The notes under the pieces were generated by a model, which was given only the letters and a program-made list of their open reading frames with translations, did no database searches and was not told the DNA's origin. Source: Candidatus Poribacteria bacterium (lineage in GTDB: Bacteria > Poribacteria > WGA-4E > PCPOR2b). From it: a DNA stretch of 44,802 nt. Positions 1-44,802 of the stretch are shown here, piece by piece. The position numbers were made by a program, and so were the translations under genes. The first letter of the stretch is position 1. Each line of letters begins with the position of its first letter. The DNA lies in NCBI GenBank assembly GCA_028819845.1, contig JAPPKS010000017.1, positions 139,710 through 184,511 on the forward strand, written 5' to 3'.

Positions 1-337
1 CGGTTTCTTGAGAGGAAACATACCCCGTCATTTCAGATTTCACAGCGAACACAGTGACATAACACGCAAATACTGAAAGCATGTCAGGATTTACATCCAG
101 ACTTTTTATCCACAATCCAAAGTCAATTTAACAAATGGAGTCTATCTATTTTGTGGGAGAGGCTTCCTAGCCTCGATTTTCAATCAGTCGGTTTCTTGAG
201 AGGAAACATACCCCGTCATTTCAGATTTCACAGCGAACACAGTAACACAGCGCGGAAATACTGAAAGCATGTCAGGATTAACATCCAGATTTTTTATCCA
301 CAATCCAAAATCAATTTAAAAAATGGAGTCTATCTAT
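1..337. repeat. Direct duplication (149 bp x 2) upstream of PhyH gene
   Basis: Bases 1-149 and 189-337 are near-identical copies in the same orientation, 188 bases apart, both starting CGGTTTCTTGAGAGG and ending TCTATCTAT. The second copy runs straight into the start codon at 339, so the duplicated unit carries the ribosome-binding region (GGAG) and probably the promoter of the PhyH gene. The 39-base spacer (150-188) holds a dispersed palindrome of the GTGGGAGNGGCTTCC type. The first copy now leads nowhere, which suggests a duplication that was split by, or mediated by, the palindrome. Confidence 0.85.
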
Positions 338-338
338 A

Positions 339-1130
339 ATGAAACGAACCTTTGATTGCGAACCAACAATGACAGACACCCAGGTGTACAACTTCTGCCA
401 AAAAGGGTTTCTAATGCTGGAGGCAGTTGTGCCCGATGAGATAAACCGCAAAACAGTCGATTATCTTGCCGACATTCAGCCTGATGACGCAGATGGCATT
501 CTTAAGGAGAATTGGTTTGTAGACAATGTGATTCTCAATCCCCAAGCGGCGGGAATCATCCGGACGTTATTGGGTCGAAATTTCCAACTGCCCATTTTCA
601 TGAGCAACCATCGCGCGAATTGCCCTGCACCGCCGCAGCATTGGCACCGTGATGGCGGCTCGATTTACGGTCCTAAAATAGACGCGCTACAGGTTTTTTA
701 TTATCCGCACGATACCCCTGTTGAAATGGGGCCGACCGACGTGGTGCCCGGTTCGCATTACTTCTTCGCACTGCAGAGTTACATGGCGCACTACACGGGG
801 ATTCGCGGAGTCATTTCAACCGCGGCGCCCGCAGGGTCTATCTTCGTTACCATCTATCAATTGTGGCACCGAAAGGGAGCATCCACTGCAACCGGCGTTC
901 GCAATATGTTGAAATACTGGTACGTACGTACCGTGCCGCCGGAGCGCGACTGGATTGTCGAACCGGATTTCAACATGGACGACCTCTATAATATGCGGTC
1001 AGGCCATTTCCCATACGGACGGGAGGCGCACCGGTCTTTCAATGATACCGCCGAAGTATTCTTATGGCTGTCCGGCAAGCATGATGATTACCGCGGCGCC
1101 GACAGCAGCTTGCCCATTTATCTAGCCTAA
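339..1130 (+). CDS. Phytanoyl-CoA dioxygenase (PhyH) family protein
   Basis: 263 aa. This is a predicted cytosolic Fe(II)/2-oxoglutarate-dependent oxygenase of the PhyH family. The HxD iron motif is visible at His103-x-Asp105 (HWHRDGG), a PGSH turn at 137-140, and a distal His177 followed by Arg residues (LWHRKG ... GVRNM) that would complete the facial triad and bind 2-oxoglutarate. The ATG at 339 is preceded by GGAG at a spacing of about 10; a second in-frame ATG at 369 has no ribosome-binding site. It stands alone on the plus strand with a duplicated leader. It differs clearly from the other PhyH proteins in the window, so it is not a recent local copy. The substrate is unknown; many PhyH-family proteins act on secondary metabolites rather than phytanoyl-CoA. 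Confidence 0.88.
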   Translation: MKRTFDCEPTMTDTQVYNFCQKGFLMLEAVVPDEINRKTVDYLADIQPDDADGILKENWFVDNVILNPQAAGIIRTLLGRNFQLPIFMSNHRANCPAPPQHWHRDGGSIYGPKIDALQVFYYPHDTPVEMGPTDVVPGSHYFFALQSYMAHYTGIRGVISTAAPAGSIFVTIYQLWHRKGASTATGVRNMLKYWYVRTVPPERDWIVEPDFNMDDLYNMRSGHFPYGREAHRSFNDTAEVFLWLSGKHDDYRGADSSLPIYLA

Positions 1131-1227
1131 TTGAAATGCGTACCAAGTTAAACTAACGCAGTTAAGGGAGCGATTTGCGTCCACAACTTTTACTCTGTTT
1201 CGGCGGAACCAAATGACTTCTATGCAC

Positions 1228-1259
1228 AAAAAAAGCCCGAGGTGCGATTCCTCAGGCTT
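1228..1259 (-). terminator. Rho-independent terminator of the 1.3-3.6 kb operon
   Basis: On the minus strand a 10-bp stem (AAGCCTGAGG with CCTCGGGCTT, one G-T pair) with a 7-base loop is followed by a run of seven T. It lies 22 bases beyond the stop codon at 1282 and closes the three-gene minus-strand operon. Confidence 0.85.
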
Positions 1260-1281
1260 CATTGGCCTTCATTAGGGTAAA

Positions 1282-2379
1282 TTAATCTGGTGGCGATGCA
1301 TACTTTCCAGATTCTTCTTCAGTCTCCCTGTCATTCCCCGCAACCCTACCTCGCTTGAGGATTTCTTCCGGGTTATCGGGCTCTTCGCGCACTTGCGGTC
1401 GAATTTGCCGTTCTACCGTTTCAGCGTTTTCCCTCTCCTGACGGTATTCTTCGTCTTCAAGTTCCAATTTACGCATTAACGAACGCAATCGCTGTTCTCT
1501 ATCCGCCCGCGTTGACTGGTCAGACGACTCCGCGTCTACTTCATCGTGCGGGTAATTCTCGGCGAAGTCATCGGTTTGATCGGGATAGGTCACCATGTCG
1601 GCAATCCCTTCGTCGTTCATCGCGTCAACGACAGCAGTGTTAGCCCCTTTCGTAGGATCACCCACCTTTTCCAATTCGGCAAAAATGTCCTCAAGCTGAG
1701 TCGGGTCGACACCTTGTTCTAATAGGTACTCCCGCCAATCACCAGATGCAATGTACTCCCGAATCGGATCGCCCTGCGGGCTGAGTTCTATAACTCTTAC
1801 GCCCGCGGGGATTGGCGCATCATCGGATATCCCTGCCGTACCGAAAGCGGTTTGCCCTATCCAATGCTCCTGTCCCTGTTCATTTACACGCTTGATGGGT
1901 GTAAGGTAGACTGTGTTTGGGTATAGCGGGAAATACTTGCCGCCTCCCCGGTCAACAACGCCAATCGTTGATGAATCTTTGTCATAAAACTCAAGAAAGC
2001 GTTTTACAAGTGCTACGTCCTCTTCTAATGTTCTCTGCGGAGGTTGCGGCACAAGCGTCCCATCCGGAAACCAAATCGGAACCTCCGGGTTAGAGGAAGA
2101 ATCGACCGTCGGGTTTCCGCCTGACATTGGTCGATTAGCGCGTTTCTGGTCTGCAACACCGTTACCAGAGGTGGAACCGCCTCCCTTCGTTCGACCGTCG
2201 GCTTTTGGCATGGACAAAGTAGCCTCGCTGGTTGTGAAATTGTCCTTAAAAGACTCCCTCGACCCGGTGTCGCTTAGATTGGAAAGGGAACCTTGCTTGA
2301 GTATCACGATAGCAACGCCTAAAGCCACGACAATGGCAACGGCGCATAAACAGAGCAATGTTCTAAGGATTTCATTCAT
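1282..2379 (-). CDS. Membrane-anchored protein of unknown function, acidic C-terminus
   Basis: 365 aa, not recognised. Residues 3-27 form a single hydrophobic N-terminal segment (LLCLCAVAIVVALGVAIVIL), likely a signal anchor, so the rest should lie outside the membrane. Residues about 40-95 are low-complexity Gly/Ser/Asn. The middle (about 100-250) looks folded, with YFPLYPNTVYLTP and WIGQTAFGTAGISDD. The last 100 residues are strongly charged and probably helical. The ATG has AAGGAA five bases upstream. It is the last gene of a minus-strand trio, 12 bases after the preceding stop, and is followed by a strong terminator. All three proteins carry an N-terminal membrane or export signal, suggesting a shared cell-envelope role. 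Confidence 0.75.
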   Translation of the reverse strand: MNEILRTLLCLCAVAIVVALGVAIVILKQGSLSNLSDTGSRESFKDNFTTSEATLSMPKADGRTKGGGSTSGNGVADQKRANRPMSGGNPTVDSSSNPEVPIWFPDGTLVPQPPQRTLEEDVALVKRFLEFYDKDSSTIGVVDRGGGKYFPLYPNTVYLTPIKRVNEQGQEHWIGQTAFGTAGISDDAPIPAGVRVIELSPQGDPIREYIASGDWREYLLEQGVDPTQLEDIFAELEKVGDPTKGANTAVVDAMNDEGIADMVTYPDQTDDFAENYPHDEVDAESSDQSTRADREQRLRSLMRKLELEDEEYRQERENAETVERQIRPQVREEPDNPEEILKRGRVAGNDRETEEESGKYASPPD

Positions 2380-2391
2380 CAGTTTTCCTTT

Positions 2392-2892
2392 TCATTGCCC
2401 TGTGCATGAGGACGCGACGGAGTAGCCTTCCTCACCAGGGTTGCCTTCCCTTACATAACCGTATGTATAAGCGGTTTCAGTCGCATACGCTCGAATTGTC
2501 GCAGAAACCTTGAAATTAGCGAGATCGCTGAGGTCATTTGGGGAATTAGTGGAAGAAATATAAAAATTGAATGTTTTTTCACGGGGGCCATCATCAGACA
2601 GAGGCGGATCTGCCACTTCCCGATCATATCCTGCGCTTGCATAAGCGCGACCCCCGCCGATATGAACGTGTATCTGGTGGTCGAAAAGCCATACCCGAAG
2701 GTGTTCGGCGTAACCATGAGTTTTTAACTTAACATCTGTTGATCCAAAGTAATACCACGGAGTCCAAATACTAGAATTGCACCCCTTGTCTACAGAAATC
2801 GCGTACGAGGCAACTGTAAAAAACACAAACACCGTAGTCAGAGAAAAAATTGCTATCACTAAAGCGCGGATTGAGTTTTTATGCATGCGCAT
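2392..2892 (-). CDS. Secreted protein of unknown function
   Basis: 166 aa, not recognised. A basic start and a hydrophobic stretch (residues 9-31, RALVIAIFSLTTVFVFFTVA) make a signal peptide or anchor. The mature part is short, beta-rich and carries one Cys near each end (GCNSS and SSCTGQ), which could form a disulfide. ATG at 2892 has GGAG eight bases upstream; an alternative ATG lies two codons in. It is the middle gene of the trio, with 70 bases after the gene before it and 12 before the gene after it. Confidence 0.7.
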   Translation of the reverse strand: MRMHKNSIRALVIAIFSLTTVFVFFTVASYAISVDKGCNSSIWTPWYYFGSTDVKLKTHGYAEHLRVWLFDHQIHVHIGGGRAYASAGYDREVADPPLSDDGPREKTFNFYISSTNSPNDLSDLANFKVSATIRAYATETAYTYGYVREGNPGEEGYSVASSCTGQ

Positions 2893-2962
2893 TTATCGGT
2901 CTCCTTATCGAATTATTATTTGATATGTTAGGTGAACTAGGTTACCCCTGTCTCAGCTAAGG

Positions 2963-3631
2963 CTAGTTGTGATGATGTTCATGCTGAAGCGCGTGTAATT
3001 CTTCCTCGCTCAACCCCAGCAGGTAAGGTGGGAAAAGTAGGAAATATTGATTGCTATGCATGTAACGGTCAATTTTCAACTTCAACTCAGTGTTTTCACG
3101 AAGCAACTGGATGTGAAGTTCCTTGGTACGTCTCCGCGTTACGATGTCGTCCGAGGTTTTCTCGGCAAATTTGGCGAGTTCCCTCATTCGCGCATCCATC
3201 GGAACGCCTTCTTGCTTCAATTGCTGGTTTCGGTCGGCAACCCGCACCAGTAGTTCCTGAAGGCCTTTGACAGTTGCCTCGACCGCAGGCACATCCGGGA
3301 ATTGTTTAAGATAATCATCGCCCCACGCTTTCAGGTGCCGCCTCGTCTGCTCCAGGTCCGCCGTGACTCGATCGGCTTCGCCGCTGAGCACGGATGAATC
3401 TGCGGAAGCGTCGTCACTGCTGCGGCGGCTCGGAAAACTCGGCGCCGATACCCTGCCTCCATCGTCTCTGGCACCTATGGAATCTTTCTCTATCGTGGGC
3501 GGTGTCGGGCGTTTTGACGTATCACCCGGTAAATCTCGATAAATCCAGCGTCCTCCGAAATACGCACCGCCCGCAATGAGCAGAGCGGCAACGATTGACC
3601 CAATTAGCAGTTTGTCGAACCGGATTTTCAT
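2963..3631 (-). CDS. Membrane-anchored coiled-coil protein of unknown function
   Basis: 222 aa, not recognised. The start is set at the ATG ending at 3631, because an SD sequence (GGAGGTG) sits immediately upstream; a longer frame starting with GTG at 3640 would begin inside that SD. Residues 8-28 are a transmembrane segment (LLIGSIVAALLIAGGAYFGG). A Ser/Asp-rich linker (about 35-80) leads into a heptad-like helical region (about 85-190) predicted to form coiled coils. The C-terminus ends in a His-rich tail, LQHEHHHN, which could bind metal. First gene of the minus-strand trio. Confidence 0.72.
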   Translation of the reverse strand: MKIRFDKLLIGSIVAALLIAGGAYFGGRWIYRDLPGDTSKRPTPPTIEKDSIGARDDGGRVSAPSFPSRRSSDDASADSSVLSGEADRVTADLEQTRRHLKAWGDDYLKQFPDVPAVEATVKGLQELLVRVADRNQQLKQEGVPMDARMRELAKFAEKTSDDIVTRRRTKELHIQLLRENTELKLKIDRYMHSNQYFLLFPPYLLGLSEEELHALQHEHHHN

Positions 3632-3746
3632 GAAAAACACCTCCGCACATAAATTTTAACGCTAATTGTCAAATTTTTGCAATTCACCCTAGTCAGAAAC
3701 CCAAGTACATGTTATGCTGCTCCAGACGGCATCGATTCTCAAACCT

Positions 3747-4670
3747 CTACTTCGTCGCTTCTAGTTCCGCCCGCCGTTCCTCGACGGCTTTGCACATACG
3801 CAAATGAAAGCGTTGCGGCGGCGCCTCGTAACCCTTCCACGCATAGGGATCGATTCCCGCAACCGGTACGATACAGCGCCGATCTGCATTCGCGGGGTGT
3901 TCACCATCTCGCAAACCCCACGGAAGCAGCGACCACGCATTGCAATAGTGATTCACCAGAACGCGCCGAAAGTCGTCGCCGCGGTTCTTTCGAGAACGGT
4001 GTAACAGATAACCGTTGAAGAATACGACTGTTCCTGTCTGCACCTCGACCGGAATTTCGCCGGAATCATCGAAACCGAAACTCTCTTGGGAAAAATCGAA
4101 CTCGTCGGGGCGGTTGTGGTTCCGCTGCGGGTATAGGTAACCCGTGCGGTGCGAGCCGGGAAGCACCCACAAGCATCCGTTTTCGACGGTCGCATCATCC
4201 ATGGCAATCCATGCGCCAATCAAGGAGCGGTCGCGCGTCGGAATGTAAATCTCGTCCTGATGCCACGCCTGTCCTTGAAACCCCGCCGGTTTGACGAATA
4301 GCATCGACTGCATGCACTTCACGCTGCCGTCCCAATACGGCAGATGCGCCGCCGCAAGTTGGCTTAACGCGCCGCAAATCCTCGGATGCTTCACGTACCT
4401 CTGCATCACGGGACTAACAAAGTGCGGCTGATGGATACAAAGGATGTATTGCAACGCCTCCTCATCGCTGAGTCCAGCCGGTAAGGATTCTGAACCTTCG
4501 TTTGGATAATCGCCGCGAGCTAATTTGGCGGCATCGCGGCGCAACTCCTCGATTTCGTCAGGGCAAACCAGCTCCGGTACGGCGAGATAACCCATCTCAA
4601 CGAAGGAATTGACCATCCGCTCGGCAAGAACCTTCGGGACATCAATTTTCGATTCGAGTTCCGGCGCCAT
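3747..4670 (-). CDS. Phytanoyl-CoA dioxygenase (PhyH) family protein
   Basis: 307 aa, the full length typical of bacterial PhyH proteins. The HxD iron motif is His137-x-Asp139 (AWHQDEIYIP), with ENGCLWVLPGSH at about 163-174 and the distal His224 (LLHRSRKNR), followed by Arg residues near 235 that suit 2-oxoglutarate binding. It is the last of three tandem PhyH genes on the minus strand, 42 bases after the stop of its upstream neighbour. The three are divergent from one another, arguing for different substrates rather than dosage. Predicted soluble Fe(II)/2-oxoglutarate oxygenase; substrate unknown. Confidence 0.9.
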   Translation of the reverse strand: MAPELESKIDVPKVLAERMVNSFVEMGYLAVPELVCPDEIEELRRDAAKLARGDYPNEGSESLPAGLSDEEALQYILCIHQPHFVSPVMQRYVKHPRICGALSQLAAAHLPYWDGSVKCMQSMLFVKPAGFQGQAWHQDEIYIPTRDRSLIGAWIAMDDATVENGCLWVLPGSHRTGYLYPQRNHNRPDEFDFSQESFGFDDSGEIPVEVQTGTVVFFNGYLLHRSRKNRGDDFRRVLVNHYCNAWSLLPWGLRDGEHPANADRRCIVPVAGIDPYAWKGYEAPPQRFHLRMCKAVEERRAELEATK

Positions 4671-4712
4671 ATCGCCCCCTTTTCGTCGCGTTAGAACCCT
4701 GTGTTTACCCGG

Positions 4713-5474
4713 TCACGGCGCGCACCGTTTCCCATCCACTATCAACGGCTCCGCGTTTCCCCACAGTTTCGCGCCGTCCGCAGTAAGAATCGGCTCGGCT
4801 GAATATTGTGCCAGATATGTGCGGCGCAATCGGCTCGTCCGATTCGGCCCGCTGCGGTGAAAGTTAATACTGGTAAATACCGCAATGCTGCCTGCCGGCG
4901 CAATTACCGGAATTCCGGGATCGTCTCCGAAATACCCGATTCGGTCATTGCTGCCTTCTTCTTGAAAATGTTTTACCCACGAGCGGATGCCGATTCGAGA
5001 AAAGGGCATGATGTATGCAGTGCCGTTTTCCTCCGTCATATCGTCCAACGCACACCAGCAGGTCAAATACGGCTTGTGGTCCGGGTAGCCAACATACCCT
5101 GAATCCTGGTGCCAGCCAAACTTCATGCCGCCGTCGGCACCTTTCACGACATACTGTTCCCAGAAAAGGTATGCCGTATCCCCGAGCGTCGCACGGCAGA
5201 CTTCCGCCATCAAATCGCTGAAAAGGAATGTACGTAGCTTCGGCTGCTGTCTAAAGCAGTTGGCGACAAAATAGCGTTTGTTCCGGTGGTTGAGGCCCAG
5301 GCTGTCCGTGTTTTGCTTATCCATTTCGGCGTTCGCCTGATCAATGAACGTCTGGCATTCGCCCCGAAGCAATTCCAGAAAATGAGTCGGGATAACGCTA
5401 TTTAGAATGAAATAGCCGTCTTCCTCAAACTGCTGTTTTTGCGCATCGGTGATGTGTATGGAGGATGCCATCAC
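4713..5474 (-). CDS. Phytanoyl-CoA dioxygenase (PhyH) family protein
   Basis: 253 aa. The iron-binding motif is His122-x-Asp124 (GWHQDSGYVG), followed by CALDDMTEENGTAYIMPFS (about 141-159) and the distal His206 with a cluster of Arg residues (NFHRSGPNRTSRLRR). The fold matches the double-stranded beta-helix of PhyH oxygenases; it would use Fe(II), O2 and 2-oxoglutarate. Two Met codons open the frame; the first is kept. It is the middle of three tandem minus-strand PhyH genes, 155 bases from the gene upstream and 42 bases from the next. Substrate not determinable from sequence. Confidence 0.9.
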   Translation of the reverse strand: MMASSIHITDAQKQQFEEDGYFILNSVIPTHFLELLRGECQTFIDQANAEMDKQNTDSLGLNHRNKRYFVANCFRQQPKLRTFLFSDLMAEVCRATLGDTAYLFWEQYVVKGADGGMKFGWHQDSGYVGYPDHKPYLTCWCALDDMTEENGTAYIMPFSRIGIRSWVKHFQEEGSNDRIGYFGDDPGIPVIAPAGSIAVFTSINFHRSGPNRTSRLRRTYLAQYSAEPILTADGAKLWGNAEPLIVDGKRCAP

Positions 5475-5629
5475 AATCTCCAGTTAATCAGAAATACTCG
5501 TACCTTGTCCATTAGCGAAGGTGTCGCATCGCGATACTGTAGAGTATACGCGGTCAAATCGTAATCGTGCCTCGGGCGCGTTGTTTCCAACTTTCCGACG
5601 ACGCAGCTACACATTGAGGCACGCTAATC

Positions 5630-6421
5630 TCAATCCAGACTCGACGTTTCGTGAGCTTCAAGCGCCGCCAACGCTTCGGGGGTGCCAATCCGCTTCAACG
5701 CGGCAGCAGCCGTAATCCGTGTTTCCGCATATTTTGCATGCAAGCTGTTTTTCAATGTCTCAATCTGTTCGGGCACCGATTCCGTATGCCTAGGTTTGAT
5801 AGCGTTAATATGGATACACCGGCGGTAGGGTCTGTCGCTCAAAGCAGAATGGTGCGTCTTATGATTCAGAAAAATAACATCCCTCGGCTCGTTCACGAGG
5901 GCAAACCGGCCCGGCACGTCCTTTGCCTCTACCCCCAACCCGCCAATATTCTCGGCAAGCGCTTCCCGGAACTCACTGAAATGGCTGCCCGGTATAACAT
6001 TGAGGCAACCATCCTCCGGACCAAGGTGATCCAAATAGATATGCGCCCGCATCGTAAAATAAGGCGGTTCGGCAACGTTGTCGTGGTGCCAGTCGGATCC
6101 GGCGGTATGGAGAATCCCCTCACTAATAGGAAGGATAAAGTCGTCGCCAAGCAAGTTTCGGAACACATCGACGAACCGTTCATCGACCAATAACGGATAA
6201 AACACGTCAGGGTTGAGGTCGAAGAATGAGATATGCGGTGGAATACTATTATTTATCTGTTGCCTCGGCTCATTCGGCTTCGGCGGCGGTGCACCGTTGC
6301 GTCCCTTTAACATGGCTTCGTCAAAAGCCTCCGACAGCGTTTCTACCTCTTCCGGCTCAAGAAAATCTTTGAATTGGATAAACCCAAATGTCCGAAAATA
6401 GTTGACCTGTTCTTCTGTCAT
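5630..6421 (-). CDS. PhyH family dioxygenase with C-terminal HEAT-like tail
   Basis: 263 aa. His112-x-Asp114 (WHHDN), GCLNVIPGSHF (138-148) and the distal His191 with Arg200-Arg201 give a complete PhyH active site. The last 40 residues (YAETRITAAAALKRIGTPEALAAL, given here as positions 231-254) read like one HEAT-type helical hairpin, unusual for this family. The gene at 23528 encodes a close paralogue with the same tail and the same motif positions, though the two genes lie 17 kb apart. It follows an Ldh_2 dehydrogenase gene by 194 bases and precedes two other PhyH genes on the same strand. Confidence 0.9.
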   Translation of the reverse strand: MTEEQVNYFRTFGFIQFKDFLEPEEVETLSEAFDEAMLKGRNGAPPPKPNEPRQQINNSIPPHISFFDLNPDVFYPLLVDERFVDVFRNLLGDDFILPISEGILHTAGSDWHHDNVAEPPYFTMRAHIYLDHLGPEDGCLNVIPGSHFSEFREALAENIGGLGVEAKDVPGRFALVNEPRDVIFLNHKTHHSALSDRPYRRCIHINAIKPRHTESVPEQIETLKNSLHAKYAETRITAAAALKRIGTPEALAALEAHETSSLD

Positions 6422-6615
6422 GAGGTTACTCCCCTAGGGTTTTTTTAAGAATCGGCTTAGCTTGATAATGATGCCGCCTATACTACTGCGTGCTCGATTA
6501 AACCTACTGAACTAGCGCTGTGCGGCGCCATTCTTCGCTCAAATCCTTCGCATCCGTAACGCTTCAAATTTCTTCGAATGCTCCAGCTCAAGGATATAGC
6601 GCCGAGGGTGCTGTT

Positions 6616-7644
6616 CTATCCTAGAGTAGCTGTAACGCTGTATTTCTCGGCGTATTCCAGCAATTCTTGGCAAATCTTCTCAGGCAGATCAATCCCTTCG
6701 CGCAATTGTTCTGCTTCCTTGTTCCGTTCCGGGTCGCCAGGCACCATTACTTCCGAGAATCCCGGCGCCGGCGGGATAGCTCGGAAATCATTCATGAATG
6801 ACTGCACGGCCGATTGATAATCCTCAAGCGGCTGGAAAGCGCCGATGTCAATCGCTTGAAAATAGGTTCCCCCCACGTCGCCTGAATTCGGAACCACGCC
6901 GGCTAAACCGCCGAGCAGGCATGTCACCAATGAAATGGCATACCCCTTGTACCCGCCGAAGACGAGAAGCCGTCCGCCAGCGAAAAAGTCTTCGGGATCA
7001 ACACTCGGATGCCCATGCTTGTCAATGATCGACCCGGGAGGAAGTTCCGTCCCTTTAATACGTGCAATGTGGATTTTTGCACCCGCGATTGCGGTAGTGG
7101 CAAAATCCGAGACGAAATGCCTCCCATCTGCACTTGGAAAACCGAACGCAATGGGATTCGTGCCCAACGCACCTTCAGCGCCGCCAAACGGACTTGCGCC
7201 GCCTGCTGATTTCCCGCCGGTCACAAGGAGGGAGGCAAAGCCCGCTGCGGCGGCTTGCTCCGCGTATTCACCCAATCTACCGATATGATGAGAATTTGTG
7301 ATACTGACCGACCCCATGCCTGTAGTGCGCGCTTTCTCAATCGCTAGGTTCATACACCATTCGCCGGCATAGTGCCCCCAACACAGTTTAGAATCCACAA
7401 AAGCTGTGCTCGCTGTCTGTCGTACTATCTCGGGAGTGCCGTCAGGTATTAACCCCTTATCTTCTATTGATTGAATATAACCGGGAATCTGAAAGACACC
7501 GTGGGAGAGATGTCCCTTGAGGTCAGAATTGACAAGAATTCGGGCCTCTACCACCGCAATGTCTGACGGTGTCCCCACAGCCTTAAAGAGTTGTGTGCAA
7601 AAGTCCCGAAGTCTATCCGCCTGAATCCGCCGCGATGTCGCCAT
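6616..7644 (-). CDS. Malate/lactate/ureidoglycolate dehydrogenase family (Ldh_2)
   Basis: 342 aa, the normal length of the family. These are NAD(P)-dependent 2-hydroxyacid dehydrogenases unrelated to the classical malate and lactate dehydrogenases. Family features: LKGHLSHGVFQIPGYIQ (about 45-61; His in DLxGxxSHG), the SHHIGRLGEYAEQAA segment with its catalytic-region His, GTNPIAFGFP and SDFATTAIAGAKI. An ATG with AAGGGGA seven bases upstream starts it. It is first in a minus-strand series with three PhyH genes, so it may oxidise a hydroxy-acid or hydroxylated product made by those oxygenases; that pathway link is inference. An extended -10 promoter lies about 90 bases upstream. Confidence 0.88.
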   Translation of the reverse strand: MATSRRIQADRLRDFCTQLFKAVGTPSDIAVVEARILVNSDLKGHLSHGVFQIPGYIQSIEDKGLIPDGTPEIVRQTASTAFVDSKLCWGHYAGEWCMNLAIEKARTTGMGSVSITNSHHIGRLGEYAEQAAAAGFASLLVTGGKSAGGASPFGGAEGALGTNPIAFGFPSADGRHFVSDFATTAIAGAKIHIARIKGTELPPGSIIDKHGHPSVDPEDFFAGGRLLVFGGYKGYAISLVTCLLGGLAGVVPNSGDVGGTYFQAIDIGAFQPLEDYQSAVQSFMNDFRAIPPAPGFSEVMVPGDPERNKEAEQLREGIDLPEKICQELLEYAEKYSVTATLG

Positions 7645-7678
7645 CCGTTCGTCCCCTTTGAATTATATGCGCCAATTT

Positions 7679-7745
7679 CCAGCAGATTTCGCTCGGAGTA
7701 CGCTGCTGGACGATATTTTTATTATAGCATAGATTGATTCCGAGT
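7679..7745 (-). promoter_or_regulatory. Extended -10 promoter and inverted repeat before the Ldh_2/PhyH cluster
   Basis: On the minus strand TGCTATAAT (7739-7731) is an extended -10 element; no good -35 is seen. Between it and the gene lies an inverted repeat, CCAGCAG at 7679-7685 and CTGCTGG at 7703-7709, separated by 17 bases. It would sit in the 5' leader and could be an operator or an RNA hairpin. Confidence 0.45.
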
Positions 7746-8575
7746 TCTATGCCATAGTAAAACAATGTTGATTCGTACGCGGCGGTAGGTTCGTCGTCCA
7801 AACCAAGTATATCACTTTCGGTTGTTTCATTCTCTTCACCCGTAGGCGGGGCATCTTGCCCCGCACATAGTAGTAGGCACACTCCGTGTGCCGTAACCTT
7901 TGCGTGAAAACGTATTACCTCCAACTCAATTTACCCATTAACAGACCGCCATAGCTGTCTAAACATTGGGGGCAAGTAAACCCTGTGGGAGCGGCTTCCA
8001 GCCGCGATAACGTATTTCGCACACGCCGTGTGCCGTAACCTTTCTACAAACGATTTCCGCCCAACATACCATGCACACACCATACGCGCCGCAATATCCA
8101 AATAACGTCCCTTCATCTTGCTCTTGTAGGTTGGGTAGAGCGGATCCATTCAAAAACCGCACACTTAAACGAATAACACTGTCAACCTAACCATGTACAA
8201 GATCCAATAGATGTAGCGAAACCCAACGATCAACCGACTGAATAGGGAGGGCGATAGTCTTAAACGGACTTCAATCTTAAAAACCGCCCTCAATCCAATC
8301 AACTTCCGAATACTTATACACTCCCTTAATCATACCCCATCATTTAATCACAGTTCAGACAGCATCGCCAATCGCAACCCCTTCCATCCTTCCTCCCTTC
8401 CAATGACCCCACCCCCGCACAGCCAATCCCCGAATAGCGAAGGCGATAGTCTTTACATGAATTTACTTTAACCTTCCCCTGTGGGAGCGGCTTCCAGCCG
8501 CGATAACGTATTTCGCACACGCCGTGTGCCGTAACCTTACATTAGGCGTAAGTAAAATCCACTATAAATACATAA
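7745..8575. repeat. Repeat-filled intergenic region (modules A, B, C, D, E)
   Basis: No convincing gene is seen. Recognisable dispersed modules are: GTAGGCGGGGCATCTTGCCC (module C) near 7850-7866, the palindrome GGCACACTCCGTGTGCC (D) near 7874-7890 with relatives near 8016 and 8514, GTGGGAGCGGCTTCCAGCCG (E) at about 7985 and 8479, a partial MITE-like unit opening GTAGGTTGGGTAGAGCGG at 8123-8228, a module B at 8229-8262 directly abutting it, and a 5'-truncated module B near 8435-8452. The same module E plus D block (about 55 bases) occurs twice, at about 7985-8042 and 8479-8538. Confidence 0.8.
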
Positions 8576-8578
8576 TAA

Positions 8579-8587
8579 TGGTATAAT
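8579..8587 (+). promoter_or_regulatory. Extended -10 promoter for the enolase-like gene
   Basis: TGGTATAAT is a consensus extended -10 (TGnTATAAT). Transcription would begin near 8594, which would leave only about seven bases before a TTG at 8601, but a normal leader before the TTG at 8640; this helps decide the start codon of the next gene. Confidence 0.55.
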
Positions 8588-8639
8588 ACTGAGGTTAACC
8601 TTGAACACCCCCACACATCCAGAAAGGCAGATTACCCGG

Positions 8640-9911
8640 TTGAACGCAAAAATTAAAACCATTCGAGCACGAGAGATTCTGAGCAGCGGCGCAAACCCCA
8701 CGATTGAGACTATTGTGACGTTAGAAAGCGGAATCACTGGAATCGCATCCGTCCCGTTCGGTTCTTCAGCAGGGAGATACGAAGCCTTAACCTTGTTAGA
8801 CGGCGATCCGGCAAGGTACGGCGGCCACGGAATGCTCCAGGCAACCCATAATGTGAACAACGTGATTGCGCCGGTAATTGCCGGTACCGACGTGTTCGAC
8901 CAGAAAGGGATTGATGCCCAGTTAATTGCTTTGGATGAGACTCCCAGAAGGGAAAATATTGGGGGTAACTCTATTCTCAGCGTTTCACTCGCATGCGCCC
9001 GGGCCGCATGCAACGCGCGGGCTTTACCGCTTTATCAGTATATCAGGGAAACGTACACTTTGGCAGGCGAAAAACCGTATCTGCCGAAACCCATGATGGT
9101 TGTCATTGAAGGCGGGTGTCACGCAGACGATTCTACAGATCTGCAGGAATATATGGTAGGCATTCGCGCCGATGTGAATTCCCGAGACGCGGTGCGAGCC
9201 GGCATCGAAATCTACCATACGCTCGGAAAAGTGCTCAAAGCCCACGGGTACCCCATGAATGTAGGACTGGAAGGTGCGTACGCACCAGCCGGAATCCCAT
9301 CGAATAATGAGCCCTTAATCTACATTCAAAAGGCGATTGTCGATGCCGGTTATGAGCCGATGGATGAGGTCGCCATAGCGCTCGACCCTGCTGCATCAGA
9401 ATTCTACAGTGACGGTTCTTACCGCCTCGAACGGGAGGACAGAACCCTCTCCGCTGAACAGCTCATCCGCTATTATGAAGAATTGGTCCGCGAATTTCCA
9501 ATTTTCTCGATTGAAGACGGCCTCGGAGAGGACGATTGGGATTCATGGACGCTGCTTAACGAACGCTTAGGTCAGAGCGTGATAATCGTTGGTGACGATC
9601 TCACCACAACTAACGTGACTCGCCTGCAAAAAGCCATCGATCTCAAAGCGATAAATGCCATCCTGATTAAGCCAAACCAGGTTGGGACACTCAGTGAGAC
9701 CGTCGAAGCGGTAACGCTAGCCAAAAAGCACGGACTTAAAGTCATTGTTTCCCATCGAGGCGGCGGTGAAACTACGGACACGCTAATTATTGACCTCGCT
9801 GCAGCCGTGGGCGCCGACTTTGTTAAGGTAGGTCCATCACGGGGTGAACGCGTTGTAAAATACAATCGCCTGATGGAAATTGATGAAGAGGTTGCATCCT
9901 CATCGGAATGA
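8640..9911 (+). CDS. Divergent enolase-family protein
   Basis: 423 aa from TTG at 8640 (AGAAAGG upstream; gives the normal enolase N-terminus KIKTIRAREIL). A TTG at 8601 with GAGG upstream would add 13 residues. Enolase interconverts 2-phosphoglycerate and phosphoenolpyruvate. The scaffold is clear: metal ligands Asp249 (LDPAASEF), Glu292 (SIEDG), Asp319 (VGDDL), catalytic Lys344 (LIKPNQ) and Glu211. But several near-invariant motifs differ: NGGxHAD is EGGCHAD (157-163), GDEGG is GLEGA (209-213), SHRSGE is SHRGGGE (371-377, losing the phosphate-contacting Ser and gaining one residue), and PSGASTG is PFGSSAG. It sits away from glycolytic genes and faces a methyltransferase gene with 10 bases between stops. 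It could be an active housekeeping enolase of a divergent lineage or a paralogue with another substrate. Confidence 0.85.
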   Translation: MNAKIKTIRAREILSSGANPTIETIVTLESGITGIASVPFGSSAGRYEALTLLDGDPARYGGHGMLQATHNVNNVIAPVIAGTDVFDQKGIDAQLIALDETPRRENIGGNSILSVSLACARAACNARALPLYQYIRETYTLAGEKPYLPKPMMVVIEGGCHADDSTDLQEYMVGIRADVNSRDAVRAGIEIYHTLGKVLKAHGYPMNVGLEGAYAPAGIPSNNEPLIYIQKAIVDAGYEPMDEVAIALDPAASEFYSDGSYRLEREDRTLSAEQLIRYYEELVREFPIFSIEDGLGEDDWDSWTLLNERLGQSVIIVGDDLTTTNVTRLQKAIDLKAINAILIKPNQVGTLSETVEAVTLAKKHGLKVIVSHRGGGETTDTLIIDLAAAVGADFVKVGPSRGERVVKYNRLMEIDEEVASSSE

Positions 9912-9921
9912 TTGCCAACGT

Positions 9922-10584
9922 TCAACTCCGGTCAAAAGGCCGTTCAATCGACCAGTGGCGATCCGAACTTTGAACCACGGTCGCATCGGGCAAATCCACT
10001 TGGGCGTGCATCGCTTCAACCTCGGCGATGGTGAACGCGGCGCGGAAGGAGTTATAAAGCAGGTTTTTCTGGTAAGCTGTATCATCTGCCGCATATTGAT
10101 TTACTAATGTTTGAGCCGCTTCGGGGGTCTCTGGACGAATCAAATCTCGAATCATAATTAATCCGCCGCTGCGCACGGTGCGGCTAATTTCCCTTAACGC
10201 AGGCATCGGATCAGGAATGTGGTGGATAATGCTATTGGAGATGATGCCGTCGAACGATTGGTCTGGATACGGCAGGGATTTTGCATCAACACATTCCAAC
10301 ACAATTCGATCGGCTAACCCCGCATCGGCAACGTGAGCCTCCCCCAATTTCAGCATGTTCAGGGAGAGGTCAATCCCAACAATCTGAATCTTCGGCAGGC
10401 GTTGGGCTAATAGAATGGGAATGTCCGCCGTTCCTGTCCCAAGGTCCAAAATTTTCCCTTCGCATGCGCCAAGTTCAATGATGCGCCCTACAAATAAGTC
10501 GCTGACTTCACCGTGATCCATCGCATCATACGCCTCGGCTTCTTCGCGTGTGTCCATTACCTCCGGTTCTAATATGCGCTTCAT
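9922..10584 (-). CDS. Class I SAM-dependent methyltransferase (UbiE-like)
   Basis: 220 aa. The SAM-binding motif I is ILDLGTGTADIP (about 45-56), with the acidic residue of motif II at VGIDLSLNMLKL and motif IV/post-I DGIISNSIIHHIPDP (about 108-122). The C-terminal part (after about 160) is a small cap domain. The family methylates small molecules, but the substrate is not predictable here. The ATG lies at 10584. The gene converges on the enolase-like gene with 10 bases between the two stops. Upstream, the IS1595-like element begins 49 bases from the start codon and may have replaced or displaced its promoter region. Confidence 0.85.
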   Translation of the reverse strand: MKRILEPEVMDTREEAEAYDAMDHGEVSDLFVGRIIELGACEGKILDLGTGTADIPILLAQRLPKIQIVGIDLSLNMLKLGEAHVADAGLADRIVLECVDAKSLPYPDQSFDGIISNSIIHHIPDPMPALREISRTVRSGGLIMIRDLIRPETPEAAQTLVNQYAADDTAYQKNLLYNSFRAAFTIAEVEAMHAQVDLPDATVVQSSDRHWSIERPFDRS

Positions 10585-10705
10585 ATCCTCATGTTCTGCT
10601 GAATTTCTCGTTCAGCAAAACTCCCTTTCCTGGGGATTTATATACATTAGTGTCGAATTATGTTAAAATGAAGGATTGATTTGATTTTAGCAAAGGAAAT
10701 TGATT

Positions 10706-11573
10706 GTGAAAAATGCCCCTGGAAAACACTACAGAAATGGTATCACACTCGTCGAACTGTTTCAACTATTCCCTGATGACTCAACAGCAGAACAATGGTT
10801 TGTCAAGTGTCGGTGGCACAAGGGGATTCGATGCGCTTATTGTGATAGTGACAACGTGAACACTCACGCAAAGCACGCTACAATGCCTTATCGGTGTCGT
10901 AGCTGTGGTAAGCGGTTCTCTGCAAAGACCAATTCAGTTATGCATGCTTCCAACCTCGGATACCAGAAGTGGGTGATTGCAATCTATCTCATCAACACTA
11001 GCCTGAAAGGCGTCTCCAGTTTGAAGTTGCACCGAGACTTGGGAATTACCCAGAAGTCCGCATGGCACATGCTTCATCGCATTCGCCAAGCGTATGACTC
11101 TACCAATGATGTCTTTGCGCGGGAGGTGGAAGTTGATGAGACGCTTATCGGCGGCCGCGAAGGGAACAAATCAAGTGACGGCACGAGTCGTGGACAGAGC
11201 AGACCGTCGATCGCTTCAGAGTTTTGTGCTTAAACACACAACACCGGATACGACGGTCTACACTGACCAAGCAAGTGCCTATAGGGGATTGCCGCGCAAA
11301 CATGCGTTTGTTGCGCATTCGATTGGCGAATATGTGCGAGACAAAGTCCACACAAACGGCATCGAATCGTTCTGGGCATCGCTCAAGCGCGGCTACAAGG
11401 GTGTTTATCACAAAATGAGTGTTAAACACTTAAACCGGTACATCAGCGAGTTTCTCGGTCGCCACAATCGGCGACGGCTTGATACCCATAGCCAAATGGC
11501 AGATTGGGTTCGATGTGCCACAAACAAAGGGTACTGCAAACTACTCGAAACATGTATCGTCTCCTTAACATAA
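10706..11573 (+). pseudogene. IS1595-family (ISXO2-like) transposase, internal deletion and frameshift
   Basis: The frame opens at GTG 10706 (AAAGGA upstream). It has a zinc ribbon (CAYC ... CRSC, about residues 47-75), then IS1595-type sequence through VDETLIGGREGNK, giving the first catalytic Asp. It then runs out of frame and stops at 11233. The remainder (VTARVVDRADRRSLQ onward, with YTDQAS and HTNGIESFW carrying the second Asp and the third acidic residue) continues in another frame to 11573. The roughly 30 residues normally found between these parts, including the GRGxVGKT-like segment, are missing. The junction lies near 11160-11185. The shift is not a simple -1 slip and material is lost, so this is a pseudogene rather than programmed frameshifting. 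Confidence 0.85.
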
Positions 11574-11598
11574 AAAACGCCACGAATCCAGTCGTGGC
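11572..11598 (-). terminator. Hairpin terminator (minus strand) inside the IS
   Basis: GCCACGA and TCGTGGC form a 7-bp stem with a six-base loop (11579-11598); on the minus strand the stem is followed by G and a run of T (11577-11572). It overlaps the end of the transposase frame and would block minus-strand transcripts from running antisense into it. Confidence 0.6.
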
Positions 11599-11704
11599 AT
11601 AGGTTTTCAGGTTACACTGTTGGCGACCCAATGTCCCCAGCAGTGCCCCTAAATGATCGCCTATACGCTAATAAATGTCAAGGGGTAAAATCCAGAAAGG
11701 ACAA

Positions 11705-11731
11705 CAAAAAAGCCCCTGCAAAAACTGGGGC
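11705..11731 (-). terminator. Terminator of the small membrane-protein gene in the IS
   Basis: On the minus strand GCCCC, a ten-base loop and GGGGC are followed by TTTTTT. It lies 23 bases beyond the stop of the 63-aa gene. Confidence 0.7.
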
Positions 11732-11753
11732 GGTGGGATTTGGGATGGGCGAT

Positions 11754-11945
11754 TTAATTATGAAGGTTTCGGTCTTTTATGTGCTCAATGAGCAATTTTT
11801 CAAGCGAATCAACTTTGTGCCAGAGCTTGTCATGTTCTCGTTGCATTTGATTGCGCAGTGCATTGGTTGTCCAAAAGATTACACCAATGATAACTGCTGG
11901 TGGCAACAAAGTCAATGATAGTAAGGTTGTGAGTGTTGTTTCCAC
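11754..11945 (-). CDS. Small single-pass membrane protein, IS passenger
   Basis: 63 aa, not recognised by name. The start is GTG at 11945, seven bases after AAAGGAGA; a longer frame to 11996 has no such site. Residues about 6-26 are hydrophobic (LLSLTLLPPAVIIGVIFW), followed by a charged helical tail (NQMQREHDKLWHKVDSLEKL) with heptad-like spacing. The layout resembles small phage holin-like or haemolysin-XhlA-like proteins, but similarity in layout is all that can be claimed. It lies within the IS ends on the opposite strand to the transposase, with its own ribosome-binding site and terminator, so it looks like cargo carried by the element. Confidence 0.6.
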   Translation of the reverse strand: METTLTTLLSLTLLPPAVIIGVIFWTTNALRNQMQREHDKLWHKVDSLEKLLIEHIKDRNLHN

Positions 11946-12029
11946 GATATAATCTCCTTTCACGGAAAGTATATCACAAGTCACATCTAATAACAAGAGA
12001 GATGACCCAAACGAAAGGGACAGTATAAA

Positions 12030-12194
12030 ATGGCAAGAAAAAGGAAGGGAAATGTGTCGAAACGGCGTACAAAAAAACGTAATACAAGCACAGCATTTGC
12101 GAAGGGTGTGAAACCTATTTTGGACACGCCCGAAAACATCGCAAGGGCACTGTTCGGAATCAAACGGAAAGAGAAAGAAGAAGAAAATTCCTGA
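12030..12194 (+). CDS. Small basic protein, IS passenger
   Basis: 54 aa, not recognised. ATG at 12030 with GAAAGGGA about ten bases upstream; TGA at 12192-12194, just 16 bases before the right inverted repeat. Residues 1-17 are almost all Lys/Arg (MARKRKGNVSKRRTKKR), suggesting nucleic-acid binding; the middle TPENIARALFGI could be an amphipathic helix; the end is a Lys/Glu tail. Codon use and ribosome-binding site look genuine. Its place between transposase and IS end suggests cargo or an accessory transposition protein. It may be divergently transcribed from the neighbouring 63-aa gene, the starts being 84 bases apart. Confidence 0.55.
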   Translation: MARKRKGNVSKRRTKKRNTSTAFAKGVKPILDTPENIARALFGIKRKEKEEENS

Positions 12195-12230
12195 GCGTTT
12201 CAGGAATGGGCACTAATGTATATAACTCCC

Positions 12231-12690
12231 TTTCCTGTTGTCGAAATGGTTAAATGAGACTCTTTTTGCCGAGTTCCAATCTTGTTCATATTCCATTTTG
12301 CGTGAAAACGTACTATCCCCCGCCCAAAATTACCCCTTAATAAACTGGCATAACTCTCTAAACATTGGGGGTAAGTAAAGTTGTTCCATTCCCTTCTTCC
12401 GTAGGCACCGAATCTTCCCCCCCTTTCGCTCTCTCCGTAGGCGGGGATCAAGCAACTGAATAGGGAGTGCGATAGAGTTCTTCCTTGCCCCGCATAAAAG
12501 CGTCCGCCTTTGCCAAAACGAACTTTTTCAAATCGCGGTTTCGATTCATGTCGATTGTTTCATTTCTGGTTTGCCCTTTCCCCGCTCAATCGGGTACAAT
12601 TTCAACGTTCCTTTAGCGGCGTACCCGGGTTTTGACTCGAAATCTCGGTTTCTCTCGTCCGCACGAACAACTCATGAACTCAATAGGAGA
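12231..12690. repeat. Intergenic repeats: module B nested in module C
   Basis: No gene is supported. At 12437-12493 a module C (GTAGGCGGGG ... TTGCCCCGC) is interrupted after GGGG by a module B (from GATCAA at 12446 to GATAG near 12475). Sequence near 12300-12380 (GCGTGAAAACGTA and ACATTGGGGGTAAGTAAA) also occurs at about 7905-7980, showing a second shared block. The gap from 12500 to 12690 shows only a ribosome-binding site for the next gene. Confidence 0.7.
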
Positions 12691-12697
12691 CTAAATC

Positions 12698-13627
12698 ATG
12701 AAGTTTCTTGGCGTGGTTTTAATGGTTACACTGTGCTGTAATATTGTGATAGCAGAGGAAAATCTCTACACCGTCCAAAAGGGCGATACGCTTGAGAAAA
12801 TAGCTAAAGAAAATCTACAGGATGCCTCGTTATGGCCGCAACTCGCCAAGTATAACAGCATCTCTAATCCTGACGTAATTAAGGCGGAACAAAAGATAGT
12901 CATCCCAGAGAAAACGCAGTTACTGATAAAAGTTCAGCAAAAGGAAAAACTTGAAGCGAGGGTCGATACGCTCGAAAAGAAACTATCTCAACTACGCGGT
13001 ATTCGCCGCGAAACACTGTTTGAGGACAACTTCGAAAGCAAGACAAGTGTAGAGGATCAGAAGGAATGGAATTTCCCTTCCGGCGGAAGATGGGGCATTT
13101 CTACCTCGGGCAGCCGTGTATTGGAACAGTCGAACAGAAACGCGCCAAATAGCGCCGCGCTTGTTGGGGAAAAGGATTGGGCCAGTTACGTCGTTCAGGC
13201 GGAACTCCGTATTGATCATTCCGGCGATGCCGGCGTGTTCGCCTACTGGAACTCAACCCTTGAGAACTACAGGCTCCGAACGTCCGATGTTCACAAAAAA
13301 CTCCAAATCGCCAAACGCGTTCTCATTGAGCAGGGCAGGTACGGAAATATTTATCTGAACGAAATAGACCTACACCTCAAAGATAACCGTTGGTACATTT
13401 TTCAGTTTGAGGTTACGACCCACGATGCCTACACCTATTTGAAGGCCAAAGTCTGGCCGAAGGGCGAATCCGAACCGGGCACATGGTTGTTGGAAGCATC
13501 CGACCACACCCCTGAACGCTATGAAAGTGGGAAAGCGGGCGTCTGGACAATAAAGGGAGGTACATCGTACAAAGGCACAAAATTCGATAATTTCAAAGTG
13601 TTCAAAAATCTACCGGTAAAACCTTAA
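12698..13627 (+). CDS. Secreted LysM protein with C-terminal jelly-roll (laminin-G/DUF1080-like) domain
   Basis: 309 aa. Residues 1-19 are a signal peptide (VVLMVTLCCNIVIA, cut before EEN). A LysM domain follows at about 22-72 (YTVQKGDTLEKIAKENL ... IKAEQKIVIP), expected to bind peptidoglycan or chitin-like glycans. Residues about 76-103 look like a short coiled coil. The rest (about 108-305) has the start and end typical of concanavalin-like jelly rolls: LFEDNFES, WNFPSGGRWGI, and FDNFKVFK at the end. The ATG has GGAG upstream. Predicted periplasmic or surface glycan-binding protein with no clear catalytic residues. It is a single-gene unit between repeats and the convergent discoidin-like gene. 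Confidence 0.82.
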   Translation: MKFLGVVLMVTLCCNIVIAEENLYTVQKGDTLEKIAKENLQDASLWPQLAKYNSISNPDVIKAEQKIVIPEKTQLLIKVQQKEKLEARVDTLEKKLSQLRGIRRETLFEDNFESKTSVEDQKEWNFPSGGRWGISTSGSRVLEQSNRNAPNSAALVGEKDWASYVVQAELRIDHSGDAGVFAYWNSTLENYRLRTSDVHKKLQIAKRVLIEQGRYGNIYLNEIDLHLKDNRWYIFQFEVTTHDAYTYLKAKVWPKGESEPGTWLLEASDHTPERYESGKAGVWTIKGGTSYKGTKFDNFKVFKNLPVKP

Positions 13628-13752
13628 ACGTCTTTAATACATCGGATGCTTCAAATTGCCCTTGAAACCGAGTTTTTAATGGGTTTCATGCTCCTTATGC
13701 TGAAGCGAGAGTGTCTACAAGCTAGAAGCAGCTTCACAGAAACCACGTCCCC

Positions 13753-14372
13753 TTATAAACTCGCCTTCTTGGGCATCTTCCCGTAAATTTCAATCTCTGC
13801 TATGTGCGCTTCAGCTTCAAGTGCAAATTCGAGGGATCGGTACATCGACTGCCTTGACGGAACCGGCTTTCGAGGTCTCACATCAATAAGTATGGCATCG
13901 GTTACGGCGTGTTCACGGATGACGACGGGATTTTTTGGGTTTTTACGGATGGTGGCCAATGGCTGCCATTTGGACTCATCATCCCGCCAATAGACATCCA
14001 AAGTGTAGACATTCGTCGCATGGATGATAATTTTGTCAATGGACATTTTTTCTCGAAATTGAACATCGACCTGCGGGAAAACCTCAGCTTCGGCAAATGA
14101 GTAGCTTCTGCCGAACGTTCTTAACTCCAGGGGTGACTGAGTTGTCGTGTCTCTGCTCCTTGCCCTATTGAGTGTTCCTACAGCTTTTACCCCGAGCCGC
14201 CCAAACGTTTCCAAATTCCCGTCGTTTACTTCATGGATAGAACTGCGTCCGCCATTTTTTCCAGCGCGTAGTTCTCACTCCAGATGTAGTCAGATTGCGG
14301 CAGGATTATGCCGCAACTGCTCAATAACACACACATCAACATGCAAAAAAAGCGCGGCAAATACTGTATCAC
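13753..14372 (-). pseudogene. Discoidin (F5/8 type C)-like lipoprotein, frameshifted at a homopolymer
   Basis: The gene starts at GTG 14372-14370, overlapping the upstream stop as GTGA, with AAAGGAG upstream. The first frame encodes a lipoprotein signal (lipobox LLSSC) and then WSENYALEK, and would stop after about 45 residues. A shift of -1 at the run of six A (14260-14255 on the minus strand) continues smoothly as NGGRSSIHEVNDGNLETFG and on through 153 residues to 13753. The joined 206 residues match the discoidin pattern: NYAL near the start, NDGNLET, a strand series with IDKIIIHATN and VYWRDDESKWQPLA, and EIEIYG at the end. The shift may be a true mutation, a sequencing error or transcriptional slippage. 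Likely an outer-surface carbohydrate-binding lipoprotein. Confidence 0.75.
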
Positions 14373-15181
14373 GATGTACTCCTTTCATCTGTCCTTGGTG
14401 AATCGATAGAATTGATCAAATTACCAACCAATGTCACGTTATCGCTGATGAGCTCCGGTCGCCCATTCGTATCCATGCCAACCGCTATGGCGTCAATCGG
14501 CTTGATTCGGTCCAGCGTAAAGCTGAACGCAGAAACCGGTTCGGTGCGCCCGGCGGCGAGCACTTTAATGGCAATCACCGGTAGATGTACCGCCTGAATC
14601 GCCGCAATCGCGGCATCTCGATCGGCGGGCAGGTACATTTCAGGACGACGCGTGTGATTGTAAAGTGCGCAGACGTAGAAATCGACATCGAATCCTTCGT
14701 GGTAACAATGCTTCAGTATGCGCGGGTCATGAGTTCCGATGCCGGCTGCGTAGCCCAGTTCTCGAATCAGCGCCAAAGCGTCCCGCAGAGATTCGAGTTT
14801 TCCTTCGTCGTAGAGCTGATCGGTCGTTCCGCCGTGCTGATAGATAGCTATCGGTTGATAACGCGCAATCAAACGAATATGATCAATGAGATCGGCATAT
14901 TCGTTTCGCTTCGCCGTCTGCGCTATCCACTGAATCTTTCCGCCTGCACCGCGGTATTCATTCAATACCCGCATGATATGCCGGTCCGCACGTGCAAGCA
15001 CAGTGTCGATACCGCACCGCTCCGCCTCCCGTAAATCCCGCATGATCTGCGCGGAAGTGTAGTAATTCTCCATCTCTTTCGATTTCGCTGGGGAATGGTG
15101 CGAAATTCCGCTGTACGGATTCCCGCCAATAATCATCTTGCTGACACGGTGCGGTCCAATCGAAATCCTGGGCAACTTCAT
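14369..15181 (-). CDS. TIM-barrel protein, aldo/keto reductase-like
   Basis: 270 aa from the ATG ending at 15181 (GGAAGGCGAG upstream; gives MKLPRISIGPHRVSK). A longer frame to 15307 lacks a start site. The sequence reads as an alpha/beta barrel: MIIGGNPYSGIS near the start, then GIDTVLARAD, IQWIAQTAK, AIYQHGGTTD, AAGIGTHDP and PVIAIKVLAAG, each at the spacing of a barrel strand, ending with DAIAVGMDTNGRPE. This resembles aldo/keto-reductase-type barrels, but the full catalytic tetrad is not evident, so the activity is uncertain. Its stop overlaps the start of the discoidin-like lipoprotein gene by four bases (GTGA), implying translational coupling. Confidence 0.65.
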   Translation of the reverse strand: MKLPRISIGPHRVSKMIIGGNPYSGISHHSPAKSKEMENYYTSAQIMRDLREAERCGIDTVLARADRHIMRVLNEYRGAGGKIQWIAQTAKRNEYADLIDHIRLIARYQPIAIYQHGGTTDQLYDEGKLESLRDALALIRELGYAAGIGTHDPRILKHCYHEGFDVDFYVCALYNHTRRPEMYLPADRDAAIAAIQAVHLPVIAIKVLAAGRTEPVSAFSFTLDRIKPIDAIAVGMDTNGRPELISDNVTLVGNLINSIDSPRTDERSTS

Positions 15182-15550
15182 TACGGGCGCTCGCCTTCCT
15201 TTCCGAAAATCTCCATCCGACTGTGTGAATTTCAGGCAGGAAGCACGCAATTTGTATGCCAGAGCGCTAAAATTGGAAAATGCAAGCGGAGAGCGCCTTT
15301 CAGCCAATTCGATGCTTCACAACTCCCGCCTTATCTGCCCAAAACAGTGCAAGATTGCCGTTCTTGTGAACAATTTCGTGCAGTTTAATACGATGGAGGT
15401 TGCGTCTCAGCAAAACTCATGGGTTGTCCTGAGCGGTTGGGCGTAAGGCGGGTCGGTAGTCAAATACGGCGTGGTCTGTGGGTCTGCCGTCGTAGGTGAT
15501 ATGTTGTCTTTTGTTCCAGCGGCTATATTTTCAAGACTCATGCATCTCGT

Positions 15551-16300
15551 TCACAGGTCATATTTCACTCGAGTCAGGCACAAGCCGTACGCGGGTGCTG
15601 AAGCTCCCGCCGCCGATCTGTCGCGCGCCTCAAGAATCTTGCGAAACTGATCAACCGGCGACGCTGCGTCATGTAACTTCAGAATCGTGCCGGCAATCGC
15701 GCGAACCATGCCGCGCAAAAACGCGTCTGCCTCAATCTCGAAGTGGACCAGGTCTTCTTCCTTCCAGCAGCGGGATTCGTAGATGTCGCACACTGGGTTT
15801 GCGCGGCCCCCGCCTGTTCGCTGGAATGAAGAACAATCATGGTTGCCGATTAACGCCCGGCAAACCGCATTCGCCGAGTCCACGTTAATCGTTGGACGAG
15901 GCAAAAAATATGCCCGATTGCGTAAGAAAGCGGAGGGATAGACACGATTGAGGATGGTGTATCGGTAGGTGCGGCTCGATGCGCTGAAGCGCGCGTGAAA
16001 ATCTGGCGAGACCTCTGCCGCGCCAATGATTACGATGTCACTAGGAAGCAGTGCGTTAACCGCTTTCTGGAGCGCAGCCGGGGACATCTGGGCGTGCGTG
16101 TGAAAATTTGCAACTTGGCCCGAAGCGTGTACGCCTGTGTCCGTTCGGCCCGCGCCGACAATCTGCGTCTCGGTCTGTGTAATTTTTGTGAGGGCGTTCT
16201 GGATGAATCCCTGAATCGTCGCCGCATTCCGCTGAATCTGCCAGCCGTGATAGTGCGTACCGTCGTATTCTATCGTGAGTTTGATATTTCGATCGCTCAT
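15551..16300 (-). CDS. truA: tRNA pseudouridine(38-40) synthase TruA
   Basis: 249 aa, normal for TruA. It isomerises uridines 38, 39 and 40 in the anticodon arm of many tRNAs. The catalytic Asp is Asp54 in AGRTDTGVHASGQVANF; other family features are EYDGTHYHGWQIQ at the start, FHARFSASSRTYRY (about 101-114), and the C-terminal FLRGMVRAIAGTIL. Soluble and cytosolic. ATG at 16300. Next to no other translation gene here; repeats lie upstream and an unassigned 240-base gap lies downstream. Confidence 0.97.
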   Translation of the reverse strand: MSDRNIKLTIEYDGTHYHGWQIQRNAATIQGFIQNALTKITQTETQIVGAGRTDTGVHASGQVANFHTHAQMSPAALQKAVNALLPSDIVIIGAAEVSPDFHARFSASSRTYRYTILNRVYPSAFLRNRAYFLPRPTINVDSANAVCRALIGNHDCSSFQRTGGGRANPVCDIYESRCWKEEDLVHFEIEADAFLRGMVRAIAGTILKLHDAASPVDQFRKILEARDRSAAGASAPAYGLCLTRVKYDL

Positions 16301-16675
16301 GGTGCATACCTATCATCTCATCTTCTGGCAACAACAACCACACTGACGGCGTGAGTTAAGAATTCAACGTTAATAGACATTTCTCCAAAATAGTTCCGCC
16401 GCACGATAGCCCTAGACGGGATCTTCAATCGTCAAATCGAAGATAGTTTTTTCAGACAAATAGAAATCACTGTTACACATCAACATCTAGCCCCAGAGGG
16501 GCGGCAGGTGTATAGAATCTTCATTGCACCTTACAGCCAAAGCCCCAGAGGGGCGACAGATTACAACGACTCAATCGCCTAAGAATGGGTTTGCCGCCTA
16601 ATTTTCAAACAGGCTCTACCAGTTACAGGCATCTGACAGCTTAAACGAGGGTAAGGTGTAAGCCCAGCCTAGCTT
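16301..16675. repeat. Intergenic region with two module F repeats
   Basis: No gene seen. Two copies of the palindromic AGCCCCAGAGGGGCG motif lie at about 16489-16504 and 16540-16555. The first continues GCAGGTGTATAGAA, as does the copy at about 35046-35070; the second continues with ACAG. A related pair is found near 35044 and 35098. Confidence 0.75.
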
Positions 16676-19414
16676 TTATCGATCGTCCAACCTAAGCTGG
16701 ATCGAATCCGTCGACGGCGGCAGGCAACGCTGATCGTCGCACGCCTGATACTCAAGGTTCAGATTCACGGGAAACGCCTCCTCGCGGGAAACACCGGGTT
16801 TCATTTGCAGTTGCATCTGAATCGTGAGCACGCCTTCATAAACAGACAGGGGGTCGTCGTTGTAGCTAAATTTCAGTGGCTTCCCTTTGGGATATGACGC
16901 CGAGATGACTTCAACCGCCGCGTCCGGACTAACCGATACAGTGGTGGGAATGAGGAATTCGTCAGACGCTGGATTGGCGTTAATGTGCCAGCCGTCGTCA
17001 ATCTCTAGTTGAACTTCGATATCGAACGGGCGTCGTTGGGAAATCTGCTTTTTCGACAATTCTGGTACCGAGATTTTCACAACGTCGTCTCCCGCCGGCA
17101 AACCGATTCCGCTTAGGCTTTTCAGCGGAGAAACGGAATCAACACCATCTTCTCCCTTCAACTTGATCGCTAATTCAGGGTGTTGTTTTTCCTGCGCGCC
17201 CGCAGCCTCTGTCCAATCTGTCGAGAGATAGTTGTTGGCGCCCAAGAGCATGTGCATAAAGCCGCCGGGCGATTGCGCCATCACGCTAGCGAAGCTGCTA
17301 AGGCTATTCTCGGCTTTGCCGAGATAATCCTTTTCACCCGTTAGGCGCGTGAGAGTGAGTAAGTTGTTAATAGCCACGGCATTTCCCGATGGAAGTGCAG
17401 AATCATAAGGATTCTTGGTGCGCACCACAAGGTATTCCTGGTCGGCGAGCGTGAAGTAAAATCCGCCGCCTTGGTTGTCCCAGAACAGTCGAATCATGGT
17501 GTCATTTAGAGACTTTGCCTCTTTCAGCCATCGACCTTCGCCGGTTGCGCGGTATAACCCAAGCAATCCCCGAACGACGAAGGTGTAATCATCGAGGTAG
17601 CCGTCATATTTGGCAATGTCGTCTTTGTACGTCCGCATCAATTGTCCGTCCGTTCTCGTCAAGTGCTCCATGATAAATTCCGCCGCCTTCTGCGCCGCGT
17701 CGCGGTAACGCGTATCTCCCAAAACCTCATAACCGTAGGCGAGCGCATCAATCATTAATCCGTTCCAGCTTGTTATCACTTTCGTGTCGAGCAATGGACG
17801 CTTACGTTTCTCTCGTGCAGCCAACATCTTGGTCTTGAGCGGTTCAAGCTGCCTAAGAATTTTTTCCTCAGACTTCCCTTCAGCCTTTGCCGCGCTCGCT
17901 ATCGGATCAGGTAGATACAGGATATTCGTTTCTCCCTCAAAATTATGCCCTTTGTCTACACCGTAAACCTTATTGAACAACTTCGCCTTCCGCTTCCCTA
18001 AAATCTTCCTAATCTCCGCCTCTGTCCAAACGTAGTATTTGCCTTCCTCCGCATCTACCTCCGCGTCAATTGCAGAGTAAAAACCGCCTTCGGGTGACGT
18101 CATCTCGCGGAAAACGAACTCGAAAATCTCTTCGGCGATTGACCGGTAGAGCGGCTCCTTCGTCAGACGATATGCATGCAAGTAAACTTTTGCCAGTTGT
18201 GCGTTGTCATAGAGCATCTTCTCGAAGTGGGGAACAAGCCATTTCGCATCGACCGAATACCGGTGGAATCCGCCGCCTATCTGATCGTACATCCCGCCGT
18301 ATGCCATCATGTCGAGCGTATGGGAAATCATCTTGAGTAGCGCATCAGCAGGTTGATGAATTATTAACTCTCCCCGATCCGCATTGACACGGTAAGTCTG
18401 TTTGTTCGCAACATCAGTGATTGTCCATTCGGCGCCGTTCGCTTTGACCGAAACGACGACGCTTTCAGAAAGTGATAAGCCTGCATGTTCAAGCGCCTGC
18501 CGTAAAGCCGTCGGAAATTGCCCCTCATCCAAATCCCCCGCGAATTGCGATTCAATCCGAATCGGCGTCTCAGTCCGGCGCTGATATTCGCCCAGCAAAA
18601 ACTCAAGATTGGTTGGACTCGGAAATTTCGGCGCATCGCCGAAGCCGCCGTAGTCCGCGCTGTATATTTCAGTGAGATATTTTACGCCAGATTCAATCAG
18701 TTGCCGATCAAGCGGCGTTTCACCGCTATTGACAATGCCCTCGCTGGTTGCTTGTCTGATGACCGCGGTAATCTGCTTCGCCCGGTCAAGAACCAATTCC
18801 CGCTGGTTCATCCATGCGTCGTGAACGCCCCGTAAGATGCGCGGAAAACCGGGGCGCCCGACGCTGTCCTCCGGTGGGAAATAGGTGCCAGCAAAAAAAG
18901 GCAGTAGGTCCGGCGTTAAAAAGACAGAGTTCGGCCAACCGCCGTGCTGCGTCATAATCTGGGTGGCTGTCATGTAGATTTCGTCAATATCCGGACGTTC
19001 CTCTCGGTCTACCTTGATGTTGATAAACCACCGATTCATCAGTTCGGCAATCTCCGGATTTGAAAAGACCTGCCTTTCCATAACATGACACCAGTAACAT
19101 GTTGAGTAGCCGACTGACAGAAAAATCGGCTTATTTTCCGCTTTCGCCCGCTCCAGCGCCTCCGCACCCCATGGATACCATTCCACCGGGTTGTGAACGT
19201 GCAAGAGCAGGTAGGGGCTAGTCTCGTGAATTAAGGCGTTCGTCCATTTCCACGTTCCGTCCGGGTTCTTGAGTTGGTGTTCAGATGCGCCCTCTTCTGT
19301 AGCGTGAAGGACGCCGCCAAATCCATCAATCGCCATAATTACAAGAATCAAGGCGAATAAAATTCGAATCGGAATTCGGCGAAAGTCACTCATTCGGAGT
19401 ACATTCAGATGCAT
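16676..19414 (-). CDS. Exported DUF255 (thioredoxin-like/YyaL) protein with DsbD-like C-terminal domain
   Basis: 912 aa. Residues 15-38 form a signal peptide or anchor ([17 protein letters not shown]), unusual because most YyaL/SPATA20 proteins are cytosolic. The thioredoxin-like DUF255 domain follows (about 55-215) with CYWC at 106-109 and [12 protein letters not shown]. An (alpha/alpha)6 barrel resembling N-acylglucosamine epimerases spans about 240-740 ([30 protein letters not shown]). About 70 extra residues (roughly 284-356) interrupt the usual join between YQRR and [10 protein letters not shown]. Residues about 785-912 resemble the N-terminal domain of DsbD, with Cys pair ACDDQRC. This suggests a periplasmic thiol-redox role. 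GGAGGAG lies just upstream of the ATG. The gene follows htpX by 34 bases on the same strand, hinting at envelope protein quality control. Confidence 0.88.
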
Positions 19415-19448
19415 ACCAGCTCCTCCGTTTTTTCACGCGGCAGCGCAA

Positions 19449-20285
19449 TTAACGCCGCATCGCCTCAAGCCGGCTGATGCGTTCTTCCATTGGCGGATGC
19501 GTGCTGAAGAGCTTCGCGAACCCGCCGCGCAGTGGATTCGCAATGAATAGGTGGGAAGTGGCGGCGTTAGTTTCCATCGGCGACATTTCGACGCCGCGCT
19601 CAAGTTTGCGAAGGGCGCGTGCGAGCGCATTCGGATTCCCGCAAATCTCCGCGCCGCCTCGATCAGCAGCATATTCGCGAGAACGGGAGATAGCGAGTTG
19701 GATAATCATCGCGGCAAACGGCGCCACAATAATCATGAATAGAAAACCAAAGATGCCGCCGCTGCCGCCCTCTTCGTCATCGCCTCTCAACCCGCCGAAT
19801 ATTGCAGCCCACTGCGCAATGTAGGCAAGCATCATAATCGCACCCGCCATTGTAGCAACGATACTGCTAATCAGGATATCGCGGTGTTTAATGTGCGCAA
19901 GTTCGTGCCCTATGACGCCGGCGAGTTCTTCTCTGGACAACAGCCGCATAATGCCTTGCGTTGCAGCCACCGCCGAATGATTCGGATTTCTACCCGTCGC
20001 AAAAGCGTTAGGCGAATCGGTTGGAATTACATACACCCGAGGCATCGGCAATCCAGCTCGCTGCGCCTGTTCCTCTACCATTCGGTACAATTCGCTGTTC
20101 GATCCGACCTCCTGCGCTTTATACATCTTTAGGACAATTCTATCGCTAAACCAGTAGGAACCGATGTTCATGACAACTGCTAACATGAGTGCGATGATCA
20201 TACCGCCCTCACCAAACATACTCCCAATCAACATCAAAAGCACCGTTAAAGCAGTCAGCAGGAAACCGGTTTTCAGCGTGTTCAT
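19449..20285 (-). CDS. htpX: Membrane zinc protease HtpX
   Basis: 278 aa, M48-family membrane metalloprotease that degrades damaged or misfolded membrane proteins. Two N-terminal transmembrane segments (about 7-24 and 29-46) precede the zinc motif HELAH (127-131) with the third ligand Glu204 in [10 protein letters not shown]. Two further hydrophobic segments lie at about 140-165 and 178-198. ATG at 20285. Followed after 34 bases by the DUF255/DsbD-like gene on the same strand, probably one transcript. Upstream lies a long repeat-filled stretch. Confidence 0.96.
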
Positions 20286-20615
20286 AGTAGTGCAGCCTCC
20301 TCATAAAATCATAAAACAAAAAAGTAATAGGCATACTCCGTATGCCGTAACCCCAGTCCCGATGCTGCCATCGGGCTTCGAAGTACTATGTGCAAATTAC
20401 AAAACACAGAACGTGCCCATTCCTATGCCTTGCGCGCTCAACTGCGTAAGTCGTAATAATTATAATAACTTGCCTAACATACAGATTCAAGTCATATCGA
20501 ATCAAATTCATCTAGGGACTATTCAACTTCTTCTCTAAGTTCCACCTTTTCCACACCAACATCAGAGATGCGGATGAATAAAATTCAACACGGATGTCAA
20601 GAATTGGTGCATTCA
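20286..20615. repeat. Intergenic stretch with variant module D
   Basis: No gene is supported. At about 20331-20352 the palindrome reads GGCATACTCCGTATGCC, where the other copies read GGCACACTCCGTGTGCC: both arms changed together, keeping the pairing. The rest of the stretch shows no recognised structure. Confidence 0.6.
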
Positions 20616-21158
20616 GATGAAACCGCTCATGTAAATATAGTGTGCAAAACAATAAGCGCAACCAAAATTCTATAAGTCTCGATTCAACCCTTGCGGCCTC
20701 CTGTCCCGCAACATCCGCCGTAGGCGGGGATCAAACGACTGAATAAGGAGTGCGATAGAGATCTTGCTTGCCCCGCGAATAGCACACTCCGTGTGCCGTA
20801 TCGTTCTGTGAACTCATCCTACACACAAGCCATTTAGGGCAACGCATACAGATACCACATGAAACGATGAAACCGTTCATGTAAATAAAGTGTGCAAAAC
20901 AATAAGAGCGACCAAAATTCTTTAATTCTCGATTCAACTGTGGGGGTAAGTACAAAGTAGTAGGCACACTCCGTGTGCCGTAACGTTCTATGAACTCGTC
21001 CTACGTCCGCCGTAGGCGGGGATCAAACGACTGAATAAGGAGTGCGATAGAGATCTTCCTTGCCCCGCAAATAGCACACTCCGTGTGCCGTATCGATCTG
21101 TGAACTCGTCCTTCGCATGAGCAATTTAGGGCAACGAATAATAATACCACATAAAACA
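20616..21158. repeat. Tandem duplication carrying nested repeat modules
   Basis: Unit 1 (20616-20865) and unit 2 (20866-21158) both open GATGAAACCGNTCATGTAAA and both end ATACCACAT(G/A)AAAC. Each contains module C interrupted by module B (20720-20776 and 21012-21068) followed by module D. Unit 2 has an additional block with its own module D at about 20961-20980 that unit 1 lacks, replaced there by unrelated sequence. Unit 2 runs up to the ribosome-binding site of the gene at 21172. Confidence 0.85.
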
Positions 21159-21171
21159 AGGAGGAACGCTG

Positions 21172-22509
21172 ATGGTAAATCACCGTGCCAAACCCTATTT
21201 TATTGCTGGGAGTATTTTAGCGGTTCTATCGCTGTCTTATATCGGTATAAGGGCTTACAAGGGACACGTTGAACTAAATCAAGTGCTCTCGGATGCTAGA
21301 CTGGTCAATCGGTCTGTCGGCGCTCGCCACTCGCATTCTTCCGATAACCATGCGCACGTACGAGAGGGCACTCCACTAACGACGGCACCGCAACACGATC
21401 ATAATCACTTTGTAGGGCACGAGGGCTATAAAAGCTATGAGATAGATGGCATAAATATTCATGTAAAGGAAGCTTTGTCGTCAAGACCCATGAGCAAAGA
21501 AAACTTGGAAATTAACGAGTGGATTGTGTATGGCAAACTTACTCCGTATTTAGAGAAAAGATTAAAAAAAGCAGAGTTGAAACGTCAACAGAATGCGGGG
21601 CGAGTGTTACAACAGGTTATAACCCCTGATGGAAAACTCGGCATGGTAGCTGTCGACAAAGACGACCAGTATAAAGATGGGGATGCTATCTTGCGGTCAG
21701 ACCTAATTACGCGGAGCCATCCTTGGGGTTTTTCAGAGGATCAAGTGAATGAGAAGCGGTCGGAGGAATTTAAACTCATAGAAGACGGTGTTGAGTACCC
21801 GATGCCGGAAGAGTATTATGCATTAGATGTGTACAAGCGTAAGGAATATGTTAAAAAGTTTCGACTCACTCTAGATTTGGACATCTCAATGGATGATGTT
21901 GAGGCAAAGATAGCAGCAGGTGAATTGGATGCGTCATTAACTGATGCGGAAAAAAAACAGATTGATGCTATTTCGGCAATTGACGCGGCAATATTGGAAG
22001 AACAAAAACATCGTTTAGGTTTGTTAGTAGATACGATGACTCCAAAACCAACGCCGTCCGATTTGCCTCCCGTAAATGTGACGTTTAAACCGGATGCTAA
22101 ATATGGACATGCGCCTCCGGAAGGGCGGCCACACATTGACGATGATGGGTTCTGGGAGTCGGTGTTGGCAGATGTAGAGACGGCTTCTGACGAAACCATT
22201 GTTGAACCGTTGCCCACGCTTAACGCCGCGCCTGAACTACCAATATCCACACCTCGAGTTAACCGGGATCCTGATGACGCGCACCGCGTCCCGATGGAAG
22301 AGGTCACACCAATTCCGGATAATTTGACTCCAGCATCCGTCAAGGCTCAACTCAAGGAGCGGTTTACGCCAGAACAGTTTTCAAAGGCACAACAGTTGTT
22401 GGATGAATACGGCGCCGAGGAAGGACTTCGCCGATTTAGGGAAATGCCTCCAGATCACAACGGCGCGCAGCGGCATTCACATGATAACCTAGGCAACTCA
22501 ATCCGTTGA
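21172..22509 (+). CDS. Membrane-anchored protein of unknown function
   Basis: 445 aa, not recognised. Residues 9-29 are one hydrophobic segment (YFIAGSILAVLSLSYIGI), probably a signal anchor with the bulk outside the membrane. A His-rich stretch follows (about 50-80: RHSHSSDNHAHVREG ... QHDHNHF), which could bind metal. The body is rich in charged residues, with helical stretches (about 125-145, 230-270) and a Pro-rich linker (about 280-390). The end has a short helical motif (LKERFTPEQFSKAQQLLDEY, about 395-414). The ATG has AAGGAGG upstream. It stands alone between two repeat-filled regions. Confidence 0.75.
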   Translation: MVNHRAKPYFIAGSILAVLSLSYIGIRAYKGHVELNQVLSDARLVNRSVGARHSHSSDNHAHVREGTPLTTAPQHDHNHFVGHEGYKSYEIDGINIHVKEALSSRPMSKENLEINEWIVYGKLTPYLEKRLKKAELKRQQNAGRVLQQVITPDGKLGMVAVDKDDQYKDGDAILRSDLITRSHPWGFSEDQVNEKRSEEFKLIEDGVEYPMPEEYYALDVYKRKEYVKKFRLTLDLDISMDDVEAKIAAGELDASLTDAEKKQIDAISAIDAAILEEQKHRLGLLVDTMTPKPTPSDLPPVNVTFKPDAKYGHAPPEGRPHIDDDGFWESVLADVETASDETIVEPLPTLNAAPELPISTPRVNRDPDDAHRVPMEEVTPIPDNLTPASVKAQLKERFTPEQFSKAQQLLDEYGAEEGLRRFREMPPDHNGAQRHSHDNLGNSIR

Positions 22510-23050
22510 AAACACTTGCGGCGCCGCGCTGTGGGAGGGATCAACTGAGCGGATAGCGAAGGCGATAGTCTTAAATGCCTCTTCCACAGTGCAAAAACTT
22601 ATTCAATCCATTCAATCTTCATTCCCCTCCTCATTAAGGCTTGCTATTACCCACAAGTCCGCAAAGTCGGATAGTGTACGGGTTTTCTCCCTTCATTCTT
22701 GACGTAACCATGCTGTGAAGCACCTGTGGGAAGGGCTTCCTAGCCCTGATTATCGGGACAGGGATGTCCCTCCTACAGTTCACACCATACCGAAATGTAC
22801 AATCGTTCTTAGCCCCAACATAGACTGCGTCTACCTACAAAAACTTGTGAATAATAGTGAGCTTACCAAGGCGGATCAACTGACCGAATAGGGAAGGCGA
22901 TAGTCTTAAACACCTTTTCCACCTTGACTTTCCCCACCCCGCTCAAACCAACCCACGGCGGCTCCTGCCACCACGGTCAAATCCACAATCCACAAAAATT
23001 TTCAAATCACAAAATATAAGACATATCCCCGCGCTAAAACATCCCATGTT
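22510..23050. repeat. Intergenic repeats: module B inside module E, and others
   Basis: No gene. Module B copies lie at 22539-22572 and 22874-22907. The first directly follows GTGGGAGG, the opening of a module E, as though inserted there. A fuller module E palindrome pair spans about 22727-22780 (GTGGGAAGGGCTTCC and later GGGACAGGGATGTCCC). Confidence 0.7.
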
Positions 23051-23054
23051 TAAC

Positions 23055-23084
23055 CTGTCAACTTTTACGCAACCGTGATATAAT
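23055..23084 (+). promoter_or_regulatory. Sigma-70-like promoter for the VOC-PhyH pair
   Basis: CTGTCA (23055-23060) and TATAAT (23079-23084) are separated by 18 bases; transcription would start about 15 bases before the start codon at 23106, with GGGAGAG in the leader. Confidence 0.65.
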
Positions 23085-23105
23085 AGCGTGGGAGAGTGAT
23101 TATAT

Positions 23106-23501
23106 ATGAAACTGCATCACCACGCAATCATCGTCACCGATATGGACAAGGCTATCGAGACCTTCTGCGAGTTCCTGGGGATGAAGTTCATCCTTCGCCA
23201 TCCAGGCGTGGGCGAGATTCAAGAAGTTGCCTTTGTTGAGGATGTCCATTCAGGCCACAGGTTGGAGCTAATCTTAAAACCCGATGGCACATCCGGAGAA
23301 CTGGATCACATTACTTTTGAAGTGGACGATGTGGATGCGGCATTCGATAGACTCAAGTCGCTGGGGCTGGAAGTCGGCGACGAGCCAACTGATGTCGGCA
23401 AAGGGAATTTCCAATTCAAAAAAATCCATTCTAGCGGCTGCCGGTTGGCGCATCTGTTTACACCGAACAAGCTCAAAATTCAACTCATTAAATACGATTA
23501 A
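23106..23501 (+). CDS. VOC superfamily (glyoxalase/dioxygenase-like) protein
   Basis: 131 aa, two beta-alpha-beta-beta-beta units typical of the VOC fold. Metal ligands expected by position are His6 (LHHHAIIV), Glu54 (RLELIL), His68 (LDHITFEV), and the fourth, usually Glu, is Gln126 here (KIQLIKY). Members include glyoxalase I, methylmalonyl-CoA epimerase and extradiol dioxygenases; the short length and motif spacing fit a glyoxalase- or epimerase-like enzyme, but the reaction is not clear. It lies 26 bases before a PhyH gene on the same strand, suggesting one operon and a shared substrate. Confidence 0.88.
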   Translation: MKLHHHAIIVTDMDKAIETFCEFLGMKFILRHPGVGEIQEVAFVEDVHSGHRLELILKPDGTSGELDHITFEVDDVDAAFDRLKSLGLEVGDEPTDVGKGNFQFKKIHSSGCRLAHLFTPNKLKIQLIKYD

Positions 23502-23527
23502 GAAATTCACAATTAAGGAAACCATCC

Positions 23528-24394
23528 TTGAATCAAGCGCTTATCAACCAGTTTCAGACGTTCGGCTATATCCATTGCAAGGCGTTTTTCTCACCGCACG
23601 AAACCCAAGTGCTTTCAGACGCCTTCGACGCGGCGATGAAAGCGGCGCGCGATGGTAAGCCGCCCCCCGAACACGGCGAACAACGGCAGCAGGTCAATTA
23701 CCTGATTGATCCGTTTGTCCCGTTCTTCGACCTCAATCCTGATGTGTTCTATCCGCTATTGACCGATCAGCGATTTGTCGACATATTCAGCCATCTACTC
23801 GGCGACGATTTCATCCTGCCCGCAAGCGAAGGCATCCTGCATACGGGTGATACCGCATGGCACCACGACAACATCGCGCCGGACGGTTACTTCACAATGA
23901 GAGCCCATATCTATCTCGATCATCTCGGAAGTGAAGACGGATGCCTTAACGTCATTCCAGGCAGCCATTTTGCCGCGTACCGCCAGGCGCTGGCGCGCGG
24001 CCGGGACGGACAAATTTTGAATGCTATCCGAGCCTTGAACATGCGTCCGGAGGACGTGCCGGGCAGGTATCCGGTTGTGAACACGCCGGGAGATGTAATC
24101 TTCATGAACCACAAGCTGTTTCACGCCGCGTTAGGCAGCAAGGGCTATCGGCGCTGCATCCACATCAACGCTACGAAAGCCGCGCACACGAACGCGGAGC
24201 CGGAATTGGTTGATGCGCTAATAACCCACCTCCACCATGAATGCGCCGAAGTGCGGATTACAACCGCTGCCGCACTGCGAAGGATTGGCACCCCCGAATC
24301 GTTGGAAGCCCTTAATGAGAACGCGCCGGACTCCTCAGACACCAGAAAAACAGCGAGTGGGCAAAAAGTCATAAAGTTGCTTCAGTCGAATTAA
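23528..24394 (+). CDS. PhyH family dioxygenase with C-terminal HEAT-like tail
   Basis: 288 aa from TTG 23528 (AAGGAA seven bases upstream). Active-site motif His112-x-Asp114 (WHHDN), GCLNVIPGSHF at 138-148, distal His199 (KLFHAALG) and Arg208-Arg209. It is a close paralogue of the protein encoded at 5630-6421: the first 150 residues align without gaps and carry the same motifs at the same positions, while an insertion near 158-170 and a longer C-terminus differ. Both end with the same helical, HEAT-like tail (CAEVRITTAAALRRIGTPES). Here it is paired with a VOC gene; the other copy is with Ldh_2 and PhyH genes. Confidence 0.9.
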   Translation: MNQALINQFQTFGYIHCKAFFSPHETQVLSDAFDAAMKAARDGKPPPEHGEQRQQVNYLIDPFVPFFDLNPDVFYPLLTDQRFVDIFSHLLGDDFILPASEGILHTGDTAWHHDNIAPDGYFTMRAHIYLDHLGSEDGCLNVIPGSHFAAYRQALARGRDGQILNAIRALNMRPEDVPGRYPVVNTPGDVIFMNHKLFHAALGSKGYRRCIHINATKAAHTNAEPELVDALITHLHHECAEVRITTAAALRRIGTPESLEALNENAPDSSDTRKTASGQKVIKLLQSN

Positions 24395-24782
24395 GAACCA
24401 GTTTGAAAATTCATTTTATACAGCGCCAGGGCACGGCAGGTGTAAAGTATCCCACTACCCTCCGTAGGCGGGGATCAAGCGACCGAAAAGAATCAACTGA
24501 ACGAATAGCGAAGACGATAGTAAATCCTGCGCGATAGAAATCTTCGTTGCCCCGCGTGTACTACTACACCGTGCCCGCGTGTACCACTACACCTTGTAGG
24601 CGGGGATCAACTGAGCGAATAGCGAAGGCGATAGTCTTCATGGTTTTTCCTAGTTCTTGTACCTTGACTTTCGCCAGCCCGCAGAGCCGCACGGCGCCGC
24701 ACTGTGGGAGGAATCAACTGAGCGAATACTGAAGACGATAGTAAATCCCGCACAATAAACGTTCCGCGGATTTCGGCATTAA
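24395..24782. repeat. Intergenic repeats with doubly nested module B
   Basis: No gene. Module C opens at 24464 (GTAGGCGGGG) and closes with CCCCGC at 24550-24555. A module B starts inside it at 24473 and is itself interrupted after GACCGAAAAG by another B-type unit (24491-24527, AATCAACTGA to TAAATCC), after which the outer copy resumes with GCGATAG. The same 37-base B-type unit occurs at 24712-24748, there inside a module E start (GTGGGAG). A further module B is at 24605-24637. No ribosome-binding site is obvious before the gene at 24783. Confidence 0.85.
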
Positions 24783-26504
24783 ATGAAGAAAAATGTAGAG
24801 GAGCGAGTGAATACAATTTCGACCGATACTACCCAACCCACCGACTTCATCCGGCAGATTATCAATGAAGACGCGCGGACAAACAAGTACGGCGGACGGG
24901 TTCATACACGATTCCCGCCGGAACCCAACGGCTATATCCATCTGGGCAGTGCCAAAGCCATCTGTATCAACTTCGGTATCGCTGAAGATTACGGCGGTCG
25001 TTGCAATCTGCGATTCGATGACACCAATCCCACCAAGGAAGATGTCGAATTTGTGGAATCCATTAAAGACGACATTCGATGGCTCGGTTTCGACTGGGAA
25101 GATCGGGAATACAATGCATCGGACTACTTTGAACAACTCTACGGATATGCCGTGCAGCTAATCAAAAAAGGCGCGGCGTTTGTCTGCGACCTGAGTCCGG
25201 AGGAGATTAGATACGGAAAGTACCGCGGCACCTTGACGGAGCCGGGGCTGGAAAGCCCTAACCGCAACCGTTCCGTCGAAGAGAACCTCGACCTATTTGC
25301 GCGTATGCGTGCGGGCGAATTTAAGGAAGGCTCTCGCACACTTCGAGCGAAAATCGATATGTCATCTCCGAATTTGGTCATGCGCGATCCGGTGATGTAC
25401 CGCATTCTATACGCATCCCACCATGAGACGGGCGATACGTGGTGTATCTATCCGATGTACGACTTTACGCATTGCATCTCGGATTCGATCGAAGGTATCA
25501 CGCATTCGCTCTGTTCACTAGAATTTGAAAACAACCGCCCGTTATACGACTGGTTCCTCGACCAGCTCGACATCTATCATCCGCAGCAGATTGAGTTCGC
25601 CCGCCTCAATGTCAGCTACACCGTGCTGGCAAAACGTAAGTTAATCCAACTGGTTGAAGAGGGGCACGTCCACGGGTGGGACGATCCGCGGATGCCGACG
25701 TTGTCCGGACTGCGCCGTCGCGGCTACACGCCGGAGTCGATTCGAGATTTCTGCAATCGGATCGGCATCGCCAAAGCCGACAATTTGGTTGATATTGCGC
25801 TGCTTGAGTATTGCGTCCGCCAAGACTTGAACCAACACGCGCCGCGTGTGATGGCGGTGTTGTCGCCGCTCAAAGTGGTTATTGACAACTATCCGGAGGG
25901 AAAAGTGGAGGCGTTAGATGCGGACAACAATCCGGAGGAACCTAACGCCGGAACGCGAAAGATTCACTTTTCACGCGAACTCTACATCGAACGGGGTGAT
26001 TTCATAGAAGACCCGCCGAGGAAGTATTTCCGTTTGGCGCCGGGGCGCGAGGTGCGGCTGAAACATGCGTACTATATCACGTGCGATCGGGTGGTCAAGG
26101 ACGAGCATGGAGAAGTGGTCGAACTGCACTGCACGTACGACCCTGAAACTCGCGGCGGGTGGTCGGAAGACGGGCGAAAGGTTAGAGGCACGTTGCACTG
26201 GGTGTCGGCGCCCCATTCGCACCCAGCCGAGGTGCGTCTGTACGACCATCTTTTTGTGAAACCGGACCCGGACGATGCGGCGGAGGGATCCGATTTCAAA
26301 GCCAATCTGAATCCGGATTCGTTGAAGGTATTGAGTTCATGCCGCGTTGAATCCAGTCTAGCGGGCGCTGCGCCGGGCATCCGCTACCAGTTTCTAAGAC
26401 AGGGTTATTTCTACGTGGACGATGACACGTCCAGCGATAAACTCGTTTTCAATCGAACTGTATCGTTGCGCGACACCTGGGCAAAAATCCAAAAATCGCA
26501 GTAA
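24783..26504 (+). CDS. glnS: Glutaminyl-tRNA synthetase
   Basis: 573 aa; charges tRNA-Gln with glutamine. Class Ic catalytic core: the HIGH motif is HLGS (53-56, in [18 protein letters not shown]), and the KMSKS-like motif is LAKRK (about 284-288). [19 protein letters not shown] distinguishes GlnRS from GluRS. The C-terminal half has the two beta-barrel anticodon-binding domains. ATG 24783 lacks a clear SD; GTG 24807 has GGAG only three bases upstream, so the exact start is uncertain. Presence of GlnRS implies direct charging of tRNA-Gln rather than sole reliance on the amidotransferase route. Flanked on both sides by repeats, so monocistronic. Confidence 0.96.
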
Positions 26505-27234
26505 CCCTCTTAACGTTGTAAAGCATACCTGTTTTCCACTCTGCCGCCAACCCCGCCAACAGCGCCGCCGCCGCGTTGCTTTTGCACACCGAGCATCTGA
26601 GAAATTCGACTACCACCATCTGAATAACTTCTGTGAAAGCGAACTCTGCGAATTCTGTCCAATCCTCAAGTGGACGAAGACACCGCCGCCAATCCTTAAA
26701 GTTCTTGTAGGTTGGGTTAAGCGGGTAATCCCAAATCCGTTCCTATGCCAATAACCGTTCAATACACCAACCGACGCCCTTGGCTCATCACATGGAGCGT
26801 AACCCAACGCTTTTTCATTGCTCGGAAGCAGTTCGGATATACCAAACACTTTCCAATGACCAAAATACGTTGGGTTACGCAGAAGACTATAGCAGAACTA
26901 TCGCACTCCTTGTTCAGTCGCTTGATCCTTCGCTATCCGCTCAGTTGATCCTTCGCCATTCGCGCAATTGATCCCAATCTACAAAAGCTAATTTATGGCG
27001 TGAATTGAATTTTTGCGGCGCAAAATTACAGTTTTTACAGTCCATAAAAAAAGGGGGAAAAACCGCGAAATTTGTTGTGTATTCGGGGTCGAGACGGTAT
27101 ATTTATTGCCTGTTACGTTTATAGGAGTAAATCAGTTTTTTCCGAGTGACAGGAATTTGGGATTGCGGGATTTTTTTAAAGCGAAGGGTTCCGGTGGGTT
27201 TTTTCAACGTCAATGCAACCGAATTTGGTCGAAC
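26505..27234. repeat. Intergenic repeats including a partial MITE and triple-nested module B
   Basis: No supported gene. A left-end MITE copy begins TTCTTGTAGGTTGGGTTAAG at 26702 and keeps its internal ACCCAACGC...GCGTTGGGTT arms. Its right part is replaced by a reverse-strand cluster of module B (26884-26973). Read on the minus strand this gives GATCAA three times, then one complete end GCGATAGT, then a leftover TATAGTCTT, as expected for copies nested within copies. Sequence 27000-27230 is otherwise unassigned. Confidence 0.8.
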
Positions 27235-27508
27235 TTCTTGTAGGTTGGGTTGAGCGGATAATCCCAAATCCGTTCCTATGCCAATACCCGTTCCGTACAC
27301 CAACCGACGCCCCTGGCTCATCACCTTAAGCGTAACCCAACGCTTTTCGGATAACTCAAACCATTACTTTAAACGAAACATATCGAAATTAGCAAGAAGC
27401 GTTGGGTTACGCTTCGCGTTTTTTTTCAACGACATCGCAGCGGAATTTGGACGAAGTACGCGCACAGTGACGTTTTTGGGATTATCCGCTCAACCCAACC
27501 TACAAGAA
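27235..27508. mobile_element. MITE-like element with perfect 34-bp inverted ends
   Basis: Bases 27235-27268 and 27475-27508 are perfect inverted copies (outer bases TTCTTGTAGGTTGGGTTGAG). A second, inner pair of arms (GCGTAACCCAACGCTT near 27340 and AAGCGTTGGGTTACGC near 27400) lies within. The 274 bases encode nothing. No target duplication is obvious. Related partial copies lie at 8123-8228, 26702-26884, 32730-32989 and about 34830-35036. Likely a non-autonomous element of unknown transposase, or a large palindromic RNA-forming repeat. Confidence 0.75.
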
Positions 27509-27652
27509 CGTGTAACCTCGTCTGTTTCAATTAGGTTTTTCGGAGAAAATTATTGCCCAAGACATCTATGCAGACGCATCGTACTCGCTATTCGTGCGCT
27601 TTATCGTTAACGAAATGCAAAAAAGTTGATTCTTTTTTTACCGATGTAAACC

Positions 27653-27682
27653 TTGACAAAGCCACAATCTTTAATGTATAAT
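27653..27682 (+). promoter_or_regulatory. Perfect sigma-70 promoter with no obvious gene
   Basis: TTGACA (27653-27658) and TATAAT (27677-27682) are both consensus, 18 bases apart. Downstream there is only an 18-codon frame from a TTG near 27757 (GAGG before it) ending at a TAG near 27811, then minus-strand genes. The transcript might be a small RNA, a short peptide message, or antisense to the gene at 27828-28097. Confidence 0.7.
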
Positions 27683-27827
27683 GCGAAAATCAATATGTTG
27701 TCAATTCCCACAATAATAACACTATATATTGTATATATTTTGTGAGGATATTGAATTGATAAACCGACGTTACGACGCAGTTGGATTAAACGCCGTCCTA
27801 ACTACTTTCTAGGTATTTTATTGGGTT

Positions 27828-28097
27828 TTACGCAATCACGTCTGAAATACCTATAAACACTGGATTGATTGGCTTCTCCCAATACCCAATTTCCCTATAC
27901 CTTATCGAAAAACGAAGCAGAGGTTGGCTTCGCGATGATGTCTCGTACGATGCGAAATTAGCGTGGGCGATACGCTCAGCTAGCGTAATTGGGTTGATGG
28001 CTGCGTAAACTTCACGCGCGCACTGCCGATACGCTATCTGGTTGTCGTCTTGGGCTGCGGGCCATTCATCGAAGCATTGGGAGATCGTGTATTGCAT
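27828..28097 (-). CDS. Small protein of unknown function
   Basis: 89 aa, not recognised. The ATG at 28097 has AAGGGGG six bases upstream; the frame is open further upstream but without a start signal. Soluble-looking, with a helical Cys-containing N-terminal half (QCFDEWPAAQDDNQIAYRQC) and a basic, beta-like C-terminal half. It begins 12 bases after the stop of the membrane-protein gene at 28109, so the two form an operon. Its 3' end is antisense to a possible transcript from the strong promoter at 27653. Confidence 0.5.
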   Translation of the reverse strand: MQYTISQCFDEWPAAQDDNQIAYRQCAREVYAAINPITLAERIAHANFASYETSSRSQPLLRFSIRYREIGYWEKPINPVFIGISDVIA

Positions 28098-28108
28098 CAC
28101 GGGCCCCC

Positions 28109-28459
28109 TTATTTCGGCGGTTTGGTAAACCCCGATATAATCCAAATCGTCGCAACCTTGATTAATAACAAGCAACCAAAAATCGCAGGCATCAAAATCA
28201 ATGAGCCCAATATAAACACGGATAAATTAAATTGCTTACCGCCGCCAATAGCATATTCATATGACTGCAAATAAGCCACAACCGGACTTACAAGTACAGA
28301 AGTCACACATAACAGCCGATCGACACCGCGACGCCAGTAAATCTTCATGTTGCACGCTATTTCAATTGAAATAATTTTAAGGAGAAAAATAAATGTTAAA
28401 CAAACTGGGAGAGTATTCATGTAAAGATAGATAAAGCCATTTACCGGTAGAAACAGCAC
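28109..28459 (-). CDS. Small membrane protein, about three transmembrane segments
   Basis: 116 aa if started at GTG 28459; a later ATG at 28420 would give 103 aa, and neither has a good SD. Hydrophobic segments at about 16-35, 49-65 and 83-110 are separated by short loops (WRRGVDR is basic). Not recognised. It precedes the 89-aa gene by 12 bases. The paired layout of a small membrane protein with a small soluble protein recalls toxin-antitoxin or holin-type arrangements, but there is no motif to support either. Confidence 0.5.
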   Translation of the reverse strand: MLFLPVNGFIYLYMNTLPVCLTFIFLLKIISIEIACNMKIYWRRGVDRLLCVTSVLVSPVVAYLQSYEYAIGGGKQFNLSVFILGSLILMPAIFGCLLLIKVATIWIISGFTKPPK

Positions 28460-28499
28460 TTCCGGAAATCGGTAAAAACAGACTACAACCGGATCTTAT

Positions 28500-28760
28500 T
28501 TGTCACACTCGATTCCATTAGCAAAATTAGACCCCAAATCTATCTATAGATGCATACTCTCCAAACTGGTTATAGAAGAACGGATACACACGATTGAAGT
28601 TGAACTTGTAAGGCTTAGAAAGAGTGTTGAGATCATGCCATCTTTATCTGACACTCCTGTCGATTTAGATGATGTACAAAGTAAAGTAGTCGAAATTGTG
28701 AATAACGTATTCAATACTGCTCGTGATTTGAAACGCGCTTGCGATCGCATTTCGAATTGA
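28500..28760 (+). CDS. Small helical protein of unknown function
   Basis: 86 aa from a TTG, with weak ribosome-binding sequence, so the start is uncertain. Mostly helical with a heptad-like stretch (IEERIHTIEVELVRLRKSVE, about 27-46) and a second helix near the end. Not recognised. It is divergent from the membrane-protein gene, 40 bases between starts. Confidence 0.4.
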   Translation: MSHSIPLAKLDPKSIYRCILSKLVIEERIHTIEVELVRLRKSVEIMPSLSDTPVDLDDVQSKVVEIVNNVFNTARDLKRACDRISN

Positions 28761-28812
28761 CTACATCTCAATTCCATTGTCCGTCCGGGGCGGTTATGTG
28801 TGTTGCATGATT

Positions 28813-29103
28813 TTATTCTTCTTCTTGTCGGTGAATCTTTTCTTCGATTCCCTCAAATAATTTTGTAGGCTTGCTGGAATTATAGTTAGGATGCAGTGGA
28901 TGGTTTTCAAAACACAGTTTAGTTTCGGGGTCGATCATAACGCCCATTTCCCACAAATCCTGATAAGCCCGACGTTCCGATATAGCCATAAGATCCTGGA
29001 GCGCCGACTTAATCATACGATCCTCACGTATCCGTCTAACTATAGCGGTTATAATTACACCCGCTATAACCAAGCCGGCTAAGATTAAACTAGTTTCAAT
29101 CAT
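28813..29103 (-). CDS. Small single-pass membrane protein of unknown function
   Basis: 96 aa. The ATG at 29103 has GGAGG eight bases upstream; a longer frame to 29154 has no such site. Residues 5-22 are one transmembrane segment (LILAGLVIAGVIITAIV), followed by a basic cytoplasmic stretch and helix (RRIREDRMIKSALQDLM). The remainder (FENHPLHPNYNSSKP) is polar and ends in acidic residues. Not recognised. Confidence 0.6.
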   Translation of the reverse strand: MIETSLILAGLVIAGVIITAIVRRIREDRMIKSALQDLMAISERRAYQDLWEMGVMIDPETKLCFENHPLHPNYNSSKPTKLFEGIEEKIHRQEEE

Positions 29104-29228
29104 TTCGCAGGCCTCCGTTTTCAAATTAAACTTCACCATACTTTTCAAGTCCACAGTCCATCGGCGGCGGTACGCTCGTAGGGAACGGACTGGAATTCTT
29201 CCCTTGACTGTGCGTTTTCAAGGTTTAT

Positions 29229-29483
29229 TTAGACCCGTTCCAAGAGTTTCAAATTTTCAAACAGTTTGAAACCATTGTTTTCGATTTGGCGTCCGGCGGC
29301 GCGCAAATCCACGACAACCTGAAAGCCGAGCATGCCGTGTACGCCGATGGTTTGGCCTTTGATCAGCACGGTGTGGAGTTCGTGCTTGTTATCAAAATCG
29401 CCGACTGCGAAGATGTAGCAATTGGTCAAATAGCCTTGTTCACATTGGTCGAGGGATATGTCGTAGATTTTCTTGATTTTCAT
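29229..29483 (-). CDS. Small protein of unknown function, coupled to a zinc-ribbon gene
   Basis: 84 aa from ATG 29483, two bases after the TAA of the gene at 29486. No ribosome-binding site of its own is seen, consistent with translational coupling. The sequence looks like a small alpha/beta protein: MKIKKIYDISLDQC, CYIFAVGDFDNKHEL, TVLIKGQTIGVHG, FQVVVDLRAAG. Not recognised. Confidence 0.55.
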   Translation of the reverse strand: MKIKKIYDISLDQCEQGYLTNCYIFAVGDFDNKHELHTVLIKGQTIGVHGMLGFQVVVDLRAAGRQIENNGFKLFENLKLLERV

Positions 29484-29485
29484 AT

Positions 29486-29701
29486 TTAATCTAACTCGTG
29501 CGGATAAAAAAGGCAAGTATTTTTGTGTTTGCTTTCGTGCCCATATGTGTCGCTATCATCTTCATATGGATTAAAGACAACATAGCAACCACAATGACAT
29601 GCCCACCGGATAACAGTATCGCCGCAATGTTGGCAATTGTCGCGGTATGCATACTTTTTACATTCAATATGGTACTTTCCGCCATAATATACTTTCATCA
29701 T
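29486..29701 (-). CDS. Small zinc-ribbon-like protein
   Basis: 71 aa. Cys residues in CQHC (about 23-26) and CHCGC (about 35-39), plus an earlier Cys14 and a later Cys63, suggest a small zinc-binding fold. Rich in Tyr, His and acidic residues. GGGGA lies six bases before the first of two ATGs. Upstream partner of the 84-aa gene, two bases apart. No family recognised; a nucleic-acid-binding or adaptor role would be a guess. Confidence 0.55.
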   Translation of the reverse strand: MMKVYYGGKYHIECKKYAYRDNCQHCGDTVIRWACHCGCYVVFNPYEDDSDTYGHESKHKNTCLFYPHELD

Positions 29702-29820
29702 GAAATATCCCCAAAAACTAGACAGTGCCTTAAGGTGGATTTGGCGCTGGCAAAACGGTCATGTTTTGATCCGCAATAAGCCTCAGCAATGACAAGAACG
29801 ACGAAAGGAGTTTGTTTAGC

Positions 29821-30762
29821 ATGCCTCGCGGAGAGCAGTACGATAACCGAGCAAAAAACCGAAAACGGTTCAAGAAGAACTTGCACATACCCATAGACTA
29901 TCACATAGAATATCCCAGTAAGCCCGAAATACTACGCGAACACCATCAGAGACAGATTGCCGAAGGTTACATTTCGGCTGAACAGGTGGCGCAACAAGCA
30001 GATGATTGCATTGAATACTATCGCCGTGCGCTTGACGGAATCCAATCTCTACTTGATGAAGTCCAACGCATTATCGCGTTTCTGAACGTGACGCCCAATT
30101 ATGTAGTGTGGTCCATTGGCGAGCCAGGGCCGCGTACTAGAAAGATACCTTATTATGACGGCACAAACCCAAACCGTTACCAGCGGGGATTGAAACATCG
30201 TATAGAGTATATTCCTGAAAAAGGGTTTATTTCTGCAGATCAGCTAAAACAACAAGCCTACGATTATGCTGATAGAATCTGCGACGTTAATTCATGCGAA
30301 AAACGCCATTTCCTAGTGCGCCGCTATCTCTTGAGCTGCATTGGAATCCCGGACGCAATCGCCGATCCGCCCGCTTCACTTCCGAACCCGATTTGGTATG
30401 GGAATAAAATGGTTAAAAGAGCCCCCGCCCGCGAGTCCTACATTCTCGAATACATTGAGGCGCACTTGGCTAACTTCTCAGGCGAGGGCATCCGCCTCGG
30501 GAACACCATACATTGGTTTGATTGGCAGCTATACCGCAATGGCCAAGGTCCGTACCCGCTAGACCCTGTCCTTGACCCGTATTTTCACCAAGATACCGTC
30601 ATACCCAGAAAGATACCGTGGGATTTCAAGAATCCCGGAAAGTTGCCGTTCGATCCGCCCGATGACGCGGCGGACGACGACGACATTGATGGGTTCCTAG
30701 ACGCCCTGGATAAACCAATCGGCAATACAAACGCGGACCCACCGCCGGCGAAAACCACTTAA
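29821..30762 (+). CDS. Protein of unknown function with duplicated motif
   Basis: 313 aa from ATG 29821 (AAAGGAG ten bases upstream; a TTG at 29812 is too close to the SD). The first 20 residues are strongly basic (RAKNRKRFKKN). A motif appears twice: HIEYP...EGYISAEQVAQQADD (28-62) and HRIEYIPEKGFISADQLKQQ (126-145), indicating internal duplication. The region 190-260 is rich in aromatic residues and Pro. The end is acidic (DDAADDDDIDGFLDALD) and Pro-rich. Not recognised. It belongs to the plus-strand half of the island, 212 bases before the HTH-TPR gene. Confidence 0.65.
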   Translation: MPRGEQYDNRAKNRKRFKKNLHIPIDYHIEYPSKPEILREHHQRQIAEGYISAEQVAQQADDCIEYYRRALDGIQSLLDEVQRIIAFLNVTPNYVVWSIGEPGPRTRKIPYYDGTNPNRYQRGLKHRIEYIPEKGFISADQLKQQAYDYADRICDVNSCEKRHFLVRRYLLSCIGIPDAIADPPASLPNPIWYGNKMVKRAPARESYILEYIEAHLANFSGEGIRLGNTIHWFDWQLYRNGQGPYPLDPVLDPYFHQDTVIPRKIPWDFKNPGKLPFDPPDDAADDDDIDGFLDALDKPIGNTNADPPPAKTT

Positions 30763-30974
30763 TCACTTACACCGATAGGCGAAACTCATTTACCGCAATT
30801 GGCGTCGCCGCTGGCGCGGGGAGTGAGTTGTCTTCTACGGCGACGTCTCGACGATGTGCGTTAAAATTCCCTAGTCATCCGCCGACGTCTTGAAATACAT
30901 CCCTCTAGTGTAACGAGCGAATTTGTTCCGCTTTCATATGCTGCTGCATCCGGTTACGAGAGGAACATCTCCCA

Positions 30975-32264
30975 ATGAACAAACCCATACCCTTTACAGA
31001 ATCAATGAGAGCCGATTTAATAGAGCGCCATCAGAACGGCTCAAGTGAGCTAGAACTCGCTCGCCATTTTAAGGTGTCGAAGTCTACAATCAGGCGCTGG
31101 CTGGTGCGCGACGATGTCGAATGTTACATCGCCAACTATGCATGTGCCGGGAGTCCCATTCCTCATGACTGTACCCACTACAGAGGTTTTGCCTTGCACG
31201 ATCTAGTCAAACTCACGCGCTATGTCGAAGCTTACCCGTACCGTTTGAAGATCGGCGAGCAGTTGTGTATACAGCGTTTTGACCTTAAGGCACGCACTGC
31301 GGATTCAGAACGCCTCCGCTCGTGGGCGCCGCGGCATTTGGCAATGCGGAAGTTTGGATTTACCCATGTCGGCGTCCCTTGGATTGGTATCCCCGTGAGC
31401 GCGTTCACTACCGATTATGAGTTCACCCCCGGCGACTGCGCGTACATAAAAAGTGAACGCGTACTGGTAAGGTCGATCGACGCGGAACAGGACATCGCAC
31501 TTGTAGAATTGGAGAATGGGCATGCGATAGAAATACCAACAGACTTGATAAATCCATCCGATCAATTGTGTGACTCAGTATTGGCACCTCTGGAATGGGT
31601 GTGTCTTGAGAAACAAGAAGTACAGATTAAGGGAATACGCGGTGAAATCGTAACCGTCCAAAAAGTAACCGACGAGTTAGAGCAATATGGCCGCGAGGTA
31701 GAATTTCCAATCACACTGTTAACTTCTAGGTGGGTCGAGCGCGACGGAGCAATCCCGTTTCACTCGCTCGGAGAGGAGAAGCTGAAGCTGCGCGATTACG
31801 AAGGTGCAATGTCCGAGTTCGAGAGTGCCGCTAAAAAAAATCCTGGATTTGCGGAAGCCTTGGTAGGACTGGGTGTCGCATTGACACTGTTGCACGGAAA
31901 TGGCGCCGGTCTCGACCGCTATTGCGCCGCCATCCGCGTTGATCGAACAACTGCTTTAGCCTACTTTAAGCGCTGCGTGTCAAATTACCAGCTTACTTCC
32001 ATACAGGAGCAGGATATTGAAATCGCCGATTGCTATATTCGGCACGTGCCCCACTCCATGTCGTTAGGACGTCAGGACGTAGATAATTTAAGGGTTGATT
32101 TAAAGCGAGCGAAACGCGCAAAGAATCATCGGCTCGTCGCCTATATCGAAAACTGGCTGGAACACCACGAAAACCCTTATTTCTTCGCGTTCGAGCCACA
32201 CCACATTCCACGGCCGAAGGGCGAAAACCAGCATAAAGTCCGGATTGCAATCCCCACATTCTAG
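30975..32264 (+). CDS. HTH protein with barrel-like domains and TPR
   Basis: 429 aa. Residues 9-44 form a homeodomain-like helix-turn-helix (LIERHQNGSSELELARHF then VSKSTIRRWLV), as in transposase- or Hin-type N-termini. Two short beta-rich segments with KOW/SH3-like pattern follow (about 147-195, GDCAYIKSERVLVRSID; and about 213-256). Residues about 263-330 look like tetratricopeptide repeats (SLGEEKLKLRDYEGAMSEFE, 264-283; NPGFAEALVGLGVALTLLHG). The C-terminal 90 residues are helical and basic. The combination suggests a DNA-binding adaptor or regulator with protein-protein contacts; no known family is recognised. AGAGGAA lies upstream of the ATG. Confidence 0.65.
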   Translation: MNKPIPFTESMRADLIERHQNGSSELELARHFKVSKSTIRRWLVRDDVECYIANYACAGSPIPHDCTHYRGFALHDLVKLTRYVEAYPYRLKIGEQLCIQRFDLKARTADSERLRSWAPRHLAMRKFGFTHVGVPWIGIPVSAFTTDYEFTPGDCAYIKSERVLVRSIDAEQDIALVELENGHAIEIPTDLINPSDQLCDSVLAPLEWVCLEKQEVQIKGIRGEIVTVQKVTDELEQYGREVEFPITLLTSRWVERDGAIPFHSLGEEKLKLRDYEGAMSEFESAAKKNPGFAEALVGLGVALTLLHGNGAGLDRYCAAIRVDRTTALAYFKRCVSNYQLTSIQEQDIEIADCYIRHVPHSMSLGRQDVDNLRVDLKRAKRAKNHRLVAYIENWLEHHENPYFFAFEPHHIPRPKGENQHKVRIAIPTF

Positions 32265-32441
32265 CGCCACGCCACGCGCCCATCATCAACGCGCCATTGT
32301 AAAATTCATGGCGTAACGCATTCCGAATAATGCAATCACATCATATGATAATCTAATGCTAACTGGCGAATTACCGGCGTTTCATTTCCAATGAACAATG
32401 TACTCCTGTCACGTAAATCGCTAATCTCATTCACGTGCTAA

Positions 32442-32672
32442 TCACTCCAAATCTCTTGCAATCTCTGCCATGAAGTCATTTAATTCATCTTCGGCGATTA
32501 TTGCACGTACCGATTTCGCCCCATTCAGGATTGCCAAACCATCTTTGAAAACGTCGAGGTTTCCATTTTCCGGCGGAGCGACTACTGCAGTAAACTCGAA
32601 GGTATTTTCCTTCGACAGACTAAACAGTCGCCCACTCCAAATGTTCGCCCTGTCAATAAATTTTGCTGGCTC
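32442..32672 (-). pseudogene. Possible 3' fragment of a gene, no start codon
   Basis: On the minus strand 76 codons are open from just after a TGA (32675-32673) to a TGA at 32444. The translation looks like natural protein: RANIWSGRLFSLSKEN, FEFTAVVAPPENGNL, LNGAKSVRAIIAEDELNDFM, ending in EIARDLE. There is no ATG, GTG or TTG in the first two thirds, so this is probably the remnant of a longer gene. No family recognised. Confidence 0.4.
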
Positions 32673-33540
32673 TCAGAGGGCAAACGATATGGGTTCAAGA
32701 ACCTGGCGCTTACCATTGTCCCAGTATCCGTAGGTTGGGTAGAGCGACAATTCCAAATCCGTTCTTGGGAAGATAACCGCTCCGAATGCCCTGCGATTGC
32801 CTCAGCAAAATACGTGGAGCGAAACCCAACGGTTTTGAAACGTCCGGAACACCGAAAAGCGTTGCGTTACGCAGAAGACGTGTGAAGACTATCGCGGAAG
32901 CTCGAAAACCATAGGAAAACTATCGCACTCCTTGTTCAGTCGCTTGATCCTTCGCTATTCAGTCGGTTGATCGTTCTACCCAACCTACAAAAACTTCATG
33001 GCAAACGCGGGGCAAGATGCCCCGCCTACAGCGGGTGATTCGGGGGAGGATTTAACTTGGGAAGACTATCGCGCCGGCTATTCGCTCGCTTGATTGTGCT
33101 TTGTTCGGCCGTTAAAATCAACCCACATGGCGCGAGGTTGAAATTCCCTCGTTTCCGCAAATTCTTAGGGTAATCCGCCGCCCTTCACGCGGGGATGAAT
33201 TTTCACAGCGCCCTTTAGCGTTTGTGCGTTCGCATTGACTGATAATTGGTTCCTGGCTAAATTCCCCCCCATTTCGCCTCTCGATTGCGATAAAATTCTT
33301 TCCGATTCACTGCCAGTGAATGTTTTAAATCACCCCTATAAACTATGCTAAAATATTAGCATTTCAATCCCCTCAAAAGACTCACAGATCTTTTTTCTTG
33401 GTTACCTTTTGGTTACCTCACGATTTCAATGAACCCGCACCACAAGCGGGCCGGTGCTATTCAATAAAAGGTAACCACCAACCTCGGCTCGACCGGAAAT
33501 TACCCATTTTCCATTGCGTTTCTTTCCTGATTTTACGCTG

Positions 33541-33579
33541 AAAAAAAAGGGAGAGACACCTGGCGGTGCCGCTCCCTTT
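33541..33579 (-). terminator. Strong terminator, probably of the gene at 33711
   Basis: On the minus strand AAAGGGAG, GGCACC, loop GCCA, GGTGTC and CTCCCTTT make a long stem followed by eight T. It lies about 130 bases beyond the stop at 33711; the space between contains a module B, which may have been inserted between gene and terminator. Confidence 0.75.
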
Positions 33580-33710
33580 AAAACCTGAATTATCGGCAGC
33601 GTTATCATTCCAATTCGCCGAACCGAATCTCCTTACCTACAAAACTTGTGAAGACTATTCAGGAAAACTATCGCACTCCTTGTTCAGCCGGTTGATCCTA
33701 CCAGAACTTG

Positions 33711-34511
33711 TTATTTACCGTTCTCCGACTCATCTTCAGGCATTTCACCCGATTCCGGTAAGGATTCCTCCAAATAATCATAGGACTCGTCCTTCTGTTT
33801 TCTCCCCTTGTCTCCCGATTGCATTTCAATCTTGTAGTCCACGCGAAATTTGCGGATGGACATCACAGGGAAGGGGCCGTCAAATCCCACAATCTTGCCC
33901 TCAACCTCAACAGCCGGATCGCCCTTACCCTCATCTACACCTTTACTCACTTCACGCCTTAGCTCATCGAACTTGTCGTTACCGCTAAATACAACCGTCT
34001 CATTTGCACGGTCTGTATACAACGCATGACCGATCTCCGATGTGTGTTCACGCCAACGCCGCCAATTCGGGACCGATCGGATATGGCTGCGCGACCATCC
34101 ATAATAGCCCATGATATCGCCCGACACTGTGGCTTCGGTTTTGGCAACCCTCGGGCGTTGTCCAATCTGGCTTCCCCGGAAACGCTGGTCGTTCAGTTGC
34201 CGCATGATATTGTAAATATCGAAAGTGTGGCTCTCGCTATAACTGTTCTTGCCCCAACGCGGTGTAATTTCGACCACTGTTGAGAAATAGCGTTGACGCT
34301 TCTTTTTGTCGTACGCTGGTTTAAACACCACATTTTCCGGCTCCGCCCACGGTTTTAACAATCGCCGAATCTGCCGTGCATCGTCATTGCTGACGTATCC
34401 CGACAGCTCAATTTGAATTGCTCCGACGTTTGCATTGCCGGATGCGGTGAATTCTACAAACAGGAAAACGGCGAGACAAAGACTTACGGCTTGTAACCCG
34501 ATCAATTTCAT
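33711..34511 (-). CDS. Secreted protein of unknown function
   Basis: 266 aa from the ATG ending at 34511, which has AAGGAGGA upstream; the frame extends to 34559 without a start signal. Residues 4-26 form a signal peptide (LQAVSLCLAVFLFVEFTASG). The part that follows (about 28-60) resembles a small ferredoxin-like or heavy-metal-associated fold: AIQIELSGYVSNDDARQI, then a conserved-looking TVVEITPRWG. The rest is basic and Arg/Trp-rich (PNWRRWREHTSEIG), then beta strands, ending in an acidic tail. Not recognised. Exported, probably monocistronic with a terminator downstream. Confidence 0.7.
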   Translation of the reverse strand: MKLIGLQAVSLCLAVFLFVEFTASGNANVGAIQIELSGYVSNDDARQIRRLLKPWAEPENVVFKPAYDKKKRQRYFSTVVEITPRWGKNSYSESHTFDIYNIMRQLNDQRFRGSQIGQRPRVAKTEATVSGDIMGYYGWSRSHIRSVPNWRRWREHTSEIGHALYTDRANETVVFSGNDKFDELRREVSKGVDEGKGDPAVEVEGKIVGFDGPFPVMSIRKFRVDYKIEMQSGDKGRKQKDESYDYLEESLPESGEMPEDESENGK

Positions 34512-34559
34512 TGTAGGTTCCTCCTTTTGCTCTGGGTCAATTAACAGTAACTTAAACAT

Positions 34560-35435
34560 TAATGAGTAATGCGTAATGAGTAAGTGATTAATATTTGGTC
34601 AAAATAGTTATAGCAAGTGATATGCCAAAATCTTTCCCGTATTAATTTGCGCAGGTAGCTGATCGCGGTTCAATCTAACGCACTTCGCTGCGGCGGTTCG
34701 ACCCATTGTAAAATTATACCCTATATTTTGCAACAAGTTTCAATAAAAATCGCGGAAATATTCCCTTAAATGTCGGGTCGCCTATACATTGCTACATACG
34801 CTTGAAGATCCCCGCTGGGGCTCCAAGGCAACGCTCTTCGGATAATTCACACATCTACCAAAGACGTGACTCCTCGATAAAACCAAAAAGCGTTGGGTTG
34901 AGCTACAGGAAAACTATCGCACTCCTTATTCAGTCGCTTGATCGCTTTGCATTTTCTTCAACGTCATCGCAGCGGAAATTGGACGAGGTACGGACACCGA
35001 AACGGTTTTGCGATTAGTCGCTCAACCCAACCTACAAAACCTATTCAGCCCCAACGGGGCGGCAGGTGTATAGAAACGCCGAATCTCACCACTATCACGC
35101 CCCAGCGGGGCGACAGGTATATAATTTCAGGTGTTGTCGGTATGCCCAATTCTTACAGCGTTTATCGAATTGACGGCACCAAATGTCGAAACGCTCAAAA
35201 TAGTTTTTATTATAGGTTGGGTTGAACAGATAACTGCCAATGCGGGGCATGGAGATTCCTATCGCCATCGCTATTCACTCAGTTGATCCCCGCCTACGAT
35301 GGGTCTAGCGTCTGCGAGCGTAGGTTTCACCATTCGGGTCAAAAAGTGTGGTAAGGATGCGTTGAACTGTGGCAAAAATGATACCCGGCGTTAGCTGCCG
35401 TTTTCAGAACAGATAAGACTCGCTTTTCATCTCAA
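34560..35435. repeat. Intergenic repeats: partial MITE, modules B and F
   Basis: No gene. A MITE relic covers about 34830-35036 with right end CTCAACCCAACCTAC and the inner TTCAACGTCATCGCAGCGGA motif shared with 27427-27443. A reverse module B of 36 bases (34908-34943) interrupts it, immediately after GCGTTGGGTTGAGCTAC. Two module F copies (AGCCCCAACGGGGCGG near 35046, GCCCCAGCGGGGCGAC near 35100) follow. A lone MITE end (TATAGGTTGGGTTGAAC) is at 35212, and a B/C fragment at 35261-35310. Base composition from 34590 to 34800 is notably AT-rich and unassigned. Confidence 0.75.
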
Positions 35436-35486
35436 TTGTGTTATACTCTTGGAAAACTGAATGCGCCGAGCGTAGAAGGGCACTTT

Positions 35487-36491
35487 ATGGACAAATTTGG
35501 AGTTGGTGTGATTGGTTGCGGTATTATGGGAAGAAGCCTTGCGCATAGCGCGCAGGCGCTTGAGCATGTCGAGGTACTGCGAGTCAGCGATCTGGATGAG
35601 CCTCGCGCCAAGAAGCTGGCGGCGGAGGTTAATGCAGAATACTATCTCGATTACCACGACCTGCTGGCAGATGGACGCATACATGGCGTGTTTATTGCAT
35701 CACCGCCGTTCATGCACCGCCAAATGGCTGTGGACGCCGCAAACGCCGGAAAGCACGTGTTCTCCGAGAAACCGATGGCGCCCACGCTGGAAGACTGTGA
35801 TGCGATGATTCAAGCCGCTCAGCGGAACGGCGTGAAGTTGACGATTGGGTTGGTCTGCCGATACCACGCCACTCACTCAAAGGTACGTGAAATCGTTCGC
35901 AGCGGGCAACTGGGAAAGCCGGTTACCATGATGGTACATCGGATAGGAGGTCCCTGGAAACTCGGAACCTATGCGGCAGACTGGCGCTTGCAGCGCGATA
36001 AGTCGGGCGGAAGCCTCATGGAAATTAGCACGCACGAGATTGATTTCATGCGGTGGACATGCGGAGAAGTCAAAACCGTCTACGCCATAGGCGGTACGTA
36101 CGTTCAGCGTGAAGCCGACTACCCCGATGTCGTGCTCGCCTCATTGACATTCGAAAACAGGAGCCTGGGGCTGCTTCACTCAAGCCAAGTCTCCGCGATT
36201 GGCGGATACGGCGGGCGCGTTGATTGCGAAAGCGGCTCAATCTATTTTCCGCACATTTGGGGCAAAGATGTGTCCATCCATATAAAGACTTTCGAAGGCG
36301 AGGAAATACGCACACCAATCTCCGATATTGACGGTGAAGAACCGGTACGCCACGAGATTCGAGCTTTTGTCGACGCGGTACTCAACGATTCAACGCCGCC
36401 AATCACCGGGCAAGACGGCCGTGCTGCGGTAGAAATTGCACTAGCGGCGTACCAGTCTGTTGAAACCGGACAACCCGTCAACTGCCGTTAG
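35487..36491 (+). CDS. Gfo/Idh/MocA family oxidoreductase
   Basis: 334 aa from ATG 35487 (GAAGGG six bases upstream); a longer frame to 35436 lacks a site. NAD(P)-dependent oxidoreductase of sugars, inositols or related compounds. The dinucleotide-binding GxGxxG is GVIGCGIMG (about 6-14), and EKP is in FSEKPMAPT (about 94-102), where Lys is the family catalytic residue; STHEIDFMRW (about 177-186) supplies the usual catalytic His/Asp region. Length is normal. A -10-like TATACT is at 35442. It stands alone, separated from infC by 280 bases. Substrate unknown. Confidence 0.9.
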   Translation: MDKFGVGVIGCGIMGRSLAHSAQALEHVEVLRVSDLDEPRAKKLAAEVNAEYYLDYHDLLADGRIHGVFIASPPFMHRQMAVDAANAGKHVFSEKPMAPTLEDCDAMIQAAQRNGVKLTIGLVCRYHATHSKVREIVRSGQLGKPVTMMVHRIGGPWKLGTYAADWRLQRDKSGGSLMEISTHEIDFMRWTCGEVKTVYAIGGTYVQREADYPDVVLASLTFENRSLGLLHSSQVSAIGGYGGRVDCESGSIYFPHIWGKDVSIHIKTFEGEEIRTPISDIDGEEPVRHEIRAFVDAVLNDSTPPITGQDGRAAVEIALAAYQSVETGQPVNCR

Positions 36492-36615
36492 CTAGAGCGC
36501 GTCTGCCGTTCATCCAATCACAAAAAGAAGGTAGAAAACGGAAATTCCGGTCCAAAAAACCCCTCTTGCGGGCATCGAGTCTTCGCTGAGAACATAGTGA
36601 AATAAGGATTTTACC

Positions 36616-36645
36616 TTGCACTTGTCAACTGTGATGTGCTAAAAT
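36616..36645 (+). promoter_or_regulatory. Promoter upstream of infC
   Basis: TTGCAC (36616-36621) and TAAAAT (36640-36645) with an 18-base spacer. It would give a leader of about 165 bases before infC, long enough to hold regulatory structure such as the L20-binding leader known in some infC operons, though none is clearly recognised here. Confidence 0.5.
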
Positions 36646-36818
36646 AAACTTTATATTTTACCTTTACGATCCCGACATCTACTGAACTCTATAAACGTTC
36701 AATTCCAAGATTTTGTAGAAAATCGCGAAGCGGTTGATAGTTTCCATTCAAACACAACGCATATTTTTTCGTGATTTATTGGCGATTAATTGATACCATA
36801 CCGCTGGGGGTGTATAAA

Positions 36819-37370
36819 ATTCAGAAAAGAGGCAATCGTTGGCGAGGGAAGCAGCGGGAACCACAAAATAGAGTGAATGAGCGAATCCGAGCCAGGCAGG
36901 TTTTTGTCATTGATTCGGATAACACGCAGCTCAGCACGATGTTGCCTCGCGAGGCGTTGCAAATTGCTCGAGAACAGGGTCTTGATTTGGTGGAAGTTTC
37001 TCCCAATGCCGATCCACCCGTGTGCAAGATAATGGATTATGGGAAATTTCAGTATGAGAAGAGCAAACGCGCGAAAGAAGCGAAGAAGAAACAAGCCAAG
37101 GTTGTCCTGAAAGAAATAAAATTTAACTCTGTGAGGACCGGCGATCACGACTTGGATTTCAAGTCGCGCCACGCCCGGGAATTCTTGACGAACGGCTGGA
37201 AAGTTAAAACCACAGTCCGATTCAAAGGGCGTGAAATGATGCACACCGACCTTGGCCGCAAAATGCTGCTGCAATTCGCGGACAACCTTGCAGACGTTGG
37301 GGAGGTTGAGCAATCTCCTCGAATGGAAACGAGGACGATGTTTATAATTATAGCGCCAAAATCGTCGTAG
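36819..37370 (+). CDS. infC: Translation initiation factor IF-3, apparent AUU start
   Basis: 183 aa from ATT at 36819. IF-3 binds the 30S subunit and rejects non-AUG or mismatched starts. The family N-domain (RVNERIRARQVFVIDSDN, PREALQIAREQGLDLVEVSP) and C-domain (KEIKFNSVRTGDHDLDFK, VRFKGREMMH) are clear. The frame is open back to 36771 with a GTG at 36810, but GGGGGTG six bases before ATT is a proper SD, the ATT gives the expected length, and an AUU start is well known for infC, where it provides autoregulation. First gene of infC-rpmI-rplT, with rpmI 55 bases downstream. Confidence 0.9.
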   Translation: MQKRGNRWRGKQREPQNRVNERIRARQVFVIDSDNTQLSTMLPREALQIAREQGLDLVEVSPNADPPVCKIMDYGKFQYEKSKRAKEAKKKQAKVVLKEIKFNSVRTGDHDLDFKSRHAREFLTNGWKVKTTVRFKGREMMHTDLGRKMLLQFADNLADVGEVEQSPRMETRTMFIIIAPKSS

Positions 37371-37425
37371 CGGAAGTACGGACGTTTAGTAGATTAGTTG
37401 AACACTCATCCGAAGGATCTGACAA

Positions 37426-37620
37426 ATGCCAAAGATAAAAACCCATAAAGGAGCGGCAAAGCGGTTTAAGCGTTCAGGAAGCGGTAAAATCCGGAGATTC
37501 AAAGCCTTTTCTAACCACCTCTTCCTAACGAAATCGGGCAAGCGAAAACGCAGGCTCAGAAAGGGCAGCCTCGTAGATTCAACCAATTTGAAACGGGTAA
37601 ACCGATTACTAGCCAAATAG
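37426..37620 (+). CDS. rpmI: 50S ribosomal protein bL35
   Basis: 64 aa, normal length, strongly basic. KIKTHKGAAKRFKRSGSGKI at the start and NLKRVNRLLAK at the end match bL35. It binds 23S rRNA in the large subunit. AAGGAT lies upstream of the ATG. Between infC and rplT in the usual order, so probably co-transcribed and subject to the same control. Confidence 0.97.
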   Translation: MPKIKTHKGAAKRFKRSGSGKIRRFKAFSNHLFLTKSGKRKRRLRKGSLVDSTNLKRVNRLLAK

Positions 37621-37729
37621 TTTCTGCGTCCGCGGAGGGTTTCAAAACGCCCCGCTAATGCCGCGCCGTATTAATTGATTACAATGGCAATTTCAAATAC
37701 ACATCGCACAATTTCTTAACGAGGTCGAA

Positions 37730-38083
37730 ATGGCAAGAGTTGAAACGGGAAACATTCGATTAAAACGCCGGAAAAGAATCTTAAAACATTCAAAAGGGTA
37801 TCGCGGCGGACGGAACAATTTGAAGCGAACCGCTATGGAGGCGGTCGAAAAGGGGTGGAATCACGCGTATGCGCATAGGCGGACCCGCAAACGGGAATTC
37901 AGAAGGCTTTGGATTGTGCGAATCAATGCCGCCGCAAGAATGCACGGTTTATCATACAACCGACTCATGAACGGCCTTAAAATAGCGGGAATTGAACTCA
38001 ATCGTAAGGTTCTCGCGGACATAGCGGTGCATGATGAGGCTGGATTTGCTCAGATTGCAGCGCTCGCGAAGGCGTCAAGCTGA
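37730..38083 (+). CDS. rplT: 50S ribosomal protein bL20
   Basis: 117 aa. The core [40 protein letters not shown] and the end [12 protein letters not shown] match bL20, needed for early assembly of the large subunit and, in several bacteria, a repressor of its own operon. The extreme N-terminus ([20 protein letters not shown]) is diverged from the usual MPRVKRG. Last gene of the infC-rpmI-rplT unit; a repeat module and then the T-box leader separate it from pheS. Confidence 0.97.
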
Positions 38084-38126
38084 CGCAGTGCACGACAGCG
38101 AGGAAAGATATATTCAATTTAGCATC

Positions 38127-38182
38127 GTGGGAGGGAAATCCTTTTCCCGATTATCAAGGCAAGGATGCCTCTCCCACATCAT
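38127..38182. repeat. Module E palindrome pair between rplT and the T-box
   Basis: GTGGGAGGGAAATCC with TTTTCCCGATTATC, then GCAAGGATGCCTCTCCCAC: two nested hairpins of the same layout as at about 22727-22780 and 39684-39745. Confidence 0.6.
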
Positions 38183-38294
38183 TCGGATTAGACAGCGTTC
38201 CAATTGAATTCCTGGACCAATAGCCGCTTTGGTTCTGCCTAACACATTGAGGCAATTAGGGCAGAGGTCCAATAACTGAATACGGTAATTTAAA

Positions 38295-38582
38295 GGCGAT
38301 GAAGGGACAAAGTAAGCGGTTGGAATCTTCCAATCAGAGAGGAAGCGCCACTGGCTGAAAGCGCATCTTTGGAACCAACCGCCGAATTTCATCTTGGAGC
38401 TGCCAAGCTGAACGTCCAACCCCAATGTGCGGAGGACAAGTAGGTTTGTGCCGGGGGTTTCACCGTTATTGATTCGACCAATGAAGAGGGCAGATATTTA
38501 TTCTGTCAACTAGGGTGGTACCGCGGAAGTTGACGCCTGTTGCTTTCGTCCCTAATGGGCTAAAGTGACAGGCGTTTTTTTG
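38295..38582 (+). promoter_or_regulatory. Phenylalanine T-box riboswitch of pheS
   Basis: A T-box leader, which reads the charging state of a tRNA and controls a terminator. Seen here: the stem I start GATGAAGGGACAAAGTA (38298-38314), the AGAGAGG segment (38336-38342) and GCTGAAAGC distal loop region, the specifier loop with TTC (Phe codon UUC, 38388-38390) followed by GGAGCTG, and the T-box sequence AGGGTGGTACCGCGG (38512-38526), whose UGGU can pair with the ACCA end of uncharged tRNA-Phe. The terminator is CGCCTGT (38534-38540), an inner stem, ACAGGCG (38568-38574) and seven T (38575-38581). Uncharged tRNA-Phe would favour the antiterminator and raise pheS expression. Confidence 0.95.
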
Positions 38583-38597
38583 TTGGCTGGAGAAAGC

Positions 38598-39614
38598 ATG
38601 CAGGAGCAGTTGAATCAAATTGAGGCTGATGCGCTTGCAAGCCTGAAAAACGTAGAAAATTTAGCTGACCTTGAGTCGCTTCGGATTAAGTATTTTGGGC
38701 GCAAAGGCGCGTTCACCGCATTGATGAAAGGCATGGGGGCACTCTCCCAAGAAGAGCGTCCAATCGTCGGCAAGCACGCAAATACAGTGAGAACACGGCT
38801 TACGGACGCTTTTGATCGGCTTGCCGAAACGCTTGCCCGCCAAGAACGCCAACAAAAGCTGGCTCTGGAAAAAATAGACATTACCCTTCCCGGGCGGCGT
38901 CCAACCATCGGCAAAAAACACCCGGTCACACAGTCGCTCGAACGCATTCAGGTAATCTTTCGCGGCATGGGTTTCCAAGTCGCGGAAGGTCCGGAGATTG
39001 AGCACGAATATTACAATTTTGATGCGTTGAATACGCCCCAGGACCATCCGGCGCGGGATCTTCACGATACCCTCTATATCACGGATAGCCAATTGCTGCG
39101 CACCCATACCTCGCCGGTTCAGGTGCGCGTCATGGAAAAACAGCAGCCGCCAGTGCGCATCATTGTGCCGGGGAAGGCATACCGGCGCGATTACGATATA
39201 TCGCACACACCGATGTTTCACCAAGTTGAAGGGTTGCTGGTTGATTACCGTGTCACCTTCAGCGAGCTGAAAGGTGTACTCCATTCCTTCGCGCGGCAGA
39301 TGTTTGGGGAAGGAACACGTGTGCGTTTTCGGCCCCACTTCTTCCCATTCACGGAGCCGAGCGCCGAGGTCGATATCTCCTGCACGGTTTGCGGCGGAAA
39401 GGGTTGCCGCACCTGCTCCTGGACGGGTTGGCTCGAAATCTTGGGCGCCGGATCTGTTGATCCAAACGTTTTCAGCTACGTTAATTACGATCCGAATCAA
39501 GTCACCGGCTTCGCTTTTGGCATGGGGGTAGACCGCATCGCTATGCTGCGTTTTGGAATCCCGGACTTACGGCTGCTATTTGAAAATGACATGCGGTTCC
39601 TCCGTCAGTTTTAA
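38598..39614 (+). CDS. pheS: Phenylalanyl-tRNA synthetase alpha subunit
   Basis: 338 aa from ATG 38598 (GGAG upstream, 16 bases after the terminator T-run). Catalytic subunit of the class II (alpha-beta)2 enzyme that charges tRNA-Phe. An N-terminal coiled coil (about 1-90) binds tRNA; the aminoacylation core shows motif 2 (YRRDYDISHTPMFHQVEGL) and motif 3 (GFAFGMGVDRIAMLRFG). CTVCGGKGCRTCSWTGWLEI before motif 3 carries a Cys cluster often seen in this family. A longer frame to 38565 lies inside the terminator and is rejected. Downstream of a Phe-type T-box; pheT lies 464 bases on. Confidence 0.97.
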   Translation: MQEQLNQIEADALASLKNVENLADLESLRIKYFGRKGAFTALMKGMGALSQEERPIVGKHANTVRTRLTDAFDRLAETLARQERQQKLALEKIDITLPGRRPTIGKKHPVTQSLERIQVIFRGMGFQVAEGPEIEHEYYNFDALNTPQDHPARDLHDTLYITDSQLLRTHTSPVQVRVMEKQQPPVRIIVPGKAYRRDYDISHTPMFHQVEGLLVDYRVTFSELKGVLHSFARQMFGEGTRVRFRPHFFPFTEPSAEVDISCTVCGGKGCRTCSWTGWLEILGAGSVDPNVFSYVNYDPNQVTGFAFGMGVDRIAMLRFGIPDLRLLFENDMRFLRQF

Positions 39615-40078
39615 TCTTAGGCGGGGACGGAAAATCTTTGGCTTGGCGTGATTCGTCTTTTGATGGTTGCCAAATTTTTCACTGTGGGAGAGGCATCCTT
39701 GCCTCGATATTTAGAGATTATCGCGTCCGGGAGGACGCTCCCGCATTATTAAGCAATAAATCGTTTTAAGAAATGAATACTACGTTCGGTTGACATTCGA
39801 TGTCAACGGGACTATCAAGCGTAGTCCACAGCCCGATCGCCATTCGTAGGGGTTGGGTTTCCCAACCCGCTGTGCTCAACCATCTCTGCATGCTTGGACT
39901 TCCTGTAACCGCAAATCGTGAATGGGCAGGATGACCCGATAAACACTATCGCCCTCGCTATTCACTCGATTGATCCCCTACGGTTACGGAATACCAATCC
40001 TCCCCCTTACCAAGGGGGAGTTTGAGGGGGTTATAAATACATTTGGTTATAAGCCACTCTACGGAGCAAAATTAAAAA
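39615..40078. repeat. Repeat-filled gap between pheS and pheT
   Basis: 464 bases without a gene, unusual because pheS and pheT normally abut. It holds a module E pair (about 39684-39745), GGTTGGGTTTCCCAACCC near 39848-39865, a module B in reverse (about 39947-39974), and a palindrome CCCCCTTACCAAGGGGG (about 40005-40022), followed by GAGGGGGTT. No promoter or terminator is clear, so pheT expression likely depends on read-through or on an unseen start. Confidence 0.75.
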
Positions 40079-42496
40079 ATGAACGTAAGCGTGAATTGGC
40101 TAAAGGAATACGTTGATTTCGACCTTTCCCCAGAAGAACTCGCCGACCGTTTGATGATGCTCGGCATTGAAGTCGAATCCATTAAGCGGCTCGGAGAAGG
40201 GCTGGACCGAGTCACGGTCGGCAGGATTAACGCAGTCAGGGAGCACGCGAGGGCGAATAATCTCGTTTTATGCGATGTCGACGTTGGATCGGACGCAGAC
40301 CTACAAATCGTTTGCGGTGCGCCGAACGCACGGACGGGCTTGGTCGCACCTGTCGCTTTAGTCGGGGCAGAATTGCCGAGCGGGGTGACAGTCGAATCTG
40401 CGAACATCCGCGGCGAGCCATCACACGGAATGCTCTGCTCTGAAAGTGAGTTAAATGTATCGGATGAAGCGTCAGGTCTGATGGAGCTCCCGGACAATCT
40501 AAAGGCAGGGACGCCGCTCGTGGAAGCGCTGGGATTAGACGATGTTATGATGGAGCTTGAAATTACACCCAATCGTCCGGACTGCCTGAGTATGATAGGT
40601 GTTGCACGGGAAATTAGCGTCATTACAGGCAATTCGCTGAAAATACCGCAATGCGAAGTGCGAGAATCCGCCGCGGACATTCGGGATTTAACCTCGGTCA
40701 CAATAGAAGCGCCGGATTTTTGTCCGCGTTACGCGGCGCGGCTGATTCAGGGGGTGAAAGTTGCCCCTTCACCCACCTGGTTACAGCGCCGGCTTGAAGC
40801 CGTTGGCATGGGGCCTATTAACAACGTCGTAGATATTACGAACTTCGCCTTAATGGAATTTGGGCAGCCGCTGCACGCTTTTGATTTTCATCGGCTTGGC
40901 GAAAACAGAATCGTCGTTCGCCGCGTAAAAGCCGGCGAAATCTTAAAGACACTCGATGAAGAGGAACGCAACCTCACTTCTGACATGCTTGTTATTGCGG
41001 ATGCCGAGAAACCCGTGGCTCTCGCCGGGGTGATGGGCGGTTTCGATTCGGAAATTACCGGGCAGACGGTTGATGTCCTGCTCGAAAGTGCGTATTTTCA
41101 TCCGTCAAGCATCCGCAAAACCTCGAAAACTTTAAGCATGCACACCGAAGCTTCGCATCGATTCGAACGCGGCGTTGATCCAGAAGGTGTTATTCCCGCC
41201 ATTAATCGAGCAGCACAACTTATCGCCGAGATTGCCGGAGGTGAAGTCGGTGCAGGAATCATTGATGTTTACCCCGGTGTACGAACGCCTAATCGGATTA
41301 AGTTGCGCCCGGAACGTGTCAATTTCGTTCTGGGTACAGAAATTACGCCAAACCTGATGCGTGAGATACTCACTCGTCTCGGTTTTACTGTGTCCGATGG
41401 TTTCGAAGTCACGGTGCCGACGTTCCGTCCCGATGTAGACCGAGAAATCGACCTAATCGAAGAGATCGCTCGTGTTTACGGCTATGACAATATCCCAATC
41501 GCGCTGCCTCAAGGCAACCTTCCAACATCAAGTGTCGATCCGAAATCGATGCTGCGGCAGCAGGTGAAAACCTACCTCCTTGACTGCGGCATGATGGAAG
41601 CAATAAATTACTCGTTCTACCATCCGGACGTTTTCGACCGCATACGGCTAGACGCTGACGATCCGCTTCGGGGTGCGCTTCAGATTCGAAATCCGCTCGT
41701 CGAAGATTTCTCAACCATGCGAACAACGCTGATTCCCAGTTTGCTGGAGAATGCGCAGCGGAACGCAAACCATCAGGTGATCGATGTGCAACTTTTTGAA
41801 ATTGCCCAAGTTTTCATGCCGAGCGATCCCGCCGAGAGTGTCGAAACGAGTGGAGAATATCCGAATGAATTGGAACGTGTGGCTGGCATTGTTACTGGCA
41901 GCCTCGGTACCGGTGTATACGCCGATCTGCAGCGCCCGGCGGACTTCTTCGACATCAAGGGGATTGTCGAGGGCATGCTGGATGTTTGCGGCGTTTCCGG
42001 TGAGACTATCGTTCAAGCCGAACACCCCGCCTTCCATCCCGGACGCAGCGCAGAAATACGTGTAGGCGGGCAGAAAATTTGTGTTTTGGGTGAAATCCAC
42101 CCCGACATAATTGAGCGCTACGATTTGCCCAATAAAGCCTATCTGTTCGAACTCGATTTCGAGGAACTCGTTGAAGCCTCCAATCTGAATAACGAATTTC
42201 AGCCGATTTCAATCTATCCCAGCGTCAATCGAGATCTTGCAATAGTGCTTGATGCGGACATTCCTTCCAGCCGCCCGACCAGCGTGATTAAGTCCGCCGC
42301 CGGCAAATACGTTAATTCTATCCGCCTGTTTGATTTGTACACAGGCGAGCAAGTTCCCGAAGGAAAGAAAAGCCTGGCTTATGCCATCGAATACCACTCC
42401 AACACGCAAACCCTGACTGATGAAATTGTGGATCAGGTTCATGACAGAATTGTAAGTACATTAGAAGACGAGTTAGATGCGGAACTTCGTAGCTGA
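40079..42496 (+). CDS. pheT: Phenylalanyl-tRNA synthetase beta subunit
   Basis: 805 aa, normal length. Domains in order: N-terminal MNVSVNWLKEYVDF, an OB-fold tRNA-binding domain (about 40-150), B3/B4 editing domain (about 210-385, removing tyrosine from tRNA-Phe), B5 domain (about 405-475), the catalytic-like core (about 485-690) and the ferredoxin-fold anticodon-binding domain at the C-terminus (about 710-805, SIYPSVNRDLAIVLD). It forms the (alpha-beta)2 enzyme with PheS. The ATG is poorly served by an SD. Separated from pheS by repeats, but presumably still co-regulated by the T-box if transcription continues. Confidence 0.97.
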   Translation: MNVSVNWLKEYVDFDLSPEELADRLMMLGIEVESIKRLGEGLDRVTVGRINAVREHARANNLVLCDVDVGSDADLQIVCGAPNARTGLVAPVALVGAELPSGVTVESANIRGEPSHGMLCSESELNVSDEASGLMELPDNLKAGTPLVEALGLDDVMMELEITPNRPDCLSMIGVAREISVITGNSLKIPQCEVRESAADIRDLTSVTIEAPDFCPRYAARLIQGVKVAPSPTWLQRRLEAVGMGPINNVVDITNFALMEFGQPLHAFDFHRLGENRIVVRRVKAGEILKTLDEEERNLTSDMLVIADAEKPVALAGVMGGFDSEITGQTVDVLLESAYFHPSSIRKTSKTLSMHTEASHRFERGVDPEGVIPAINRAAQLIAEIAGGEVGAGIIDVYPGVRTPNRIKLRPERVNFVLGTEITPNLMREILTRLGFTVSDGFEVTVPTFRPDVDREIDLIEEIARVYGYDNIPIALPQGNLPTSSVDPKSMLRQQVKTYLLDCGMMEAINYSFYHPDVFDRIRLDADDPLRGALQIRNPLVEDFSTMRTTLIPSLLENAQRNANHQVIDVQLFEIAQVFMPSDPAESVETSGEYPNELERVAGIVTGSLGTGVYADLQRPADFFDIKGIVEGMLDVCGVSGETIVQAEHPAFHPGRSAEIRVGGQKICVLGEIHPDIIERYDLPNKAYLFELDFEELVEASNLNNEFQPISIYPSVNRDLAIVLDADIPSSRPTSVIKSAAGKYVNSIRLFDLYTGEQVPEGKKSLAYAIEYHSNTQTLTDEIVDQVHDRIVSTLEDELDAELRS

Positions 42497-42552
42497 TAGG
42501 TGGGCATGCTTGTCGTATGAGCGTATGAAAAAGACGGAAACGGGAGGTCTCA

Positions 42553-42867
42553 ATGGAGTACGTAATAGCCTTCGTGACTACTCCGACCGTTGAAGAAGCC
42601 AAGCGGATTGCGGAATCTTTGGTCGAACGCAAGCTCGCCGCTTGTGTTAACGTCATCCCGCAAGTAGATTCATACTACTGGTGGAACGGGAAAATTGAGT
42701 CGGATCAGGAAGCCAAGCTTGTCATCAAGACAAAATCGGAATTAATGGAAGAACTCATCGAAAGCGTAAGGAAATTACACAGCTACGAGATATGCGAGGT
42801 GACATCCGTTCCAATCGTTGGTGGGAACGCAGATTACCTTAAATGGATCGATGAAAATGTCAAATAG
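42553..42867 (+). CDS. cutA: Divalent-cation tolerance protein CutA
   Basis: 104 aa, the normal length of the trimeric CutA1 family. Motifs: AFVTTPTVEEAKRIAESLVE, RKLAACVNVIPQVDSYYWW, and CEVTSVPIVGGNADYLKWI at the end. The family is linked to copper tolerance in E. coli, though its biochemical role is unsettled; it has a PII-like ferredoxin fold. The ATG has GGGAGG upstream. First of three plus-strand genes with gaps of 77 and 82 bases, possibly one transcript with the membrane protein and FabG-like gene. Confidence 0.94.
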   Translation: MEYVIAFVTTPTVEEAKRIAESLVERKLAACVNVIPQVDSYYWWNGKIESDQEAKLVIKTKSELMEELIESVRKLHSYEICEVTSVPIVGGNADYLKWIDENVK

Positions 42868-42944
42868 ATTCATCAAATTAACGAATATTCAACCCTTGGC
42901 TTTTTTGAACCTTTGAAGCGTGTGCTCCCTCTCACGTACCGCAA

Positions 42945-43523
42945 ATGCTGGACCGAATCGCTGTCGCTATATCAATCATCTTTAGCCCGTTTCTTATACC
43001 AGTTCCGACAGTCCTATTGCTCGCCTGGACCTACGCGAATTCGCTTCAGCAGGCTATGTTATGGATCCTCGTGGTTACGTTGTTCGCCTCAGTATTACCG
43101 TCCATTTTAATTCTTGCCCTTGTGCGGTCAGGCCGCCTGAGCGACCTTCATCTTGCGGTGAGGAAGCAACGTTTGGCGCCGTTGTACTTTTCACTTGTAA
43201 GCACGCTGGTTGGCATTTTCGTCCTGCAATCATTTGATGCGCCTCGGCAGATTGTTTTGCCTTGCATCGCTTATGCCATAAACGGAGTTGTGTTTACAGC
43301 GATAACGCACCGGTGGAAAATCAGTTTCCACTGCGGTAGTGCAGCAGGGTCGTTAACCATACTCATTCTATTGGTGGATGCGAAAATTGCGTGGCTATCT
43401 CTGTTGTTGCCGTTGATTGCTTGGGCAAGGGTGCGGCGGAAAAGACACACCATATTACAAACTGCCGCGGCAGCACTAATTGCTGTCGCAGGCACCGTTT
43501 TAGTGCTTCAGATTTCGCTTTAG
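42945..43523 (+). CDS. PAP2-like integral membrane protein
   Basis: 192 aa with five or six hydrophobic segments (about 5-30, 36-60, 80-95, 103-122, 135-160, 172-190). The pattern WKISFHCGSAAG (124-135) and ARVRRKRHT (161-169) recalls the SGHS and SRxxxxxH motifs of PAP2 lipid phosphatases, but neither is complete: the SGH is replaced by SFH and the spacing Arg-x5-His is approximate. It is therefore either a divergent PAP2-type membrane protein or an inactive relative. Its position between cutA and a FabG-like gene could suggest lipid metabolism. Confidence 0.6.
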   Translation: MLDRIAVAISIIFSPFLIPVPTVLLLAWTYANSLQQAMLWILVVTLFASVLPSILILALVRSGRLSDLHLAVRKQRLAPLYFSLVSTLVGIFVLQSFDAPRQIVLPCIAYAINGVVFTAITHRWKISFHCGSAAGSLTILILLVDAKIAWLSLLLPLIAWARVRRKRHTILQTAAAALIAVAGTVLVLQISL

Positions 43524-43605
43524 TATATTGTCAGACATTACCGGCGCGCACTGATGAGTTACGCGGACTCAACCGCCGCCGCTATAGACAGAAAAGGAGG
43601 CATAC

Positions 43606-44355
43606 ATGAGATTTGAAGGAAAGCTTGCGCTAGTCACGGGCGCCAGCCGTGGTATTGGGAAGGCAACAGCACTGAAGCTAGCCGCTCAAGGTGCAAATGT
43701 CGCCGTGCATTATGTCACGGCAGCGGATCAGGCGGAAGATGTATACCGGCAAATTCGTGCGCTAGGACGCGAGTCGATGGCCGTTCAGGCGGATATATCG
43801 GATCGCGAATCCGTCAACAAAATGGCAGGGAAAATCGCAGGAAACCTGGGTGCAATAGATTTGCTAGTGAACAACGCCGGCGCAGTTGTAGATTCAAACT
43901 TTGACGAATTGACACCTGAACAGTGGGATCGAACCATTGCAATCAACCTGACGGGTACCTTCAATGTTATATGGGCGGTTAAGGCCGCAATGATTGAACG
44001 GAATTTTGGACGAATCGTCAACGTATCATCAATCGCCGCACTGGCAGTCCGTCCGAATCAACTCGCCTATGCCGCTTCGAAAGCGGGTGTAATTGCCTTA
44101 ACGAAATCCTGTTGCGAACCCCTCGCGCAACACAACATTCGAATCAATTCGGTTGCGCCGGGATTGATTGCAACGGACATGGTAAATGAGGTTTCGCCCG
44201 CTATGATTGAAAACTTGTGCGCCGCGACGCCGATGGGACGTATGGGTGAACCCGAGGAGATGGCAAATGTGATCGCATTTCTGTTAAGCGAAGAATCTAG
44301 CTATATGACCGGCTCAACAGTAGTTGCGAGCGGCGGACGTATATTGATTCCTTGA
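43606..44355 (+). CDS. Short-chain dehydrogenase/reductase, FabG-like
   Basis: 249 aa, classical SDR. Cofactor motif TGASRGIG (11-18), NNAGA (89-93), catalytic Ser142, Tyr155 and Lys159 (YAASK), and the C-terminal MGRMGEPEEMANVIAFLLSE followed by TGS. All this is typical of 3-oxoacyl-ACP reductase (FabG) and close relatives. AAAAGGAGG precedes the ATG. There is no fab gene beside it, so a role in fatty-acid synthesis is possible but not shown; other SDR substrates cannot be excluded. Confidence 0.9.
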   Translation: MRFEGKLALVTGASRGIGKATALKLAAQGANVAVHYVTAADQAEDVYRQIRALGRESMAVQADISDRESVNKMAGKIAGNLGAIDLLVNNAGAVVDSNFDELTPEQWDRTIAINLTGTFNVIWAVKAAMIERNFGRIVNVSSIAALAVRPNQLAYAASKAGVIALTKSCCEPLAQHNIRINSVAPGLIATDMVNEVSPAMIENLCAATPMGRMGEPEEMANVIAFLLSEESSYMTGSTVVASGGRILIP

Positions 44356-44802
44356 CAGTAATGCGAACGCGGAATGTCATGCTTCCCAAGTCGATTTCAA
44401 TGTACAAGTAAACCGCGCACCGCCTAAACACATAGTCTTGACGCCAGTCCTGCTGTATGTTATCATTTGCCATAAAACCTCGCCGCATCTCCGGTTCTCA
44501 AGCGAAGAAACCGCTCAGCCCTCAATGCCGCAACAGGATGAATAAACTCATGTACTCAACGTATGAACGCGATTCGTTTTTGTTAATTTGCCCTTAAAAA
44601 CCTGTTAGAAAATTCATCTATTTACAGCTACACCCACGTAGGCGCGGAATCTTGCCGCGTAATCGTGATGAAAAATCGTATTACAACACCTTATCATTCA
44701 ACTGCATTAGCAACACACACCATAGGCGGGACATCTTATTCCACACTCGTGATGAAAAATCGTATTGCAACACCTTATCGTTCAACTGCAGTAGCCGCAC
44801 AC
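44356..44802. repeat. Intergenic tail with a 56-bp direct repeat
   Basis: No gene is supported. Bases 44663-44718 and 44747-44802 are copies of one 56-base unit (start TCGTGATGAAAAATCGTATT, end CACAC) with a few differences. Between and before them lie degenerate module C sequences (GTAGGCGCGGAATCTTGCCG near 44639, and TAGGCGGGACATCTTATTCC near 44722). The unit reaches the window edge, so more copies may follow. Confidence 0.75.

Follow-up and report, generated by a model that had tools for sequence, protein, structure and literature searches.

A very small, probably mobile repeat of Candidatus Poribacteria found within other repeats and within its own copies

The SDR1 to SDR8 families of Nostoc and its relatives are, as Elhai and colleagues reportedly described them in 2008, very small non-coding repeats of 21–27 nt present in high copy number. 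A common predicted structure, supported by compensatory changes, is said to exist for SDR4, SDR5 and SDR6; SDR1 and SDR4 reportedly occur inside their own copies as complex nested insertions and, in the part of that account drawn on here, the families are described as confined to one cyanobacterial lineage, with other repeats as their hosts. To our knowledge their mechanism has not been solved. SDR5 inserts precisely between nucleotides 3 and 4 of GCGATCGC (HIP1; GCG / ATCGC) (PMC4390886). Larger elements also bear comparison. Bacterial MITEs (RUP, NEMIS, ERIC and similar) are 70–300 bp long (PMC3733652), and the insertion sequences IS1397, ISKpn1 and IS621 target the loops of REPs (PMC1525189).

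Is there a counterpart of the SDR families in another phylum? The DNA analysed here, the whole of which is called the window, is 44,802 nt of a Candidatus Poribacteria genome (contig C10:139710-184511 of G000, 4.6 Mb in 35 contigs and 96.6% complete). An earlier note on it had singled out a repeat, module B, as inserted in other repeats and in itself, and had known of no named family like it; the cyanobacterial SDR elements are the same kind of thing. Module B, here unit B, is in our assessment one more family of the SDR kind, its members being mobile, non-autonomous, non-coding and very small, a reading to which sequence comparison leads us to give a probability of about 0.8.

Anatomy, fold and distribution of unit B

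Alignment of all copies defines a discrete unit of 36–37 nt, ATCAA-xx-GA-yy-GARTA-zz-GA-ww-GCGATAG-ARATCCC, which is non-coding and has a core of 30 nt, GATCAA-N17-GCGATAG, followed by a tail of ~7 nt. The spacer of 22 to 26 nt formerly proposed between GATCAA and GCGATAG is to be replaced by N17 with the tail outside it, and a search for GATCAA-N18..34-GCGATAG gave no match because the true spacer is 17. The consensus of 514 copies begins with ATCAA, the preceding base being variable. No palindromic stem with GTAG or GGAG at its foot, the feature of REPs and REPINs, is present, and there are no terminal inverted repeats of 15–30 bp, the ends ATCAA... and ...ARATCCC having only few bases in common. 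A subtype starting AGCAA tends toward GCGGTAG in place of GCGATAG (L058, L079 and others), possibly a linked change at positions 2 and 26, which are not a standard pair.

The variable dinucleotides covary as pairs, x1 with w2, x2 with w1, y1 with z2 and y2 with z1. Mutual information in the 514 copies has positions 10-18, 7-21 and 6-22 as its top three pairs, with 11-17 lower on the list, and the top non-adjacent pairs are those predicted by the fold. For 50 distinct copies the covariation score of the structure is 0.784, compared with 0.310±0.038 when shuffled (0 of 500 shuffles reach 0.784) and at most 0.172 with the partners slid. At the outer pair, 6-22, G·T is found 128 times and A·C 9 times, while at 11-17 T·G is found 162 times and C·A 11 times. 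As G·T is tolerated at the outer pair and A·C is not, the written strand is the folding strand. This covariation demonstrates a hairpin predicted for the written strand, in which xx/ww and yy/zz pair and enclose the tandem GA/GA and the GARTA loop, and the keeping of that pairing on that strand argues that its single-stranded hairpin form matters to the element. Both GA dinucleotides (positions 8-9 and 19-20) are ~97% conserved, and together they may be read as tandem sheared G·A pairs. A basal AUC/GAU pairing, of positions 1-3 with 25-27, is compatible with the unit; since these positions hardly vary, it is put forward as a possibility.

Strong covariation, with highly conserved unpaired positions, would suit a conserved structured RNA or protein-binding motif that has a cellular function and does not move. 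That unit B is such a static motif is nonetheless scarcely credible, given that copies are nested in copies, that there are hundreds of them, mostly in intergenic hosts and with no consistent orientation to genes, and that presence varies between congeners while most of the phylum has none. In addition, no individual copy was seen conserved at orthologous sites across genera with shared gene context, and Rfam covariance models gave no match at unit B positions in the window between 20000 and 36000, up to E=5. All this is compatible with an added function, which the unit may have.

How widespread is it? The covariance model finds ~156 copies in G000, where the strict pattern GATCAA-N15..19-GCGATAG has 149 matches and the reversed pattern 0, which excludes chance. 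Two congeneric MAGs, G021 and G022, which are of family f2 in the same order as G000 (family f1), have more than 200 copies each. They correspond to two MAGs (contigs JAJDTR010000118.1 and JAPPIK010000056.1) of a scan of GTDB genomes in which only Candidatus Poribacteria MAGs were among the matches listed, and all carrier genomes compared are MAGs. Across 85 genomes of the phylum, large numbers are confined to G000, G021 and G022; G007 has ~20 copies, three others have 1–3 each and 78 have none. Nearly all G007 copies are on few contigs (C72, C83, C91, C116), and its close relatives have almost none; either these are mis-binned contigs from another species or there was a recent transfer. Neither viral contigs nor, by blastn, plasmids gave a match to the unit, and three Nostoc plasmids (1.9 Mb) gave none to model R1, SDR5 itself not being recovered there either. 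The orientation of copies shows no clear bias with respect to genes or GC skew.

Copies in the window, nesting and empty sites

One frequent host in the window is module C, GTAGGCGGGG...TTGCCCCGC, a REP-like hairpin whose empty form, GTAGGCGGGGCATCTTGCCCCGC, has 33 exact occurrences in the examined part of G000. Its interruption on the plus strand at 12437, 20720 and 21012 had been claimed, and units do break it there, at 12447-12475 (within module C at 12435-12494; 41.0 bits with R1), 20730-20758 (within 20718-20777; 46.8 bits) and 21022-21050 (within 21010-21069; 46.8 bits). A minus-strand copy at 35259-35287 (43.2 bits) is likewise within module C, here closed by ATGCCCCGC. Other plus-strand copies are at 8229-8257 (46.4 bits), 22540-22568 (46.0 bits, following TGTGGGAGG), 22875-22903 (45.3 bits) and 24606-24634 (46.6 bits, following GTAGGCGGG, in a host not closed by GCCCCGC). 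On the minus strand there are a diverged copy at 33066-33094 (36.0 bits) and further ones at 33668-33696 (33.9 bits), 34914-34942 (46.3 bits) and 39946-39974 (45.3 bits), the last in a host, CGTAGGGGATCAA...TGTTTATC, that has a second unit elsewhere in the genome. The window also has an ISXO2/IS1595-type transposase in two overlapping frames at 10700-11573 (PF12762, E 1.4e-25, second frame), probably a broken copy, and phytanoyl-CoA dioxygenase-like genes at 23528-24394 (PF05721 confirmed), 3747-6421 and 339-1130 (the last two by eye).

At 24464-24555, on the plus strand, module C holds a unit that in turn holds another, as had been described. The outer unit starts with ATCAAGCGACCGAA... (24474-24490) and is broken after the loop; the inner unit, with the tail TAAATCCT, occupies 24492-24528 (R1 match 24492-24520, 39.2 bits); and the remainder of the outer one, GC GCGATAG AAATCTTCG, follows at 24529-24546. 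The inner subtype recurs at 24713-24741 on the same strand (28.5 bits), adjoining its TGTGGGAGG host, in agreement with its reported presence at 24712 in a module E. For 26884-26973 on the minus strand, three starts with their leftover ends had been proposed. The three serial heads are there (26973-26898), with one full core (26898-26926), but the core is followed by one clear leftover tail, GCTATAGTCTTC (GCTATAG), not two. The two starts proposed for 32884-32972, also on the minus strand, are present as two serial heads (32971-32920), with one full core (32920-32948) and a degenerate leftover tail, CTATGGTTTTC.

Is the point of interruption constant? It had been thought always to fall just before GCGATAG. 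That holds, in that the break is just after ww, at 26.9 kb, at 32.9 kb and in most nested copies, but not at 24464, where, as in about ten other copies in G000, it lies upstream, between the loop and ww. The inner unit directly follows the outer head, mostly after ww and less often after the loop, and inner copies of either orientation mainly split unit B between ww-G and ATAG. The leftover ends expected of nesting are common in the congeners but often missing in G000. In the congeners a further tail is found in 33 of 278 units with no outer head and in 40 of the 55 with one (exactly one tail in 37), while five of the eight with two outer heads have exactly two tails; the expected outer tail is missing from ~1/4 of nested copies there and from most in G000. 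On the point that the earlier note had set against mosaic decay, outer head and outer tail were seen to rejoin into an intact unit. One host even provides a series of three stages, GTAGGAGCGATCTCC plain, with one unit, and with a second unit inside the first. Inner and outer units are of different subtype, and the way head and tail subtypes go together (CT-type heads, ATCCTG tails) gives a hint of the nesting order. Inversion of the inner copy within an outer one, at the same site, is seen in at least four cases (G022:C4 ~301143; L061 ~5279; L070 ~3460; G022:C4 ~241974, reverse strand), which rules out simple tandem duplication as a general source; the remaining nested copies are mostly direct.

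Duplication does occur. Non-coding repeat blocks of the window are directly duplicated at 1-337, 20711-21162, 26699-27347 and 44639-44802 (149, 160, 116 and 80 nt, 81–94% identical), so block duplication is also active there. Could a static repeat then have taken on the nested look through slippage, tandem duplication and mosaic decay? The block that holds 21010-21069 duplicates 20711-20870 (89%; the pair 20711/21003), the two-head block at C10:100723 of G000 is an exact tandem duplication, and a solo tail, at L161 ~14314, resembles a deletion between GTGCGAT repeats. As a general explanation, however, such a static origin is very unlikely and is contradicted by the inverted nested copies, by the difference in subtype between inner and outer units, by insertion in many unrelated hosts and by empty counterparts with a length peak at 36–37 nt. 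Duplication and decay stay as a secondary process.

A lack of empty sites had been named in advance as fatal to the notion of a tiny mobile unit with its own copies as a target. In G021 and G022 together, an empty counterpart, i.e., the same flanks (21 and 18 nt, with at most 3 mismatches each) and no unit, exists for 134 of the 533 distinct units, compared with 3–9 in control windows shifted by 60–150 nt and 16–37 with smaller shifts. Many or most of the counterparts, however, belong to repeated host families and are not single-copy orthologues, which makes independent insertions fewer than 134. With the nesting, these counterparts bear that notion out. Excised lengths cluster at 36 (73 cases) and 37 (62), and there is a second peak at 23–25, as expected for nested copies in which the inner tail stands in for the outer; it may include head-only changes.

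Filled sites had been expected to differ from empty ones by exactly one unit. One unit is indeed gained, but its 36–37 nt replace 1–4 nt of the target, most often CG, and there is no target duplication. The ATC duplication once thought possible is rejected because the ATC found at each end is part of the unit itself. Among the 134, the unit stands in place of CG 41 times, of A 25 times, of C 17 times and of AT 14 times, with CGA, CGAT, CGAC or similar making up most others. Examples, with the replaced bases between slashes, are GCCCCRGAGGGG/CG/GAAGGTG, wwG/CG/ATAG, GAATAG/CG/AAGGCGG, GTAGGAG/CGAT/CTCC and GTAGGCGGGG/CAT/CTTGCCCC.

The unit is often found in small palindromes, REP-like or other, and in copies of itself; palindromes in the flanks are in excess, 35 vs 9.3, and GTAGGAGCGATCTCC and CACTCCAGCGGAGTG are empty hairpin forms. 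One G022 host is empty, and two like hosts in G021 each carry a different unit at one and the same position. Another site, CAATCTAACAGATC...GTGCTA, has a unit in G021 (L049, ~4634) and none in G022 (L060, ~4350), the flanking collinear stretches being 91–93% identical. The host CGTAGGGGATCAACCGAGTGAATAGCGAGGGCGATAGTGTTTATC is plain in several places in G000 and on C4 is twice found with a second unit replacing CG. The congeners have a family of small palindromes, CACAATCTAACAGATTGTG, often with GCAAACTGTTAGTTTGCG before it (L038, L058, L059, L071, L095, L123, G022:C15:206216), one of which is the host at the G021/G022 filled/empty site between collinear stretches. In our view these paired sites show that what is recognised by alignment as unit B was inserted whole at many places, replacing 1–4 nt without target duplication. 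That the direction was gain, not precise loss, we infer.

Possible routes of movement

What could move so small an element? The earlier note had advised looking for a transposase or reverse transcriptase, and none that could mobilise unit B came to light, neither RVT_1 nor IS110 being common to the carriers. RVT_1 reverse transcriptase was rejected as a carrier marker, none being detected in G000 (96.6% complete) or G022, and IS110 (DEDD transposase) was rejected because it is present in G021 and G022 and there is none in G000. Y1_Tnp occurs in 20 of 21 genomes, among them all main carriers but also genomes that have no unit B. None of these three is a clear marker of carriage. At L161:12400-14850 (G000:C9 ~92400-94850) a Y1 (RAYT) transposase gene, C9:92932-93276, lies amid many GCCCCAGCGGGGCGACAGGTATATAG-type repeats. 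In several of these unit B has the same position, and in one the unit's head is deleted, leaving GTGCGATAGAATTTCTCAAG.

That RAYT gene with its unit-bearing neighbours, the Y1_Tnp genes of all main carriers and the many copies within GTAG-type hairpins would accord with a unit that is immobile alone and hitchhikes in REP elements moved by RAYT (Y1) transposases. We think this quite unlikely. The unit is in many unrelated hosts, one host type occurs with and without it, empty and filled sites differ by the unit alone, it inserts into itself and has no GTAG foot, and Y1_Tnp is equally present in genomes without it.

A route through RNA, in which a folded 36-nt RNA would be ligated or reverse-spliced into hairpin loops and then copied to DNA, is somewhat less improbable, yet still not one that we favour. 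The fold is strand-specific, with G·U-type wobbles tolerated at two outer pairs, and RNA intermediates are said to have been preferred for SDRs in the 2008 account of Elhai and colleagues. Counting against such a route are the failure to detect RVT_1 in the two genomes named and the lack of clear orientation bias relative to genes. Two other ideas were dropped, a hammerhead-like ribozyme since CU is not conserved at xx, and a CRISPR-like capture of spacers since no repeat is duplicated.

For unit B as a mobile element of the SDR kind, the folded single strand would be the form that is recognised or that transposes. An enzyme acting in trans would open the target at a CG step, drop the CG and join the unit. 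Replacement of CG without duplication would fit a staggered cut with a lost overhang, or, alternatively, cuts on either side of the CG in an exposed hairpin. Composite blocks of host and unit would then be copied on by duplication or with host REPs. With no RVT_1 or IS110 detected in G000 and Y1 (HUH, RAYT-type) present in every main carrier, our first guess among the named routes, albeit a tentative one, is a single-stranded-DNA route; mobilisation by some other nuclease or repair route has roughly an even chance. A more specific picture can be drawn, in which a hairpin-forming single strand of ~36 nt, with no dedicated transposase, is put in at the CG steps of hairpins by an enzyme of the host or a hijacked one, with deletion of the CG and a preference for its own copies, a previously undescribed mode with an origin independent of the cyanobacterial SDRs. 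Taken as a whole that picture is doubtful.

Unit B and the known kinds of element

Unit B would be among the smallest DNA elements that move, and its carriers are some uncultured marine bacteria. To the question of how elements below ~40 nt can move it adds a family that is apparently unrelated and comes from a different phylum. With copies in the hundreds, a fold supported by covariation, more than 100 empty/filled pairs and the recurrent replacement of CG, its boundaries, choice of target and candidate enzymes can be tested.

REPs and REPINs with RAYT (Y1) are also short structured repeats presumably moved in trans, and they share loci with unit B, REP-like hairpins being its hosts. Unit B, however, has no GTAG/GGAG foot and no doublet, has a tandem-GA hairpin in place of a long stem, is found outside REPs as well, and shows no clear link with Y1_Tnp. 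IS1397, ISKpn1 and IS621 are alike in choosing palindromic units as targets, but are kilobase-sized and encode a transposase, whereas unit B has 36 nt. MITEs are likewise non-autonomous, non-coding, present in many copies and presumed to be mobilised in trans; even the smallest of them are about twice as long as unit B, which has neither terminal inverted repeats of 15–30 bp nor target duplication. As to group II introns and other reverse transcriptase-based retroelements, the enzyme (RVT_1) was not detected in G000 or G022, and as to IS110 or bridge-RNA elements, the DEDD transposase is missing from G000.

Because REPs and REPINs, MITEs and insertion sequences fail in the defining features tested, unit B is filed with the SDR kind by anatomy and behaviour. 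Like the SDRs, it is below ~40 nt, non-coding, dispersed and of high copy number; like SDR4, SDR5 and SDR6 it has a structure backed by compensatory changes; like SDR1 and SDR4 it is nested within its own copies; and confinement to one lineage and hosts that are themselves repeats are common to both. The GCG^ATCGC target of SDR5 recalls the (GCG)^ATAG of unit B, a notable likeness. SDRs differ in their 21–27 nt, to be set against 36–37 nt in another phylum with REP-like hairpins and own copies as targets, and SDR5, though this is a feature of SDR5 and not of the whole kind, inserts precisely, whereas unit B replaces 1–4 nt. With that one tested difference, and with SDRs compared by description, they would be the closest known kind, and unit B suggests that very small mobile repeats are not just a cyanobacterial oddity.
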